Part shown: positions 1-64,000 of the stretch, in pieces | Layout: the number at the start of each line of letters is the position of its first letter | Position numbering within the stretch: the stretch's first letter is position 1 | The notes under the pieces: model-generated | What the model was told of the DNA's origin: nothing | What the model saw: only the letters and a program-made list of their open reading frames with translations | The model's database searches: none | Program-made: the position numbers and the translations under genes | Assembly: GCF_017304615.1 (NCBI RefSeq) | Contig: NZ_JAFKLZ010000003.1 | Location: forward strand, 124,001-188,000 | Source: Sphingomonas sp. | Lineage (GTDB): Bacteria; Pseudomonadota; Alphaproteobacteria; Sphingomonadales; Sphingomonadaceae | Direction of reading: 5' to 3' | Length of the DNA stretch: 64,000 nt

Positions 1-2647
1 AGGGCAGGTTGGGAAGCAGCTTTTCCTTCTTCTGTAGCAACAGGGTGCCGTCGAACCCGGCCGACAACACGCCGCCAAGCCCGTCGATGCTGGCGCGGGC
101 GCTGAAGTCGATGCCGCGGGTGCGCCGCGACCCGAAATTGCCGGTCCGCAAGTCGACCAGGGTGATGATGCCGTTGGTCCGCGTGATGCGATCCGGGAAC
201 GCGTTGATATTCGCCAGCAACTGCGGGATGGTGATCGTGCCGATCGTATTATCGACCGCGATCGACCAGTAATCGGCCGACAGACTGATCCGGCTGGTCG
301 GCTGAAGCACCGCGCCGAACGAATACTGCTTCGACTTTTCCGGCCCGAGCGCCAGGTTGCCGCCGCTCAGCGAATCGGGCGTGATCGGCGCGCATCCGCC
401 GGTGCCGACGACGCCCGACGGGCAGGTCGTCGGATCGACCAGCGTGTTGCCGGGGTTGGGCGATTGTGTGACGCCGTTGAATATCTGGTTGAACGACGGC
501 ACGCGGAAGCCCGTATTGTACGATCCGCGGAACAGGATCCAGTCGAACGGCTTGAACTTGGCGGAGACCTTCGGATTGAAGGTCGACCCGAAGCCCGTAT
601 AGTCATCGACGCGACCAGCGACCGTGATGTCGAATCCCTTGACGATCGGGAACAGGATTTCGCCAAAGGCCGCCTTCACGTCGCGGCTCACCTTGCTCAG
701 CGCATTGGCGTTGTCGAATGCCGCGTTGAAGATGTCCGGTGAGGCGGTCGTGGCCGCCGACGATCCGTCGAACTTGTAGCTTTCCCTGCGATAATCGACG
801 CCGAGCGCGACCTGAACCATGCCACCGGGCAGCCGGAACAGTTCGCCCGACACCGACGCGTCGAACTGGCGAGTCTCGTATTTGCCGCTGTAGAGCCGGA
901 CGCCGCGCGCCGATACCGACTCCAGCGCGGCGAGCGCCGCCGGCGTCTGCGTCAGCGAGAACGGGTTGAGGATGCCGCTATTGAACAGGCCGACGATGCC
1001 GGGCGCGGTGGCGCCGGGGGCGGTTGGTGCGCGGCTGTCGGGCTGGCCGGCGAGCGTCGCGCCGGTACCCGACGCGACAGCGGCGGCGTTCGAACTGAAC
1101 GTGCCGCGATAATAATAGCCCGAACCGAGGATCGAACTCGCCCGGCTGGTCGCATAGGATGCGCCGGCGCGGTAATCCCATCCGGCGAACAGCGGACCCT
1201 CGACCCCCAACGCGGCGCGGAACGTCTTGGTGTTGGTGGTGTATTCCCGGTTGCCGCAATCGACGCAACGATAGCGGAACGCGATCGGCTTGCCGTAATT
1301 GGCTGCAACCGCCGGCAGCACCGCGACGATGCTGTTGTAGACAGCGTTATAGGTCGCGGCCGTCAGCGAATTGAGCGGATAGGCGATCGGCAGCGACGTA
1401 TTGTTCGAACTGAACTGGTTGTTCGAGAAAAGCTTGTGCGAGGTCGCGTCGGAGCCGGTGGCTTCCAGATAGATTTCGTTCTTGCCGATCCGCGCTGTCG
1501 CGCGACCGTAATAGGTCAGCGTCTGGATCGGCTGTTGCAGCGTCGCGGCGCGGCCCGTGTCCCACGAACACGCCAGCGCCGCCGACGCGTTCGCCCAAAG
1601 CACCGAATCGTAATTCATGCCGCCGTCGACCGACGAGCAGCCAGCGCCGCCGGGTAGGCGCAGCGGGTTTACGCCGCCCGATGCCGCGGTCGTGGTGCCG
1701 GGGATGAAGAAACCGGGATTCGTCAACAGCGACGTGGCGCCGCTGGTCCCGCCCAGCAACGTGCCGGTCTGGGTAATGCCGACCCCCGCCGCGGTGGGAT
1801 TGATCGGGAAAGCGGTCGCGATCGGGGTGCCGCGGGTGTCGATCGACAGGCCGCGATTGGGCTGGTTGCCATTTACGAAGTCACGGTTGCTCCCGAACAG
1901 CGCCTTGTTCCAGCTCTTGCTGACCGAGCCCATGATGTTGAAGCCCTGCTCGTCGAGCTTGCCGAAGCCAACCGTGCCCGACAGGCGGTAAATCTGCGCA
2001 TCGCCCGCTTCCGGCGTGTCGACGAACCCGGCGACGTCGATGCCGCGGAAGTCGGTCTTGGTGATGAAGTTGATCACGCCGCCGATCGCGTCGGTGCCGT
2101 AGATCGCCGAGGCACCGTCTTTCAGGATTTCGATGCGGTCGATCGCGGCGAACGGGATCTGGTTGACGTCGACCGCCGACCCCTGGAGGCCGTGCGCCGC
2201 GATGCGACGGCCGTTCAACAGCACCAGTGTCGACGCGCTGCCCTGGCCGCGCAGATTAGCCGCGGACAAGCCGTTGGTGCCGCGCGCCGCACCGGTGACG
2301 ACGTCGGAGTTCGACGCCAAATTGTCCGCGCCGTTGCCGTTGTTCGCCAGGAACGAGATCAGCTGCTCCGGATTGCTGATGCCTTCGCGGCTCAGATCCT
2401 TGTTGGTGATGATCGTCAGCGGCAGCGCCGAATTGTTCGGATCCTGCTTGAGGCGTGAACCCGTGACGAGGATGTCCTTGCCCGCATTGTCGTCGGTTGG
2501 CGTCTCCGCGCCTGTGGGCGTCGCGGCGGACGCGGTGGTCTGGTCGCTGCCAGCGGTTTGCGCGACAGCAGCTCCCGGGAGCGCGCACAAGGCAGCGAAC
2601 GCCGTGCCGGACGCCAGAACAAGACGAAGCGAGGCTGAACCCATCAT
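1..2647 (-). CDS. TonB-dependent receptor (3' end cut by window edge)
   Basis: This outer-membrane, TonB-energised receptor is open from two adjacent ATG codons (2647 and 2644) to the window edge without a stop, so about 880 residues are visible and the C-terminal barrel strands are missing. The N-terminus has a signal peptide ending near AVAQ. A TonB-box-like stretch DILVTGSRL follows, then a plug domain with VLLNGRR, IDRIEILKDGASAIYGTDAI and GGVINFITK, all hallmark plug motifs. The rest is a beta-barrel rich in aromatic and Asn/Gly residues. The substrate cannot be read from the sequence. The neighbouring AmpG-like permease and peptidases make peptide or muropeptide uptake possible, but this is inference. 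Family assignment is secure. Confidence 0.95.
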   Translation of the reverse strand, partial: MMGSASLRLVLASGTAFAALCALPGAAVAQTAGSDQTTASAATPTGAETPTDDNAGKDILVTGSRLKQDPNNSALPLTIITNKDLSREGISNPEQLISFLANNGNGADNLASNSDVVTGAARGTNGLSAANLRGQGSASTLVLLNGRRIAAHGLQGSAVDVNQIPFAAIDRIEILKDGASAIYGTDAIGGVINFITKTDFRGIDVAGFVDTPEAGDAQIYRLSGTVGFGKLDEQGFNIMGSVSKSWNKALFGSNRDFVNGNQPNRGLSIDTRGTPIATAFPINPTAAGVGITQTGTLLGGTSGATSLLTNPGFFIPGTTTAASGGVNPLRLPGGAGCSSVDGGMNYDSVLWANASAALACSWDTGRAATLQQPIQTLTYYGRATARIGKNEIYLEATGSDATSHKLFSNNQFSSNNTSLPIAYPLNSLTAATYNAVYNSIVAVLPAVAANYGKPIAFRYRCVDCGNREYTTNTKTFRAALGVEGPLFAGWDYRAGASYATSRASSILGSGYYYRGTFSSNAAAVASGTGATLAGQPDSRAPTAPGATAPGIVGLFNSGILNPFSLTQTPAALAALESVSARGVRLYSGKYETRQFDASVSGELFRLPGGMVQVALGVDYRRESYKFDGSSAATTASPDIFNAAFDNANALSKVSRDVKAAFGEILFPIVKGFDITVAGRVDDYTGFGSTFNPKVSAKFKPFDWILFRGSYNTGFRVPSFNQIFNGVTQSPNPGNTLVDPTTCPSGVVGTGGCAPITPDSLSGGNLALGPEKSKQYSFGAVLQPTSRISLSADYWSIAVDNTIGTITIPQLLANINAFPDRITRTNGIITLVDLRTGNFGSRRTRGIDFSARASIDGLGGVLSAGFDGTLLLQKKEKLLPNLP

Positions 2648-2861
2648 AACGAAAATCCCCCTGTCACGCCGTTCCCGCGGCGGTTCATGGGCATATTAAG
2701 CAACAAAACTGCCATAATGCGCCACCCCTTTTTTCGACACGCCATGGTCAAGGCGCATTTCGTGAGCGACGCGGCCAAATCGTTGCTCGCTTGCAACATC
2801 ACCGCCATTGACGCGGACGCGCCGGCGGGGGAGCGTGGGCAGCAATGAAGAAGGGGCGCGC

Positions 2862-2903
2862 ATGAAACCGACCATCGACCGACTCGCGAGCCGCGACGCT
2901 TGA
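2862..2903 (+). other. Possible 13-codon leader ORF upstream of the AmpG-like permease
   Basis: An ATG at 2862 preceded by a purine-rich GAAGAAGG opens a 13-codon frame (MKPTIDRLASRDA). Its TGA stop (2901-2903) overlaps the TTG start of the downstream permease at 2900. The arrangement looks like translational coupling through a leader peptide, or the remnant of a lost upstream gene. No similarity is recognised. The 2648-2861 stretch upstream, shared with the divergent receptor gene, shows no other convincing gene. Confidence 0.3.
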
Positions 2904-4435
2904 GCGATATGGCGATCGATTCCGCCCCGGCGCCCGTGCCGCGCGACTGGCGGCGGCTGGCGCTCTACCTGCTGCTCGGCTTTTCGGCGGGGTTGCCCTT
3001 CTACATGTTCAACGCCGTGCTGTTGCTGCGGCTGGCGAAGCATGGCGTCGACATCGTCACGGTCGGATTCTTCGCCTGGGTCGCGTTGCTGCCGACCTTC
3101 AAGTTCGCCTGGGCGCCGCTGCTCGACAAATATGACGTGCCGGGGTTCGGGCGATTCTGGGGCAAGCGGCGCGGATGGATCATGCTCGCGCAGCTTGGGA
3201 TTTTCCTGGCAACCGTCGCGATGGCGCTGACTTCGTCGGACAAGAACCTGGCGGTGACGGCGCTGTTCGCGGTGCTGCTCGCGTTCTGGACGACGACGCT
3301 GGAGGTCGCCGCCGATGCCTGGCGGATCGAACTCGCGCCGACCGCCGAGCAGCAGGGGCCTATGGTCGCCGCGAACCTGTGGGGCTATCGCAGCGCGATG
3401 GTCGCGGCGGGGAGCGGGGCGATCTACATCGCGGCCAAGAGCGACTGGACGATCGCTTACTTGGTCATCGCCGCGGCGGCGTTCCTGCCGTTTCCGATCC
3501 TGGCCTTGACCCGGCCCGATGCCGAACATGGCGGCGGGCGCGGAACGGCGCTCCTCACCGGCACGATTGCGAGCCTCGTGGTGCTGGCGGTGACCGGGGT
3601 CGCCACCGCCATCGTCGGCTGGCTGTTGCTCAAGGCGCTGGGATCGGTCGGCCTCGATAATCCCGATGTCGTCAAATATTGGGTGTTCGCAGTCGCGTTG
3701 CTGCCGTTCATCGCGCTGGGCGTGGCGGTGCCGTGGCTCAAGGAATTGCCGCCGACCGCGTCGCTCCGTCGCTCGGCCGCGCTAGGGCCGTATGTCGATG
3801 TCGCGTGGCGCTTCGGTTACGTAATCATCCCGATCCTGCTGTTCGTATCGGTCTATCGGATGGGCGACGTGATGGCGTTGACGCTGTCGCATCCGCTGTT
3901 CAATTCGCTTGGCTATAGCCTGGAGGCGATCGCGTTTTCCGACGGCGCGGTGGCGCTGTTTTCGAGCATGCTCGGCGTCGCGCTCGGCGGCTGGCTCGCG
4001 GCGAAGGCGCCGATGGGCTGGGCGTTGGCGATCGGCGCGGTCATGTCGGCGCTGTCGAACTGGATCTTCGCCTGGCTCGCGCATCAGGCGCCGGGCGGGC
4101 CGGTCTGGTTTCATATCGGATCGATGGCGGTAACGGCAGGGGATTTCGATCTCTACCTGTCGATGGCGATCGATCAGTTCGGGCATGGGTTCGAAGGCGC
4201 GGTGTTCGTGGTGTACCTCTCGTTGCTGGTGAACCCGCGCTTCCCCGGCGCGCAATATGCGTTGCTGTCGGGACTCGCCTTCCTGATCCCGCGCTTGCTC
4301 GCCGGGCTGTCGGGGGTGTTCCAGAAGGCGATCGGGTACGACGGTTTCTTCATCATGGCGGGCGCGATGAGCTTGGCGGCGATCGTGTTCCTGCCCTTCA
4401 TCGTCCGCGCCCAGCCGCGGCCTGACGACGCATGA
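2900..4435 (+). CDS. AmpG-like MFS permease
   Basis: A multi-pass inner-membrane protein of about 511 residues with 12 or more hydrophobic segments. The N-terminal LLGFSAGLPFYMFN and TFKFAWAPLLDKYDVP match the conserved first loop of AmpG-type transporters, which import anhydro-muropeptides from the periplasm in Gram-negative bacteria. The start could be TTG 2900, overlapping a short upstream ORF, or ATG 2909. The stop overlaps the ATG of the following serine hydrolase (ATGA), so the two are co-translated. The MFS family is clear. Muropeptide as substrate is inferred from AmpG resemblance and peptidase neighbours. Confidence 0.85.
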   Translation: MSDMAIDSAPAPVPRDWRRLALYLLLGFSAGLPFYMFNAVLLLRLAKHGVDIVTVGFFAWVALLPTFKFAWAPLLDKYDVPGFGRFWGKRRGWIMLAQLGIFLATVAMALTSSDKNLAVTALFAVLLAFWTTTLEVAADAWRIELAPTAEQQGPMVAANLWGYRSAMVAAGSGAIYIAAKSDWTIAYLVIAAAAFLPFPILALTRPDAEHGGGRGTALLTGTIASLVVLAVTGVATAIVGWLLLKALGSVGLDNPDVVKYWVFAVALLPFIALGVAVPWLKELPPTASLRRSAALGPYVDVAWRFGYVIIPILLFVSVYRMGDVMALTLSHPLFNSLGYSLEAIAFSDGAVALFSSMLGVALGGWLAAKAPMGWALAIGAVMSALSNWIFAWLAHQAPGGPVWFHIGSMAVTAGDFDLYLSMAIDQFGHGFEGAVFVVYLSLLVNPRFPGAQYALLSGLAFLIPRLLAGLSGVFQKAIGYDGFFIMAGAMSLAAIVFLPFIVRAQPRPDDA

Positions 4436-5442
4436 TCGATATCGACGCCGCCTTCGCGCCCGCTGCGGCCTATGTCGCGGATGGGCGAATACCCGGCGCG
4501 ACGCTCGGCGTGGTGACGGCGAGCGGCGAGCGCGCGGTGCGGTTCGCGGGGCATGCCGCGCTCGTGCCCGAACGCGAGGTGTTGACCGAGCATCACTGGT
4601 TCGACCTCGCCTCGGTGTCGAAGGTCATCGCGGCGACGACAATGATCCTGATGCTGGCGGACGAGGGGAGGCTCGACCTCGACGCGCCGCTGACGACCGC
4701 GATCCCCGACCTGCGCCAATACGACGTCGCCAACGCGGCCGAGCGGCGGTTGACGTTCCGCGATTGCCTGGCGCACCGCACCTTCCTGCCTGCGGTCGAG
4801 CCGATCTACACCTATGGCGACGACCCCAACCGGCTCCGCGCGTTCGTCCTGCAGCGCGAATGGAAGCATGGCCCGCCGGTCTATTCGGACATCAACTTCA
4901 TCCTGCTCGGCATCGCGATCGAGCGAATCACCGGACAGCCGCTCTCGGCCTGGCCGCTGGGGGAGGGGCTGAGCTACGGGCCTCCGCCCGGCCCGGCGGT
5001 CGCGACGGAGTTCTGCCACTGGCGCGGGCGGATGCTCAAGGGCGAGGTGCACGACGAGAATTGCTCGGCGCTGGGCGGTACGGCGGGGCACGCCGGGCTG
5101 TTCGGAACGGTTGCTGGGGTACTCGATTTCGCTGAGGCGTTTCTCAACGGCAGCAGCGTATCGTCGGCGATGATACACGCGATCTGTACACCCCAATTCG
5201 AACATCGCACCTGCGGGTGGGACAGCCGCTATCCGGGCTGGCCTGGCGGGGACGCCTGTTCGCCGGGAACGATCGGGCATACCGGGTTCACTGGCACCGG
5301 GCTGTGGGTCGATTTCGATCGCGGCGTGGCGTGGACGCTTCTCACCAACCGCGTCCATCCGACCCGGCACAGCGAAGCCGCGGCCAGCATCTTCGCCTTG
5401 CGCCCCGCAATCGGCGACGCGGTGATCGCAGCCGTCAGCTAG
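4432..5442 (+). CDS. Serine hydrolase, beta-lactamase/penicillin-binding class C-like
   Basis: A 336-residue protein of the class C beta-lactamase, DD-peptidase and esterase fold. The nucleophile motif SVSK (Ser61-Lys64) is present, followed by the Tyr motif YSD in PPVYSDINFILLG and a C-terminal HTG (GHTGFTGTG). No signal peptide is apparent, so it probably acts in the cytoplasm. This fits a partner of the AmpG-like permease, whose stop codon it overlaps. Its TAG stop shares the palindrome CTAG with the stop of the convergent oxygenase gene. The exact substrate (muropeptide, ester or beta-lactam) is not determinable. Confidence 0.85.
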   Translation: MIDIDAAFAPAAAYVADGRIPGATLGVVTASGERAVRFAGHAALVPEREVLTEHHWFDLASVSKVIAATTMILMLADEGRLDLDAPLTTAIPDLRQYDVANAAERRLTFRDCLAHRTFLPAVEPIYTYGDDPNRLRAFVLQREWKHGPPVYSDINFILLGIAIERITGQPLSAWPLGEGLSYGPPPGPAVATEFCHWRGRMLKGEVHDENCSALGGTAGHAGLFGTVAGVLDFAEAFLNGSSVSSAMIHAICTPQFEHRTCGWDSRYPGWPGGDACSPGTIGHTGFTGTGLWVDFDRGVAWTLLTNRVHPTRHSEAAASIFALRPAIGDAVIAAVS

Positions 5443-6263
5443 ACGTAGTGCGGCTCGGGCCGCTCGAAGAGTTGCTCGTAATGCACCAGCGACGGCGTCG
5501 TCGGGATCGGCACCGGTTGGCCGTCACGAAACGCCCATTCGCCACGGTCGCAATCCTCGGCCCGGACATAGCCGTTGATGTAGAGCCGCCGCAGGTGATC
5601 CGACGAATTGAGCCCCGAGGCATGGACCAGATACGGATTCCACATCGCCACGTCGCCGGGTTCGAGGACCAGGTCGACCTGGCTCGCCGGGTCGATCCCG
5701 GCCGCTTCCAGCGCGGCGTCCTGCGGCGCGCGGCCCAGAACTTCGGTCGTGGTGTCGAGATCGACCGGCCCCTGCGTATGGCTCCCCGGAATGAAGCGCA
5801 TGCCCCCGGTGTGCGGGTTGTGCGGATCGATCGCCAGGCCGGTCTGGACGTAGGAGCTGGCCAGGTTGCGATACGCCTCGGCCGGGCGGCGGAAGCGCGA
5901 ATCCTGGTGCCACGCGAAATCGCCACGGCTGTGTGGCAGCTTCCAGTGGAGCTGGTTGATGATCTGCTTCAGGTCGCCGCCGATCAGCGGCTTCAGAATC
6001 TGGGCAAAGCGGGGGTCGGTGCGCGTTTCGTCGAGCACGCGCTGGTGATAGGACGGCCATTGCGCCATCGGCACGTGCGGCTGGCCGTTCTCTCCCGAGA
6101 CGACGTTGTAGAACAAGTTGCCATGGCGAAAGCTGCGTCCATGGGCGACGCCTTCAGCATAGATCTGGTCCATCGCCGCGCCGATCCGCGCGACCTCGTC
6201 CGGGGCGAACACGCCGCGCACGATGGCGTAGCCCTTGTCGCGATACTCGTTAACGTAATCCAT
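5439..6263 (-). CDS. Phytanoyl-CoA dioxygenase (PhyH) family Fe(II)/2-oxoglutarate oxygenase
   Basis: A 274-residue double-stranded beta-helix oxygenase. The iron-binding HxD appears as WHQD (His119, Asp121) and the distal histidine as VHASGLNSS (about His214), followed by an Arg-rich LRRLYINGY that would bind 2-oxoglutarate. The length is normal for the family. It lies 10 bp downstream of dacB on the same strand, so it is probably co-transcribed. The substrate is unknown. Members hydroxylate lipids, amino acids or natural products, and nothing here narrows that. Confidence 0.88.
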   Translation of the reverse strand: MDYVNEYRDKGYAIVRGVFAPDEVARIGAAMDQIYAEGVAHGRSFRHGNLFYNVVSGENGQPHVPMAQWPSYHQRVLDETRTDPRFAQILKPLIGGDLKQIINQLHWKLPHSRGDFAWHQDSRFRRPAEAYRNLASSYVQTGLAIDPHNPHTGGMRFIPGSHTQGPVDLDTTTEVLGRAPQDAALEAAGIDPASQVDLVLEPGDVAMWNPYLVHASGLNSSDHLRRLYINGYVRAEDCDRGEWAFRDGQPVPIPTTPSLVHYEQLFERPEPHYV

Positions 6264-6273
6264 GCTGACCTAT

Positions 6274-7698
6274 TTAGTTACCCGCCGCGATCAGGACCAG
6301 AGCCGCATCCATCGCCCTGGTCGCGCTGGTCCCATCCGGAATGTCGTTGGCATAGATCGAGAATGTTAAGGTTCGACCACTCGCCGCGATCATATAGCCC
6401 GACAGCGCCGAGGTGGCGTTGAGGCTGCCGGTCTTGGCGAACAGTTTCCGGTCGAGGATCGTGCCCGCGAACCGCTTCGCCAGCGTGCCGTCGACCCCGC
6501 CCACCGGCAGGCTCGCCCGCCAGGCCGCGCCCCAGGGTTGCGCCGCGATCCAGCGCAACAGGCCGACGCTCGCGCGCGGCGCGACGCGGTTGTAGCTCGA
6601 CATGCCGGAGCCGTCGGAGAAATCGAACGCGGTCCGCGCCACCCCCGCCTTGGCCAGCATCGCCCGGACCGCGACTTGCCCGTCCGCGATCGATCCGCTC
6701 CCGTTCACCAGCGCGACGCGGCGCAGGAACAGTTCGGCATGGAGGTTCTGGCTGACCTTGTTGGTGATCACGACATCGTCGGCGAGCGGCGGCGGCGTAA
6801 GCTTGGCGAGGACCGGTTCGACCGGCGGCCGCGCGGGTGGCGCTGCGCCGCGGATCGCCGGGTCGTCGGCCGATGTCAGCGCGCGGTGGCGTACGTCGAT
6901 CTTGCCCGTGACCTTGACGCCGCGCGCGTTGAGCATTTCGCCCAAGCGCCACGCCGCGTAGCGCGCCGGATCGTCGATCCCGACGCGCAGCCGCTCGGGT
7001 CTGGCGCCGGCGCCGATCGTGCCGGTCAGCCGCAGGACGTACTCGTTGGGGTCGCGATCGAACCCGATATTGCTCTTCGTCCCCGGCACGACGGTGATGC
7101 GATTGTCGACGGTGTAATAGGCCGGAAGGCTCACCCTCCCGTCCGCCGTCACCGTCACGACCATTTCGTTGTCGTCCAGCGTCAGCGCCGAAATGCCCGT
7201 CCCCGACCGCGTCGGGATGTTGTTCCAGCTCATCCCCGGGCTCCAGCGCTCGTCGGGGAACAACGTGTCGTCGCCGGTGATATTGCCGACCATCCGCGTC
7301 TTGGCCGCGATCGCGTCGGCGAGCGTGGCGAGGCAGTCCGTGACGCAATCGTCCGCGCTCGACAGCCGCGCGTCGCCATTGCCGATCAGCACGACGTCGC
7401 GCCCCTCCAGCCGCACTGCCGCGCCGCCGGTAGTGTCGGGGCCGATCATGTCGGGAAGCGTCGCATAGGCTGCGGCGGTGGTGAACATCTTGGTGTTCGA
7501 CGCCGGGATGAAGCGCTGGTCGGGATTGATCGCGATGACCTCGCGGCCCTGCGCGTCGACCACCAGCAGCCCGAACCGCGTGCCTGCCGCCGCCTGCGCC
7601 AGCGCGGCATCGACTCGGCTCCGCAGCCCCGCATCCTGCGCGGGCGCCGGTAGCGCGACGACCAGCGCGAGGACGGTAGTGAAAACCCCTTTCAGCAT
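6274..7698 (-). CDS. dacB: D-alanyl-D-alanine carboxypeptidase/endopeptidase (PBP4 type)
   Basis: A periplasmic murein hydrolase of 474 residues. The start at 7698 (MLKGVFTTVL) is chosen because it gives a clear signal peptide ending APAQD, although the frame stays open far upstream by GC bias. The S13/PBP4 active-site set is complete: SNTK (Ser67-Lys70), a SxN-type motif in SDGSGMSSYN, and KTG in FAKTGSLN near the C-terminus. The large insert domain between motifs is typical of PBP4. It cleaves terminal D-Ala or D-Ala-mDAP bonds. It is divergent from the amidohydrolase gene across a gap of only about 45 bp, which must hold both promoters. Confidence 0.93.
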   Translation of the reverse strand: MLKGVFTTVLALVVALPAPAQDAGLRSRVDAALAQAAAGTRFGLLVVDAQGREVIAINPDQRFIPASNTKMFTTAAAYATLPDMIGPDTTGGAAVRLEGRDVVLIGNGDARLSSADDCVTDCLATLADAIAAKTRMVGNITGDDTLFPDERWSPGMSWNNIPTRSGTGISALTLDDNEMVVTVTADGRVSLPAYYTVDNRITVVPGTKSNIGFDRDPNEYVLRLTGTIGAGARPERLRVGIDDPARYAAWRLGEMLNARGVKVTGKIDVRHRALTSADDPAIRGAAPPARPPVEPVLAKLTPPPLADDVVITNKVSQNLHAELFLRRVALVNGSGSIADGQVAVRAMLAKAGVARTAFDFSDGSGMSSYNRVAPRASVGLLRWIAAQPWGAAWRASLPVGGVDGTLAKRFAGTILDRKLFAKTGSLNATSALSGYMIAASGRTLTFSIYANDIPDGTSATRAMDAALVLIAAGN

Positions 7699-7743
7699 GG
7701 CGGGCGAGGGTAAGGGTTGTGCTTCGGCGCGCAAGTCGTGAAA

Positions 7744-9600
7744 ATGCCGCGCGTGAGCCTGATCCGCCGCCTTGCCACGATCCTCGCCGTCGCGCTGGGG
7801 ATGAGCGCCGCGTCGGCGGAAATTCCGCGCGCGACGCTGATCCACAATGCCCGCGTATTCGACGGCACCGGCGCGCCGGCGGTGGTCGAGGACGTGCTGA
7901 TCGAGGGCGACCGGATCGTCGCGGTCGGCCGCAACGTGAAGCGCCCGCACGGCACGCGCGTGATCGACGGGCGCGGAATGACGCTGATACCGGGGCTCCA
8001 CGATCTCCACACGCATTTGCGCGCGCCGGCGTTCGACGCGCCCGACGATTTTGGCAAGGCCTATGCCGCTTATCTGCTCGCGGGCGTGACGACGGTGAAC
8101 GATTATTCGCTGTCGGGTGAGATGATCGCGCCTGTTCGCGACATGACGAAGCCGGGGGGCATCGCCGCGCCCCATCTGGAACTGGCGGTGCGGATCGGCG
8201 TGCCGGGCGGGCATGGGACCGAGTTCGGCTGGGGCGATTTCTTCACGCTGCAGGTCTCGACGCCGCGCTCCGCACACCTCGCGATGAAGAAGGCGCTCGC
8301 CTACCGGCCCGACGTCATCAAGGTTTTCGCCGACGGCTGGCGCTATGGCCGCGATCCCGATCTCAACAGCATCAACGAAGATACGCTGGCAGCGATCGTT
8401 GCGGATGCCCACGCGGCCGGCATTCCGGTCATTACGCACACGGTGACATTGCGCGAGGCGAAGATCGCCGCGCTGGCCGGGGTAGATTCGGTCGGCCACG
8501 GCGTCGGCGACGCGCCGGTTGATGCCGAACTGATCGACCTGATGAAGAAGAATCGGATGGCCTATATCGCGACGCTCGCGACCTACGAGCCGCAGGAAAA
8601 CCGCACGTTCATGCCCGGCGAATGGGCGAGCATGCGCCCCGCCGAACGCGCGCGCGAAGAAGCGCGGATGGCCAAGCCGCTGGAGACGATCGCGGCGTAC
8701 GACAGCAAGCGCTGGGCGATCATGCAGGGCAATATCCGCGCGCTGAAGGCGGCGGGGATCCGCATCGGAATCGGCACAGACGCCGGGATCACGGGCACGT
8801 ATCACGGCAGCTCCACGATCCGCGAGATTCGCTGGCTGACGCAGCTGGGCTTCACGCCCGCCGAGGCATTGGTCGCGGCGACCAGCACCAGCGCAGGGAT
8901 CATGGGCCTCGACAAGGTCGAAGGCACGATCAAGCCCGGCATGCGCGCCGACCTGGTGCTGGTTGCGGGCAAGCCCGACGAGAAGATCGAGGATCTCTAC
9001 AACGTCCGCCATGTATGGGTCGCGGGGCGCCATCAGGACCTGATCGCTTTGCGCAAGCTCGCCGACGGCCCGACGCCGACACCGATGCCAGTGACGAAGA
9101 TGGCTGGCCCGATCGACACCGGCGCGCGCAGCGACGGGCGCACCGACCTCGACACCTTGCCGGTGGAAAGCAGCGAAAGCGGCACTGATGCGAGCAAGAT
9201 TCTGTTCGCGCGGCCGGTCGATCCACGGTCGGGCAGGAAGCTGATGCTGACCGCGCGGATGGGCGCCCGCGCCAAGCCGTTCGCACAGTTGATCGTGCCG
9301 CTGACGAAGGGCGCGGTGACGCTGGCGGATGCGAGCGCGTTCACCGGCGTTGCGTTCGATGCCCGCGGATCGGGGCGCTATTCGCTGGCGTTCGACACTT
9401 ACGGCGTCCAGCCCGACGACTGGTTCCACGCGAATTTCGAAGCGGGCGAGAGCGTGCAGGAAGTCCGCGTGCCGTTCAGCGCCTTGCAGGGGCAGGGGGC
9501 ATTCGATCCGAAATCGCTGCGGTCACTGATGATCCGGCTGCATGGCGATCCTGGCGCGACGACTTGGCTCGAGATCGGGAATCTGCGCTTCTATCGCTGA
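7744..9600 (+). CDS. Secreted amidohydrolase with C-terminal CIA30-like domain
   Basis: A metal-dependent hydrolase of the amidohydrolase superfamily, exported by the signal peptide MPRVSLIRR...SAASA. ATG 7744 is preferred over in-frame TTG 7717 and GTG 7738 because it begins that signal. Metal ligands are visible: HTH in GLHDLHTHL (His89, His91), the Lys region VIKVFADG, His in VITHTVT and GHGVG, and Asp in IGTDAG. This pattern fits Xaa-Pro-dipeptidase-like enzymes. After about residue 440 the chain continues about 150 residues into a beta-rich segment (ARGSGRYSLAF ... SLMIRLHG ... LEIGNLRFY) resembling CIA30 or galactose-binding-like domains. The stop overlaps the convergent symporter gene by about 10 bp. 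Substrate unknown. Confidence 0.85.
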   Translation: MPRVSLIRRLATILAVALGMSAASAEIPRATLIHNARVFDGTGAPAVVEDVLIEGDRIVAVGRNVKRPHGTRVIDGRGMTLIPGLHDLHTHLRAPAFDAPDDFGKAYAAYLLAGVTTVNDYSLSGEMIAPVRDMTKPGGIAAPHLELAVRIGVPGGHGTEFGWGDFFTLQVSTPRSAHLAMKKALAYRPDVIKVFADGWRYGRDPDLNSINEDTLAAIVADAHAAGIPVITHTVTLREAKIAALAGVDSVGHGVGDAPVDAELIDLMKKNRMAYIATLATYEPQENRTFMPGEWASMRPAERAREEARMAKPLETIAAYDSKRWAIMQGNIRALKAAGIRIGIGTDAGITGTYHGSSTIREIRWLTQLGFTPAEALVAATSTSAGIMGLDKVEGTIKPGMRADLVLVAGKPDEKIEDLYNVRHVWVAGRHQDLIALRKLADGPTPTPMPVTKMAGPIDTGARSDGRTDLDTLPVESSESGTDASKILFARPVDPRSGRKLMLTARMGARAKPFAQLIVPLTKGAVTLADASAFTGVAFDARGSGRYSLAFDTYGVQPDDWFHANFEAGESVQEVRVPFSALQGQGAFDPKSLRSLMIRLHGDPGATTWLEIGNLRFYR

Positions 9601-10832
9601 TCCGGCGCGCGATAGACTGCCTCGTCCAACTGCCCCTCCCACCGTGCCACGGTCGTTGCGACGGTCAGGTTTGCGCTGGCGCTCGGCACGGTCCGGGTCA
9701 TGTCGAGTAAACGGTCGAACGGGAGGACGAAGCCGACGACCAAAGCGGTCTGTTCGGGACTGACTCCGACCGCCGACAGCACGGCGGCGAGCATGAACAG
9801 CGAGGCGGAGGGCATCGGGGCGGTCCCGAATGCGGCGAGCGCGCCGGTCAGCAGGACGGTCGCGTAGACCTGCGGGGTCAGCGGCACGCCGAATGCCTGC
9901 AACGCGAACATGCTGAGCAGGCCGACGTACATCGCCGTGCCGTCCTTGCCGATGCTCGCGCCCAAGGGGAGCACGGTCGAATAGACCGGCCGCGCGACGC
10001 CCAGATTATCGCCCGCGACGTGCATCGCGACGGGGAGCGTGGCACCGCTCGATGCGGTCGAAAAGGCGACGACGAGCGCATCGACGATACCGCGGAAGAA
10101 AGGCAACACCGGCAGCTTCGCGACGAAGCGCAGGATCAGGCTGTGCACCACCAGCATCTGGATCAGCGACCCCGCGACCACCGCGAGCGCGAGCCAGCCG
10201 ACATGGACGAACACGTTCGCCCCGTTCGCCGCCACCGCGACCCAGATCAACGTAAGCACCCCGAACGGGGTCGCCTCCATCACGATCCCGACGACGCGGA
10301 GCAGCACCGCGGAGAGCGATTGCAACAGGGCGGCGAACGGCTTGCCCGGCTCGCCGGTCAGCACCACGCCGACCCCGAACAGGATCGCGACGAAGATCAA
10401 GGCGAGCATGTCGCCCTTCGCCAGCGCGTCGACGATGTTGAGCGGGACGATGCCGATCAGCTGGTCATAGGGTGTGACAGGCGCGCCCAAGGCATGCGGC
10501 GCGGTGGTGCCGAGCGGGGCGCCGACGCCGGGGCGGATTACGCTTGCAACGAGCATCCCGACCGACACGGCGATCGCGGTGGTCGCGGCGAACAGCCCGA
10601 TCGTGCGTGCGCCGAGGCTGCCGAGCTGCTTGGGGTCGGCGAGGCTGGTGATCCCCGCCGCGATCGTCACGAGAACGATCGGCGCGACCAGCATGCGGAT
10701 CGCGCGGACGAACAGGTCGCCGACGAACTGGAAATGCGCCGCGCCGGTGGGCCAGGCGAAGGCGAGGATGACGCCGAGCACCAGCCCCGCGACGACACGC
10801 TGCCAGAGGGGGATCGCGAACCAGCGGGTCAC
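9591..10832 (-). CDS. Dicarboxylate/amino acid:cation symporter (DAACS family)
   Basis: A 413-residue inner-membrane symporter with GTG start at 10832. The conserved serine-rich hairpin AFSTASSGATLPVAM, the GASIGKDGTAMY stretch and the late LPFDRLLDMTRT region are diagnostic of the GltP/DctA/SstT superfamily. These proteins import glutamate, aspartate or C4-dicarboxylates with Na+ or H+. The serine motif plus DRLLDM.RT favours a glutamate/aspartate or small amino acid substrate over C4 acids, but this is tentative. A palindromic repeat lies just upstream. Confidence 0.92.
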   Translation of the reverse strand: MTRWFAIPLWQRVVAGLVLGVILAFAWPTGAAHFQFVGDLFVRAIRMLVAPIVLVTIAAGITSLADPKQLGSLGARTIGLFAATTAIAVSVGMLVASVIRPGVGAPLGTTAPHALGAPVTPYDQLIGIVPLNIVDALAKGDMLALIFVAILFGVGVVLTGEPGKPFAALLQSLSAVLLRVVGIVMEATPFGVLTLIWVAVAANGANVFVHVGWLALAVVAGSLIQMLVVHSLILRFVAKLPVLPFFRGIVDALVVAFSTASSGATLPVAMHVAGDNLGVARPVYSTVLPLGASIGKDGTAMYVGLLSMFALQAFGVPLTPQVYATVLLTGALAAFGTAPMPSASLFMLAAVLSAVGVSPEQTALVVGFVLPFDRLLDMTRTVPSASANLTVATTVARWEGQLDEAVYRAPDQR

Positions 10833-10840
10833 AACGTCTC

Positions 10841-10920
10841 GTCACCCCGGGCTCGACCCGGGGTCCCGCTAATTTCCTCCGCAGTTAGAAAGCGGGACCC
10901 CGGCTCAAGGCCGGGGTGAC
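10841..10920. repeat. Palindromic dispersed repeat (two 30-nt inverted arms)
   Basis: Arms at 10841-10870 and 10891-10920 are inverted copies, identical over their outer and inner 10 bases and diverged in the middle. They are separated by a 20-nt AT-richer loop. Each arm begins GTCACCCCGG and ends GGGTCCCGCT on the left-arm strand. The structure lies between the symporter and the D-aminoacylase-like gene and resembles REP or small non-autonomous elements common in sphingomonads. It could also attenuate read-through. Confidence 0.75.
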
Positions 10921-10935
10921 GGTGGAAAGTAGCGC

Positions 10936-12507
10936 TCAAGGACACGTCCCCTTGGTCGGTACATGCGGCAGTGCGCGGCCGGCGGCCTTGCCGGTCAGCG
11001 CGCCGTTGTCGACCGCGACGACGCCGTTGACGACCACCGTCCGCACCCCGGCGGCGGGCAGGGTGGGCTGCTCATAAGTCGCCCGCGCCGCGTAGGTTTT
11101 CGGATCGAATACGACCACATCTGCGAAATAGCCCGGCCTCAGCTCACCGCGCCCGGTCAGGCCGAACCATTTCGCCGTCACGCTCGACGACCGCTCGATG
11201 AAGTCGCGCAAGGAAATCACCTTATCCGCCACCACATATTTCGCATATTTGCGCGCGAACGTGCCCCATACGCGCGGGTGGCCGCCCGACGCGTCGCTGT
11301 CGGTCATCACCCAGGGCTGTTGCATGAACGCGGCGATGTCCGTCTCGCTCATGTTGAAGCTGACCGTCGCCGGGTCGCCGAGTCGGATCGTCGCGATCGC
11401 GGCGGAGACCGGATCGGTTTTCATCGCGGTCGCGATCTGGCTGAGATACTGGCCGCGATACTTGCCCTCGGTGATGAGCAGGGCCGCAGCGCCGCCACGC
11501 TTGCGCAATCCCTCGGCCATGTCGGCGCGCAATCTGGTTGGGAGTTTGGGGTCGTCGAACCTAGCGATCAGCGCCTTGGTCCCGCCGTCCTGCGCCCAAA
11601 GTGGGACTAGGCTCGCAACCAGGCTCGTGCCCGATGCACTCCACGGATATTGGCTCGCGGTGATGTTGACCCCGGCGGCGCGCGCGGCATTGATCTTGGC
11701 AATCACTTCCGGCGCCTTGCCCTGCACGTCGACGCCGAGCGCCTTGATGTGGCTGACATGCACCGGCATGCCCGTCGCGCGGCCGATCGCGATGATCTCG
11801 TCGATCGCCGCCATCAGGCCCACCGTGTAGCTCGATTCGTCGCGGATATGGCTGTCGTAATAGCCGCCGCGCTTCGCCGCCTCGGTCGCCAGCGCGATCA
11901 CTTCGTCGGTCTTGGAGAAGCTCTGCGGCGCGTAGAACAGTCCGGTCGACAGGCCGATCGCGCCCTCGCACATCCCCTTTGCGACCAAGGCCTTTTCGCG
12001 CTCCAGTTCAGTGGGGGTGGGCGCGCGGTTGGCGCTGCCGATCACGGCCCCCCGGATGCTGCCGAATCCGACATACGTGACGAAATTGAGTCCCACCGGT
12101 TTGGTCGCTGGGCTTGCCAGCACCTTCGCGACATCGGTCGATCCGCCGCCGTCATTGCCGATGAAGGCGGTCGTCACGCCTTGCAGCAGGAAGGCCGGGA
12201 TCAGCCGGGTCTGCGGGTTGGGCGAGGCGAGCCACTCGCCCGCATGCGTGTGCGGATCGATGAAGCCAGGCGCGACGATCATGCCCTTGGCGTCGATGAC
12301 ACGGTGCGCGACGAAATCCGTGACGTTGCCGACCATGACGATCTTGTCGCCATCGATTATCACGTCGCCGACGAAAGGCGGGCCATCGCCGGTGTAAATC
12401 GTCCCGCCGTGAATGATCAGGTCGACCATCCGACCCTGCGGCTTGGGCGTCGCGCCGAGCGAGCAACCGGCAAGAAGGCCGACAATGAGAGCGACGTGTA
12501 GCTTCAT
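10936..12507 (-). CDS. N-acyl-D-amino-acid deacylase-like lipoprotein (D-aminoacylase family)
   Basis: A zinc amidohydrolase of 523 residues. The start at 12507 gives MKLHVALIVGLLAGCSLG, a lipoprotein signal with lipobox LLAGC (Cys15), and has an AAGGA ribosome site about 8 nt upstream. The frame remains open further upstream but that part overlaps the next gene. Motifs: FIDPHTHAGEW (metal ligands His86, His88), HVSHIKALG, and MTDSDASGGHPR near the end, typical of D-aminoacylase/N-acyl-D-glutamate deacylase. It would remove acyl groups from D-amino acids in the periplasm. It sits 32 bp after the serine hydrolase gene on the same strand. Confidence 0.9.
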   Translation of the reverse strand: MKLHVALIVGLLAGCSLGATPKPQGRMVDLIIHGGTIYTGDGPPFVGDVIIDGDKIVMVGNVTDFVAHRVIDAKGMIVAPGFIDPHTHAGEWLASPNPQTRLIPAFLLQGVTTAFIGNDGGGSTDVAKVLASPATKPVGLNFVTYVGFGSIRGAVIGSANRAPTPTELEREKALVAKGMCEGAIGLSTGLFYAPQSFSKTDEVIALATEAAKRGGYYDSHIRDESSYTVGLMAAIDEIIAIGRATGMPVHVSHIKALGVDVQGKAPEVIAKINAARAAGVNITASQYPWSASGTSLVASLVPLWAQDGGTKALIARFDDPKLPTRLRADMAEGLRKRGGAAALLITEGKYRGQYLSQIATAMKTDPVSAAIATIRLGDPATVSFNMSETDIAAFMQQPWVMTDSDASGGHPRVWGTFARKYAKYVVADKVISLRDFIERSSSVTAKWFGLTGRGELRPGYFADVVVFDPKTYAARATYEQPTLPAAGVRTVVVNGVVAVDNGALTGKAAGRALPHVPTKGTCP

Positions 12508-12539
12508 CGCGGCAATCCTTCCCATGGGGGTTGTACGCG

Positions 12540-13682
12540 TCAAGGCCGCGCCAGATTCTCTTCGGTCAGCGTATAGGCCGATTTGGTGCCGGGCTCGTTG
12601 GGCACGTCGGTCGCGAAATAGGCGACGCCGACCCCGCGCGCCGGATCGACGAACAGCCCGGACTTGAGGCCATAAGCGTCGCCGAGATGCCCGAAGCGCG
12701 GGCGAAAATCGCGGAACGGATCGTCGCGACATCCCTTGGTCGGGTTCGCGGTGGTAATGACGCCCAGGCCATAACTGCACGCCCAGCCCTCACCGATGTC
12801 GCCGTTGGTGCCGTCATAGGTCCACGCCGGGGTGATCATCGTCCTGACCGACGCCGGGGTCAGCAGTCGCACGCCGTCGACCTTGCCGCCGAGCATCAGC
12901 AGCCGGCCTATTTTGGCCAAATCGGGCATCGACATGTGCAGTCCGCTCTGCGGGGCGAAGGTCGCGCCGTTGCGCCCGGCGACCCAGCGCGACAGGTCGC
13001 AACTGCCGTCGGACGCCGGGGTGACGGGGCAGGCGGGGCGTTTGCCGTGATTGTCGTCGCGCGTGACCACGCCGGCGCGATACAGAACCACGCCCTTCGC
13101 GATCGTCGCGTCGTCGCACGTGTCCCACTGATAGCACGCCTTCAGCTTCAGCGGCCTGATCACCAGCCGATCCATCAGCCGGTCGAACCGCTCGCCGGTT
13201 GCGCGCTCCATGACAGCGGCGACGACCGGGAAGTTGAAATTGACGTAGCGAAAGTACGTACCGGGCGCGTGCTCGGTGTCCCATGCCTTGGGGTCGCTCA
13301 GCACCTTCCGCATGTCGCCGTCGAGCGGCAGGACGTAGTCGATATTGTCGGTCAGGCTGGAGCGGTGCGACAGCAATAGCCGCAGCGTGATCGGTGTTTG
13401 CGGGAACTCGGGGTTGCGGAAGGTGTAGCCGAGATATTTCGAGACGTCGGCGTCGAGGTCGAGCTTGCCCGCCTCGACCAGCCGCATCACGCCGATGGCG
13501 GTGACAAGCTTCGAGATCGAAGCGATCCGCACCACGCTGTCTGGCGTGACCGCGCGGTTGGCGGCGGCATCGGCCAAGCCTTCGCTTTCGACCGATGTGA
13601 TGCCGCTTTGGTCGAAAGTCACGCGCACGGTCGCAGCGGGTTGCGCGGCGACGACGGCGGCGAGCAGGAGGAGAGGACCCAT
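12540..13682 (-). CDS. Exported serine hydrolase, class C beta-lactamase family
   Basis: A 380-residue protein with a short hydrophobic export signal ([14 protein letters not shown]). The nucleophile motif is SISK (Ser55-Lys58), the Tyr motif is YVN in [11 protein letters not shown], and a HLG replaces the usual KTG/HTG in FGHLGDAYG. Several cysteines in the middle ([25 protein letters not shown]) suggest periplasmic disulfides. It could be a DD-peptidase, esterase or D-aminopeptidase. The lack of a KTG triad argues against a classical beta-lactamase. It is probably co-transcribed with the downstream D-aminoacylase-like gene. Confidence 0.86.
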
Positions 13683-13719
13683 GGCGGGAGGCTAGTCCCC
13701 TACCCGGGCCCCCGGCAAG

Positions 13720-14622
13720 CTATTGCTTGAACGATCCCGCGCGCCACAGGAGCGTGATCGACACGCGGCGGTTGCGCGGATCGGTGGGGTTGTTCTGAAT
13801 CATCGGCTCGCGATCCGCGACGCCTTCGATGCGATAGAAGCGCGCCTCTGGCGTGCCGCCCGCCGCGAGCCGGCGACGTGTCGCCTCGGCGCGGCCTGAC
13901 GACAGCATCCAGTTGTTCATGTTGAGCGGGTTGCCGTACCCCAGGCTGTCGGTGTGGCCGCGGATCATGATCGGGTTCTTGGTGTCTTTGATCGTCTGCG
14001 CGATCAGCCCGATCAACTTATCAGCCTCCGGCACCAATTGCGTCGTGCCCAGCGCGAACATCGAATAATCGGCATCGTCGACAAGGTCGATGCGGAGGCC
14101 GTCCTGGGTCTGGACGAAGCGGACATGGCTCGCCAGCCGCTTCATCGGCTGCGCCTGCATCGCGCTCATCAGCGTGCGCTTCATCGCCGCGAAGTTCTTC
14201 GCGTCCTCGGCGGCGGTCGCTTGGTTCTTCATCGAACCCTTATCGCCCGACCCTTCCTTGTTGCCGCCGGTCGCGCCGATCGGGATCGTCATCGAGCGCG
14301 TGCCGGTCTGCGCGGCGCGGGCAGGGTAATTGTCCTTGTCGGTGATCGACGAACCGCCGAAAATGCCGTTGGAGCCGGCGCTGTTCTGCTTCAACTCGAC
14401 GAGCGTCGGCGCAAAATAGTCGGCGATCGACTTGCGCTGCTTCTCGGTCGTCGCGCCCAGGATCCACAGCAGCAGGAAGAACGCCATCATCGCGGTCACG
14501 AAGTCGGCATAGGCGACCTTCCATGCGCCGCCGTGATGGCCGCCATGGCCCTCGATGAAGATCTTCTTGACGATGATCTTCGGAGGTTGGTTGTTGCCGT
14601 GTGGAGCGCGCGCCGCGGCCAT
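13720..14622 (-). CDS. motB: Flagellar motor stator protein MotB
   Basis: A 300-residue stator subunit with one N-terminal membrane helix and a periplasmic OmpA-like peptidoglycan-binding domain. The proton-binding aspartate is Asp40 in AYADFVTAMMAFFLLLWIL. The OmpA core is seen as MIRGHTDSLGY ... NNWMLSSGRAEATRR ... RRVSITLLW. The linker between carries the usual plug region. Its ATG directly follows a TAA (14623-14625) that is out of the motA frame as written. Its first 383 bases are overlapped by the run-on motA frame. Confidence 0.96.
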   Translation of the reverse strand: MAAARAPHGNNQPPKIIVKKIFIEGHGGHHGGAWKVAYADFVTAMMAFFLLLWILGATTEKQRKSIADYFAPTLVELKQNSAGSNGIFGGSSITDKDNYPARAAQTGTRSMTIPIGATGGNKEGSGDKGSMKNQATAAEDAKNFAAMKRTLMSAMQAQPMKRLASHVRFVQTQDGLRIDLVDDADYSMFALGTTQLVPEADKLIGLIAQTIKDTKNPIMIRGHTDSLGYGNPLNMNNWMLSSGRAEATRRRLAAGGTPEARFYRIEGVADREPMIQNNPTDPRNRRVSITLLWRAGSFKQ

Positions 14623-15514
14623 TTATGCGGCTCCTGACGGAGCCGTGCGGCACCAGCCCGCGCAGGCCGTCGAAGACCTCCGCGAAGCCCGGCTGGTTCG
14701 AGTGTGCGATGCCCGAGCGGGCGGCTTCGATCACCAGCGGCTGCGGGTGGCCGTGGAGCGAGGCGATGATGATCTGCTTGACGACATGATAGATCGCGGC
14801 GTCCGCGTCGATCACTTGCTTCAGGCGATTGGCGAGCGGGCCGACGATGCCATAGGCGAGCAGCACGCCCAGGAACGTTCCGACCAGCGCGGAGCCGATC
14901 ATGCCGCCCAGGATTGCGGGCGGCTTGTCGATCGAACCCATCGTCTTCACGACGCCCAGCACCGCCGCGACGATGCCGAGCGCGGGGAGCGCGTCGCCGA
15001 GCGACTGCAGCGTGCCCTGCGGGCCTTCGACCTCATGGTGGTGGGTCTTGATCGCGTTATCCATCACTTCCTCGACCGCGTGAACGTCGAGCGTACCCGA
15101 CGACACGACGACAAGGCGCAGCGTGTCCGAGATCAGGTTGGTGAGCGTGTGGTCGGCCAGCAGCCGGGGATATTCGGCGAATACGGCGGACGATTTGGGG
15201 TCTTCGACGTGCGGTTCGAGCGCGATCGGCCCGTCCATCCGCAGCATCTTCATCAGCTTCGACACGAGGAAGATGACGTCGAGATAGTCCTGTTTCTTGT
15301 ATTTGGGGCCCTTCAGCACCTTCATGACGCCGCCGCCCAGCGCCTTCAGCTCCTTCATCGAATTGCCGATGATCAGCGCGCCCATTGCGGCGCCGCCGAT
15401 GATCAGCATCTCGTGGGGAATGGCCTCCAGCACCGGCCCCAGCGCGCCGCCCGTGAAGACGAACCCGCCGAACACCATCGCCAACAGAACAACCAGGCCG
15501 ATGACCGGAAACAT
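14240..15514 (-). CDS. motA: Flagellar motor stator protein MotA, frame runs past its expected stop
   Basis: MotA forms the ion channel with MotB. ATG 15514 (MFPVIGLVVLLAMVFGG) is chosen because it aligns with known MotA starts. Membrane segments, the cytoplasmic loop and the late LPALGIVAAVLGVVKTMG and GSALVGTFLGVLLAYG are typical, ending at EVFDGLRG (about residue 286). From there the written frame does not stop but continues for about 138 residues in an alternative frame of motB to a stop at 14240. If one G of the GGG at 14657-14659 were absent, MotA would end after ten more residues at TAA 14623-14625, directly abutting the motB ATG. A one-base insertion or sequencing error is therefore likely, and the true gene would be 14623-15514. 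Confidence 0.85.
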   Translation of the reverse strand: MFPVIGLVVLLAMVFGGFVFTGGALGPVLEAIPHEMLIIGGAAMGALIIGNSMKELKALGGGVMKVLKGPKYKKQDYLDVIFLVSKLMKMLRMDGPIALEPHVEDPKSSAVFAEYPRLLADHTLTNLISDTLRLVVVSSGTLDVHAVEEVMDNAIKTHHHEVEGPQGTLQSLGDALPALGIVAAVLGVVKTMGSIDKPPAILGGMIGSALVGTFLGVLLAYGIVGPLANRLKQVIDADAAIYHVVKQIIIASLHGHPQPLVIEAARSGIAHSNQPGFAEVFDGLRGLVPHGSVRSRINGRGARSTRQQPTSEDHRQEDLHRGPWRPSRRRMEGRLCRLRDRDDGVLPAAVDPGRDDREAAQVDRRLFCADARRVEAEQRRLQRHFRRFVDHRQGQLPCPRRADRHALDDDPDRRDRRQQGRVGR

Positions 15515-15551
15515 TAGTGCTGAAAACCCCCTTGTTCCGCGGTCCAGGCCA

Positions 15552-15567
15552 AGCAAAGCCCGGCACA
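15552..15567 (-). promoter_or_regulatory. Weak sigma54 promoter upstream of motA
   Basis: On the minus strand the 16-mer TGTGCCGGGCTTTGCT has a perfect -12 half, identical over its last ten bases to the flgB promoter, but GT in place of GG at -24. The predicted transcript start is about 27 nt before the motA ATG. The same leader length is seen for the flgB and transglycosylase promoters, which supports the call. Confidence 0.45.
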
Positions 15568-15593
15568 GGCAGGGTTAATGGGCTTTGATGATC

Positions 15594-15618
15594 AATCGGT
15601 TAACCGTACCGATTTTTT
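15594..15618 (+). terminator. Hairpin with T-run in the flgL-motA gap
   Basis: A perfect 7-bp stem AATCGGT/ACCGATT with a 7-nt loop is followed by TTTT on the plus strand. Both flanking genes are on the minus strand, so the T-run faces the wrong way for flgL. It may block antisense transcription or act as a hairpin without a T-run in the flgL direction. Confidence 0.35.
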
Positions 15619-15657
15619 GGCAAGCCACTCTCGCATCGGGCGGGAGGGGGACCGGCG

Positions 15658-16551
15658 TCACTTCAGATAGTTGAACAGCGACAGGCCGGACAGCTTGCTG
15701 AAACTGGATTGCGCCGCGGACAGGATCGTCATCGTTTTCTGCAAGTCGGTGATCGCCTGGGTCACGTCGACATCCTCGATCGACTGGCGCGTGACTTCGC
15801 GGTCGGTGGCGGCGTCGGTGATGCGGGTCGATTCGATGTCGACGCGCTGCGACCGCGCGCCGAGCGAACCCTGGACGCCGGCTATCTGGTTGTTCGACGC
15901 GGTCAGTTTGTCGCCGATCGACCCCGCGATCGCGCTCGGGTCGCCGGTGCCGCGCAATGCCGCGGACAGCGTCGAAATGTCGCTCAAGATATTGCCGCCG
16001 CCCGAATCGACGAACAGCCGCGACGCCGCCTCGCCCGGCGCCGCGCTCGACGAATCGCCGATCGGGATCGCCGTGGGGCCGCTGGTGGCGAAGGTGAAGG
16101 TGCCGTTGCCATTGTCGACGACGGCCGGGGAGTCGCCCGCGGCGAAGATCGAAGCGCCGCGCGAATCCTTGGTATTGGCGAGATCGACAAGGCTTTTGAG
16201 GATCGAATCGAGTTCGTCCGCGATGATGCCGCGGTCGCTGGCCGACAAGGTGCCGCTGTTCGCCTTGACCGCGAGTTCCTTGGCGCGCTGGATATTGTCG
16301 GTCACCGACTTGAGCGTGGTGTCGGCCTGGCTCAGCGCCGACTGCACGATCGTGATGTTTCCGGCATAGGCCTGGTCGTTGCTGCCGTCGCGGATCAGCC
16401 CCTGCAGCCGGCGATAGCCGACCGGGTCGTCGGACGCCGCGTTGAGCTTCTTTCCGGTCGAAATCTGCGTCTGCAGGATGTCGGCAGTCGTGGTCAGCGC
16501 CTTGAAGTTGCGCTGGTTCGACGTGTAGAATTGCTGCGTGCTGATCTGCAT
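15658..16551 (-). CDS. flgL: Flagellar hook-associated protein 3 (FlgL)
   Basis: The second hook-filament junction protein, about 297 residues from ATG 16551 (MQISTQQFYTSNQRNF). An in-frame GTG at 16560 overlaps the flgK stop (GTGA) and is an alternative start. ATG 16551 has GGTGAG four bases upstream and fits the family N-terminus. The flagellin-like N-terminal helix (QTQISTGKKLNAASDDPVG) and C-terminal coiled coil (QAITDLQKTMTILSAAQSS) are present with a variable centre. It is the last gene of flgI-J-K-L. Confidence 0.93.
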   Translation of the reverse strand: MQISTQQFYTSNQRNFKALTTTADILQTQISTGKKLNAASDDPVGYRRLQGLIRDGSNDQAYAGNITIVQSALSQADTTLKSVTDNIQRAKELAVKANSGTLSASDRGIIADELDSILKSLVDLANTKDSRGASIFAAGDSPAVVDNGNGTFTFATSGPTAIPIGDSSSAAPGEAASRLFVDSGGGNILSDISTLSAALRGTGDPSAIAGSIGDKLTASNNQIAGVQGSLGARSQRVDIESTRITDAATDREVTRQSIEDVDVTQAITDLQKTMTILSAAQSSFSKLSGLSLFNYLK

Positions 16552-16556
16552 GGCGC

Positions 16557-17912
16557 TCACCGGATATCGAGGATCGACTGGATGGTCTCGCGCGCGACCT
16601 GGATCACGCGGCTGGTCGCCGAATAGGCCTGCTGAAAGCGCATCAGGTCGACCGCCTCGGTATCGAGATCGACCCCGGACAGCGCGTCGCGCGCGCTGAC
16701 GGCGTTGTCGCGAATCGTTTGCTGCGCGTCGGCAACTGACTTGCGCTGCGCCAGCGCCGAGGCGTTGGTCGTGGTCATGTCGACCACCCTGCTCTCGAAC
16801 GCGCCCGCGGTGCGAATCGACGCAAAGGCGGCAAGGTTGGTGTTGTCGCGCTGTCCGCCGCCGACCGCGGCCGCGGCAATGCCACGCGGGTCGGTCATCG
16901 TGACGGACACCTGAGCCGTGCCGGCCCCCGGCGACGTGTCGATCGCGAAGATGTCGGCGCCCGGATTGTTGTCGAGGTCGCGACCTTGCGCCTGGACGCT
17001 GTTCACCGCGCCAACGAATTTCGATGCGATGGCGTGCAGTTCCTGCTGCGCGTCGGCGATGCGCTGTGCGCCGTCGATAATTCCGGCCAGCGAGCCGCCG
17101 GTCGGCGACATCGTCTGCTGGTTCACGCCGGCGAGCACGCTGAAAGACATCGTGCCGGAGGCATTGCGGGAATAACCGACGGTCGCGTTGAAATTGCCGT
17201 CGACCAGCAACGGCCCGCCGCTGCCCCCGACATTGACCGACGCGCGGCCGGCATCGTCATAGGTGACGTGCATGTCGGTCAGCGCGCTCATCGCCTCCAG
17301 CGTCTGGTCGCGCTGGTCGAGCAAGGCGGCGTTGCCGGCGGTTCCCGGCGCGGCGCGACCGAGGCCTTGGTTGATCTTCGCCAGCGTCGCCGCTAGCGAA
17401 TTGAGCGACGATACAGTGTCGCGCGTCGTAGTGTCGAGATCCGCCGAAACGCGGTCGAGCGACGCGCCGGTTTCGCTGAACGCGCCGGCCACGCCCGATG
17501 CGGCTTCCAGCATCGCGGATCGCGCCGCTGTCGACGTCGGATCGCCCGCCAGCGTGGTCGCGGAAGTGAAGAAGGTCGACAGCCGCGTGCTCAGCACACT
17601 GCCGCTGAGCGAGGTCTGGATGCGGTCGAGCCAGTTGACGCTGGTCGCCGTCTTGCCGAGGTCTGACCCCGACGAAAGCACCTCGGCCATCTTGAACATA
17701 TCGCCGACGCGTTGGACGCCGACCACCGCCGCGCCTTCCCCGTTGCCGACCGCCAGCGTGCTGATGCTGCTGATCGACGCGACTTCCTTGATCTGCGTCG
17801 TCCGCCGCGAATAGCCGGCGGTGCCCGCATTTGCGATGTTCTCCGATACGGTGCTGAGCGCGACTTGATAGGCGCGCAGCCCGCTCGCGCCGATCGCCAG
17901 CATGTCGCTCAT
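16557..17912 (-). CDS. flgK: Flagellar hook-associated protein 1 (FlgK)
   Basis: A 451-residue hook-filament junction protein. The N-terminal rod/hook signature ALSTVSENIANAGTAGYSRR and the C-terminal heptad region with EAVDLMRFQQAYSATSRVIQ are characteristic of FlgK. The length is near the short end of the family, as in other alphaproteobacteria. It overlaps flgJ upstream by four bases and flgL downstream, indicating one operon and coupled translation. Confidence 0.95.
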   Translation of the reverse strand: MSDMLAIGASGLRAYQVALSTVSENIANAGTAGYSRRTTQIKEVASISSISTLAVGNGEGAAVVGVQRVGDMFKMAEVLSSGSDLGKTATSVNWLDRIQTSLSGSVLSTRLSTFFTSATTLAGDPTSTAARSAMLEAASGVAGAFSETGASLDRVSADLDTTTRDTVSSLNSLAATLAKINQGLGRAAPGTAGNAALLDQRDQTLEAMSALTDMHVTYDDAGRASVNVGGSGGPLLVDGNFNATVGYSRNASGTMSFSVLAGVNQQTMSPTGGSLAGIIDGAQRIADAQQELHAIASKFVGAVNSVQAQGRDLDNNPGADIFAIDTSPGAGTAQVSVTMTDPRGIAAAAVGGGQRDNTNLAAFASIRTAGAFESRVVDMTTTNASALAQRKSVADAQQTIRDNAVSARDALSGVDLDTEAVDLMRFQQAYSATSRVIQVARETIQSILDIR

Positions 17913-18277
17913 GGCGTATTGCTCCCGGTGGTGTCAGCGGCAGGCGCGGCGGCGCTCGGCTGGAGCGCCGTCTGCGACTTTGCGAGGAAATCGGTCATCG
18001 CCTTGCCGATGCCGATCGGCTGATGCTCGGCCATGCTCTCGGCGACCTTCTTGTCCTGCATATCGCGGAACGTTTCCATGTTCTTGGTGTCGAACAAGCC
18101 GCCATCCTCGCTGGTCAGCTTGGTCTGTCGCATCGACTTCATCATCATGCCGATGAAAACCGCCTCGAACTTCTCGCCCGCCTTCTTGAGGTTGGCGGAC
18201 GAAGAGAGGCGGCTCGTGTCGAGCGATATGCCGGTGGTCGGCGTCGCCGCCGACGAAAGGTTGGGGAGGTCGGTCAC
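17909..18277 (-). CDS. flgJ: Rod-binding protein FlgJ, N-terminal domain only
   Basis: A 122-residue protein with GTG start overlapping the flgI stop. It carries the rod-binding FlgJ N-domain (KKAGEKFEAVFIGMMMKSMRQTK and FRDMQDKKVAESMAEH) but lacks the muramidase domain found in enterobacterial FlgJ. This split form is usual in alphaproteobacteria. The separate transglycosylase at 27205 is the likely rod-associated murein hydrolase that compensates. Confidence 0.9.
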   Translation of the reverse strand: MTDLPNLSSAATPTTGISLDTSRLSSSANLKKAGEKFEAVFIGMMMKSMRQTKLTSEDGGLFDTKNMETFRDMQDKKVAESMAEHQPIGIGKAMTDFLAKSQTALQPSAAAPAADTTGSNTP

Positions 18278-19368
18278 AGGATGATCAACTCCGCTTTCAG
18301 CGCGCCGGCTTCCTTCAGCGCTTCGAGGATCGCGACGAGGTCCGACGGCGACGCGCCGATCGCGTTCACGGCCTTCACGATGTCGGCGAGCTTCGGTCCC
18401 GGCGCGAGCAGGAACATCGGCTTCTTTTCCTCGTCGACCTGGACGCCCGATTTCTGCTCGTTGGCGGTCGTGCCGTTGCTGAACGGCGCGGGCTGAACGA
18501 CGGTCTGCTTCTCGTCGATGCGGACGGTCAGCTTGCCGTGCGTGACAGCGGCCGGACCGACGCGGACCGCCGAATTGATCACGACGGTGCCGGTGCGCGC
18601 GTTGACGATCACCTTGGCCGGAGGCTCTGCGGAAACGACGTCGAGATTCTCGATCCCGCTCATCAGCGTCGCGCGAATGTCCGCGCCAGCGGGCGCGTTG
18701 ACGCGGATCGACACGCCGTCGACCGCTTCTGCGACGCCGCCGCCGAAGCGCGTGTTGATCGCCTTCGCGACATTCTGCGCAGTGGTGAAGTCCGACCGCG
18801 CGAGGTTGAACGTGAGGGTGGGCGAGGTGTCGAAGCCGGTCGCGACCGCGCGTTCGACCGTCGCGCCTTCGGGGATGCGGCCGGTCGAGGGGACGTTGAC
18901 CACCACCTGGCTGCCGTCCTTGCCCTCGATGCCAAGACCGCCGACCGCGAGGTTGCCCTGCGCCATCGCATAGATCTGGCCGTCCGCGCCCATCAGCGGC
19001 GTCATGATCAGCGCGCCACCACGAAGGCTCTTGGCCTTGCCCATCGAGGCGACGGTGATGTCGATCCGCTGGCCGGGCTTGGCGAACGCGGGCAGCTCGG
19101 CGGTGATCAGCACGACCGCAGCGTTCTTGAGCCCCGGATTAATGTTGGCCGGCAGGTTGAGGCCGAAGCGCGAGGCGACGGCCTTCATCGACTGGATGGT
19201 ATATTCCAGATTGTCGTCGCCAGTCCCCGCCAGGCCGACCACGATGCCGTAGCCGGTCAGCTGGTTGGATCGGATGCCCTGAAAGCTGCCCAGGTCCTTG
19301 ATGCGGTCGGCCGAAGCCGGCGCCGCGATCAGGCAGGCGAGCAAGACGAGGAGCGAACGGAACAACAT
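18274..19368 (-). CDS. flgI: Flagellar P-ring protein FlgI
   Basis: A 364-residue periplasmic P-ring subunit with signal peptide MLFRSLLVLLACLIAAPASA. Conserved blocks include RIKDLGSFQGIRSNQLTGYG, VGLAGTGDD, GQRIDITVASMGKAKSL and a C-terminal VKAVNAIGASPSDLVAILEALK. FlgA (25838) is its chaperone. It is separated from flgH by 79 bp and may have its own promoter there. It begins the flgI-J-K-L overlapping set. Confidence 0.96.
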   Translation of the reverse strand: MLFRSLLVLLACLIAAPASADRIKDLGSFQGIRSNQLTGYGIVVGLAGTGDDNLEYTIQSMKAVASRFGLNLPANINPGLKNAAVVLITAELPAFAKPGQRIDITVASMGKAKSLRGGALIMTPLMGADGQIYAMAQGNLAVGGLGIEGKDGSQVVVNVPSTGRIPEGATVERAVATGFDTSPTLTFNLARSDFTTAQNVAKAINTRFGGGVAEAVDGVSIRVNAPAGADIRATLMSGIENLDVVSAEPPAKVIVNARTGTVVINSAVRVGPAAVTHGKLTVRIDEKQTVVQPAPFSNGTTANEQKSGVQVDEEKKPMFLLAPGPKLADIVKAVNAIGASPSDLVAILEALKEAGALKAELIIL

Positions 19369-19417
19369 GACATGCCTTTCAACGACCGGTTCGACGGTTA
19401 CTTTGCATCAAAGGAAG

Positions 19418-19432
19418 TTAAGGCCGTGCTAA
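19418..19432 (-). promoter_or_regulatory. Possible CtrA-like box upstream of flgI
   Basis: The minus strand reads TTAG-N7-TTAA about 50 nt upstream of the flgI start, one mismatch from the TTAA-N7-TTAA CtrA box. The same bases also weakly resemble sigma54 (TAGCACG-N4-TAAC). The 79-bp gap holds no gene, so a promoter here is reasonable, but the factor is uncertain. Confidence 0.3.
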
Positions 19433-19447
19433 CTATGCTGAGCGGCC

Positions 19448-20137
19448 TCAGAACGGGCTGATCACCGAGAAGAAGCGGCTCAGCCAACCCTGGCGTCCGG
19501 CGCGCGCGACGTCGCCCTTGCCGGTGTAGGAAATCTTGGCATCGGCGACGCGGGTCGACAGCACACGATTGTCGGCGGTGATGTCGGCGACGCGGACGAT
19601 GCCCTTGATCTGGACGAATTCGTCGCCGCGGTTGAGCGTGACGCGCTTCTGGCCCTGCACCAGCATCGTACCGTTGGGATAGACTTCAACCACGGTGACG
19701 GAGACTTCGCCCGACAGCGAGTTCGACTGGTCAGCCGTGCCCTTACCGTTAAAGTTGCGGTTGCCGCTGGCGCCGATATCGGTCGGCTTGAACAGGTTGA
19801 GCGGGCCGGTCGATGGCGGCGTGATGCCGAACCCGCCCCCCGAATCGAGCTTCGACGACGAGGATTTCGACGCCGACATATTCTCGACCAGCACGATCGT
19901 CAGCGGATCGCCGACGCGGCGCGCGCGCGTGCCTTCGTACAAAGCGGCATAGCCGTCCTGCGGTTGGAAGATGCTGCCGTTCGCGGGTGCGGGCGGCAGC
20001 GCGCGGGGGGGCGGGGCGGCGGAGAAATCCTCCTTCGCCTTCTTCTTGCCGAAGATGCCGGCCTGCGCGGGCGCACCCGTGCCGATGACGAGGGCGGCGA
20101 CTATCGAGACGCCGATGAGCTTGGAAGCGTTTTTCAT
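19448..20137 (-). CDS. flgH: Flagellar L-ring protein FlgH, without a lipobox cysteine
   Basis: The outer-membrane L-ring subunit, 229 residues from ATG 20137, which overlaps the flgG stop (ATGA). The frame extends upstream but the start at MKNASKLIGVSIVAALVIGTG gives the expected signal sequence. L-ring motifs: YEGTRARRVGDPLTIVLVE, SGEVSVTVVEVYPNGTMLV and a TLNRGDEFVQIKGIVR block. FlgH is normally a lipoprotein with an acylated Cys after the signal. Here the signal ends GAPAQAG and the whole protein contains no cysteine, so membrane anchoring must differ. Confidence 0.94.
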   Translation of the reverse strand: MKNASKLIGVSIVAALVIGTGAPAQAGIFGKKKAKEDFSAAPPPRALPPAPANGSIFQPQDGYAALYEGTRARRVGDPLTIVLVENMSASKSSSSKLDSGGGFGITPPSTGPLNLFKPTDIGASGNRNFNGKGTADQSNSLSGEVSVTVVEVYPNGTMLVQGQKRVTLNRGDEFVQIKGIVRVADITADNRVLSTRVADAKISYTGKGDVARAGRQGWLSRFFSVISPF

Positions 20138-20925
20138 CACAGGTTCTGGTTCACATATTTGAGCATGTCGTCGGTGGACGAGATCATCTTCGAATTGACC
20201 TCGTACGCGCGCTGGCATTCGATCATGTCGACCAGCTCCTCCACGACGTTGACGTTCGACGCTTCCAGCATCCCCTGGCGGATCGTGCCGCGGCCGTCCT
20301 CGCCCGGCACGCCCAGATTGGCGGCGCCCGAGGCGGCGGTTTCGGTCAGATAGTTGTCGCCCTTCGATTGCAGCCCGCCCGCATTGGCGAACGTCGCGAT
20401 CTGGATTTGGCCGAGCGTCGAGGGCTCGGTCTGGCCGGCGACCGTCGCCGAGACGGTGCCGTCGGTGCCGATCGTGATCGCGGTCGTGCCTTCGGGCACG
20501 GTGATGCCGGGCATCACCTGATAGCCTTCGTTGGTCACCAAGAGGCCTTCGGGGCTGCGCGAGAAGTTACCGGCGCGGGTATAGCCGAGCTGGCCGCCCG
20601 GCATCTGGACCTGGAAATAGCCGTCGCCGTCGAGCGCGAGGTCGAGGCTGTTGCCGGTGGTCTGCATCGATCCCTGCGTGTCCATCCGGGCGGTGCCCTG
20701 AATGCGCACGCCGGTGCCGAGGTTTAGGCCCGTCGCGTATTTCGTTTCGCTCGACGAATTCGCGCCCGCCGCCGTTACCGTCTGGTACGACAGGGTCGCG
20801 AACGACGCGCGGTCCTTCTTGAACCCCGTCGTGTTGACGTTGGCCAGGTTGTTCGAGATCACTCGCATCCGCATGTCCTGGGCGTCGAGCCCGGTGCGGG
20901 CGATATGCATCGCGGCGCTGCTCAT
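20137..20925 (-). CDS. flgG: Flagellar distal rod protein FlgG
   Basis: A 262-residue rod subunit. The N-terminal ISNNLANVNTTGFKKDRASF and C-terminal MLEASNVNVVEELVDMIECQRAYEVNSK are FlgG signatures. Family-typical length of about 260 and the ANSSSETKYATGLNLGTGVR segment distinguish it from FlgF. It lies between flgF and flgH, the standard order for rod and ring genes. Confidence 0.96.
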   Translation of the reverse strand: MSSAAMHIARTGLDAQDMRMRVISNNLANVNTTGFKKDRASFATLSYQTVTAAGANSSSETKYATGLNLGTGVRIQGTARMDTQGSMQTTGNSLDLALDGDGYFQVQMPGGQLGYTRAGNFSRSPEGLLVTNEGYQVMPGITVPEGTTAITIGTDGTVSATVAGQTEPSTLGQIQIATFANAGGLQSKGDNYLTETAASGAANLGVPGEDGRGTIRQGMLEASNVNVVEELVDMIECQRAYEVNSKMISSTDDMLKYVNQNL

Positions 20926-20938
20926 CTCATTTCACTCC

Positions 20939-21685
20939 TCAGCTCGGCAGGCGCATCAACGACGCGCCGCCTTCGTCCATGTCCTTGGCCGACTTCATCA
21001 GATTGGCCTGCACTTCGTAGGCGCGCTGGTTCTCGATCATATCGACCAGCGCTTGCGTCATGTTCACGTTCGACTGTTCCAGCGTCCCGCTCATGCAGGT
21101 CGCGTCCTCGTCGGTCGGCAGCACGCCGCCGCCCTTGACGCGGACAAGGTTGTCGATGCCCTTGGCCGTCTGCGACCCCTTGGGGCTGACGAACTTGATG
21201 CGGTCGATGACCTGCGGGTTCTTGGCGTCGCCGCCGACCGGGATGATGGATATCGTGCCGTCGGCCGCGATCGAGATCGATCCCGCCGGCGGCACCGTGA
21301 TCGGTGTTCCGCTGGTCCCCATCACCGGGAAGCCGTCGCCGGTTTCCAGCACGCCGGACGCCGCGATATTCAGGTCGCCGCGGCGGGTATAGGCTTCGGT
21401 GCCGTCATTGGCCTGGACCGCCATCCACTGATCGCCGGGAATGGCGATGTCGAGGTTGCGCCCGGTCGCGATCATCGCGCCGGACGAACGGTCGAAATCC
21501 TTGACCTCTTCCGACGTCGGCTGGCGGCTGTCGAAGCCGTCGCCCTTGAGCAGCAGCGCGTCGAAATCGACCTTCTCGGCGCGGAAGCCGATCGTCGAGG
21601 CGTTCGCCATGTTGTTGGCGATCGCGGCCTGCGACGACATGTGCGCCTTGAGCCCCGATGCCGCCGTGTAGATCAGCTTGTCCAT
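20939..21685 (-). CDS. flgF: Flagellar proximal rod protein FlgF
   Basis: A 248-residue rod protein beginning MDKLIYTAASGLKAHMSSQ, with the rod N-motif IANNMANASTIGFRAEKVDF and C-terminal TLEQSNVNMTQALVDMIENQRAYEVQ. Its position before flgG and its start MDKLIY are typical of FlgF. It belongs to the flgB-C-D-E-F-G-H operon driven from about 24488. Confidence 0.95.
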   Translation of the reverse strand: MDKLIYTAASGLKAHMSSQAAIANNMANASTIGFRAEKVDFDALLLKGDGFDSRQPTSEEVKDFDRSSGAMIATGRNLDIAIPGDQWMAVQANDGTEAYTRRGDLNIAASGVLETGDGFPVMGTSGTPITVPPAGSISIAADGTISIIPVGGDAKNPQVIDRIKFVSPKGSQTAKGIDNLVRVKGGGVLPTDEDATCMSGTLEQSNVNMTQALVDMIENQRAYEVQANLMKSAKDMDEGGASLMRLPS

Positions 21686-21710
21686 TCAGCGTCCCCCACC
21701 GCCCCGATCA

Positions 21711-22979
21711 TCAGGTGCGGATGTTGAAGATGGTTTCGGAGATCTGGCTGGCGGTATCGAGCGCCTTGGCGTTCGCCTGGAAATTGCGCTGCGCCGCGAT
21801 CAGGTTGACCAGCTCCTCCGTAATGTCGACGTTCGAGCGCTCGAGCGTCGACGACATCAGGTTGCCGAAGCCATCGACGCCGGCCGAACCGAGTTGCGGC
21901 GAGCCGGACAGGCCGGTCGCCGCCCAGGTCGAATCGCCGAGCTGGCGCAGACCCGCCGGATCGGTGAAGTTCGCCAGCACGACCTTGCCCAGGGTCTGGA
22001 TGTCGCCGTTCGAGAAGCTCGCCTTGACCATGCCGTCGCCATCGACGGTCACGCCTTCGATCTGGCCGACCGCATTGCCGTTCTGGCTGCGCGACGCGAT
22101 GTTGAACGGCTGCGCCAGCTGGGCGGTCGCATTGCCGAAATTGAAGGTGGCGACCTGAGCGCCTGGCGCTCCGGCGGGCGTAAACGGATCGAACGTGGTA
22201 GCGCTGGTCGGCGCCGTCAGCGCGCCGTTCGAATCGAACGTCAGGGTAATCTTGTTGTTGCCGCCGGCGGTGAGCTGGGTATCGCCGACATAGTTATATG
22301 CTTCCCAGGTCGAATCGACCCCTGGGCCGGTCGACGCCGACGTACGCTTGAAATAGGTCGTCAACGTCTGCGGGTTGCCGTCGTTGTCGTAGATCGTGGT
22401 CGAGGTCGACTGGTTGTAGCTCGACGGATCGAAGCGGTCGAAGGTCGCCGTCGTCGGGATCGCGCCCGATGCCGGCAGGTTGACCGTCATGTTGATCTGG
22501 CTGGTCGGCACGGCCGTGCCGCTGGTCGCGGGCAGACGCAGGCTCTGGGTCTGGTCGATACCGGTTGCGATGACCGCGCCCGATCCGTCGACGGGATACA
22601 CCTGCAGGAAATTTCCCTGTGCGTCGGTGACGTAGCGGTCCTGGTTGACGGCGAAGGCGCCATTGCGCGTGAAGTTGACCTTCGACCCGTCGAGCTGCGG
22701 CTTGATCAGGAAGAAGCCGTCGCCAGAAATGGCGAGGTCGAGGCCCGACGACGACTGGACCAGGTTGCCTTGTGTGAACTGTTGGCGGTTGGCTTTGACC
22801 ATCACGCCCGACCCGACCATCTTGGTCGGCGACACGCTGATGCTGGACGAAATGACGTCGGCGAAGTCGGTGCGGCTCTTCTTGAAGCCGTTGGTCGCGA
22901 CGTTGGCCAGGTTGTGCGAGATGGAATTCATCTCCGCCTGGGAGGCCTGAAGACCGGAAAGCGACGTGTAGAAGGACAT
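21711..22979 (-). CDS. flgE: Flagellar hook protein FlgE
   Basis: The hook subunit, 422 residues. N-terminal SFYTSLSGLQASQAEMNSIS with LANVATNGFKKSRTDFAD and C-terminal TLERSNVDITEELVNLIAAQRNFQANAK are hook signatures. Middle domains (residues about 90-350) are Ser/Thr/Ala-rich. Its length is determined by the FliK ruler system. It follows flgD by 27 bp. Confidence 0.96.
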   Translation of the reverse strand: MSFYTSLSGLQASQAEMNSISHNLANVATNGFKKSRTDFADVISSSISVSPTKMVGSGVMVKANRQQFTQGNLVQSSSGLDLAISGDGFFLIKPQLDGSKVNFTRNGAFAVNQDRYVTDAQGNFLQVYPVDGSGAVIATGIDQTQSLRLPATSGTAVPTSQINMTVNLPASGAIPTTATFDRFDPSSYNQSTSTTIYDNDGNPQTLTTYFKRTSASTGPGVDSTWEAYNYVGDTQLTAGGNNKITLTFDSNGALTAPTSATTFDPFTPAGAPGAQVATFNFGNATAQLAQPFNIASRSQNGNAVGQIEGVTVDGDGMVKASFSNGDIQTLGKVVLANFTDPAGLRQLGDSTWAATGLSGSPQLGSAGVDGFGNLMSSTLERSNVDITEELVNLIAAQRNFQANAKALDTASQISETIFNIRT

Positions 22980-23006
22980 GGTGCGTTACTCCGAGGGGGT
23001 TCGTGA

Positions 23007-23690
23007 TCAGCCGACTTCGCGGACGGCGGAGATGTCGATCGCGCCGAGGCCGGCGACGTTGAGCTTGGGACTGCCGCTGGAAACGTCCGTCACCGATGTG
23101 ACCGGCGCCCATACCAGCGGACGGGTGGTGACGGCCTTGCCGCCGTTGGTTGCGGTGACGATGACCTTGAACGGACCGTTGCCGGCGGCCGCGCCGCTAT
23201 CGGTGGTGCCGTCCCAGTCGAACTGCGCGGTGCCCTTGGCGGTCTGGCCGAAATTCATCGTGCGCAGCGTCGCGCCGTTGGCGTCCTGGATCGTGACCTT
23301 CATATCGGTGGCGTTGTCGTCCAGCTCGACCGCGCCCGCGATGCCGCCGGTAGTGCGGGCATAAGCGGTGTCGCCTTCTGTCAGGACGGTCTTGCCGACA
23401 TAAGACATGGCGTCGCTGGTCGACGTGCCGGTCAGCTTTGCCGCAATCGCCTTCAGCGTCGTCGACATCTCCGTGATGCCCGACAGCGAAGAGAACTGCG
23501 CCATCTGGGCGACCATCTGCGTATTGTCGACCGGGTTGAACGGATCCTGGTTCTGCAACTGAGCGGTCATCAGCTTCAGGAAATCGGCCTGGCCCAGCGT
23601 CTGCGACGTGGCGGACGAGACCGTCGGCGTCGTCGAGCCTGTGCGGTTGATGCCCAGATTGGCGAGTGTGGTATCGAAGGCGCTGGTCAT
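23007..23690 (-). CDS. flgD: Flagellar hook assembly scaffold protein FlgD
   Basis: A 227-residue hook-capping protein. The N-terminal LGQADFLKLMTAQLQNQDPFNPVDNTQMVAQMAQFSSLSG region (about residues 32-70) is the conserved FlgD motif. The C-terminal half (FDWDGTTDSGAAAGNG...) contains the FlgD Ig/Tudor-like cap domains. It is located between flgC and flgE, as in most flg operons. Confidence 0.95.
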   Translation of the reverse strand: MTSAFDTTLANLGINRTGSTTPTVSSATSQTLGQADFLKLMTAQLQNQDPFNPVDNTQMVAQMAQFSSLSGITEMSTTLKAIAAKLTGTSTSDAMSYVGKTVLTEGDTAYARTTGGIAGAVELDDNATDMKVTIQDANGATLRTMNFGQTAKGTAQFDWDGTTDSGAAAGNGPFKVIVTATNGGKAVTTRPLVWAPVTSVTDVSSGSPKLNVAGLGAIDISAVREVG

Positions 23691-23694
23691 CTAC

Positions 23695-24105
23695 TTACTT
23701 CCCGAGCTTGAGCGTATCGATGATCAGCGACTTGGCGGTCTGCATCACTTCGACGTTGTTTTGATAACTGCGCGACGTCTCCATCATGTCGACGAGCTCG
23801 CGCGTTTCATCGACGTTCGACACCCAGACGTTGCCGTCCTTATCGGCGACCGGATTGGTCGGGTCGTATCGCTTGGTCGGCGCGTCGCCGGCGCTGACGA
23901 CGTTCTCGACATCGACCGTCGCCATCCCGCTCGCCTTGTCGAAATTGGTGCGGAACACCGGCTTGATCGTGCGGTAAGCGGTCTCGGGCGAACTCGCGAC
24001 GGCCCCGGCATTGGCCAGGTTGGAAGCGGTCGTGTTCATCCGCACGAGCTGCGCGCTCATCGCGCGGCCCGATACGGCGAAGATAGAAAGCGGCTGGTCC
24101 GGCAT
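23695..24105 (-). CDS. flgC: Flagellar basal-body rod protein FlgC
   Basis: A 136-residue proximal rod protein with N-terminal SIFAVSGRAMSAQLVRMNTTASNLANAGA and C-terminal PVADKDGNVWVSNVDETRELVDMM, SRSYQNNVEVMQTAKSLI. These blocks and the length match FlgC. It lies 3 bp downstream of flgB. Confidence 0.95.
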   Translation of the reverse strand: MPDQPLSIFAVSGRAMSAQLVRMNTTASNLANAGAVASSPETAYRTIKPVFRTNFDKASGMATVDVENVVSAGDAPTKRYDPTNPVADKDGNVWVSNVDETRELVDMMETSRSYQNNVEVMQTAKSLIIDTLKLGK

Positions 24106-24108
24106 GGC

Positions 24109-24462
24109 TTATTCTCCCCGCAGCGCGCGCGTGATCTGGTTGATGCGGCCGTTCAGGAACGCCAGCGTCGTCTGATACTGGACGGCGTTTTCCGCGAAGG
24201 CGGTCTGTTCGGTCGACAGGTCGACGGTGTTGCCGTCGAGGCTGGGCTGCAGCGGGACGCGATACATCGTTGCGCTTTTCAGCGCGCCGTCGATGCTGCC
24301 CCCGCCGCTGGTCGCGGACGTCAGCGCCTTCTGGAAATCGATGTCCTTCGCCTTGAAGCCAGGCGTCGACGAGTTGGCGATGTTCGAGGCGAGAATACCC
24401 ATGCGCTGGCCGCGCACTTCGAGCGCCGCCCCATGTATCCCGAACAGACTGTTGTCGGCCAT
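24109..24462 (-). CDS. flgB: Flagellar basal-body rod protein FlgB
   Basis: A 117-residue proximal rod protein and first gene of the flgB-H operon. ATG 24462 (MADNSLFGIHGAALEVRGQR) is used although the frame is open upstream, because FlgB starts here and a GAGGA site precedes it. Motifs: LASNIANSSTPGFKAKDIDFQ and C-terminal QYQTTLAFLNGRINQI. A near-perfect sigma54 promoter at 24499-24514 predicts a transcript with a leader of about 26 nt. Confidence 0.94.
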   Translation of the reverse strand: MADNSLFGIHGAALEVRGQRMGILASNIANSSTPGFKAKDIDFQKALTSATSGGGSIDGALKSATMYRVPLQPSLDGNTVDLSTEQTAFAENAVQYQTTLAFLNGRINQITRALRGE

Positions 24463-24615
24463 TGCCGGTCCTCGCGTTAAATTCCTGCGCGAGAGTTCAG
24501 CAAAGCCCGTGCCAATTGCCGGTCGGTGCGCTTTTTTCGGTGCGGCGGCGGCGAAAGCGGCAAGGGATTGCCGGTCGGCGGCAAGTCGATTGCCGGTTTT
24601 CTGGCTGCGTTGCCG
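24462..24615. promoter_or_regulatory. Array of TTGCCG/CGGCAA half-sites between divergent sigma54 promoters
   Basis: Half-sites TTGCCG occur at 24463-24468, 24516-24521, 24568-24573, 24590-24595 and 24610-24615, with CGGCAA at 24558-24563 and 24579-24584. The central ones form inverted pairs spaced 4-5 nt. The array lies between two sigma54 promoters, where enhancer-binding activators act, and the same inverted pair sits upstream of the activator gene at 32638. It is comparable in position to the ftr elements used by Caulobacter FlbD. Confidence 0.6.
24499..24514 (-). promoter_or_regulatory. Sigma54 promoter of the flgB operon
   Basis: The minus strand reads TGGCACGGGCTTTGCT, matching the consensus TGGCACG-N4-TTGCW at every defined position. 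GG and GC are separated by exactly 10 nt. The predicted start lies near 24488, 26 nt before the flgB ATG. Confidence 0.85.
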
Positions 24616-24638
24616 GTCGCAGGGGAGCGGTCCTGAGT

Positions 24639-24654
24639 TGGCCCGGGCCTTGCA
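24639..24654 (+). promoter_or_regulatory. Sigma54 promoter of the second MotA-like gene
   Basis: TGGCCCGGGCCTTGCA differs from the consensus at one defined base, with correct 10-nt GG/GC spacing. The predicted transcript start (about 24665) falls two bases before the ATG at 24667, so the mRNA would be essentially leaderless. Confidence 0.75.
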
Positions 24655-24666
24655 ACATCCTCGCGC

Positions 24667-25329
24667 ATGATCACGCCCGACGCGCTTGGCCCCTATCTCG
24701 ATCCCGCTGCGATCCTCATCGTCGCCGGCGGCACGATCGTCGCGACGGTGTTGCGCACGCCGCTGCGCGACCTCGGCGGAGGGATGGCCGCGCTGGCAAC
24801 GCTGCCGCGCCATGCGTTCGACGCGACGCCGCTGATCGACCAGATCGCCGCGCTCGGCCGGATCGCCCGGCGTCACGGCGTCCATACGCTCGATCGCTCG
24901 GTGATCGCCGATGCCGACGTAGCCGCCGCGATCGCCGAGATCGTCGATGGCGCGACCCCCGCCGACGTCACCCGGTTGCTTGATGAACGCCGACGCGCGC
25001 GCATCCTGCGCGAGGCGGGGGCCGCCGACATGTGGGCCGGCATGGCCGAAGTCGCGCCCGCGATGGGCATGGTCGGCACGTTGATCGGATTGGTGAAGAT
25101 GTTCCTGGCGATGCAGGATCCGACCGCGATCGGCGCGGGCATGGCGGTCGCCTTGCTCGCAACGCTCTATGGGGCGCTTATCGCCAACCTCGTCGCGATG
25201 CCGGTCGCCGTCCGCCTGCGCCGCCGCGCGCGCGCCGAGGCGGAGGAGCGGTCGCGGTTAGTCGCGCCGCTCGCCGCGCTTGCTGACCATGAAAGGCCAC
25301 GCGGTTCTATCGTGTCGGCTGCGGCATGA
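24667..25329 (+). CDS. Second MotA/PomA-like stator protein lacking the first membrane segment
   Basis: A 220-residue protein of the MotA/TolQ/ExbB proton-channel family. Residues 10-30 (YLDPAAILIVAGGTIVATVL) align with the second helix of PomA/MotA, and EVAPAMGMVGTLIGLVKMF plus MAVALLATLYGALIANLVAMP with the third and fourth. The first helix is missing: a stop lies in frame at 24634-24636 and no upstream start exists. It overlaps the next gene by four bases. It is divergent from flgB and shares the operator array. It might form a second stator, or serve in P-ring assembly given the linkage to flgA. Clearly distinct from the motA at 15514. Confidence 0.8.
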   Translation: MITPDALGPYLDPAAILIVAGGTIVATVLRTPLRDLGGGMAALATLPRHAFDATPLIDQIAALGRIARRHGVHTLDRSVIADADVAAAIAEIVDGATPADVTRLLDERRRARILREAGAADMWAGMAEVAPAMGMVGTLIGLVKMFLAMQDPTAIGAGMAVALLATLYGALIANLVAMPVAVRLRRRARAEAEERSRLVAPLAALADHERPRGSIVSAAA

Positions 25330-25841
25330 CCGACGACGCGGTCCTCGATCCGCCACCCGTGCGTCCGCTCTGGCTGTGGACGCTCGCCGACCTGGCGTTG
25401 CTGCTGATCGGCTTCTTCGTGCTCGTGCAGGCGACCGACCGCCGCGCGCTGGCCAAGGGGCTGCGCGAAGGGTTCGGCGTCGCCGCGCCCGAAACGCCGC
25501 CCGAACCGATTCCGCTCGCCGCCGCCGCCGTTGCGTTCGCCATCGGTTCGGCGGCGCCGCAATCGCCCGTGACGCTCATCGATTTCGCCACTGTCAACCT
25601 GCGTGATCCGCGTGCGAGTCTCCGCGTGAGTGGCGGGACGAGCGGGGCAGGGGATGTGGACCCCGCAACCGGCAGCGCCGATCTGCTCGCCACCGACCGG
25701 GCGCGCGCGATCGTATCCTATCTCATCGCTAACGGCGTCGCCGCCCACCGCATCCGCATCGCCCCGGCGGGCACCGGGCGTCGCAATGCGCTCGTCACCG
25801 TCAGCTTTACCGGCGATCCTGCCGACAGGACCAGGCCATGA
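25326..25841 (+). CDS. MotB-like protein with short OmpA-type C-terminus
   Basis: A 171-residue partner of the upstream MotA-like protein. One membrane helix near the N-terminus (LWLWTLADLALLLIGFFVLV) holds Asp22, aligning with the proton-binding Asp of MotB (YADF versus LADL). The C-terminal part (TDRARAIVSYLIANGVAAHRIRIAPAG) matches the second half of OmpA/MotB peptidoglycan-binding domains, but the first half is shortened. Its stop overlaps the flgA ATG, so the two genes are coupled. Confidence 0.75.
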   Translation: MTDDAVLDPPPVRPLWLWTLADLALLLIGFFVLVQATDRRALAKGLREGFGVAAPETPPEPIPLAAAAVAFAIGSAAPQSPVTLIDFATVNLRDPRASLRVSGGTSGAGDVDPATGSADLLATDRARAIVSYLIANGVAAHRIRIAPAGTGRRNALVTVSFTGDPADRTRP

Positions 25842-26368
25842 TCCGTTCGACTATAACCTTCTTTGCCACCGTCGCCGCACTTCCGGCGGCGGCGCAGAAT
25901 TTCCAGAGCACGACCCTGATCGACAGGGCCGTCGCGGGCTTCACCGGTCATGCGATCGGCGAGGATGGCGGCGCGCGCACCGCAGTCGACAGCCGGCTCA
26001 AGCTGGCCGCGTGCCCAATGGTGACCATGAACTGGCGCACGCCCGCGCGCGACTCCGTGGTCGTGGCGTGTCCCGATCCCGAATGGCGCATCTTCGTGCC
26101 GGTCCGCATCGCCGCGCCCGCCGTCGTGCCGCCGAGTCCGCTCGCGCCGACGCCGCCCGCGGTGGCCAAACCCGTGATCGTCATCAAGCGCGGCGATCCG
26201 GTGTCGGTGACCGCCGGCAGCGACGGTTTCGCGGTCACGCGCGACGGCGTCGCGGTCAACGATGCCGCGGCTGGCGCACGCGTGCTGATTAAGATCGCCG
26301 ATGGCAAACCGCCGATCCAGGCTATCGCGGTCGAACCCGGCAAGGCCGTGATTCCGGGCGGCGAATAA
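25838..26368 (+). CDS. flgA: Flagellar P-ring assembly chaperone FlgA
   Basis: A 176-residue periplasmic protein with signal peptide MIRSTITFFATVAALPAAAQ. A SAF-like C-terminal region (VIKRGDPVSVTAGSDGFAVTRDG and RVLIKIADGKPPIQAIAVEPG) is the FlgA signature. Two cysteines (LAACPM, VVACPD) are placed as in FlgA. A Pro-rich linker joins the halves. Its translational overlap with the MotB-like gene is unusual. Confidence 0.88.
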   Translation: MIRSTITFFATVAALPAAAQNFQSTTLIDRAVAGFTGHAIGEDGGARTAVDSRLKLAACPMVTMNWRTPARDSVVVACPDPEWRIFVPVRIAAPAVVPPSPLAPTPPAVAKPVIVIKRGDPVSVTAGSDGFAVTRDGVAVNDAAAGARVLIKIADGKPPIQAIAVEPGKAVIPGGE

Positions 26369-26375
26369 TTTTTTC

Positions 26376-26402
26376 TAAATGTTTCCGGCAGGCGGTCGTT
26401 TG
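26376..26402 (+). promoter_or_regulatory. FliA (sigma28) promoter of flgM
   Basis: TAAATGTT-N11-GTCGTTTG keeps the sigma28 spacing (TAAAGTTT-N11-GCCGATAA). The -35 TAAA is perfect and GTCG differs by one base from GCCG. The start would lie about 22 nt upstream of flgM. Two other candidates in the window share the N11 spacing and a GCCGTTYC-like -10. Confidence 0.5.
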
Positions 26403-26430
26403 ATGGTCCGAGTTAACGTCAAGGTGGACT

Positions 26431-26721
26431 ATGGTCGATCCGATTGGACCGAAGGGCTCGACGCCCAGCGATCTCCGCATCGCCCCCGTCACGCCCGTGG
26501 CGGCGGCGCCGAAAGTGGCACCCGTGGCAACCGCCGAGCCGCAACTGTCGCCGACAACGCAACTGGCGAGTCAGCTCGCTTCGCAGCCGCCGGTCGATAC
26601 GGACCGCGTAGCGCGTATCAAGCAAGCCATCGCGAACGGGACCTTCCCGATCCTGCCCGCGACCATAGCGGATCAGATGCTTGCGCTGCGCTACAACTGG
26701 ATGTCCGATGACGCGGCGTGA
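26431..26721 (+). CDS. flgM: Anti-sigma28 factor FlgM
   Basis: A 96-residue protein. It starts MVDPIGPKGSTPSDLR, has an Ala/Pro/Thr-rich disordered middle, and ends in the conserved FlgM helix region VDTDRVARIKQAIANGTFPILPATIADQML. It binds FliA until secreted through the completed hook-basal body. The last bases overlap flgN. An upstream FliA-type promoter implies feedback. Confidence 0.9.
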   Translation: MVDPIGPKGSTPSDLRIAPVTPVAAAPKVAPVATAEPQLSPTTQLASQLASQPPVDTDRVARIKQAIANGTFPILPATIADQMLALRYNWMSDDAA

Positions 26722-27022
26722 CGGCCTGATCAGCGTGATCGACGCGCTCCACGCCGAAATCGCGGCGATGAAGTCGAACGATGTCGACGCGCTGGATCGC
26801 GCGACGCAGCGCAAGCTGGTCGCGATCGACGCGCTGGCCGCGATCGACGGCGGTAGCCTGGAACCCGGCGTTCGCGAGCTTGCCGAAGAAGCGCAGCGGC
26901 TCAACGAAACCGCGCGCATCTACGTCAACTTGCTGGCGGCAAACGTGCGCCGCAGGCTGCAACTTCTTGCCGGTGATGTCGGCGGATACCGCCCGAACGG
27001 CGGTGTGGCGGCTTACGCCTAA
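26708..27022 (+). CDS. flgN: Flagellar export chaperone FlgN-like
   Basis: A 104-residue predicted helical protein, start ATG 26708 inside the end of flgM (14-nt overlap). FlgN chaperones FlgK and FlgL. Sequence conservation is low in this family, but the size, long amphipathic helices (ISVIDALHAEIAAMKSNDVDALDRATQRK) and position directly after flgM support the call. Confidence 0.75.
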   Translation: MTRRDGLISVIDALHAEIAAMKSNDVDALDRATQRKLVAIDALAAIDGGSLEPGVRELAEEAQRLNETARIYVNLLAANVRRRLQLLAGDVGGYRPNGGVAAYA

Positions 27023-27030
27023 CCCGCCGC

Positions 27031-27136
27031 GTCATCCCCGCGAAAGCGGGGATCCAGCTCCTCCGCCCTCCGCCAACACGCCCCTTTCGGCTTTTTGACG
27101 GGCCCGGAGAGAGATTCCCGCTTTCGCGGGAATGAC
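27031..27136. repeat. Dispersed palindromic repeat (GTCATTCCCGCGAAAGC type)
   Basis: Inverted arms at 27031-27054 and 27113-27136 differ at two positions. Each arm is itself a hairpin, ATCCCCGC-GAAA-GCGGGGAT on the left and the matching form on the right. This is the type of small mobile palindrome seen many times in sphingomonad genomes. It fills the gap between flgN and the sigma54 promoter of the transglycosylase gene. A related hairpin sits inside fliP. Confidence 0.8.
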
Positions 27137-27150
27137 GGTTTTAGATAAAC

Positions 27151-27166
27151 TGGCACACCTCTTGCT
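27151..27166 (+). promoter_or_regulatory. Sigma54 promoter of the transglycosylase-flhA-fliA operon
   Basis: TGGCACACCTCTTGCT matches TGGCACG-N4-TTGCW at all but one position with the correct spacing. The predicted start is about 28 nt upstream of the ATG at 27205, with an AAGGGG ribosome site between. Confidence 0.85.
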
Positions 27167-27204
27167 GAACGTGCTCCCGAAGTGGGGCAACCAGCAAGGG
27201 GCCG

Positions 27205-28158
27205 ATGGGCGTCGAAGCAATCTCGGGGAATATCGGTACGGTTCGGTCGGCGATCGCGAAGGCGGCGCAGGCGACGGGGATCGATTTCGACTATCTGCTC
27301 GGCCAGGCGCAGCTCGAAAGCGGCCTGAACCCGATGGCGCGCGCCGGCACCTCCTCCGCGACCGGTCTCTATCAGTTCATCGACCAGAGCTGGCTCGGCG
27401 TCATCAAGCAGCACGGCAGCGAATATGGTCTCGGCTGGGCATCGAACGCGATCACGCGCTCGGGCAATCGCTGGGTGGTGAGCGACCCGTCGACGAAGAG
27501 CGCGATCCTGTCCCTGCGCAACAATCCCGACGTGTCCGCCGCGATGGCGGCCGAATTCGCGTCGGACAACAAGAATTCGCTCGAAAGCTCGCTGGGCCGG
27601 GGCGCGACTGGCACCGATCTCTACATGGCGCATTTCCTGGGCCTGGGCGGTGCGCGGTCGTTCCTGCGCACGATGCAGGTCAATCCGAATGTGTCGGGGG
27701 CGGCGATGTTCCCGGCGGCCGCGCGCGCTAACCGCAGCATCTTCTACGACGCGGGCGGCAACGCCCGCAGCCTGGGCGAGATCTACCAGCGCTTCGCCGC
27801 CAAGCTCGACAAGGGCGCGGCGAAGGTCGGCGCGACCGGACTCGCCTCCGACGCGCTCGATGGGAACAGAGGGTCCAATCCCGCCTTCCCACGCACGGGC
27901 GGCGATTTCGAAACGGCCAAGGCCAATTTCGCGATGCTCGCCGGTATCACCAATCTCGGCGACGCGACCGTCATCACCGGATCGGGCGACAGCAATGACA
28001 GCGCCGCGGCCTGGGCCAAGGCGGCGCTCGCTCGCGCCACGCCAACGAACACCGCCGGTGCGATGCCGGCCGCGACCGTCAATTCGGTCAATCTTCTTCG
28101 CCCGACGCCCGACACCGCGCGGCTGGCGTACATGATGCTCGCGAGCATGGGGGGCTAA
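27205..28158 (+). CDS. Flagellar-associated lytic transglycosylase (SLT-like)
   Basis: A 317-residue protein with an N-terminal SLT-like fold. The catalytic Glu lies in GQAQLESGLNPMARAGTSSATGLYQFIDQSWL, which contains the ES and GLYQF motifs of transglycosylases. The second half is Ala-rich and of unknown fold. It has no signal peptide, so export may be by the flagellar apparatus. Placed first in a sigma54 operon with flhA and fliA, it probably opens peptidoglycan for the rod, complementing the single-domain FlgJ. Confidence 0.85.
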   Translation: MGVEAISGNIGTVRSAIAKAAQATGIDFDYLLGQAQLESGLNPMARAGTSSATGLYQFIDQSWLGVIKQHGSEYGLGWASNAITRSGNRWVVSDPSTKSAILSLRNNPDVSAAMAAEFASDNKNSLESSLGRGATGTDLYMAHFLGLGGARSFLRTMQVNPNVSGAAMFPAAARANRSIFYDAGGNARSLGEIYQRFAAKLDKGAAKVGATGLASDALDGNRGSNPAFPRTGGDFETAKANFAMLAGITNLGDATVITGSGDSNDSAAAWAKAALARATPTNTAGAMPAATVNSVNLLRPTPDTARLAYMMLASMGG

Positions 28159-28163
28159 ACTAG

Positions 28164-30236
28164 GTGACTTCCCTGAACAAGCTGTTCGGCGGCAACGCCC
28201 GCAATGCCGCGCTGCCGCTCGCGATCCTGCTGCTCGTCTGCGTCATGGTCGTGCCGATCCCGGCGGCGTTGCTCGACATATTCTTCGTCACTAACATCGC
28301 GATCAGCCTCGCGGTGCTGATGGTCGCGCTGAACGCGCAGAAGCCGCTCGATTTCTCAGCCTTCCCGACCGTGTTGCTGTTCGCCACCCTCTTCCGTCTC
28401 GGCCTCAACGTCGCTTCGACGCGTGTTGTCCTGGTCCACGGGCATGAAGGCGAGAGCGCGGCGGGACACGTCATCGAAGCGTTCGGCACCTTCCTGATCG
28501 GCGGCGATTACGTCGTCGGCATCTTCGTGTTCGCGATCCTGGTGATCATCAACCTCATCGTCGTGACCAAGGGCGCGGGGCGCGTGTCCGAAGTGTCGGC
28601 GCGCTTCACCCTCGACGCCTTGCCCGGCAAGCAGATGGCGATCGACGCCGATCTCAACGCCGGCCTGATCACGCCCGAAGAAGCGAAGGCGCGCCGCATC
28701 GAGGTCTCGACCGAAGCCGATTTCTACGGCTCAATGGACGGTTCGTCCAAGTTCGTGAAGGGCGACGCGGTAGCGGCCTTGCTGATCCTGTTCGCCAATA
28801 TCGTCGGCGGCCTGATCCTCGGACCAGTCAGCCACGGCCTGTCGCTCAGCGACGCCGCGCATAATTACGTCCTGCTCGCGATCGGCGACGCGCTGGTCGC
28901 GCAATTGCCCAGCCTGATGCTGTCGATCGCCGCCGCTGCGATCGTCACCCGTGTCACGTCGAGCCACGATCTGGCGGGCCAGATCGGCAGTCAGTTCGGC
29001 TCGGCGCGGACCTGGACCCCGGTCGCCGGGATCCTCGGGATCCTCGGCGTGCTTCCGGGCATGCCGCACTTCGTTCTCCTGTCGGCTGCGGCGATCGCCG
29101 GGTTCGCCGCATGGAAGCTGCGCCAGATCGCCAAGCGTCCGCCGCCGCCCGCGCCCGCCGCACCCGCGCCGGACCCGTCGAGGATCGGCTGGGAGGAAGT
29201 GTCCGATGGCATGCAGATCAACCTCGACATCGGGTACGGCCTGGTGCCGCTGGTCGACGAGCGTCGCGGTGCGCCGCTGATGGGCCGCATCACTGGGGTC
29301 CGCCGCCAATTGTCGAAGGAACTCGGCTTCGTCGTGCCGCAGGTTCGCGTGCGCGACGACATCAACCTTGCGCCCTATACCTATCGCATCATGGTCGGCG
29401 GTGTCGTCGTCGGCGAGGATCAGGCGTCGGCCGACGACATGCTTGCGCTCAACACCGGCGAAGGGTTCGGCGACCTCCACGGCAAGAAGACCAAGGACCC
29501 GACCTTCGGGCTGGAGGCGACCTGGATCTCGTCGGGCGACGCAGACGCCGCGACGGGGCAAGGCTATCTGGTGGTTGACTCGGGTACAGTCATGGCGACC
29601 CACCTAAACCATCAATTGAGCGCCAACGCCGCCGATCTGCTCGGCGCGGACGAAGTGCAGGCTCTGCTCGACGGGTTGAAGGAACGCAGCCCGCAACTTG
29701 TCGCCGCGCTGTCGCCCCAGCCGTTGCCGCTGACGACGTTGACGCAGGTGCTGAAAGGTCTGCTCGCCGAGGGAATCCCGCTCAAGGAATTCCGCCGCAT
29801 CGCGTCCGCCATCGCGGTCGCCGCGCAGAAGACCGCCGATGCCGAGGAAATCATCGAGGCGATCCGGCCGGAGCTGGGCGGCCTCATCATCCAGAAACTC
29901 TGCGGCGTCCACGAACCGCTGCGCGTGATGACGCTGGAGGGGCAGCTCGAAGGGCTGCTCGGCCAGGCCGTGCGTTCGGACCCGTCGCGCCGCCACACGA
30001 TCGAACCCGATCTCGGCCGCCGCATCGTCGACGCGCTGCAACATGCCGCGGCCCCGCTGGTCGCAGAGGCCAAGCCGTTCGCGCTCGTCGTCCAGCCCAC
30101 GATCCGCCAGGCGATTCGCAAGCTGGTCAAGACCGTGCTGCCCGACACGCCGGTCATGTCGTTCTTCGAAGTGCCCGAGGAAAAGGCGGTCGAAGTCGTC
30201 GCCGTCATCGGGGCGCCCCAGGCGATCCCGGCATGA
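28164..30236 (+). CDS. flhA: Flagellar export gate protein FlhA
   Basis: A 690-residue export-apparatus component with eight N-terminal membrane segments and a large cytoplasmic domain. The FHIPEP signature is clear: RFTLDALPGKQMAIDADLNAG followed by RRIEVSTEADFYGSMDGSSKFVKGD. GTG start 5 bp after the transglycosylase stop. The stop overlaps the fliA ATG. Confidence 0.97.
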   Translation: MTSLNKLFGGNARNAALPLAILLLVCVMVVPIPAALLDIFFVTNIAISLAVLMVALNAQKPLDFSAFPTVLLFATLFRLGLNVASTRVVLVHGHEGESAAGHVIEAFGTFLIGGDYVVGIFVFAILVIINLIVVTKGAGRVSEVSARFTLDALPGKQMAIDADLNAGLITPEEAKARRIEVSTEADFYGSMDGSSKFVKGDAVAALLILFANIVGGLILGPVSHGLSLSDAAHNYVLLAIGDALVAQLPSLMLSIAAAAIVTRVTSSHDLAGQIGSQFGSARTWTPVAGILGILGVLPGMPHFVLLSAAAIAGFAAWKLRQIAKRPPPPAPAAPAPDPSRIGWEEVSDGMQINLDIGYGLVPLVDERRGAPLMGRITGVRRQLSKELGFVVPQVRVRDDINLAPYTYRIMVGGVVVGEDQASADDMLALNTGEGFGDLHGKKTKDPTFGLEATWISSGDADAATGQGYLVVDSGTVMATHLNHQLSANAADLLGADEVQALLDGLKERSPQLVAALSPQPLPLTTLTQVLKGLLAEGIPLKEFRRIASAIAVAAQKTADAEEIIEAIRPELGGLIIQKLCGVHEPLRVMTLEGQLEGLLGQAVRSDPSRRHTIEPDLGRRIVDALQHAAAPLVAEAKPFALVVQPTIRQAIRKLVKTVLPDTPVMSFFEVPEEKAVEVVAVIGAPQAIPA

Positions 30237-31018
30237 GCACGGAGCCGATGAAGGTGGCGTTCGACAACGCCCAGCCGACCGATGCCGGTCCGCGAACGAT
30301 CCCGCTCGCCACTGGGCCGCTCACCTACGGTCCTGCGCGCGCGCGCGATGTCGAAGCCCTGGTCCGTAAGCACACGCCGCTGGTCCGCCGCATCGCGTGG
30401 CATGTCCATGGCAGCGTATCCGGCGTCTGCGAGGTCGAGGATCTCGTCCAGATCGGGCTCGTCGCCTTGGTCGAGGCGATCCATGGCTTCGAAGATCGCG
30501 GGCAAGTTACCTTCGAACAATATCTCGCGACCCGGCTGCGTGGGAGCATGATCGACCAGTTGCGCCGTCAGGCGACCCTTACCCGCGGGGCGATGCGCCG
30601 CCGCAAGCAATATCAGGAGACCGTCGCGATGCTCACCGTCGGCCGCACCCCCCCGACCGACGCGGCAGTCGCCGCGCAGCTGGGCGTCACGATCGAGAAA
30701 CTGCGCACCGATTATGCGAGCGCGGAGGCCGTGCGGTTCGATTCGCTCGACGAAGTCTATACCGACGACGGTCCGTGGTTCATGTCGGACGATCCCGACG
30801 CGTTCGAACAGCTCGCGGAAAGCGACCTGCGCGACACGCTGATCGCCGCCATCGCTGCGCTGCCCGAACGCGAGGCGCAGGTCATCCAGCTCTATTATGT
30901 CGAGGAACTGAACCTTGAGGAGATCGGGCAGGTGCTCGACGTCGGCGCCGCTCGCGTGTGCCAGATCAAGGCCTCCGCGCACGCGCGGTTGAAAAAGGCG
31001 ATGTCGCGGGCGATCTAG
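30233..31018 (+). CDS. fliA: Flagellar sigma factor FliA (sigma28)
   Basis: A 261-residue sigma factor. Region 2 (EVEDLVQIGLVALVEAIHGF and ATRLRGSMIDQLRR) and region 4 (LPEREAQVIQLYYVEELNLEEIGQVL, then ICQIKA-like helix) are evident. Region 3 is also present. It would direct late genes such as flagellin and fliD, and be held by FlgM. It is co-transcribed with flhA from the sigma54 promoter at 27151. Confidence 0.95.
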   Translation: MSTEPMKVAFDNAQPTDAGPRTIPLATGPLTYGPARARDVEALVRKHTPLVRRIAWHVHGSVSGVCEVEDLVQIGLVALVEAIHGFEDRGQVTFEQYLATRLRGSMIDQLRRQATLTRGAMRRRKQYQETVAMLTVGRTPPTDAAVAAQLGVTIEKLRTDYASAEAVRFDSLDEVYTDDGPWFMSDDPDAFEQLAESDLRDTLIAAIAALPEREAQVIQLYYVEELNLEEIGQVLDVGAARVCQIKASAHARLKKAMSRAI

Positions 31019-31074
31019 GCGTATCGCCTGCCACGTGCTAGCGCGCAGCCGCCCCACAACGACAGGAGGCGGCA

Positions 31075-31319
31075 ATGGCAAACCATCGCAATCCGTTCGA
31101 CCTGCCCTGCTTTCGAGCGCACTTCCAAGCGCCGTAAGGGCTATCCGTCCGAAACGCGGGTGAAGCGCGGCATGCGCTTCGTCCATGGCGACAAGGAACT
31201 GGTCGAAAAACTTGGCCGCAACGATCCTTGCCCGTGCGGTTTGGGCTTCAGATTTCAAACGCTGCTGCCTTAGCTCGGGCCGCTTTCGACGGCGGCCTGC
31301 GCGGCGATTATTGGCGTGA
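31075..31319 (+). pseudogene. Small SEC-C-type zinc-motif gene broken by two frameshifts
   Basis: A good AGGAGG site precedes ATG 31075, which reads [13 protein letters not shown] before drifting into a stop at 31135. Dropping one base at 31114 gives [19 protein letters not shown] and then [16 protein letters not shown], the N-half of a SEC-C metal motif. Dropping another near 31256 restores [11 protein letters not shown], completing the CxC...CC zinc ligands. Each break looks like a one-base insertion of C. Either a decayed gene or sequencing errors. The function of such small SEC-C proteins is unknown. Confidence 0.7.
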
Positions 31320-31423
31320 CTGAGAGAGCGCCGGGGTATCGTCGCGCGGGAGTCCGTCGCGGCGCAGCCGGCCCTCGGCCGAACACGCTTTAGCGCGAAC
31401 CAAATCGCTGCTGCGGCCAATAG

Positions 31424-31456
31424 AAAAACCCCGGCGGTCTTGCGACCACCGGGGTT
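31424..31456 (-). terminator. Rho-independent terminator of the flagellin gene
   Basis: On the minus strand AACCCCGG-T-GGTC / GACC-G-CCGGGGTT forms a strong stem around a 4-nt loop, followed by a run of T (bases 31424-31428). It lies about 70 nt past the flagellin stop in the right orientation. Confidence 0.85.
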
Positions 31457-31524
31457 CCCTGTTCGGCCCCAGCACCCTGTTTGAAGGGGGGCAGGATGCC
31501 GGAGCCGTACTCCGGCTGCTCGGA

Positions 31525-32349
31525 TTACTGGAGCAGCTTGAGGACGGTCTGCGAGTTCTGGTTCGCCTGGGCGAGCATCGCGGTCGACGCCTGGCTCAGG
31601 ATCTGCGCCTTCGCGAGGTTGGTCGATTCGGCCGAGAAGTCGGCGTCTTCGATGCGGCTACGCGCGTCGCTCAGGTTGGTGACGTTGGTCGTGACGTTGT
31701 TGACCACCGACTGCAGCTGGCTCTGCGCGGCACCGAAAGCGGCTCGCGAGGTGTTCAGCGTGGTCAGCGCGGTGTCGACGGCGCCCATCGCCGTGCCGGC
31801 ATTGGCGGCGGTGTCGACCGCCGTCGCCGTCAGGCCGAGCGCGGCCAGGTCGATCTTGGCATAGGACACGGTCACCTGGTCGGCGCTGGCAACGCCCGTC
31901 TGGATCTTGACCGAACCCGCGGTGCCCGCGGTGCCGTCGAACAGGTTCACGCCGTTGAACGTGGTGTTGGTCAGGATGCTGGTCATCTGGGTCTTCAGCG
32001 CCGTGACTTCCGCGTTCATGTTGGTGCGGTCCGTCGTCGAATAGGTGCCCGAAGCCGACTGGGTGGCCAGCTCGCGGATACGCTGCAGCATGTTGCTGAT
32101 TTCGCCCAGCGCGCCGTCAGCGGTCTGCGCCATCGACATGCCGTCATTGGCGTTGCGGATCGCCTGGTTCATCGAGCGGATCTGCGCGCCCATTGAGGAC
32201 GAGATCGCCAGACCGGCCGCGTCGTCCTTGGCCGAGTTGATGCGCTTGCCGGTCGACAGGCGCTGCATCGCCGTGCCCAGCATGACGTCCGCGCTGTTCG
32301 ACGCGGCGCCAGCGCGGAGCGCTGCGATATTGGTTCCGATAACGGTCAT
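31525..32349 (-). CDS. fliC: Flagellin
   Basis: The filament subunit, a compact 274 residues. The N-terminal D0/D1 ([40 protein letters not shown]) and C-terminal D1/D0 ([40 protein letters not shown]) are canonical. The outer D2/D3 domains are essentially absent, so the filament would be thin and smooth. It is the only flagellin gene in the window. A FliA-type promoter and a terminator flank it. Confidence 0.97.
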
Positions 32350-32414
32350 TGGTCGTCTCCATTTGCTCTGACGTCCCCGCTGCCCCCCACCGGGGAACCG
32401 AGCCGTCGCAAGAA

Positions 32415-32441
32415 GAAACGGCAGGTTGGTTCGTGGATTAA
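32415..32441 (-). promoter_or_regulatory. FliA (sigma28) promoter of flagellin
   Basis: The minus strand has TTAATCCA-N11-GCCGTTTC. The spacing equals the sigma28 consensus and GCCG is perfect, while the -35 is TTAA rather than TAAA. The predicted start is about 55 nt upstream of the flagellin ATG. Confidence 0.5.
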
Positions 32442-32563
32442 GTAATTTTATTTGGGGCCGCGTAGATCACGCGCCGGGCCGACCTGGCCCTGCCGCTCGA
32501 TGCCGTCCTCCCCTTCCACGCGGGGGCGTGCGCGCGCGTGCGCGTCCCGCCGCCGGAAATTTC

Positions 32564-32579
32564 TTGCCGCTTCCGGCAA
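32564..32579. promoter_or_regulatory. Inverted TTGCCG-N4-CGGCAA operator upstream of the sigma54 activator
   Basis: This perfect inverted pair lies about 60 nt upstream of the activator ATG at 32638. It uses the same half-sites as the array at 24462-24615, so the activator may control its own gene and the flgB and stator-like promoters. Confidence 0.5.
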
Positions 32580-32584
32580 CGTGC

Positions 32585-32599
32585 TTAACCGGTCGTTTA
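32585..32599 (+). promoter_or_regulatory. CtrA-like box upstream of the sigma54 activator
   Basis: TTAA-N7-TTTA differs from the CtrA consensus TTAA-N7-TTAA at one base. It lies 39-53 nt before the ATG at 32638, immediately after the inverted operator. CtrA drives top-tier flagellar genes in several alphaproteobacteria, so the position is plausible. Confidence 0.4.
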
Positions 32600-32637
32600 C
32601 TATGTTTGCGGCATTCCCTCTCTCGAAGGGGGAATAC

Positions 32638-33905
<1,268 letters not shown>

Positions 33906-33909
<4 letters not shown>

Positions 33910-34265
33910 GCGGCATTGGGGGGATCGACGGCGCGATGAGCGTCGACCGGGTGATGGCGCTGCGCGCGCAGATCCTGGAACGCAACCAGGCGCTGGCGAA
34001 GGTCAACGCTCAGGCCGGGGTCGGCGCGCCCGCATCGACGGGCCCAGCTACATTCGCGGATTCGCTGACGACGGCGCTTCGCAACGTGAACGAAAGCCAG
34101 AACCAGGCCGCCGACCTATCCGCGTCCTACGAACGCGGCGAAACGATCGACATCGCCAAGGTGATGCTCGCCCGCCAGCAGGCGTCGGTGAGCTTCGAAG
34201 CGACGTTGCAGGTCAGGAACAAACTGTTGTCCGCCTACAAGGACATCATGAGCATGCCGGTGTAA
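33906..34265 (+). CDS. fliE: Flagellar hook-basal body complex protein FliE
   Basis: A 119-residue MS-ring/rod junction protein. Conserved C-terminal pattern TFADSLTTALRNVNESQNQA and IDIAKVMLARQQASVSFEATLQVRNKLLSAYKDIM is diagnostic. ATGA overlap with the activator gene couples their translation. It stands 6 bp from fliF. Confidence 0.94.
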
Positions 34266-34271
34266 TCGATC

Positions 34272-35966
34272 ATGGCCACACAACTCACACCCTTGCCCGA
34301 TACGGGCATCGAACCCTTCGCCAATCCGGTGAGGCAGCTGAACGGGATGCTGGCGCAGCCGGCGGTCCGCCGCAGCTTGCCGATGATCCTGATGGTCGGG
34401 CTGATCGCCTCCGCCGCGCTCGCCTGGTTCATGCTTTCGACGCCGACGCAGAAGACGTTGTTCTCGGGCTTGCCCGACAGCGACAAATCGGCGGTCATCA
34501 ACGCGCTGAAGGCGGGCGGCATCACCGGGCGGCTCGACGATTCGACCGATTCCGTGACTGTCGCCGAAAGCGATTATTCGAAGGCGCGGCTGCTGCTGGC
34601 CGGGCAGGGCCTGCCCAAATCGGCGCCAGCGGGCTATGCGATCCTCGACAATCTGCCGATGGGCACCAGCCGCGCGGTGGAGGGCGAACGCCTGCGCCAG
34701 GCGCGCGAGACCGAACTCGCCCGCTCGATCGAGGACATCGATGCGGTCGCCGAAGCGCGCGTCCACCTCGCGGTACCCGAAAACACGGTGTTCGTCCGCG
34801 ACAATGCGTCGCCGACCGCCAGCGTCGTGCTGAAGCTGGTCGGCGGCCGCTCGCTGTCCGACGCGCAGGTTTCCTCGATCGTCAACCTCGTCGCCTCGTC
34901 AGTGCCGGGAATGAAGCCCGAAGGCGTGACGATCGTCGACCAGATGGGCGCGCTGCTGTCGAAGCCCGACGGCGCGGGCAGCGCCAACGACGCGCGCATC
35001 CGCTTCCAGAACCAGGTCGAGCAGAAATATCGCGACCAGCTCACCACGCTGCTGACGCCGCTGGTTGGCGCGGGCAACTTCACCGCAGAGGTGTCGGCGG
35101 ACGTCAATCTCGACGACACCAGCTCGACGCGTGAAAGCTATGACAAGGCCGGTAGCTTGCGCGCCGAACAGGGCAATTGGACCAGCAAGGACGGCGCATC
35201 GACCTCGCCGCCGCCGCGGGGCATCCCCGGCGCGCTGTCGAACACGCCGCCCGCGCCGACTACGGTGACGACGCCACAAGCGCAGCCCGCTGCTGCTGCC
35301 CCTGCGCCGGGCGCTACCCCGACCCCGGGTGCGACGCCCCCGGCGACCGGCGGTGGCTTGCCCGAGACCTCCAAGGCGTCCGACGAATATGCTCGCGCCT
35401 ATGACCTGGGCAAGGAAGTCTCGGTCACCCGCAATGCTCCCGGCGGCCTCAAGCGCCTGTCGGTGGCGGTGGTCCTGCGCGACGTCGAAGGATCGAAGCC
35501 GCGCTCGCCGGTCGAGTTGCAGCAGATCACCGACCTCGTCCGGTCGGCGGTCGGCGCCGACGCTGCCCGCAACGACCAGGTGACGGTCATCAGCCGCAAG
35601 TTCGCGCCAAGCACGGCGACGGCGAGCGGCCCGGCCTTCTACGAAAGCAGCTGGTTCGCGACGGTTGTCCGCAACGTCACCGCGATTGTCATCGCCTTGC
35701 TGGTGCTGATCCTCGGGGTTCGTCCGCTGGCCAAGGCGCTGCTCAAGAAACGCGACGAGGCGAGCCGTGGCAATCGCGACCTCGCCGCGCTCGGCATCGG
35801 CGCGCCTGCCCTGGGCGGCGGCGTGGCCGGCCCGGTCGGCCTCGACCAGCTCGAAGGCGGACAGAATTTCGACCAGCGGCTCGGCAACGTCCGCGGCTTC
35901 ACTCGCGACAACCCGACGCGCGCCGCGCTTGCGGTCCGCGACATGATCAAGGCGGACGCACGCTGA
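34272..35966 (+). CDS. fliF: Flagellar MS-ring protein FliF
   Basis: A 564-residue ring protein with two membrane helices (about residues 35-55 and 455-480). The secretin-like N-domain shows LFSGLPDSDKSAVINALKAGGI and GEEL-like GERLRQARETELARSIEDIDAV. RVHLAVPE and NLVASSVPGMKPEGVTIVD are typical. A Pro/Ala/Thr-rich loop near residues 315-360 is longer than in Salmonella. The stop overlaps the fliG ATG by one base. Confidence 0.97.
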   Translation: MATQLTPLPDTGIEPFANPVRQLNGMLAQPAVRRSLPMILMVGLIASAALAWFMLSTPTQKTLFSGLPDSDKSAVINALKAGGITGRLDDSTDSVTVAESDYSKARLLLAGQGLPKSAPAGYAILDNLPMGTSRAVEGERLRQARETELARSIEDIDAVAEARVHLAVPENTVFVRDNASPTASVVLKLVGGRSLSDAQVSSIVNLVASSVPGMKPEGVTIVDQMGALLSKPDGAGSANDARIRFQNQVEQKYRDQLTTLLTPLVGAGNFTAEVSADVNLDDTSSTRESYDKAGSLRAEQGNWTSKDGASTSPPPRGIPGALSNTPPAPTTVTTPQAQPAAAAPAPGATPTPGATPPATGGGLPETSKASDEYARAYDLGKEVSVTRNAPGGLKRLSVAVVLRDVEGSKPRSPVELQQITDLVRSAVGADAARNDQVTVISRKFAPSTATASGPAFYESSWFATVVRNVTAIVIALLVLILGVRPLAKALLKKRDEASRGNRDLAALGIGAPALGGGVAGPVGLDQLEGGQNFDQRLGNVRGFTRDNPTRAALAVRDMIKADAR

Positions 35967-36970
35967 TGAACGCGCCCTTTCGCTCCTATACCGGCGTCGA
36001 ACGCGCCGCTGTGCTGATGATGCTGGTCGGCGAGGAGGAGGCTGCGGCCATCCTCCAGAAGCTCGATCCGGAGGAAGTGCGTCAGCTTGGCAAGGCGATG
36101 TTCGCCGTCGCCGATGTCGGCGAGGAACAGGTCGGCGACGTGCTCGACGATTTCGTCGATCGCGCGCGGGAGCGCACCGCGATCGGCTTCGACCCGAAAC
36201 CGATCATCGAGAATGTGATGACCAAGGCGCTTGGCCAGGAAAAGGCCGACAGCGTGCTCGCGCGCATCACTCCGCCGGAGGCTGCGTGCCAGATCGACCT
36301 GCTCGACTGGATGGAGGCGGGCGAGATCGCGGCGATGATCGAAAAGGAACATCCGCAGATCGCCGCCGTGGTCATTGCCAATCTCGACCCGGCGGTCGCG
36401 GGCCAGGTGCTCGAACTGCTGCCCGATGCGGCGCAGCCCGACATCCTGCATCGCGTCGCGCGGCTGGGCCCGATCACGCCCGAAGCGGTGGAGACGCTGC
36501 GCACGATGCTCGCCGGCCGCAGCGGCGGCGGGACACAATCGGCGGGTGTCACGCTGGGCGGTACGCGCGAAGCGGCGAAGATCCTGTCGGGCGCGCGCAA
36601 GGCCACCGAGCAGCGCGTCATGCCGAAGCTGTTCAAGATCGACCGCGACGTCGCCAAGGCGATCGAGGAGGCCCTGTTTGTGTTCGAGAACCTGCTCGAC
36701 ATGGACGACAAGAACCTCGGCACGCTGATCCGCAATATCGACAGTGACGTGCTGACTCGCGCGCTGAAGGGTGTCGATGAGGACATCCGCAACCGGTTCC
36801 TCGGCTGCATGTCGGCGCGCGCCGCCGACGGTATCCGCGACGAGATGGAAGCGCGCGGACCGATGAAGCTGTCCGAAGTGCTCGATGCGCAGAAGATCAT
36901 CATCCAGCAGGCGCGCGCGCTTGCGAAGGACGGCACGATCATGATGGGTGGCGACGACGATTATGTCTGA
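35966..36970 (+). CDS. fliG: Flagellar motor switch protein FliG
   Basis: A 334-residue rotor protein. N-terminal ERAAVLMMLVGEEEAAAILQ binds FliF. The EHPQIAAVVIANLDP middle motif and the C-terminal charged torque helix (MSARAADGIRDEMEARGPMKLSEVLDAQKIIIQ) contact the stators. Length typical. Confidence 0.97.
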   Translation: MNAPFRSYTGVERAAVLMMLVGEEEAAAILQKLDPEEVRQLGKAMFAVADVGEEQVGDVLDDFVDRARERTAIGFDPKPIIENVMTKALGQEKADSVLARITPPEAACQIDLLDWMEAGEIAAMIEKEHPQIAAVVIANLDPAVAGQVLELLPDAAQPDILHRVARLGPITPEAVETLRTMLAGRSGGGTQSAGVTLGGTREAAKILSGARKATEQRVMPKLFKIDRDVAKAIEEALFVFENLLDMDDKNLGTLIRNIDSDVLTRALKGVDEDIRNRFLGCMSARAADGIRDEMEARGPMKLSEVLDAQKIIIQQARALAKDGTIMMGGDDDYV

Positions 36971-37682
36971 CGCAGTTGCCTCGGGATTCGTCGCGGGCTT
37001 TGCCGGTCGCCGCGACGCCGCCGGCGCTGCGCTGCGCCAGGCTTATGCGTCGAAGGGCGTGGCGTTCGCCCCGCGCGACATCACCCCGACGCCGCCGGGC
37101 GACCCCGCGCAGCCGCGCCATTTTTCGCCCGCCGATACCGATGCGAACCCGACCGAGGGGTGGGATCCGTTCGACGCCGGGCAGCAACCGACCGGGTTCG
37201 TCGATCCGGTCGAAGCGGCGCGGACTCAGGGTTATGAGGAGGGACTCGCCGCCGCGCTCGCCAATGGCGGACGTCTGGGCGAGCGTGACCAGAATTTGTT
37301 GGACGGATTGGTCAGGGCGATCGCCGACGATCGCCGGATCGACCGTGAGCGGCTCGCCGCGCACCTGCGGTCGACGGTGATGCTTCTGGTGACCAAGATG
37401 ATCGGCGAAGCGGGGGTCGAAGGTGACCTGCTGACCCGCCGCGTCGTAAGCGCTGCCGGGATGATCGGTGACGACGCCGAATCGGCTTTGCTCCGGATGA
37501 ACCCGGACGACATGCCGCTGGTAGAGGGAAAATTGCCCGACCACGTCTTCGCGGTTGCCGATCCGCATGTCGCACGCGGGCATTTCGTGCTCGAATCGTC
37601 ATCGACCATCGTTGAGGACGGTCCCGATCAATGGCTCGAACAGCTCGCGCAGGAGATCGATCGCGTGGGCTTGCCCGGCTGA
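36963..37682 (+). CDS. fliH: Flagellar export ATPase regulator FliH-like
   Basis: A 239-residue protein from ATG 36963 (MSDAVASGFVAGF). An ATG at 36948 is possible but would lie further inside fliG. It has a Pro/Asp-rich N-terminus, a YEEGLAAALANG helix and a C-terminal region (LHPDD-like MNPDDMPLVEG, then RGHFVLESSSTIVEDG) as in FliH/HrpE proteins. It restrains the FliI ATPase and follows fliG. Confidence 0.88.
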   Translation: MSDAVASGFVAGFAGRRDAAGAALRQAYASKGVAFAPRDITPTPPGDPAQPRHFSPADTDANPTEGWDPFDAGQQPTGFVDPVEAARTQGYEEGLAAALANGGRLGERDQNLLDGLVRAIADDRRIDRERLAAHLRSTVMLLVTKMIGEAGVEGDLLTRRVVSAAGMIGDDAESALLRMNPDDMPLVEGKLPDHVFAVADPHVARGHFVLESSSTIVEDGPDQWLEQLAQEIDRVGLPG

Positions 37683-39019
37683 TGCTCAACCGCTTCACCG
37701 CCGATTATCTCGAAAATCTCGGCCTCCCCGATCTCGCGCCCGCGCCCAGGATTTCGGGGCGACTGGCGTCGTTCGACGGGTTGCTGATGGAGGCGGTAGG
37801 ACTCAATCTTCCGGTCGGCACGGTGTGCCAGGTCGGCGCGGCGAACGGCGCCAAGGTCGAGGCCGAGGTGATCGGTTTTCGTAACGGCCGAACGCTGCTG
37901 ATGAATCTGGGCGGCCCGGCCGCACTGCTTCCGCATTCATCGGTCCGCCCGATCGGTGCGCCGGGTGCTGCCGAAGTGGGTTCGGCGCTGCTTGGGCGCG
38001 TGGTCGATGGGGCTGGCAAGCCGATCGATGGGCTCGGTCCGATCCGCGGCGCGAAGCACTGGCCGCTCGCCGGCAAGCTGCAGGGACCGCTCGACCGTGG
38101 GCGTGTGCTTCAGCCTATGGATGTCGGGGTACGCGCCATCAACGGGCTGCTCACGATCGGCCAGGGCCAGCGGGTCGGCATCATGGCCGGATCGGGCGTC
38201 GGCAAGTCCGTGCTTCTCGGCATGATCGTGCGCGCGGCGCAAGCCGACGTGGTCGTGATCGGCCTGATCGGCGAACGCAGCCGAGAAGTCGCCGACTTCC
38301 TCGAGACCAAGGTCGCCGGGGAAGCCCGGACACGGTCGGTCGTGGTCGCCGTTCCGGCCAACCATTCGCCCGTCCTGCGTATCCGCGGCGCTCTTCGCGC
38401 CACGGCCATCGCCGAGGGCTTCCGCGCCGAGGGCAAGAAGGTCCTGCTCATCATGGATTCGCTGACTCGCGTCGCGCATGCGGGGCGTGAGATCGGGCTG
38501 GCGCTCGGCGAACCGGCGTCCGCGCGCGGCTATCCGCCCAGCGCGATCGCGATGCTGCCCAACCTCATCGAACGCGCGGGCGTCGACGTGAAGTCCGGCG
38601 GATCGATCACCGCCATCTATACCGTGCTTGCCGATGGCGACGACGGCAACGACCCCGTCGTCGACAGCGCGCGGTCGATCCTCGACGGGCATATCGTCCT
38701 GTCGCGCCAGCTTGCGGAACGCGGCGTCTATCCCGCGATCGATCTCGGCCCCTCGGTCAGCCGGGTGATGACCGACATCGTCGGGGCGGAACACGTCGCC
38801 GCGGCGCGCGTGCTGCGTCGCCATCTCGCGACCTATGAGGAAAATCGCGATCTCGTCCTGATGGGCGCGTATCGTGGCGGGGCCGACCCGGAAATCGACG
38901 CGGCGATCGCGTGCCATCCGGCGGTGATGGAATATATCCGCCAGGACGCCGACAGCGTGGTGTCGATGGACGACGCCGTCGCCGAACTGATCGGCGTGTT
39001 CGGCGATCATGGCCAGTAA
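37682..39019 (+). CDS. fliI: Flagellum-specific export ATPase FliI
   Basis: A 445-residue hexameric ATPase of the F1-beta type. Start ATG 37682 overlaps the fliH stop by one base. The frame extends upstream but has no reason to. Walker A AGSGVGKS (169-176), GERSREV and LLIMDSLTRVAHAGREIGLALGEP are diagnostic. It energises flagellar secretion with FliH and FliJ. Confidence 0.97.
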   Translation: MLNRFTADYLENLGLPDLAPAPRISGRLASFDGLLMEAVGLNLPVGTVCQVGAANGAKVEAEVIGFRNGRTLLMNLGGPAALLPHSSVRPIGAPGAAEVGSALLGRVVDGAGKPIDGLGPIRGAKHWPLAGKLQGPLDRGRVLQPMDVGVRAINGLLTIGQGQRVGIMAGSGVGKSVLLGMIVRAAQADVVVIGLIGERSREVADFLETKVAGEARTRSVVVAVPANHSPVLRIRGALRATAIAEGFRAEGKKVLLIMDSLTRVAHAGREIGLALGEPASARGYPPSAIAMLPNLIERAGVDVKSGGSITAIYTVLADGDDGNDPVVDSARSILDGHIVLSRQLAERGVYPAIDLGPSVSRVMTDIVGAEHVAAARVLRRHLATYEENRDLVLMGAYRGGADPEIDAAIACHPAVMEYIRQDADSVVSMDDAVAELIGVFGDHGQ

Positions 39020-39428
39020 GAAGCAACTCGAACGCCTGCTGCGCGTCCGCACGCTCCAGCTCAACATGACTCGCGTTGCGGAGGCGGCTGCGCAGGACAA
39101 GCGCGCGAGCGAAGCCGACCTCGCGGACCGCATCGCGCGGCTGGCCGAAAACGTTGCCCCCGCGCCGACCGAAGGCAACGGCTTCTCCCTGGTCGCCGCC
39201 GCGCATTTCCGCTCGCGGTTGCACGCCTCGGCGGAGATGGCCCAGGCGCGGTTGATCGACGCCGAACGCGCCGCCGAACGCGCCGCCGACGCCACGCGTG
39301 AAGCGCGCCGCGACCAGAGCGCGATCGAGAAACTGATGGTCCGCGCCGACGCCGAAGCGGCGCTCAAGGCGATCCGCGCGCTCGAAGCCGCGCCGCCCGT
39401 TCGGAAAATTCGGCACGATCCTTGCTGA
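39009..39428 (+). CDS. fliJ: Flagellar export protein FliJ-like
   Basis: A 139-residue, almost wholly helical coiled-coil protein (KKQLERLLRVRTLQLNMTRVAEA ... ARDQSAIEKLMVRAD). FliJ is poorly conserved, but size, helix content and its place between fliI and fliK support the assignment. It overlaps fliI by 11 nt. Confidence 0.82.
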   Translation: MASKKQLERLLRVRTLQLNMTRVAEAAAQDKRASEADLADRIARLAENVAPAPTEGNGFSLVAAAHFRSRLHASAEMAQARLIDAERAAERAADATREARRDQSAIEKLMVRADAEAALKAIRALEAAPPVRKIRHDPC

Positions 39429-39470
39429 TCACCTCGTGCGGGGCAGTGCAGGTCCCGCCGAAGGGGTACC

Positions 39471-40589
39471 ATGACCGATCTGACCATGTCTGCCGCCAGC
39501 TCCGTCGCGCTGCCTACCAAGGCTGCGCCGCCCTCGGTTAACGCGCCCGGTTCGTCGAACCAGGGTGGGTTCTGCCAAGTGATGAACGACAAGCAGTTCA
39601 AGCCCAAGATCAAGGCGCCCGCCGACGAGGAAAAGTGGCAAGACGATGCCGCGACCGGCAAGGAATTGCCGGATAAGGACAAAAGCACAGACCCTGCGCT
39701 CGCCTGGCTGTTGGGCGGGCCGGCGATCGTGTTGCCTGCGCCGACACCTGTGCCAACGCCGCTGGTCACCGCGATCGCCTCGCCGCCGGTGACACCCGAA
39801 GCGGTTCCGGACGGTGCGCCGGCGGTGCTGACCGCAACTGTTGCGCCCGAAGTGAAGCCGCTACCGGTCGAACCGCAGGGCATTTGCGACGTCGATGTCG
39901 TGAAGCCCAAGATGCTGACGCAGCCTGAGGTTGCGCCGGCCGCTCCGCCCGACGCGTCGCCCCAGCCGATCAAGCTGCCGCCGCTTCAGCTGCGAATCCC
40001 CGAGATAGCCACCAGCGCGGCGCCCGCGACGTCCGCCGCCGTGCTGCCCGCGCTGTTCGCGCTGTCGATGACGGCGGATCGCAGCGATCGCGACGACAAT
40101 AAGATTTCAACGCTGGCGTCCGTCGCCACGCCATTGTCGCAGCCGACTACTGCGCTCTCGGTCGCGCCGATGGCCGATACGCAGCGCCAGATGCTCGACA
40201 TGGGGCGTCAGGACTGGCCGCAGAAGATGATCGATCACATCGAGGCGCTGCGGGACAACGCCAACGCCAACGACGCGTCGATCCGCTTGAAGCCCGAAGC
40301 GTTGGGCCGCGTGGACATTGCGCTGCGCACCCACACCGACGGCGCGATCAGCGTGCGGTTCACCGCCGAGCAGCCGAGCACGCGGACGATGCTGGTGGAT
40401 GCGACGCCACAGCTTTCCGCCGCCGCCGAAGCGCGCGGCATCCGCCTGTCGGGCACCAGCGTCGATCTGAGCGGGCAGGGCGATCAGCGCTCGCAGTCGC
40501 AGACCGACCGTGCCCGACCGACCACCAATCGCCTCGCCGACGTGCGGGCCGACGACAAGCAGGCCGCCGATGACGGCCGCATCGCTTAA
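39471..40589 (+). CDS. fliK: Flagellar hook-length control protein FliK-like
   Basis: A 372-residue protein with a long Pro/Ala/Val-rich low-complexity N-terminal ruler (about residues 1-220). The C-terminal Flg_hook domain shows RLKPEALGRVDIALRTHTDGAISVRF and AAAEARGIRLSGTSVDLS. Sequence of the ruler is not conserved in the family. The domain order and operon place are. Confidence 0.85.
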   Translation: MTDLTMSAASSVALPTKAAPPSVNAPGSSNQGGFCQVMNDKQFKPKIKAPADEEKWQDDAATGKELPDKDKSTDPALAWLLGGPAIVLPAPTPVPTPLVTAIASPPVTPEAVPDGAPAVLTATVAPEVKPLPVEPQGICDVDVVKPKMLTQPEVAPAAPPDASPQPIKLPPLQLRIPEIATSAAPATSAAVLPALFALSMTADRSDRDDNKISTLASVATPLSQPTTALSVAPMADTQRQMLDMGRQDWPQKMIDHIEALRDNANANDASIRLKPEALGRVDIALRTHTDGAISVRFTAEQPSTRTMLVDATPQLSAAAEARGIRLSGTSVDLSGQGDQRSQSQTDRARPTTNRLADVRADDKQAADDGRIA

Positions 40590-40603
40590 CCGGGGGATCA
40601 GTA

Positions 40604-41212
40604 ATGAGTGACGAGACCGAAGCCGCAACCGACGCCGCGCCCAAAAAGAAAAAGGGCAAAGGCAAGCTGATCATGACACTTGGCGCGGTGACCGTGCTGG
40701 GCGGCGGCGCGGGCGGCGCCTACGCGCTCGGCTATCTTGGCGGCGGCAGCCACGCCAAGACCCCGGCCGAGGAAGCCGGCTACAAGCTGGTGCCCAAGTC
40801 CGAGCAGAAGCGCGGCGGTGGCGGCGAGGGCGGCAAGGAAGGCGAAGGCGGCGGTGCCGGCAAGGCGCCCCCTCCCGGCGTCGGCGGCGACAAATATGCG
40901 TCGAACTATTACGCGATGGACAAGGAGTTCACCTCCAACCTCCAGGACAGCGTCCATTACGTCCAGGTAGGCATCGCACTATCGACGCCGTACGAAGAGA
41001 CGGTCATCGAGAATGTGAAGACCAACGAGATCGCGGTGCGCTCCGCGATCCTGATGGCGCTCGGCGACGCGACCGAGGACGAGGTCTTCACCAGCCAGGG
41101 CAAGGACAAACTCGCCAAGCGGCTGACCGCCGCGATCAACGCGACGCTGAAGCAGAAGGAAGGTTTTGGCGGGATTAGTAACGTTTACTTTACCAGTTTC
41201 GTTGTTCAGTGA
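40604..41212 (+). CDS. fliL: Flagellar basal body-associated protein FliL
   Basis: A 202-residue stator-associated membrane protein. A Lys-rich cytoplasmic start (KKKKGKGK) precedes one membrane helix (LIMTLGAVTVLGGGAGGAYALG). A Gly/Glu/Lys-rich linker follows, and the periplasmic domain ends NATLKQKEGFGGISNVYFTSFVVQ, a typical FliL C-terminus. The linker is unusually Gly-rich. Confidence 0.9.
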   Translation: MSDETEAATDAAPKKKKGKGKLIMTLGAVTVLGGGAGGAYALGYLGGGSHAKTPAEEAGYKLVPKSEQKRGGGGEGGKEGEGGGAGKAPPPGVGGDKYASNYYAMDKEFTSNLQDSVHYVQVGIALSTPYEETVIENVKTNEIAVRSAILMALGDATEDEVFTSQGKDKLAKRLTAAINATLKQKEGFGGISNVYFTSFVVQ

Positions 41213-41215
41213 GAC

Positions 41216-42169
41216 ATGGTTAACGAGACGCCAACCATGTCCGTCGACGAAGCGGGCACCGACCGCCGCGAGCGGCCGCGCGAAGGCGCGACGCACGCCG
41301 CGGCATTGGGTGGCGCGAATCTCAACCCGTTCGGCGATCTCCACACGCTGCAGCATCTGTCCGCGCGGCTCGCGCGCAGCTTGCGCGGCGTGTTCGAGCC
41401 GCTGCTGCGGCACGAACTGCGTATCTGGGCCGAACCTTTATTGGTTCAGCGTTTCGCGGATTACCGCGTGGAGCGGCCAGAGGTCCTGACCGGCTGGATG
41501 CCGATGGCGATGAGCCCGGGGACGGGCCAGACCTTGCTGATCATCGACGGCAAGTTCGCGCTCGAACTACTTGACCTTTTCTTCGGCGGTACCGGCGCCG
41601 CGCCGCACGACATGCCGGCCGAATTCTCGCCGGCGGCGGAAGCGATGTATCAGCGGATCGGCCGCATGATCGCCGAACCGATGGCCTCTGCCTGGGAGCC
41701 GCTGGCCAAGATCGGTTTTGCGCCCGGCCGGGTCGTCGCCGATGCCGCGATGGTATCCGGGATCGACGGCGACGATCCGGTGGTGCTGACTCGCTTCGGC
41801 ATCGCCAAGGGCACGCACAAGCCCGTATTTGTCGACATCGTCTATCCGGTCCAGGCGCTGAAGCCCTATGCGCCGTCGCTAACCGGCAAGGTGCTGGGCG
41901 CGGCGCCCGATCCGGCGTGGCAGAACGGCCTGGCCCGCGCGATGATGACCGTGACCTTTCCGGTCCGCTCGGTCCTCGCCGAGCCCGTCATCAGCCTCGC
42001 GAAACTCATGGAGCTCAAGGAAGGCGACGTGATCCCGATCACCGTCGCCGCCGACGTGCCCGTGATGGTCGCCCGCGGACGGCTCGGCACCGGCACGGTC
42101 GGCACCTCGAACGGCCGCGCCGCGATCCGGCTCAATCATCTTTCTCTCAACCCTGAGGAACTCGCATGA
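41216..42169 (+). CDS. fliM: Flagellar motor switch protein FliM, atypical N-terminus
   Basis: A 317-residue C-ring protein. Middle-domain blocks (RLARSLRGVFEPLLRHELRIW, GDDPVVLTRFGIAKG) and the C-terminal SPOA domain (LAEPVISLAKLMELKEGDVIPI) are present. FliM usually begins with a CheY-P binding motif around LSQxEIDALL. Here the start MVNETPTMSVDEAGTDRRER lacks it, suggesting different control of switching. Confidence 0.92.
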   Translation: MVNETPTMSVDEAGTDRRERPREGATHAAALGGANLNPFGDLHTLQHLSARLARSLRGVFEPLLRHELRIWAEPLLVQRFADYRVERPEVLTGWMPMAMSPGTGQTLLIIDGKFALELLDLFFGGTGAAPHDMPAEFSPAAEAMYQRIGRMIAEPMASAWEPLAKIGFAPGRVVADAAMVSGIDGDDPVVLTRFGIAKGTHKPVFVDIVYPVQALKPYAPSLTGKVLGAAPDPAWQNGLARAMMTVTFPVRSVLAEPVISLAKLMELKEGDVIPITVAADVPVMVARGRLGTGTVGTSNGRAAIRLNHLSLNPEELA

Positions 42170-42456
42170 CCGACATGTCCGGTACTTTTCCGGTCGACGC
42201 CAACATGGCGGCCAATTTCCGGCTGCTGCAGGACGTCGACGTCAAGCTGACGGTGGAGATCGGCCAGACGCGGCTGACGCTGCGCGAATTGCTCGCGCTC
42301 GGCGAAAGCTCGGTCATCGAACTCGATCGCGCGGCCAACGAATTGCTCGACGTGTTCGTCAACGGCACGCTGATCGGCCGCGGCGAAGTCGTCACGGTGG
42401 GCGAACGCTTCGGCGTGCGCCTGACCGAACTGGTCTCGCCCGAAAAGCGCGGCTGA
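42166..42456 (+). CDS. fliN: Flagellar motor switch protein FliN
   Basis: A 96-residue C-ring protein composed of one SPOA domain: VDVKLTVEIGQTRLTLRELLALGESSVIELD and LIGRGEVVTVGERFGVRLTEL match FliN almost exactly. It overlaps fliM by four bases and fliO by one. Confidence 0.96.
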   Translation: MTDMSGTFPVDANMAANFRLLQDVDVKLTVEIGQTRLTLRELLALGESSVIELDRAANELLDVFVNGTLIGRGEVVTVGERFGVRLTELVSPEKRG

Positions 42457-42713
42457 TGCTCTGGAGCTACATCCTCAAGCTGGTCGTGCTGCTGCCGCTC
42501 GTCTGCGGCCTCATGATCGGTTGCCTGTACGCGTGGCGAAAGCTCGAGGGGCGGCTGAACAAGCAGCAGGCCTCGCGCCTGATCAACGTCCAGGAAACGA
42601 TGGTGCTGTCGCCGGGGCTTCGCCTCGCGGTGATCGAGTTCGAGGGCAAGAAACTACTCGTCTCGGTCGCGCGCGGCGGGGTCACGTTGATCGACAAGGG
42701 CGGTAGCCTGTGA
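42456..42713 (+). CDS. fliO: Flagellar biosynthesis protein FliO-like
   Basis: An 85-residue single-pass membrane protein. The N-terminal helix (LKLVVLLPLVCGLMIGCLYAW) is followed by a short beta-rich tail (RLINVQETMVLSPGLRLAVIEFEGKKLLVSVARGG) resembling FliO. It assists FliP assembly. Small and weakly conserved, but in the right place. Confidence 0.82.
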   Translation: MLWSYILKLVVLLPLVCGLMIGCLYAWRKLEGRLNKQQASRLINVQETMVLSPGLRLAVIEFEGKKLLVSVARGGVTLIDKGGSL

Positions 42714-43678
42714 CCCAGGTTCGCCGCCTGAACGTGGAAGGGCCTTCGCTCTTCAAAAATACCCAGTGCTCCCGCGCAGGCGGGAGCCCAGGAGCCTCGG
42801 GCAATGTCGCTCGTGGCGCTGGATCCCCGCTTTCGCTGGGATACGGGAAATGGGTGCTGATTGCGCTCGCCGTAATCGCGCTGTTCGTCGTCGCCGCGCC
42901 TGCCTTCGCGCAGTCTGCCCCGGCGCAGCCGACCGTTGCCGCTCCCGCCCCGATCGCCACACCCGGCGTCGGCGACGCGGTCGATCGCGCGCTCGGCCAG
43001 TTGAGCGGCCCCGGCGCCGCCGCCGCGACCAACAAAGCGGGCAACGCGCCGCTGTCGCTGAGCCTCCAAGTCCTCATCATCATGGGGCTGCTGACGATCC
43101 TGCCGGGTCTGCTGCTGATGATGACCAGCTTCACGCGGATCATCATCGTGCTGTCGCTGCTTCGCCAGGCGCTCGGCCTGCAACAGACGCCGCCGAACCA
43201 GGTGCTGATCGGGCTGTCGCTGATGCTCAGCTTCTTCGTGATGGCGCCGACGATCAACCAGATCAACACACAGGCGATCCAGCCCTATGCCGCCGGCCAG
43301 ATCCAGGGCACCGAACTGATCAGCCGCGCCGGCGCGCCGCTGCATGCGTTCATGATCAAGCAGACGCGGGTCAAGGACCTGACGATGTTCGCGCAGATGG
43401 CGAAGTCGGGGCCGTACAAGAATTCGGTCGACGTGCCCTATTCGGTGTTGCTGCCCGCCTTCATCACCAGCGAGCTGAAGACCGCGTTCCAGATCGGCTT
43501 CCTGATCTTCCTGCCTTTCATCGTCATCGACCTGGTGGTCGCGACGGTCCTCATGTCGCTCGGCATGATGATGATGTCGCCGACGATCATTTCGATGCCG
43601 TTCAAGCTGCTCCTGTTCGTGCTGGTCGATGGCTGGGCGATGATGATGGGCAGCCTGGCCGGGAGTTTCGCGACATGA
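42710..43678 (+). CDS. fliP: Flagellar type III export protein FliP, 5' end carries an inserted palindrome
   Basis: A gate protein of the export apparatus. GTG 42710 overlaps the fliO stop and gives 322 residues, but residues 20-44 are encoded by a palindromic repeat. The ordinary signal sequence begins around an in-frame GTG at 42854 (VLIALAVIALFVVAAPAFAQ), giving 274 residues, close to the family norm. Signatures: MTSFTRIIIVLSLLRQALGLQQTPPNQVL and DLVVATVLMSLGMMMMSPT. Which start is used is unclear. Confidence 0.94.
   Translation: MTQVRRLNVEGPSLFKNTQCSRAGGSPGASGNVARGAGSPLSLGYGKWVLIALAVIALFVVAAPAFAQSAPAQPTVAAPAPIATPGVGDAVDRALGQLSGPGAAAATNKAGNAPLSLSLQVLIIMGLLTILPGLLLMMTSFTRIIIVLSLLRQALGLQQTPPNQVLIGLSLMLSFFVMAPTINQINTQAIQPYAAGQIQGTELISRAGAPLHAFMIKQTRVKDLTMFAQMAKSGPYKNSVDVPYSVLLPAFITSELKTAFQIGFLIFLPFIVIDLVVATVLMSLGMMMMSPTIISMPFKLLLFVLVDGWAMMMGSLAGSFAT
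42763..42848. repeat. Palindromic element inside the 5' end of fliP
   Basis: Two hairpins lie within the fliP frame. One at 42768-42787 has an 8-bp stem GCTCCCGC/GCGGGAGC. One at 42823-42842 has ATCCCCGC-TTTC-GCTGGGAT with one mismatch and is the reverse of the hairpin at 27035-27054. The insert is open in the fliP frame. Confidence 0.75.
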
Positions 43679-43803
43679 CGCCCGCCTCACCGCCTTTGAT
43701 GCCGGAACCGTTCCGCATCCCGCCACGCCCGATGAAGCGTCCAGCGACCACATGGTGGCTCGACGTGCCGCCCGGCGCCAATCCCAAATACCGGATCAAC
43801 TGA
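43675..43803 (+). CDS. Small 42-residue protein between fliP and fliQ
   Basis: ATG 43675 overlaps the fliP stop (ATGA) and the TGA at 43801 lies 4 bp before the fliQ start. The product is Pro-rich with an aromatic patch (MTPASPPLMPEPFRIPPRP ... TTWWLDVPPGANPKYRIN). No membrane segment, no recognised family. The tight packing suggests it is translated. It could be a genuine accessory component or a spacer. Confidence 0.5.
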   Translation: MTPASPPLMPEPFRIPPRPMKRPATTWWLDVPPGANPKYRIN

Positions 43804-43807
43804 CGCG

Positions 43808-44077
43808 ATGGACGCCGATTATTTCCTGGGGGTCGCCAACCAGACGATGTGGGTGCTCGCGCTCGCCGCAGCGCCCGTGCTGATCCCCGCGCTTCTCGCC
43901 GGACTGATCCTGGGCATGGTGCAGGCCGCGACGTCGATCAACGAACAGACGCTGACCTTCGTGCCCAAACTGGTCGTGGTCGGGATCGCGCTCGTGATCT
44001 TCGGCGGCATGATGATGGGGCTGTTGAGCGACTTCACGATCGATATTTTCGGGCGCATCCCCGATCTGGTGAAATAG
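43808..44077 (+). CDS. fliQ: Flagellar export gate protein FliQ
   Basis: An 89-residue protein with two membrane helices. LAAAPVLIPALLAGLILGMVQAATSINEQTLTFVPKLVVVG is the FliQ signature. Family-typical length. Confidence 0.96.
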   Translation: MDADYFLGVANQTMWVLALAAAPVLIPALLAGLILGMVQAATSINEQTLTFVPKLVVVGIALVIFGGMMMGLLSDFTIDIFGRIPDLVK

Positions 44078-44078
44078 C

Positions 44079-44852
44079 ATGTTGGGCTTCGGCCTGGCGA
44101 TAGAGCCGCAGCTCTGGGCGCTCGTCTTCGTGATGGTGCGGATCGGGGCGGCGTTCATCGCGGCGCCGATCTTCGGTGCGGTGTCGGTGCCGCTGCCCGT
44201 GCGGATCTCGTTGTCGGGCGCGATCGGCGTGCTGGTGCTCGCGGTCCATCCGGTGACGCCGCCCGCCGAGATATTCGGCCTCGCCACCTTCATGAGCGTC
44301 GCCGCCGAAGCGCTGATCGGCCTCGCCATGGGCTTCATCCTCCAGATCGCCTTCGCCGCGCCGATGATCGCGAGCGAAGTGATCGGCACTTCGATGGGAA
44401 TCGGATTCGCCAGCGCGATCGACCCGCAGAACGGCCGCTCGACGCCTGCGCTGGGCCAGTTCCTGTCGGTGCTGATGACGCTCCTGTTCCTGTCGGTGAA
44501 CGGTCACCTCGTCCTCGTCGACATGCTGGTGCGCAGCTATGCTGTGCTGCCGCCGGGGGGCGCCTGGCTCGCCGCGGATCGCCTCAAGGACATCGCGTTC
44601 TTCGGCGGCTACACCTTCGCGGCGGGATTGTTGCTCGCGCTGCCGGTCGGGTTCCTGCTGCTCTGCCTCAACCTGATCGTCGGGATGATCAGCCGTTCCG
44701 CGCCCAGCCTCAATCTGTTTGCGGTCGGCCTGCCCGCTAGCCTCGCGGTCGGGGTCGTCGCGCTCGCGCTCGCGATGCCCGCTATGGGTGATTACATGCT
44801 CGTCATCATCCAGGAAGGCCTGGATGCGGCGCAACGCCTGGTGTTCGGCTGA
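44079..44852 (+). CDS. fliR: Flagellar export gate protein FliR
   Basis: A 257-residue membrane protein with six hydrophobic segments. GAAFIAAPIFGAVSVPLPVRISLSGAIG and LIGLAMGFILQIAFAAPMIASEVIG are FliR motifs. Its stop overlaps the flhB ATG by one base. Confidence 0.95.
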   Translation: MLGFGLAIEPQLWALVFVMVRIGAAFIAAPIFGAVSVPLPVRISLSGAIGVLVLAVHPVTPPAEIFGLATFMSVAAEALIGLAMGFILQIAFAAPMIASEVIGTSMGIGFASAIDPQNGRSTPALGQFLSVLMTLLFLSVNGHLVLVDMLVRSYAVLPPGGAWLAADRLKDIAFFGGYTFAAGLLLALPVGFLLLCLNLIVGMISRSAPSLNLFAVGLPASLAVGVVALALAMPAMGDYMLVIIQEGLDAAQRLVFG

Positions 44853-45979
44853 TGGCTGAGTACGAAGGCGACAAGACAGAAAGCCCAACAGCCAAGCGTC
44901 GTAAGGACGCGATCGAGCAGGGCGATGTCCTCAAATCGCGCGAATTCGCAACCGCGCTGATCGTGCTGGCAGGGTGCGGCTGGCTGGCGCTGTTCGGCCA
45001 GTCGCTGGTCGGGGCGTGCGAAGGCATCATGACCGCGAGCTTCCGCTTCGGGCGCGGCGACATAGAGGATTGGTCGCCGATGAAACCGCTGGTGCAGGCG
45101 GGGTGGGGCTTGTTGCCAGCGATCGGCAGCCTGTTGCTGATCGCGATTGCGGCGGCGGTGTTCAGCCAGGCGGGCCTCGGCTCGTTCAATTTCAACGGCA
45201 AGCTGATCCAGCCCAAATTCTCCCGCATCAACCCCGCCTCGGGGATGAAGCGCATCTTCGGTCCGACCGGCTGGATCGAGCTCGGCAAGTCGCTGCTCAA
45301 GGTCATCCTGCTCGGTGGGATCGGCGCGTGGCTGCTGTGGCGGACGGCGCGGCCGACGATGGGGCTGTCGTCGTCGGCCGACGTCGCGGGGGCGGTCGGT
45401 CAGTTATCGGGCACGTTCGTTACGATCCTGTTCGTGATGGCGGGTGGGCTGGTGGTGATCGCGGGGATCGACTTGCCGATCCAGATCATCCGGCTGCTCC
45501 GCAAGCTGCGCATGACCAAGCAGGAAGTGCGCGACGAGCACAAGGAAACCGAAGGCTCGCCCGAAGCGAAACAGCATTTGCGCCAGCGTCAGCGCGAGAT
45601 GAGCCGGCGTTCGGTCCGCAAGGCCGTCGCCTCCGCGCATGTCGTGCTGACCAACCCGACCCACTTCTCGGTCGCGCTGCGCTACGATCGCGACAGCGAT
45701 GCCGCGCCGGTGGTCGTCGCCAAGGGCCGCGGCGTCACCGCGCTCGCGATCCGCGACGTGGCGGGCGACGAGCAAGTGCCGATCCTCGAATATCCGGCGC
45801 TGGCCCGCGCGGTCTATTACACCAGCCGCGAAGGGCAGGAGGTCCGCGACGATCTCTACGCCGCGATCGCGACCGTGCTGGCGTTCGTCTTCAACCTCGA
45901 CAAGCGCGCGGCGGCGGCGCAGCCGACGGTCGACGTCCCGGCCACCGCGCGCTTCGACGAAAACGGCGTCCGGCAGTGA
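44852..45979 (+). CDS. flhB: Flagellar export switch protein FlhB
   Basis: A 375-residue protein with four membrane segments and an autocleaving cytoplasmic domain. N-terminal DKTESPTAKRRKDAIEQGDV and the cleavage motif NPTH in VLTNPTHFSVALRYD are present. It controls the switch from hook to filament export with FliK. Last gene of the uninterrupted fliE-flhB run. Confidence 0.97.
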   Translation: MAEYEGDKTESPTAKRRKDAIEQGDVLKSREFATALIVLAGCGWLALFGQSLVGACEGIMTASFRFGRGDIEDWSPMKPLVQAGWGLLPAIGSLLLIAIAAAVFSQAGLGSFNFNGKLIQPKFSRINPASGMKRIFGPTGWIELGKSLLKVILLGGIGAWLLWRTARPTMGLSSSADVAGAVGQLSGTFVTILFVMAGGLVVIAGIDLPIQIIRLLRKLRMTKQEVRDEHKETEGSPEAKQHLRQRQREMSRRSVRKAVASAHVVLTNPTHFSVALRYDRDSDAAPVVVAKGRGVTALAIRDVAGDEQVPILEYPALARAVYYTSREGQEVRDDLYAAIATVLAFVFNLDKRAAAAQPTVDVPATARFDENGVRQ

Positions 45980-45988
45980 CGAATCCGC

Positions 45989-46015
45989 TAAAATCTGAGG
46001 GTTTCCGGCCGTTCC
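45989..46015 (+). promoter_or_regulatory. FliA (sigma28) promoter of fliD
   Basis: TAAAATCT-N11-GCCGTTCC has perfect TAAA and GCCG and sigma28 spacing. It ends 28 bp before the fliD GTG. It is the best of three such sites in the window. Confidence 0.65.
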
Positions 46016-46043
46016 ATAGGGTAACGCGCGCGGAGATTTCGAA

Positions 46044-47528
46044 GTGACCACGACCACCACGACCACCACGACCACCAGCAGTGCGACGGCCTCCGCCGCG
46101 CAGGCTCTGTTCACTTCGCTGTCGACCGGATCGGGGGTCGATACCGCGTCGCTCGTGACCTCGCTGGTCCAGGCGCAGTTCGCCGCCAAGACCGACGCGC
46201 TGACCAAGAAATCCGATGCCATCACCGCGCAGATTTCGGGCGCGTCGACGCTGATGAGCAACGTCAGCCAGTTCGCCGCGGCGCTGAAGTCGCTGGCGAC
46301 CGGCGGCACGCTCCAGACTCAACCGGTTTCGTCCAACGCCGCCGTCGTCACCGCGACCGCACTGCCGGGCGCCAAATTGTCCACTCTGTCGTCGTCGATC
46401 AGCGTCGCGCAACTCGCGAGCGGCCAGGTCGCCCGCACCACCACGCCAGTCGCCACGCGTACCACCGCGCTCGGCACCGGCCAGCTGACGCTGACGCTCG
46501 GCACCGCGACCTACGACAGCGGCGACGGCGCAATGACCGGCTTCACCGCCGGCGCCGGCACGCCGGTGACGATCGACATCGTGGCGGGGTCGGAAAACCT
46601 TGATGGTATCGCGGCGGCGATCAACGCGGCGGGCGCGGGCGTCACCGCATCGGTCGTGACCGACGCCGACGGCACCGCCTATCTGTCGATGAAGGGAGCG
46701 AGCGGTGCAGCGCAGGCGTTCACGCTGACCGCGACCGACGATCCGTCGGGCAACCTTTCGCAGCTTAACGTCGGGGTCGGCGCGACCGGCACGGCGCTGA
46801 CCTCCGGCGCGCAGAATGCGCGGCTGACCGTCGACGGCGTTACCGTCGAACGCGCTTCGAACACGATCGACGACCTTGTCACCGGCGTGAAGCTGCAACT
46901 CACCGGCACGAGTGCCAGCCCGGTCTCGCTTACGGCCACGACGCCGACTGATGCGCTCAAGAATGCGGTAGGCGATTTCGTCGATACCTATAACGAGATG
47001 CTCAAGACGCTGACTGCTCAGCTCGATCCGCAGACGGGTCCGCTGCGCGGTGACGCCGCGGCGCAGACATTGTTGCGGTCGCTACGCGCTCTCACCACGA
47101 CGCCAATCCTGACCGGGTTCGCCACGGGGACGCCGACGACGTTGGGCGAGGTCGGGGTCAAGACCAACCGCGACGGCACGCTGTCGGTCGATACCAATGC
47201 GCTGACCCACGCTTTGTCCACCGCGCCCGATGCGGTCGAAGCGATGTTCTCCTTCTCGTCAAACAGCACCGACGGGCTGACCGCGGCGCTCAACTCGATC
47301 TCGCTCAACACCAGCAGCACGCTGTTCGGGCTGGGTGCATCGACCGCGCGCTACAATGCGCTGGCGGCGAGCGTGGCGAAGGATCAGGACACGCTGTCCA
47401 CGCAATCTGACGCGATGACCACGCGGCTGACGCAGCAATTCGCGAGCATGAACGCCAAGGTCGCTGCATACAAATCGACTCAGGCGTTCCTCCAGAACCA
47501 GATCGCCGCCTGGAACAAGAACGGCTGA
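46044..47528 (+). CDS. fliD: Flagellar filament cap protein FliD
   Basis: A 494-residue cap protein. Start GTG 46044. The first residues are ten threonines encoded by a 9-bp repeat (ACCACGACC). The FliD N-domain GSGVDTASLVTSLVQAQFAAKTDALTKK and C-terminal VAKDQDTLSTQSDAMTTRLTQQFASMNAKV are clear. The middle part is variable. Followed by fliS with 1-base overlap. Confidence 0.95.
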   Translation: MTTTTTTTTTTSSATASAAQALFTSLSTGSGVDTASLVTSLVQAQFAAKTDALTKKSDAITAQISGASTLMSNVSQFAAALKSLATGGTLQTQPVSSNAAVVTATALPGAKLSTLSSSISVAQLASGQVARTTTPVATRTTALGTGQLTLTLGTATYDSGDGAMTGFTAGAGTPVTIDIVAGSENLDGIAAAINAAGAGVTASVVTDADGTAYLSMKGASGAAQAFTLTATDDPSGNLSQLNVGVGATGTALTSGAQNARLTVDGVTVERASNTIDDLVTGVKLQLTGTSASPVSLTATTPTDALKNAVGDFVDTYNEMLKTLTAQLDPQTGPLRGDAAAQTLLRSLRALTTTPILTGFATGTPTTLGEVGVKTNRDGTLSVDTNALTHALSTAPDAVEAMFSFSSNSTDGLTAALNSISLNTSSTLFGLGASTARYNALAASVAKDQDTLSTQSDAMTTRLTQQFASMNAKVAAYKSTQAFLQNQIAAWNKNG

Positions 47529-47932
47529 TGGCGACGTACGCGACGGCATTGGGGGCCGACCCCTACACGACCTATCGCCAGATCGATCTGGTGGGGCGCA
47601 CGGCGGCGGCCGATGGCGCCGCGCTGGTGCAGCTTCTCTACGAGGAACTGATCGGCGCGTTGCGCGTCGCGGCCTGGGCCACCGAAAAACGCGACTTCGG
47701 CCGCAAGAGCGAAAAGGTGACGCGTGCGACCGCGATCCTGTTCGCGCTCGAATCCGGGCTCGATTTCGACACCGGCGGAGAAGTGTCGCACACATTGTCG
47801 CGGCTCTACGGCGGCGCTCGCGCGACGATCGTCAACGCCAGCATCGGTGACGACCCGCGCCCGTTCCGCGAGGTTGCCGACAATCTGGAAGAGATCGCGG
47901 CCGCCTGGGCGCAGATACGGGCGGCGGCGTGA
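47528..47932 (+). CDS. fliS: Flagellin export chaperone FliS
   Basis: A 134-residue helical bundle. YRQIDLVGRTAAADGAALVQLLYEELIGAL matches the FliS start (Y...tasp..L..mLyd..i..l). It protects flagellin before export. It lies in the fliD-fliS operon. Confidence 0.9.
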   Translation: MATYATALGADPYTTYRQIDLVGRTAAADGAALVQLLYEELIGALRVAAWATEKRDFGRKSEKVTRATAILFALESGLDFDTGGEVSHTLSRLYGGARATIVNASIGDDPRPFREVADNLEEIAAAWAQIRAAA

Positions 47933-48480
47933 TGGCGATGGGCGACCCGAACCAGCCGATGCGCACGATCCTGGTGGTCGATGACAGCCGCACCACGCTG
48001 AATACGATTGGTGAGCGGTTGACCGCGCTGGGGTATCTCACGGCGCTCGCCGATAATGGTCCCGAAGCGCTCGACCTGATCACCGCGCGCGGATTCGATC
48101 TGGTGCTGCTCGACTTGATGATGCCCGTAATGAAAGGCATCCAGGTGCTCGCCGAATTGCGGTCGCGGACCGAGACCAGCGATCTGCCGGTCATCGTGGT
48201 GACCGCACGCGACGACGCGGGGACGGCGATAGAGGCGCTTGCGGCGGGGGCCGACGATCATCTCGCCAAGCCGGTCGATTTCGACGTGCTGGTCGCTCGG
48301 ATCGAGCGCACGCTGGCGCGCGGGCGGCGGATCGCCGACCTTAAGCGGTCCAACGCCTCGCTCGACGCAAGGATCGCCGCGCGGGCGATGGAATTGGGGG
48401 AAGCGCGCGCCGAACTCGCCGACGTCCGCGCCGACCGCCAGCGGCTTGCCGCCGAAATGGCCCGATTGCGCGCCGCCTAG
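47932..48480 (+). CDS. Orphan CheY-like response regulator with coiled-coil tail
   Basis: A 182-residue protein. Receiver domain residues 11-125: acidic pair VVDDSR (Asp17/18), phospho-acceptor Asp61 in LVLLDLMMP, Lys113 in LAKPVDF. A charged helix of about 55 residues (ADLKRSNASLDARIAARAMELGEARAELA) follows and may form a coiled coil. ATG 47932 is preferred over the overlapping GTG 47929. With no che genes nearby and a FliM lacking the usual docking motif, its partner is unknown. Confidence 0.85.
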   Translation: MAMGDPNQPMRTILVVDDSRTTLNTIGERLTALGYLTALADNGPEALDLITARGFDLVLLDLMMPVMKGIQVLAELRSRTETSDLPVIVVTARDDAGTAIEALAAGADDHLAKPVDFDVLVARIERTLARGRRIADLKRSNASLDARIAARAMELGEARAELADVRADRQRLAAEMARLRAA

Positions 48481-49433
48481 CCTCTCAGCCAGTGCCGGCG
48501 GACGAAGTAGGTGGTGACGCCGACGGCGGTCAGCACGCAAATTCCGACGATCGCATCGAACGCCCAGGGCTGGTCCGCCAGCCACAGTCCACGCACGTTC
48601 ATGCCGTAGAGACCGGTCAGGAACGTGAGTGGCAGGAAGATCATGGCGACGATCGAAATGATCAGCGCGCGCTGGTCGATCTGTTCGGCGCGCAGGTCGG
48701 TCAGGGCTTCGTGCATCAGCGCCGATCGCTCGCGGATGCTTTCCAGTTCCTCGGCCATGCGGGCCGCGCGGTCGGCGGCGGCTGACAGGTGCGTGCGGTC
48801 GTCGTCGCCCAGCCACGCGACCGGTAGCGTCGCCAGCTTTTCGAGCGCGGTTCGCTGGGGCGCCAGGAAACGGCGGTAGCCGATCGATTGCGCGCGCACG
48901 CGAGTGACGGTGTGGCGAAGCTCGAAAATCCGGTCCTGATCGAGCTGAGTCTCGCATTCGTCGAGGTCGTCGCCCAGATCGGCGACATCGGGATCGAGAT
49001 CGGCGGTGATCGCGGTGGCGAATTCGGTGATCAGGTCGCCGGGATCCCGCACCCGGCCTTCCTTCAGGCACTTTTCGACATGATCGATCGCGGTCAGCTT
49101 CTTGCGCGTGATCGAGATGACGCGGCCGCCCATCGCCCAGATACGGACCGACGCCAGCGGGTCGGAGGAAGCGAGCTGATCCTCGGAGCGGCCACGCAGA
49201 TTGAGGAGGGCGCCCTCGCCGAACTGCTCGCAGCGCGGCCGTGTTTCGGTCGCGGTCAACGCCTCGACCAGGTAGTCGTCGAGCTTGGCGGCGTTGGTCA
49301 GCCAGTCCTGCGCATGGTCGTTGTTGGTGCTGAGGTGCACCCAAACGAAACCGCTGCGCGGCTTGAGCGCGTCCTTGATGTCGTATTTGGTCGGCTTGCC
49401 GTCGCGGCTGACATGAAACGCAAAGCCGCTCAT
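48477..49433 (-). CDS. CorA/ZntB family divalent-cation transporter
   Basis: A 318-residue inner-membrane protein with a large cytoplasmic funnel and two C-terminal helices. The GMN motif appears in LTGLYGMNVRG. Zinc (ZntB-like) is more likely than magnesium from the overall N-terminal half (FVWVHLSTNNDHAQDWL), but this is uncertain. It overlaps the end of the convergent regulator by four bases and the upstream gene by four. Confidence 0.88.
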   Translation of the reverse strand: MSGFAFHVSRDGKPTKYDIKDALKPRSGFVWVHLSTNNDHAQDWLTNAAKLDDYLVEALTATETRPRCEQFGEGALLNLRGRSEDQLASSDPLASVRIWAMGGRVISITRKKLTAIDHVEKCLKEGRVRDPGDLITEFATAITADLDPDVADLGDDLDECETQLDQDRIFELRHTVTRVRAQSIGYRRFLAPQRTALEKLATLPVAWLGDDDRTHLSAAADRAARMAEELESIRERSALMHEALTDLRAEQIDQRALIISIVAMIFLPLTFLTGLYGMNVRGLWLADQPWAFDAIVGICVLTAVGVTTYFVRRHWLRG

Positions 49434-50140
49434 CGCGCCATCTCCAGATACACGGTCAGCCCCTCGGACGCATTAACCGGTGGGGCAGCCGAAACGATCC
49501 GCGGCGCATCGGCGCGCGCGCGGTCGAGGATGGCGGTCGGCACATCGGGCGCGTGGAACACTCGGTCGGCCTGGGCGAGTAAGCGGGCCTGGCGGAGGGT
49601 GAGGTCGTCTGGGTCTGGGGAGGCGAGGGCGATCGTCTCCAAAGTGCGCCCGTGATCGCTGGAAAACGATCCGAATTCGGCATCCAGCGCCCGGCCGATG
49701 GCGCGACGCCTTTCGCGGTTATCGGGAATTTTTTCCCGTAAGCCGCGTAGAGTTTCCGCAAATCTGCCCAAACCAGCGGGTAATATCGCTTCAAGCCGCT
49801 GCCGGAGCGCTGCGGCCAGTCCCGCCGACACGCCGCCAGTCCCCACCGCCACGATCACCGGCGAGCGATCGACGATCGCCGGCAGGGTGAAATCGCACAA
49901 ATCGGCTCGGTCCACCGTATTGACCAGCACGCCGCGTGCCTTGAGCCGCGCGACCGTCGCGTCGGGTTCATCCATCGCCACGATCGCCAGCGCTGCTTCG
50001 GCGTCCTCGCTAACAATCATTGCCCCCGCGCGCTCTAGCAACCGCCGCTTCGCGTCCGCCGCCTCGCCCTCGCCGATCAGCATCACCGGCCGCCCCTCCA
50101 GCCGGATGAAGACCGGTAGGCTGTGCAGCGCTACAGCCAT
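49430..50140 (-). CDS. Precorrin-2 dehydrogenase/sirohydrochlorin ferrochelatase (siroheme synthase N-half)
   Basis: A 236-residue protein related to the N-terminal (Met8/CysG-B) half of siroheme synthase: LPVFIRLEGRPVMLIGEGEAADAK and VGTGGVSAGLAAALRQRLEAILP are typical NAD-dependent dehydrogenase blocks. After residue 170, SPDPDDLTLRQARLLAQADRVF resembles the start of the SUMT/CobA methylase domain but only about 65 residues of it remain. The methylase activity must come from another gene. Confidence 0.88.
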   Translation of the reverse strand: MAVALHSLPVFIRLEGRPVMLIGEGEAADAKRRLLERAGAMIVSEDAEAALAIVAMDEPDATVARLKARGVLVNTVDRADLCDFTLPAIVDRSPVIVAVGTGGVSAGLAAALRQRLEAILPAGLGRFAETLRGLREKIPDNRERRRAIGRALDAEFGSFSSDHGRTLETIALASPDPDDLTLRQARLLAQADRVFHAPDVPTAILDRARADAPRIVSAAPPVNASEGLTVYLEMAR

Positions 50141-51387
50141 TCGGGAACGCGTTCCTCATCCATGATCGTCTTGGGCGAAATGCGTTCGGCGACGACGGCG
50201 TAACGGTCGCCGTCGACCATCACCTCGGGCACCAGCGCGCGGCTGTTATAGGTCGAGGCCATGGTAGCGCCATACGCACCGGCGGTGCGGAAGATCGCGA
50301 GGTCGCCTTCCTTGACCAGATCGATGTCGCGCGCCTTGGCGAAGGTGTCGCCGCTTTCGCAGACCGGCCCGGCGATATTCGCGACGAAGCGCTCGCCGGT
50401 TGGCCGGACCGCGACGAAATCGTGCCACGCGTCGTAGAGCGCGGGCCGCGCGAGGTCGTTCATCGCGGCATCGACGATCACCCAGGGATTGGCCGGCGAC
50501 GGCTTCACCCAGATCACCTTGGTCAGCAGCACGCCGGCATTGCCCGCGATCACGCGGCCGGGCTCGAACATCAGTTCGACATCCCAGTCACGCGTCACGC
50601 GCGCGACCATCGCGCCATATTCGTCGGGCCAGACCGGCTGGTCCTCGGCCTTATAGGCGACGCCCAGCCCGCCACCGAGATCAACGTGCGTGACTCTGTG
50701 TCCGGCGGCGCGAAGATCGGTGACGAGCCGGCCGATGCGATTATAGGTCGCTTCCATCGGCGCGGTGCTGAGCAACTGGCTGCCGATGTGCGATGCGACG
50801 CCGCGCAGGTCGAGGCCGGGCAGTGCTGCGAGGCGCGCGTATATGGCCGGTGCGTCGGCGATCGCGACGCCGAACTTGTTCTCCGCCTTGCCAGTCGAGA
50901 TCTTGGCGTGCGTGCCGGCATCGACATCGGGATTGACGCGCAAAACGCACGGCGCGCGCTGGCCCCGCGCAGCGGCGATTTCCGACAGGGCCACGCCCTC
51001 TGCCTCGAGCTCCAGGTTGAACTGGCCGATCCCGCGATCAAGTCCCTGGGCCAGTTCGGCACGCGTCTTCCCGACGCCGGAAAAGACGATGTCCTTTGGC
51101 GCCATCCCGCCCGCCAGCGCGCGCTCCAGCTCGCCGCCCGACACGACGTCCGCGCCGTAACCGGCATTGGCCATCAGTCGCAGCACCGCGAGGTTCGGGT
51201 TGGCCTTGATCGCATAGGCCAGATGCTTGCGCGGCACATCCTTCAACCCGTCGCGAAACGCCGCCGCATGGCGATCGAACGTCGCGCGCGAATATATGTA
51301 GACCGGCGTCCCCACCTCGGCGGCGATGCGCGCCATGGGGACATCCTCGGCGAAGAGTTCGCCGTTCCTGAGCTGAAAATGATCCAT
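50131..51387 (-). CDS. lysA: Diaminopimelate decarboxylase
   Basis: A 418-residue PLP enzyme of lysine synthesis. The PLP lysine is Lys61 in LAYAIKANPN. HIGSQ and GGGLGV motifs, and the C-terminal CESGDTF motif (PVCESGDTFAKARD), place it firmly in the LysA family. It overlaps the lipoprotein stop by one base and forms the common argH-lipoprotein-lysA order. Confidence 0.96.
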   Translation of the reverse strand: MDHFQLRNGELFAEDVPMARIAAEVGTPVYIYSRATFDRHAAAFRDGLKDVPRKHLAYAIKANPNLAVLRLMANAGYGADVVSGGELERALAGGMAPKDIVFSGVGKTRAELAQGLDRGIGQFNLELEAEGVALSEIAAARGQRAPCVLRVNPDVDAGTHAKISTGKAENKFGVAIADAPAIYARLAALPGLDLRGVASHIGSQLLSTAPMEATYNRIGRLVTDLRAAGHRVTHVDLGGGLGVAYKAEDQPVWPDEYGAMVARVTRDWDVELMFEPGRVIAGNAGVLLTKVIWVKPSPANPWVIVDAAMNDLARPALYDAWHDFVAVRPTGERFVANIAGPVCESGDTFAKARDIDLVKEGDLAIFRTAGAYGATMASTYNSRALVPEVMVDGDRYAVVAERISPKTIMDEERVPEWL

Positions 51388-51626
51388 CAGTTCGCGGGCG
51401 GCAGATCGAATTCGTTACCCTGGCGCTCCTGAGAGCTGGTGAGCAACTCGTCGGATCGCGAGGGACGGGCTTGGCTGGACGCGGTGAGCAACTGGTTCGG
51501 CGACGGCGTCGCGGCGGCGCCATAAGGGGCGACCGGCAAGGCCTCGCCAGTACCGGGCTTGAGGTCGCGCGCGGCCCCGCACGCGGCAAGCGCTAAAACC
51601 AGACCGATGACGACCAGACGCTTCAC
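51387..51626 (-). CDS. Small lipoprotein between argH and lysA (LptM/YifL-like position)
   Basis: A 79-residue protein with lipobox [13 protein letters not shown] (Cys16). Such short lipoproteins between argH and lysA are common in alphaproteobacteria and correspond in position and start to YifL/LptM, which helps assemble the LptD complex. The rest is disordered. Function inferred from synteny only. Confidence 0.7.
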
Positions 51627-53029
51627 TTCGTTTCTCCCGCGCGCGCCGCCTTGGCGGCGGCGATCGCCTCACGCACCCGGACCGGCGACGTGCCGCCGAA
51701 ACTGGTGCGGCTCGCGACCGACGCATCGACGCTCAACACGTCATAGACGCGTTCATCGATCCGGTCATCGATTGCTTTCAGGGTGTCGATCGGCAACGCG
51801 TCGAGGCCGACCCCGGCTTCCTCCGCCGCCTTAACCGCGCGCCCGGTGATGTGGTGCGCCTCACGGAAGGGCACCGCAGCTTCGCGCACCAGCCAGTCGG
51901 CCAGGTCGGTGGCGGTCGCAAAGCCGCTCTCCGCCAGCGCGCGCATCCGGTCGGTGCGGAACGTCGCGGTCTCGATCATGCCCGTCATCGCCGCGATCGA
52001 AATGCCGAGCAGATCGTGCGCTTCGAACACCGGCGGTTTGTCGTCTTGCATATCCTTCGAATAAGCGAGCGGCAGGCCCTTCATCGTCACCGACAGCGCG
52101 GTCATGCACCCCATGATGCGTCCGGCATGACCCCGCACCAGTTCGGCGGCGTCGGGGTTGCGCTTCTGCGGCATGATCGAGCTGCCGGTCGACCATTGGT
52201 CCGACATCGCGACGAACCCGAACGGCTGCGACGCCCAGATCACGAACTCCTCGGCCAGGCGCGACAGGTGCAGCGCGCATTGCGTCGTCGCCATCAGGTA
52301 ATCGAGCGCAAAGTCGCGGTCGCTGACCGAATCGAGGCTGTTGGTGGTCGGGCCGTCGAAACCCAGCGCCTTCGCCGTCGCGTCGCGATCGAGCGGGAAG
52401 CTGGTACCGGCCAGCGCGGCGGCACCCAGCGGACAACGGTTCATCCGCGCGCGATTGTCGGCAAAGCGGCTGCGGTCGCGCGCGAACATCTCGTGATACG
52501 CCATCAGGTGATGGCCGAGGGTCACCGGCTGCGCGGATTGCAGGTGGGTGAAGCCCGGCATCACCGCATCGACATGCTCGTCGGCGCGCACGATCAGCGC
52601 ATCCTGCAGCGCGCCCAGCGCCGCGTCGACCTGATCGATCGCGTCGCGCACCCAGAGCCGGAAATCGGTCGCGACCTGGTCGTTGCGCGACCGTGCGGTG
52701 TGGAGCCGCCCCGCGACCGCACCGATCTTCTCGGCCAGCCGCGCCTCGGTCAGCATGTGGATGTCTTCGAGCGCCAGGTCCTCCGGCACGCCGTCGCGGT
52801 CGTAATCCGCGGCGACCGCGTCGAGACCGTCGGCGATCGTCTGCGCGTCCGCCGCGCTCAATATGCCGCGCGCCGCCAGCATCGCGGCGTGCGCTTGCGA
52901 CCCGGCAATGTCCTGCCGCCACATGCGCTTGTCGAATGGGATCGACGCATTTATCTCGCGCATTACCGCGGCCGGTCCGTCGGCGAACCGGCCCCCCCAC
53001 ATGGAGTTCGTGGTCTTGCGCTCGCTCAC
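51623..53029 (-). CDS. argH: Argininosuccinate lyase
   Basis: A 468-residue enzyme of arginine synthesis. The signature [12 protein letters not shown] and the start MWGGRF are clear. GTG 53029 ([15 protein letters not shown]) is chosen. ATG 53002 is possible. The frame is open further upstream without homology. Its 5' end overlaps that of the divergent TlpA-like gene by up to 29 bp. Confidence 0.96.
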
Positions 53030-53627
53030 TTTGCTCTTGCCCGTCCTTCTAATCGCGGGCTGCGATAGGCAATCCCCCGCGAACGAGCAAGCGAGCGCCG
53101 TCGCGGCCAATGCGACGGATGCTAGCGCTCCGACGCCCGACGAAGCGACGGTGCCCGCCGACAACGCCAGTGACGGGGGCGTCGATGTGATCGGCAAGCT
53201 GGACCGTACCCACAAGGGGGAGGCTGCGCCCACCGCCATGTTCGACGATCCGAACGGCGTGAAGACCACGCTCGCCAGCTTCTCCGGCAAGCCGTTCGTG
53301 CTCAACCTGTGGGCGACCTGGTGCGCGCCGTGCAAGGTCGAGATGCCCGCGCTCGACAAGATCGCCGCCGAGGGGAAGCTACGCGTAGTGACGGTCAGCC
53401 AGGATTTAGACGGCGCGGCGGCGGCAGCCCCCTATTTCGCGGCGGCGAAGTTCAAGGCGTTGAAGGCCTATACCGACAAGGCGCTCGGCCTGTCCGCCGC
53501 ATTCGGCAATCCGAGCTTGCCGACGACGATCCTCTACGACGCGTCGGGCAAGGAGGTGTGGCGGATGACCGGCGGGATGGACTGGACCAGCCCGACCGCG
53601 CGCGAATTGCTAGCGGAAGCGAATTAG
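53001..53627 (+). CDS. TlpA-like thioredoxin lipoprotein
   Basis: A 208-residue periplasmic thiol-disulfide protein anchored as a lipoprotein (VLLIAGC, Cys21). The thioredoxin fold has the active site WCAPC in [14 protein letters not shown] (Cys108, Cys111) and a cis-Pro in [11 protein letters not shown]. Start ATG 53001. GTG 53010 is an alternative. Divergent from argH with overlapping 5' ends. Likely reductant for periplasmic cysteines. Confidence 0.9.
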
Positions 53628-54511
53628 GCCGCGCGGTCGCGCGTCGCCTCGGCGAATTTGTCGGCGCGACGGACGCCCACCATCATCTGCCGCTCCAGCC
53701 GCGCGCACAACGCCGCGTAATAGTCGGACAGGAACCCGTAATCGTCGTGATCGTCGGGCAGCCCGGCCTTGCGCCGGATCGCCGCCGCGACGGTGACGAT
53801 CGCGTCGCTGTCGCCCTGGCGCAGCACTTCCTCCAGCGTCTGCAGCTCGTATTCGCCGTAAAGGCTCAGCGCATGGTCGCTGAACGTGCGGCGAGCGCGG
53901 TCGCTCTGCGCCAATGAGGCGACGATGTCCTGGCCCAGTCGTGCCTTGGCGCGCTGCACCACCCAGGTGCCGGCGAGCAGATCGCCCACGCGCAGCCGGT
54001 CGCGGTTGAACAGGGGAAAGAACAGGAACACCGCGCTCCAGATCAGCGCGATGAACGAAATCATCTTGTCGGTTCCGCTCTGAAAGATCGTCGCGAAGAA
54101 GAACGAAATCGGCATGAAGAATTCGATCTCGCGCATCGCGTTGCGCGCGATCACGGCGCCGCCGGTCAGCCGCGATCCGTCGCGCGCGACGACGCGCAGG
54201 CCTACGATGCGCTTGCCCGGCGTCGCGCCGCGCCCGCCCATCTCGAACAACGTGAACCAGCCGTTGCGCAGGAAGAAGAACCCGATCAGCCAAAGCCCGC
54301 TCAGCAGCACCGATTCGTTGGCGACCGCCGCCATGCCGATCGTGATCGTGCCGACGATCAGCACCGCCAGCATAATCAGCAGGTCGAGCACGAACGCCCC
54401 CGCTCGCGCGCCGGCGGAGCCGAGTTCGATCCTGAGATCGACGCCTTCGGGCGTGACGAAGCTGCGCCGCAACGTCGCATTGGCGAGAAGAGGCTTAGAC
54501 GACCGCGCCAT
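53624..54511 (-). CDS. RDD family membrane protein with cytoplasmic C-terminal extension
   Basis: A 295-residue protein. RDD motifs: [28 protein letters not shown] and [16 protein letters not shown], in an N-terminal region with several membrane helices. The C-terminal third is soluble, with charged helices. Start ATG 54511 follows GGAGGG. Part of the RDD-SpoIIM-DUF58-MoxR-DUF4350-DUF4129 set, all close or overlapping. Confidence 0.88.
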
Positions 54512-55523
54512 GGTCCCTCCGCGGCCAGTAGAAATAGAGCAGCCAGCCGAGCAGCATCGCGGTGCCGATCGCGTAACGCGGCGCATCGGACGTGATCGTC
54601 TGTCGCCCGATTCCTTCGAGCAGCCCCGCGACCGCCAGCATCACCACCGTCCCGCCCATCGCGGTCGCCGCCGATCGTCCCGCCGCGACCGCTGCGTCGG
54701 CCCGCGATTGCCGCCCCGGAAAGGCGAGCGCCAGCCCGATGCGGAACCCCGCCGCGCCTGAGATCATGATCGCGAACAATTCGGTCGTGCCGTGGATCAT
54801 CAGCCAGCCGATGAACCCGAAGCCGAGTCCCTTCGCGGCGAACACCTCGACCATCGCGCCGAGCATCAACCCGTTATAGACGATCAGCCCGATCGTCGGC
54901 AGGCAGAAGGCGAAGCCCAAAGCGAACGAGAAGATCGCGATCTGCGCGTTGTGCGTGAACAGGAAGGTCGCGAAGAACGCCAGCGTGCCCTGGTCCTTGT
55001 CGGCACCGCCGCCATAGATCGTGCTCTTGAGGAACTGGACGCTCGCGGTCGGATCGCGGCCCTGCGCCGATCCCTCGGGCAGCAGGATATAATACCAGCT
55101 CGGATTGTTCTTCACCAACAGATAGGCGACGATCGCACCTGCCGCAGTCAGCAGGAACGCGACCAAAGTCTCCTTCCACAGCGCTTGCACCGCTCTCGGC
55201 CAGCTTCGCGCGAAGAAATGGCCGAGCTGGCGCATCGGTGAGGTCGGCACGCCGTAGATCTGGAAATAAGCGCGGGTGCAGAGCTGTTCGAGATACGCGA
55301 CCAGGCTCTTGTCGAGCGACGTCTCGCGCGCGACCGACAGCGACGACAGCGCTGACCGATAGAGTACCGGCAGCACCAATAGCGCCTGTTCCGACACGCC
55401 GCGCACCCCGCGCTTCTCGATCGCGGTCACGATCCGGTCGAGTTCCTCCCAATCGGCCTCGTGCGCCGCGCGGAAGCGAGTCGCGTTGACCATCGGCACC
55501 TGGGCCTGGACGAAAGCGGTCAC
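54495..55523 (-). CDS. SpoIIM-like (stage II sporulation protein M family) membrane protein
   Basis: A 342-residue polytopic protein. The family GLMLGAMVEVFAAKGLGFGFIGWLMIHGTTELFAI stretch is the SpoIIM signature. No sporulation occurs in this group, so the role is uncharacterised. GTG start overlaps the DUF58 stop. Confidence 0.87.
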   Translation of the reverse strand: MTAFVQAQVPMVNATRFRAAHEADWEELDRIVTAIEKRGVRGVSEQALLVLPVLYRSALSSLSVARETSLDKSLVAYLEQLCTRAYFQIYGVPTSPMRQLGHFFARSWPRAVQALWKETLVAFLLTAAGAIVAYLLVKNNPSWYYILLPEGSAQGRDPTASVQFLKSTIYGGGADKDQGTLAFFATFLFTHNAQIAIFSFALGFAFCLPTIGLIVYNGLMLGAMVEVFAAKGLGFGFIGWLMIHGTTELFAIMISGAAGFRIGLALAFPGRQSRADAAVAAGRSAATAMGGTVVMLAVAGLLEGIGRQTITSDAPRYAIGTAMLLGWLLYFYWPRRDHGAVV

Positions 55524-56836
55524 AGCAGGTTCCTCCGCTTCAGGTCGATATAGCCCTGGACCAGCCGGTCGCTGACCTTGTCATATTCGCTTTCGATGAC
55601 GTGCGCGCCCAAATGCCGCAGCCGGGTCAGCGCGAGCAGCCGGTCCTTGAGCAACGCTGCCGCGGTCACGGCGCGGGTGATGTCATCGGGGGTTTGGGGC
55701 GCCTTGTCGATGATCGCCTCGAGCTCCTCGTCACGCAGCACCACGATCATCAGCAAGTGCTTTTCGGCCAGCTTCGCGGCAGCGCGGATCATGAAGTCGG
55801 CGCTGGTCAGGTCGGTGAATTCGGTGAACAGCACGATCATCGACCGCCGCGTCAGCCGCGCCGCCAGCGTCGTCAGCGCATAGGTGTAGTTGGTCTCGTC
55901 GCCCGAATAGTCGATCTTCGCCGCCAGTCGCTGCAGCTCGGAAAACGCGCCGACCCCGGAAATCAGCCCGCTGGCGATGCGCGGTCGCGAATCGAACGAA
56001 TGGAGCGCGACGCGATCGCCGAGCTTGAGCGCGACCCAGCCGGTCAGCAGCATTGCGCCCACCGCGCGGTCGATCCGCGGCATGCCCGCGACCGGTTCCG
56101 ACATCTGCCGCCCCGAATCGACCGCGAAGACGATCTGGTTGTTGCGTTCGGTGCGATATTCCTTGGCGTGGAGCTTGAGGTGGCGCGCCGACTGCTTCCA
56201 GTCGATCGCACGGCGGTCCATGCCGCTGCGATATTCGATCAAAGCGTCGAAATCGGTCCCGTCGCCGCGGTCGAGCTGGACCATCAGCCCCTGCAGCGCG
56301 TGGCGCTGGAAGATCCGTGCACCCTTTTCGTGGACCGGGCGAATGTCGGGGAGGATGGCGAGGCTGGCGTCGCTATCGATGCGCTTGCCCTTCCAGATCA
56401 GACCGAGCGGCCCGCGCCAGCGCACCCACACATGTGCGAACCGCGCGGTGCCACGGCGCACCGTGTCGACCGGCAGCGCGACCGCGCCGCGCCCGCCGCT
56501 CAGTTCGACCGTGGCGCGGCCGTCGTCGAGGATCGACACCAAAGCGTCGCTCGCGATCGCCACCTCGGCGCGGCGCGGCGCTCCGCGAGCGGTCGCGGTG
56601 ACGCTGACCAAAGCCTCAACTTCCGCGCCGATGCTTGCCGCCCTGGGCAATGTCAGCAACGCGTCGAGATCCCGCGTGCTGATCGCGAGCACGGCGTCGA
56701 TCAACGTCCCGACCAACACCAAAACCGGCCAGCCCAGCGCCACATACCACCGGTCCGCCATCTGCAACGCGACCAGCATCGCCACCGGCGCTCCGGCGGC
56801 GGCCGCCAGCACGGCAAGGCGCGTAGGGTAGATCAA
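55520..56836 (-). CDS. DUF58 family protein, vWA-like
   Basis: A 438-residue protein with two N-terminal membrane helices and a DUF58 motif region: [33 protein letters not shown] vWA-like Asp pattern follows ([20 protein letters not shown]). DUF58 proteins pair with MoxR ATPases in chaperone-like systems. Start is TTG 56836, with an AGGCGGGGA stretch upstream. Confidence 0.88.
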
Positions 56837-56858
56837 GGCCGCGTCCCCGCCTGCACGA

Positions 56859-57815
56859 TCAGCGCGGCGCCTCGATCTGTTCGATGATGCCGGTCACGAC
56901 TTCCTCGACCACGCGGCCGTCGATTTCGGCGGCGGGGGACAGGATCAGGCGGTGGCGGAGGAGAGCAGGGGCGAGTTGTTTGACGTCGTCGGGTATCACG
57001 AAGTCGCGCCCGTCAATCGCCGCCCGCGCTCGCGCCGCGCCGGCCAGCATCGCCCCGGCGCGCGGGCTTGCGCCGCTCTCGAGGTCGGCGACGCCGCGCG
57101 TGCCGCGGATCAACGCGGCGATGTAATCGACCACCTCATCGACCAGCCGCACGCCCGCGACCGCCTCCACCGCCGCGCCGATCTGGGCGGCGTCGGTGCG
57201 CGCCGTCACGCCCCAACCCTCGGGTTCCATCGCGCCCGCCTTCGCGCCGTGCGTCGCGATGATCCGGCGCTCCTCGGCGGCAGAGGGATAGTCGACCGTC
57301 TGCTTGAAGAGGAAGCGGTCGAGCTGCGCCTCGGGCAGCGGATAGACGCCCTGCTGTTCGATCGGGTTCTGCGTCGCGACCACCATGAAGCGATCGCCGA
57401 GCGGCAGGCTCTCGCCGTCGATCGTGACGGTGCGCTCCTGCATCGCTTCCAGCAACGCGGCCTGGGTCTTGGGAGGGGTGCGGTTGATTTCGTCGGCGAG
57501 CAACAGGTCGGTGAAGATCGGGCCGCGGGTCAGGGTGAACTGGCTGGTCTGGAAGTTGAACAGGTTCGCGCCGATGATGTCGCCCGGCATCAGATCGGGC
57601 GTGAACTGGATGCGCCCAAACTTGAGCCCGATCGCTTGCGCGAAACTGTTTGCGAGCAGGGTCTTCGCCGTGCCGGGCGGTCCTTCGAGCAGGATGTGCC
57701 CGCCCGCGAACAGCGCGACGAGCATCAGTTCGACGGTCGCCTCCTGCCCGACGACGGCCTTGCCGACCTCCTGCCGGATGGCCTGCGCCAGATTGCGGAC
57801 CTCTTCGACCGTCAC
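56859..57815 (-). CDS. MoxR-type AAA+ ATPase
   Basis: A 318-residue ATPase. Walker [10 protein letters not shown] (about 44-52), Walker [23 protein letters not shown], sensor [27 protein letters not shown] 57815 overlaps the stop of the DUF4350 gene and has an AGGAGAAGGG site. A TTG at 57836 is possible. MoxR proteins assist assembly or activation of vWA-domain partners such as DUF58 proteins. Confidence 0.94.
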
Positions 57816-59029
57816 TTGCCCTTCTCCTTCTGCCAATCGTGTAGTGCCTGAGCGGCGGCGACCAGCTCCTGCCTGTCGGCCGCATCGTCGGCCGCAGCGG
57901 CAAGCTCGCTGAACTTCGCCCGCCCGCCCATCCTGTCGAGATAGTCGTCGATCGCCTTGTCGCGCAGTTTCGCCGGCACGCCGAACGCGATCACCGCGCG
58001 CTCGCGGATCACCTCGGCATAGCGCCCGCCGAGCCGCGCCTGGCGCCGCGCCTTGCGGATCAGCATCGCCGAATTATCGACCAAAGCCGCCTTGCCGAAC
58101 GCGATCGCGCGCTCGCGCCGCACCGCCGGGCCGAACCGCGCGAACGCTTGCCACCCCGCGAGCAGCATCGCCGCCACCAAGGTCAGCGTCATCGCTAGGA
58201 ACGGCGGATCGAACGCCAGCCGCAACGGATTGGGCGAGCGGCCGAGGCCGACGAGCGTCACGTCGAACGAAATCGGCTCGTTCGAAACGTTGAGTTGATC
58301 GAGCAGGTCGATCGCGGCGGCGGCGCTGTCGGCGTCGCGCATGCCGATATTGGCGAGCAAGTCGCCATCCGCCAGCACGTAGAGCGGTCCCTCGCCGAGC
58401 TGCGCCAACACGATACGACCGTCCTTGCCGGTCAGCAGCGGCTTAAGGTTCGCGCCACTGATCGTCTGGAGCGGCCGTGGGGCTTTGATCTGCACCCCAC
58501 TATCGCTCAGCCATCCGTCGGCAAGCAGGGGAGCGCCGCCACTCTTGGTCCGCGTGATCGTCAGCTTGTTTGCCGGGGCGAGTACGCCATAGGGTTCGCT
58601 CGCGGGCAACAGCCCGAAATGCACGACCCACCCCGGATGCTTGGGGTCGGTCACGGTCGCCCATTTGGGCAGCACGATCAACGTCGGCAGACCCCGTCGC
58701 CGCACGATCACGTCGCTCATCGGCGTGTCGGCGGTCTGCGGCGTCAGCACCATCAGCCCGCGCGAATCGAGCATTTCCTCGTCGCGGACCACGCGCGTCT
58801 CGTATCCCGCCGCCTGCGCCAGCCGGATGATTCCGCTATAGCCGACCGCCGAGTTGGAAACGGCGTGCGCCGCGCCGCCGCCCTTGGGCGCGCTGCCGGG
58901 CGCATAGGCCGCCCCGACCACCATCGCGGCGAACGCGGCGACCCCGACCACGATCAGGATGACGATCGTGCGAAGGCGGAAAAGGCCGGGCGCCTCTGGA
59001 CCGGCGCGCGCGAAGGCGACGTCGCTCAT
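57812..59029 (-). CDS. DUF4350-like membrane protein
   Basis: A 405-residue protein with an N-terminal and a second mid-protein membrane helix. Between them is a Rossmann-like DUF4350 domain ([38 protein letters not shown]). ATG 59029 overlaps the upstream stop (ATGA). In-frame GTG 59041 is an alternative. Its role in MoxR systems is unknown. Confidence 0.82.
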
Positions 59030-59748
59030 GTCGCTCGCCACCGTCCCGGCAGCGCGAAATCGGCATAAGCCGCGCGCGCCGTCAGCCAGTCGTCGGAGGT
59101 GACGTCGCGTCCGCCGAACAGGCTGCGTTCGACCTGCGCCGCGATCCCGGCGAACAGCGTGCGGGCGACCGCGGGAATGCCGCCGGCCGCCGCCAGTTCA
59201 CGGCTGGTGAGCGAGGGCCGCACGAGTTGCGGGCGCTTCGCCTTGATGTCCTCGACCGATCGGAACAGCAGATGGTGCACTGCCTCGGCATACAGCCCGC
59301 GTGCGGCCAGCGCGTCCGCCTCCGCCAGCCATTCACGTGCCGGGGCGGCATCGGGCGTCCAATCCTCCTCCCCCGCATCGACCGCGACTTGCCGAGCACG
59401 GCGCTTGCGCAACGGCACGCGCCACTCGCCCGCGCGCAGCCGCGTGACGATCATCCACAGCAGCATCAACGCAAGCCCCGCGATGACCGCCCACAGGAAG
59501 ATGCGGACATAGGGCGCCGCGGGCATCAGGCTGTTGAGCCAATCGAAGAAGCGACCGATGGGTTTGAGATGTTCGATCAGCCATTTGAGCCACGCGGGCG
59601 GCTCGGGCGGCTTGGGAATTTCGGCTCGTCCCATGCCGAACTGGATCGTCGGATCGTCGCGCAGCGCACGATGCGCCTCGGCGAAGCGCTGCACCGTCGC
59701 CGAGACGACGGCCTCGCCATGCCTGTTCGCCTGTTCAACCCCCGACAC
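59026..59748 (-). CDS. DUF4129-like membrane protein
   Basis: About 240 residues with one or two membrane helices near residues 70-95 (YVRIFLWAVIAGLALMLLW) and a C-terminal DUF4129-like domain (EWLAEADALAARGLYAEAVHHLLFRSVEDI). The start is uncertain: GTG 59748 (MSGVEQANRHGEAVV) or TTG 59784. First gene of the MoxR-linked operon. Confidence 0.75.
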   Translation of the reverse strand: MSGVEQANRHGEAVVSATVQRFAEAHRALRDDPTIQFGMGRAEIPKPPEPPAWLKWLIEHLKPIGRFFDWLNSLMPAAPYVRIFLWAVIAGLALMLLWMIVTRLRAGEWRVPLRKRRARQVAVDAGEEDWTPDAAPAREWLAEADALAARGLYAEAVHHLLFRSVEDIKAKRPQLVRPSLTSRELAAAGGIPAVARTLFAGIAAQVERSLFGGRDVTSDDWLTARAAYADFALPGRWRAT

Positions 59749-59849
59749 GGCAGGGATGCTTACCCGATGGCCGGGGGCGCGCAACCGCTAAGTTGCGCTG
59801 GACAAAGCCCTTCCAGAGCCGCAGCTTAACGGAGAAAATAGAGGGGGTT

Positions 59850-60647
59850 ATGGCGGCGGTATACAACCTGTCCGGCGGGAGCGTGTCGATCGGGCGCATC
59901 CTGTCGCGGACGCTCGGTGCGATCACGGGCAATCCCGGCGTCATGCTGGGCATCGCGTTCCTGTTCGGAGCGCTGCCCCAGACGGCGTTGGGTTATCTTC
60001 AGACTCTCGCCAGCACCGGTCAGCTTGCCCCGATCGATACCGGCGCAACGGTCGTGATCGCCATCCTTGCAGCATTGATCGGCATCGTGCTCGCGATGAT
60101 CGTACAGGGTGGGTTGGTCCGTGCCACGATGACCGAAATCGAGGGCGAGCGTGCGACATTCAGCCAATGCGTCGTCAGCGGATTCTCGCGCGCCTTACCC
60201 ATGCTGGGGATCGGTATTTTGGTGGCGCTGGGTGTGGGCGTTGGCTTCCTGCTGCTGATCGTGCCCGGGGTCATTTTCTATCTCATGTGGTCGGTTTCCA
60301 TTCCAGTAACCGTGGTCGAGCGTCGCAGCGTGATCGATTCGATGAGCCGTAGCAGCGACCTCACCAGCGGGGCGCGGGGCATCATCTTTGCGTTGATGCT
60401 GATCATCTGGGTGTTGACGATCGGGGCCGGCCTGATTTCCGGCATGGTCGGGACCGCGATCACCGGGTTGGAGGTCGCAACCCCGGCGATGCGCGACTGG
60501 CTGCAATTCGCCGCGCTGGCCGCGGATGCCGTGGTCACGACCCTGGTGACGGTGTTCGCGTCCGCCATCCCAACGGCGCTCTATGTCGAGCTGCGGGAAT
60601 GGAAGGAGGGACCGATCGCCGACACGCTCAGCGACATATTCGCGTGA
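59850..60647 (+). CDS. Integral membrane protein of unknown function
   Basis: A 265-residue polytopic membrane protein with about six helices. The start ATG 59850 follows GAGGGGGTT. It begins MAAVYNLSGGSVSIGRIL, and DSMSRSSDLTSGARGIIF resembles DUF975/glycerophosphoryl-diesterase-type membrane proteins. Divergent from the MoxR operon. No function assigned. Confidence 0.7.
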   Translation: MAAVYNLSGGSVSIGRILSRTLGAITGNPGVMLGIAFLFGALPQTALGYLQTLASTGQLAPIDTGATVVIAILAALIGIVLAMIVQGGLVRATMTEIEGERATFSQCVVSGFSRALPMLGIGILVALGVGVGFLLLIVPGVIFYLMWSVSIPVTVVERRSVIDSMSRSSDLTSGARGIIFALMLIIWVLTIGAGLISGMVGTAITGLEVATPAMRDWLQFAALAADAVVTTLVTVFASAIPTALYVELREWKEGPIADTLSDIFA

Positions 60648-60670
60648 TGATGGCGGATCGGCGGAATAGC

Positions 60671-60744
60671 TGGATGCCCGACAAGGATTCGAACCTTGAT
60701 TGACGGAGTCAGAGTCCGCTCTCTTACCATTAGAGGATCGGGCA
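60671..60744 (-). tRNA. tRNA-Gln (anticodon CUG)
   Basis: The minus strand folds as a 74-nt tRNA with encoded CCA. Acceptor TGCCCGA/TCGGGCA, D arm CTCT...AGAG, anticodon stem GCGGA/TCCGT with loop CTCTGAC (anticodon CTG), and T arm CAAGG TTCGAAT CCTTG. It decodes CAG. Confidence 0.96.
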
Positions 60745-60881
60745 ACAGGGGGCGGCCTCTAGGGAAGGGCGTCCCACGGGTCAAGGGGCTGCGCCTTGTC
60801 GCCGCCTCGCGATTGCGCTAGCTTGGCGGTCAAGCAGCGGAGGGCTTTGGGCCGGGCCGCAAGAACATAAAGAGCGACGGC

Positions 60882-61940
60882 ATGGGGGATCATCCCGCCA
60901 ATATGCCGCACCGGCACGCCGCCGCGCCCACGGGTCCGGTGCTTGCCCGTCCGGCCGGCCAGCAGAAGAAGCGCTGGCACGATGCGCCGCATTACGCTGC
61001 GCTCGATCTTGGCACCAACAACTGCCGCCTGTTGATCGCGCGGCCGCAAGGCAACGGCTTTGCGGTGGTCGACGCCTTTTCGCGAATCGTGCGGCTGGGC
61101 GAAGGGTTGGCATCGAGCGGGCGGCTGTCCGACGCGGCGATCGACCGCACGATCGCCGCGCTGAAGGTCTGCGCGGACAAGCTCAAGCGCCGCAATGTCC
61201 TCGTCGCCCGCTCGGTAGCTACCGAGGCGTGCCGTCAGGCGGCGAACGGCGCCGATTTCATCGAACGCGCCTATCGCGAGACCGGTATACGGCTCGATGT
61301 CATCAGCGCGGAGGAAGAGGCGCGGTTGGCGGTGCTGGGTTGCCATGTGCTGATGGAAGCGGGGGACGGGCCGGCGTTGATCTTCGACATTGGCGGCGGA
61401 TCGACCGAATTGGTGCTGATCGATTCGAGCGGGCCCGAGCCGCGCGTGCTCGATTGGCATTCGGCGCCGTGGGGCGTGGTGTCGCTGACCGAACATGCCG
61501 GCGACAGCAAGGCGTCGGAAGAGTCCGCGCGGCTCGCCGCTTATGCACGGATGCGGCAAGTCGCGACCGAGAGTTTCGCCACGTTCGCCGCGCGGCTGCC
61601 CGCATCGCCCGCCTCGCCGCGGCTGCTCGGCACCAGCGGGACGGTGACGACGCTGGCCAGCGTCTATCTCGAACTCGATCACTATGACCGCGCGCAGGTC
61701 GATGGCCTGATCGTGCCGGCGGAATCGATGCGGCGGATCAGCAGGGACTTGTCGGGCATGTCGCTCGCGGAGCGCGCGCGACTGCCGTGCATCGGCGCCG
61801 AGCGCGCCGATCTGGTCGTGGCGGGCTGCGCGATCCTCGAATCGATCATGGACGTGTGGCCGGCCGAGCGCCTGGGCGTCGCCGATCGCGGCATTCGCGA
61901 GGGCATCCTGCGCCGCCTGATGGGGGCGAACCGGCCATGA
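60882..61940 (+). CDS. Exopolyphosphatase/guanosine pentaphosphate phosphatase (Ppx/GppA)
   Basis: A 352-residue ASKHA-fold enzyme. The phosphate loops ALDLGTNNCRLL and IFDIGGGSTELVLID, and LLGTSGTVTTLASVY, are characteristic. It hydrolyses polyphosphate or pppGpp. The shorter length resembles GppA/Ppx paralogues without the C-terminal HD domain. Overlaps rlmE by four bases. Confidence 0.92.
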   Translation: MGDHPANMPHRHAAAPTGPVLARPAGQQKKRWHDAPHYAALDLGTNNCRLLIARPQGNGFAVVDAFSRIVRLGEGLASSGRLSDAAIDRTIAALKVCADKLKRRNVLVARSVATEACRQAANGADFIERAYRETGIRLDVISAEEEARLAVLGCHVLMEAGDGPALIFDIGGGSTELVLIDSSGPEPRVLDWHSAPWGVVSLTEHAGDSKASEESARLAAYARMRQVATESFATFAARLPASPASPRLLGTSGTVTTLASVYLELDHYDRAQVDGLIVPAESMRRISRDLSGMSLAERARLPCIGAERADLVVAGCAILESIMDVWPAERLGVADRGIREGILRRLMGANRP

Positions 61941-62605
61941 GGGGAACCGGCGGCGGGCGGACGCGCGTCAAGACCGCGCGCAAGCGGACGGCGCAATCGA
62001 CGCGCTGGCTCGAACGCCAGCTCAACGACCCCTATGTGAAGCGCGCGAAAGCGGAAGGCTATCGCAGCCGCGCCGCCTACAAGCTGATCGAGCTGGACGA
62101 GAAATTCGCGTTCCTGAAAGGCGTCAAGCGCGTGGTCGATCTCGGCCTCGCGCCCGGCGGGTGGAGCCAGGTCGTGCGCAAGGTATCGCCCAAGGCGGCG
62201 ATCGTGGGGATCGACCTGTTGCCGGTCGACCCGATCGACGGCGTCACGATCCTGCAGATGGATTTCATGGACGACGCCGCGCCCGACCGGCTGATGGCGG
62301 AACTGGGCGGCGCGCCCGACCTCGTCATGTCGGACATGGCGGCCAACACGGTCGGCCATCCGCAGACCGATGCGCTTCGCACGATGGCGCTGGTCGAAAC
62401 CGCGCTGGCGTTCGCGATCGACGTGCTGCAGCCGGGCGGGACTTTCGTGTCGAAGGTGTTCGCCGGGGGCGCGGATTCGGCGCTGGTCGCCGAAATGAAG
62501 CGCAACTTCGCGACCGTGAAGCACGCCAAGCCCCCCGCCAGCCGCAAGGGGAGCGTGGAATGGTTCGTCGTGGCGCAAGGATTCAAGGGCCGAGCCGTAG
62601 AATAA
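61937..62605 (+). CDS. rlmE: 23S rRNA (uridine-2'-O) methyltransferase RlmE (RrmJ/FtsJ)
   Basis: A 222-residue SAM-dependent enzyme that methylates U2552 of 23S rRNA. Motifs: SRAAYKLIELDEKF, VVDLGLAPGGWSQVV (SAM site), LVMSDMAANTVGHPQTD, VSKVF and EWFVVAQGF, completing the K-D-K-E catalytic set. Start ATG 61937 overlaps ppx (ATGA). A Lys/Arg-rich leader precedes the fold. Confidence 0.95.
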   Translation: MRGTGGGRTRVKTARKRTAQSTRWLERQLNDPYVKRAKAEGYRSRAAYKLIELDEKFAFLKGVKRVVDLGLAPGGWSQVVRKVSPKAAIVGIDLLPVDPIDGVTILQMDFMDDAAPDRLMAELGGAPDLVMSDMAANTVGHPQTDALRTMALVETALAFAIDVLQPGGTFVSKVFAGGADSALVAEMKRNFATVKHAKPPASRKGSVEWFVVAQGFKGRAVE

Positions 62606-62830
62606 TGAACCACGTTCGCGCCCGGCGACGCAGTTACCGCCAAAGCGTCGCCCCGAAACAACACTATAGCCGTCAAATTGCCGCCGATCCCAAAGTGGGT
62701 CTTTCGCAATGCGCCCAAAACCGCGTAAGGCCTTGTTAGCTGTTTTCGCGTTTATGCGCTCGGCGGTGCCGTGTATCGTGCTTCGGCAGTGGCGTCGCTT
62801 TCGCGATCGGTGGGCGTTTGGGGAGTGTTT

Positions 62831-63205
62831 ATGCGGCAAGTGCGATTGACGGCAGCGATGCTCGCACTTCTGACCGTGCTGATTGCGATCCTGTTCTGGT
62901 TTCTTCCCGATGTCAGCGTCGAAACCGTCCTTTGCACGGCGATCGCGGCGGGATGCCTGGCGATTATCGTCCCGTTCGAAGCGCGCGAGCCGCCCGCCCG
63001 CAAACGCGTCCTGGCTGCGTGTGTCGTCTATGTCGGGCTGATCGGCGGCGCGCTGGCGTTCGCGTTGCAGGGGATCGCCGATCATGTGGCGCCGATGGGT
63101 GCGCTCGTGGCGCTGGCGGCGGCCGGACTGGCCCTGGTGTTATGGTCGTTCGGGATCCGGAACCGCGTGTCGCGGCCGCAGTGGCGCGATTATTACGATC
63201 GGTAG
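62831..63205 (+). CDS. Small integral membrane protein, unknown
   Basis: A 124-residue protein with about four hydrophobic helices (MLALLTVLIAILFWFLP, VLAACVVYVGLIGGALAFAL, ALVALAAAGLALVLWSFGI). ATG 62831 has a GGGGAG site. No family recognised. The 62606-62830 gap upstream shows no other gene. Confidence 0.65.
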   Translation: MRQVRLTAAMLALLTVLIAILFWFLPDVSVETVLCTAIAAGCLAIIVPFEAREPPARKRVLAACVVYVGLIGGALAFALQGIADHVAPMGALVALAAAGLALVLWSFGIRNRVSRPQWRDYYDR

Positions 63206-63208
63206 ATA

Positions 63209-63235
63209 GAAAAACGACGCGGCTAAGCCGCGTCG
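63209..63235 (-). terminator. Terminator downstream of rpoZ
   Basis: On the minus strand a perfect 9-bp stem CGACGCGGC/GCCGCGTCG with loop TTA is followed by TTTTTCT. It lies 78 nt past the rpoZ stop. Further hairpins (63247-63262, 63265-63284, 63286-63307) lie between. Confidence 0.85.
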
Positions 63236-63246
63236 TGGTCGTCGGT

Positions 63247-63307
63247 CGGGCCTTGCGGCCCGCCGTCCGGGCTAAGGCCGGGACACGGATTAGCTCACGC
63301 TAATCCG
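63247..63307. repeat. Cluster of hairpins between the rpoZ stop and its terminator
   Basis: Three further stems follow one another: CGGGCC-TTGC-GGCCCG, an imperfect GTCCGG...CCGGGAC stem and CGGATTAGC-TCAC-GCTAATCCG (9 bp). With the terminator this makes four hairpins in about 95 bp, which could add up to a bidirectional terminator or protect the rpoZ mRNA end. Confidence 0.55.
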
Positions 63308-63312
63308 CTGCC

Positions 63313-63657
63313 TTAGCCGTCGTAGTCCCCGCCCAGGTTCTGGTTGCGCGGCGGCGCGGCGGCGGTCAGGCGCAGCGCCTCGGCCGACTGCGACAGCGAA
63401 CCGACTTCGTCCGGTGTGTCGTCGTCGTCCATCTGGACCTTCTGCATGCCGCTGACGACCGCATCGTGCAGGTCTTCGGGACGGACCGTCTCGTCGGCGA
63501 TCTCGCGGAGGGCAACGACCGGGTTTTTGTCGCGATCGCGATCGATCGTCAGTTCGGCGCCGCCCGAGATCTGACGGGCGCGCTGCGCCGCGAGCAGCAC
63601 CAGATCGAAACGGTTGGAAACCTTGTCGACGCAATCTTCGACGGTGACGCGCGCCAT
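63313..63657 (-). CDS. rpoZ: RNA polymerase omega subunit
   Basis: A 114-residue protein. N-terminal [31 protein letters not shown] and [14 protein letters not shown] are the omega signature. The C-terminal half is an acidic, disordered tail longer than in E. coli, common in alphaproteobacteria. Confidence 0.96.
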
Positions 63658-63752
63658 GAAACGCTTTCCTTCGTGAAAAACCGGAATATGGGAAGGAGCG
63701 CGCCCTAAGGCAACGGGCCTGTCCGAGTCAAGAAAATCGCGGAGGTAGCCGC

Positions 63753-63872
63753 ATGGCCGAACTCAAAAGCCAGATCGACAAGTTTGACCTTGGAACGGAC
63801 GACGACGAAGCCCGGTTCGATGACAGGCTGTGTAAGATCGTGAAGCATAAGCCGGTGGAGCAGCCCGAATGA
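63753..63872 (+). CDS. 39-residue hypothetical protein
   Basis: ATG 63753 follows GGAGG. The product is acidic and charged ([20 protein letters not shown] ... KHKPVEQPE) with no membrane segment. It resembles small uncharacterised sphingomonad proteins with a [11 protein letters not shown]-type core. Its stop overlaps the next ATG. Confidence 0.6.
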
Positions 63873-64000
63873 CGATACTCGCGCGCATCGCGGATTGGCT
63901 GCGTGGGTCAGAGCGCGGCGAATGGCCAGACGGCTATAACGGGCTGACAGGTTCAGAAAAGTTCGAGGCCCTAACCGGGGGCGGAACCTACAGCCGTGCC
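63869..64000 (+). CDS. Hypothetical protein, cut by window edge
   Basis: ATG 63869 overlaps the previous stop (ATGA) and the frame is open to the end, 44 codons. It begins [20 protein letters not shown] and is not recognised. The overlap suggests a two-gene unit. Confidence 0.5.
   Translation, partial: MTILARIADWLRGSERGEWPDGYNGLTGSEKFEALTGGGTYSRA

Follow-up and report, generated by a model that had tools for sequence, protein, structure and literature searches.

A stator-like gene pair lacking MotA helix 1 at the flgB-flgA junction of Sphingomonadaceae: a possible ion-driven relative of flagellar stators for basal-body assembly

Introduction

What purpose could be served in a flagellar operon by a second MotA/MotB-like gene pair whose A protein begins at transmembrane helix 2 and whose B gene runs into flgA? 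The pair lies in a 64,000-nt stretch of the Sphingomonas sp. contig NZ_JAFKLZ010000003.1 (the whole stretch is called the window below), from a genome of 3.34 Mb (G000). The initial annotation of the locus offered a second stator, an inhibitor or an assembly factor tied to FlgA and the P ring, and sequence alone picks none of the three. Among the traits specific to flagellar stators, a survey published in 2025 and covering 379 stator homologues lists a membrane fold of four helices and a wall anchor of the OmpA type; its main text makes no mention of FlgA or Sphingomonas (PMC12505986). The accessible part of a paper on Sphingomonas flagella gave no match to stator or flgA (PMC13015449), and a literature search of open-licence papers found no publication on this pair. 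Many members of the family have, within a flagellar operon, a relative of the stators that lacks helix 1 and the wall motif yet retains the residues of the ion path; the pair is a natural test of the purpose of helix 1 and of wall anchoring, and of whether ion flow serves assembly besides rotation. The explanation we favor, held with slightly less than even confidence, is that the pair is an ion-driven relative of the stators, three-helix like ExbB/TolQ, which would act with FlgA in basal-body assembly or maturation and would not be a wall-anchored torque stator. In a fuller and more tentative form of this proposal, the pair, if it works this way, would supply energy specifically for the construction of the flagellum and not for its rotation.

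Results and Discussion

Gene order and anatomy of the pair

The motA-like gene (24667..25329, forward strand) encodes a 220-aa MotA/PomA homologue without transmembrane helix 1 and with three transmembrane helices by homology (Pfam MotA_ExbB, 6.7e-23; PomA 8brd, 4.5e-28). Its MotB-like partner (25326..25841, forward strand; 171 aa) has one transmembrane helix, the invariant Asp22 (the protein's own numbering) and a short periplasmic part with an OmpA remnant and no literal G-x-TD. The gene for the P-ring chaperone, flgA (25838..26368, forward strand; ChapFlgA, 2.1e-7), follows, its ATG overlapping the motB-like stop by 4 nt, and flgB (24109..24462, reverse strand) is the divergent neighbor of motA-like. 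The pair had been described as fused into the operon, with both members overlapping flgA. They are in fact separate genes within the operon; motB-like overlaps flgA by 4 nt as stated, and motA-like overlaps motB-like, also by 4 nt, not flgA.

The MotA_ExbB domain scores above its cut-off in the window protein and is matched at 0.01 in 40 of 40 aligned sequences, which makes the A protein a member of the MotA/TolQ/ExbB superfamily. PMC12505986 names a cytoplasmic torque interface with at least four helices as a stator trait; by sequence comparison the A protein aligns through the PomA cytoplasmic part, and among named records the copies in S. pruni and S. asaccharolytica are 80% and 78% identical to it. 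The transmembrane helix of the B protein matches PomB weakly (6e-4). Its OmpA match falls under the curated cut-off and begins at profile position 26 of 98, and D22 is present in 38 of 38 aligned proteins, in agreement with the annotated retention of Asp22 and shortening of the OmpA domain. This anatomy, read by homology, is solid. AlphaFold models of the two proteins (built from 5 and 4 sequences) reached pLDDT 55.0 and 50.7, and structure-based comparisons of the pair were set aside as unsafe because both models are poor; the low-confidence MotA-like model (pLDDT 55) places helices at 33-44, 56-70 and 83-93, followed by a long helix.

A normal motA/motB pair was annotated at 13.7-15.5 kb, and the canonical pair is indeed found there (13720-15514, reverse strand). 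Its four-helix motA frame (14240..15514, reverse strand) carries MotA_N and MotA_ExbB and scores 341 bits against NCBIfam MotA1 (cut-off 303.8); its motB (13720..14622, reverse strand) has an OmpA domain above the cut-off and a GHTD motif. The two pairs share the superfamily and the order of an A gene followed by an overlapping B gene, but they differ in type: the canonical pair, with MotA_N, a full-scoring OmpA domain and GHTD, is of the MotA1 type, whereas the pair beside flgA is of the PomA type. The two A proteins are 29% identical over residues 123-218. The canonical motA homology ends near 14650, and the frame continues for about 130 codons past the stop of its relatives, some 380 nt over motB.

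Absence of helix 1

Residues 3-212 of the MotA-like protein correspond to PomA 22-232 (PDB 8brd, 4.5e-28), and its residue 1 falls on position 20 of the NCBIfam PomA profile (140.8 bits, under that family's 341-bit cut-off). The missing part is therefore helix 1 and the protein starts at helix 2, as had been annotated. An in-frame TGA (24634..24636, forward strand) lies 33 nt before the motA-like ATG with no start codon between, which rules out a longer reading carrying helix 1 in the window. In many relatives the frame is open upstream, as it would be if the true start had been missed and helix 1 were present after all. However, in a uniform scan of the 45 residues preceding helix 2, a helix-like stretch was found in 0 of 90 related loci (37 of them too short for one) and in 68 of 69 four-helix control relatives. 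The single exception among the controls (L042) has a sequence that resembles helix 1, but its frame has no start codon. With the in-frame stop in the window and a putative sigma54 site ending 13 nt before the ATG, an annotation artefact is barely credible, and it was rejected on the outcome of the scan. Helix 1 was also seen in all 65 control loci from outside the family, a set made up of best-scoring or chosen hits rather than all hits.

A tree of 113 proteins, restricted to alignment columns from helix 2 on, places the 43 helix-1-less rows together on one side of a branch with 99% SH-aLRT support; it comes from a quick search without bootstrap, and some long branches were flagged. A single origin of the helix-1 loss is consistent with this tree. 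The four-helix square transmembrane fold, which PMC12505986 gives as a trait of flagellar stators (its FIT group), is absent from the MotA-like protein. The three-helix A subunit, a trait of ExbB/TolQ, is present, as counted by homology to PomA TM2-TM4 and not from a confident model.

Distribution and position at the flgB-flgA junction

We searched 199 genomes of the same family at a threshold of 1e-10 and obtained matches in 87, distributed over 49 of the 96 genera sampled (three four-helix genomes counted in). Removal of these three (G007, G052, G056) and addition of G079, recognized from its flgA locus, gives a helix-1-less gene in at least 85 of 199 genomes, 84 of them FlgI-positive. This number is a lower bound since G019 holds a further, very diverged copy and is counted as FlgI without the gene. 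FlgI occurs in 133 of the 199 genomes; 49 have FlgI without the pair gene and 65 have neither (Fisher p 1e-19). Forty genomes have FlgI and canonical motA and no match, two of which (G079, G019) do hold a divergent copy; the pair is thus not required for flagella in general.

Canonical motA co-occurs in 83 of the 85 carriers, the exceptions being G036 (degraded cluster) and G143 (fragmentary genome). G036 was considered as a genome with the pair as its sole MotA and was rejected because its flagellar cluster is degraded: in the 38 kb examined, flgK, flgL, motA and motB are unmatched, flgF is partial and flgB is in two pieces. Past flgI in the same genome (L194:1-15500), at the expected place of flgK/flgL/motA/motB, we observed repeated open frames of about 250-266 aa.

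The motA-like gene is flanked by both flgB and flgA in 85 of 88 unique loci (L008-L010 were removed from the locus counts as duplicates of L095, L094 and L096), and the other three loci stop at contig edges. The flgB gene is transcribed divergently, at a median distance of 1503 nt from flgA (87 rows, duplicates included). Among 75 loci scored for gene spacing, a single control included, the 4-nt overlap between the motB-like start and the stop before it recurs in 65. Overlap with flgA is not universal, as seven loci (L041, L046, L071, L077, L085, L087, L093) have about 1-1.5 kb extra between motB-like and flgA. A pattern search missed the MotB-like partner in 17 of 92 loci; hand reading found a partner with the Asp in 12 of these, and the remaining five are two loci that stop at a contig edge (L014, L035) and three four-helix controls (L007, L056, L063).

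The FlgI flanks of 20 of the 48 FlgI-positive genomes without a match were inspected, and the gene was present in one (G079). In the other 19, flgB and flgA are directly adjacent in 13 (206-334 nt between domains), there is no flgA match in four, and two are unclear. The adjacency of flgB and flgA in pair-negative genomes indicates that the pair occupies exactly the flgB-flgA junction. The G079 copy (L102) is a shortened MotA-like gene: an internal piece of its cytoplasmic region is deleted, and the frame is otherwise open.

Conservation of the ion path, rotor charges and wall anchor

P131, T138, L167, G169 and P179 of the MotA-like protein are invariant in 40 of 40 aligned sequences. Position 128 is E or D in all 40 as well, so that with P131 the Glu-Pro motif of TM3, a stator trait in PMC12505986, is present (residue mapping of the present analysis). 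T138 (PomA T158) is found in 40 of 40 and position 166 (PomA T186) is T or S in 40 of 40; all three sodium-coordinating threonines of PomA (T158, T185, T186) occur in 25 of 40, with alanine in place of T185 in the window protein. In the MotB-like protein only M1 and D22 are invariant (38 of 38 aligned), and the mean column identity is 24%.

In the PomAB structure, as described in PMC10374538, TM1 and TM2 form an outer layer around the TM3-TM4 channel, plug release is suggested to be signalled via the peripheral helices, TM1 especially, and PomA R88, E96 and D114 are indispensable for motility. With TM1 as the suggested route of plug control, a PomA-type protein without TM1 could keep the channel and would lose that control. 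A plug plus linker next to the B helix is another stator trait in PMC12505986; MotB_plug is matched at 0.01 in 20 of 38 MotB-like proteins, and the window protein misses this threshold (0.013).

A literal G-x-TD peptidoglycan motif was found in 0 of 38 MotB-like proteins, in contrast to the GHTD of the canonical window MotB. The expanded OmpA-type wall-binding domain, a stator trait according to PMC12505986, is likewise absent from the MotB-like protein, and the residues after the Asp have a median of 140.5, about half of the 260 in canonical MotB. OmpA is still recognized at E 0.01 in 23 of 38 B proteins, and some affinity for the wall may persist, a point against the explanation that we favor.

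These observations bear on whether the pair is an auxiliary stator that contacts FliG and adds torque, or alters ion use through its PomA-type threonines, under special load and without normal wall anchoring or plug control. The nearest solved relatives are PomA structures, the window residues R68, R69, D76 and D94 stand at the positions of PomA R88, K89, E96 and D114, and the conserved T138 and T/S at 166 match PomA T158 and T186. The rotor charges kept in the window's own lineage (R68, D76, D94) would fit a rotor-contacting role and count against the explanation that we favor. On the other hand, charged residues for contact with FliG are a stator trait in PMC12505986, and the full set equivalent to PomA R88, E96 and D114 is complete in only 9 of 40 aligned sequences, the window among them; the literal wall motif is missing in 38 of 38, and the four-helix stator trait reported in PMC12505986 is lacking. 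A missing helix 1, a missing peptidoglycan motif and, in most relatives, an incomplete set of rotor charges all speak against an ordinary second torque stator, and the incomplete charges (31 of 40) together with the lost wall motif make an unanchored energy transducer more likely. We consider an auxiliary stator unlikely, if still a serious candidate.

Another proposal is that the pair modulates canonical MotAB through mixed complexes, occupancy of stator sites or a chaperone activity, as an inhibitor or an assembly helper. Co-occurrence with canonical motA in all carriers except the degraded G036 and the fragmentary G143 speaks for it. Against it, the window canonical MotA is of a different type, at the low identity given above, so that mixed rings are unlikely, and a pure inhibitor would have no need of the channel that the pair preserves. 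Such a modulator seems to us rather improbable.

Fifteen comparisons across eight chosen locus pairs gave dN/dS values of 0.046-0.295 (Nei-Gojobori), and by this estimate the pair is under purifying selection. The homologue search had been suggested as a way to reveal absence from related genomes or disabling damage; what it revealed is a conserved pair between flgB and flgA across the family. A decaying or truncated copy without function would account for the lost helix, the shortened OmpA domain, the strongly diverged B periplasmic part and the many flagellated relatives that lack the pair. It does not account for matches in about half of the genera sampled (the four-helix genomes included), the low dN/dS, the invariant channel residues or an upstream dyad in 87 of 87 loci (see below). 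Decay is very improbable, and we rejected it on conservation, dN/dS and the invariant channel residues.

Relation to known ion-driven systems and proposed role

PomAB, the sodium-driven stator of Vibrio (PomA 8brd/8bri, PomB), shares with the pair homology from helix 2 on, the TM3/TM4 prolines, the PomA T158 position and a B transmembrane helix with the ion-site Asp. The pair differs from it in the absence of helix 1 and of the TM1-TM2 loop, in the short B protein without a literal G-x-TD, in mostly incomplete rotor charges and in its linkage to flgA. ExbB-ExbD/TolQ-TolR resembles the pair in layout: the A protein has three helices, the first two of them separated by a cytoplasmic part, and the B protein is small with a single TM. 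In sequence, by contrast, the MotA-like protein matches PomA (4.5e-28) far better than ExbB (0.0034) or TolQ (0.066), so its closest relation is to neither of the latter, and no TonB/TolA partner was seen in the flgA operon. The second stators MotCD and MotPS resemble the pair in that a second PomA-type pair stands beside a MotA1-type pair in one genome; unlike the pair, they have four helices and a wall-binding domain. The MotP family match of the MotA-like protein (5.7e-30) is far under the cut-off.

The function we infer is as follows. The pair, derived from PomAB, has lost helix 1 of A and the wall-binding motif of B, and would be an ion-driven complex of the inner membrane. The A and B proteins would still form a channel: by homology, five A subunits would surround two B subunits, and the B Asp would be the ion site. 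Ion flow would then move the periplasmic part of B and not the rotor. The layout is closer to ExbBD/TolQR than to a torque stator, as the A protein has three helices and the periplasmic part of B is short and has no wall motif. Plug control of the usual kind would be missing or altered, since helix 1 and the TM1-TM2 loop are both lacking. Given the location at the flgB-flgA junction and the overlap with flgA, the pair would most likely serve a periplasmic step in the maturation of the basal body, supplying its energy or setting its timing; P-ring or FlgA chemistry and local opening of the wall are candidates. The annotated tie to FlgA is supported by gene position and gene overlap. Against a closer link, the operon position may reflect shared timing alone, and seven loci have extra sequence before flgA.

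Promoter region

The pair was annotated as driven by sigma54. A sigma54-type -24/-12 site (TGGCCCGGGCCTTGC, 24639..24653, forward strand) does match in sequence and ends 13 nt before the motA-like ATG, though it is a sequence match and not a mapped promoter; a second such site (TGGCACGGGCTTTGC, 24500..24514, reverse strand) faces flgB. With the usual spacing of sigma54 promoters, the predicted transcription start lies about 2 nt before the motA-like ATG, and the message is predicted to be leaderless. A sigma54 activator gene (32452..33909, forward strand; Sigma54_activat 1.5e-66, Fis-type HTH) is a candidate regulator of the promoter. Strict sigma54 sites occur in 11 of 88 loci, 8 of which (window included) have them 13-14 nt before the start; in L095 the site is 16 nt before the start (by eye). 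These motif matches support sigma54 control of the pair in near relatives only. In 7 of 13 pair-negative flgB-flgA gaps strict sites occur as well, and sigma54 is thus not special to the pair.

Between flgB and motA-like there are seven TTGCCG/CGGCAA boxes (24462..24615), a density (at least four in 260 nt) reached nowhere else in the window, including an exact 16-bp dyad CGGCAA-N4-TTGCCG (24558..24573) as a candidate activator site. Over 87 of the 88 loci (L006 was left out, with too little upstream sequence) the boxes average 3.9 per 260 nt, versus 0.16 in base shuffles, and convergent neighboring boxes are spaced by 4 nt in 86 of 106 cases, which gives the dyad. Allowing at most one mismatch, we found the dyad upstream of the pair in 87 of 87 carrier loci, 70 of them with an exact copy, and in none of 88 coding controls. 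The 13 pair-negative flgB-flgA gaps have 0-2 single boxes each and a one-mismatch dyad in one (L106), a locus with an additional exact dyad outside the gap. The nearest idea for the array is the Caulobacter FlbD/ftr system (PMC3930126), and the dyad is a candidate site here. With this array counted in, the fuller proposal is a tentative one: a former stator, now an unanchored engine of the ExbBD/TolQR kind run by ion flow, would work with FlgA to power a step in basal-body assembly and would have its own promoter array.

Exact dyads number 5 genome-wide, two of them in the flagellar region; if a single mismatch is tolerated they number 61, not much above the 37 of the reversed control. The second exact dyad of the window (39656-39671) falls early inside the open frame called FliK (39471-40589), and the true fliK start may follow the dyad.
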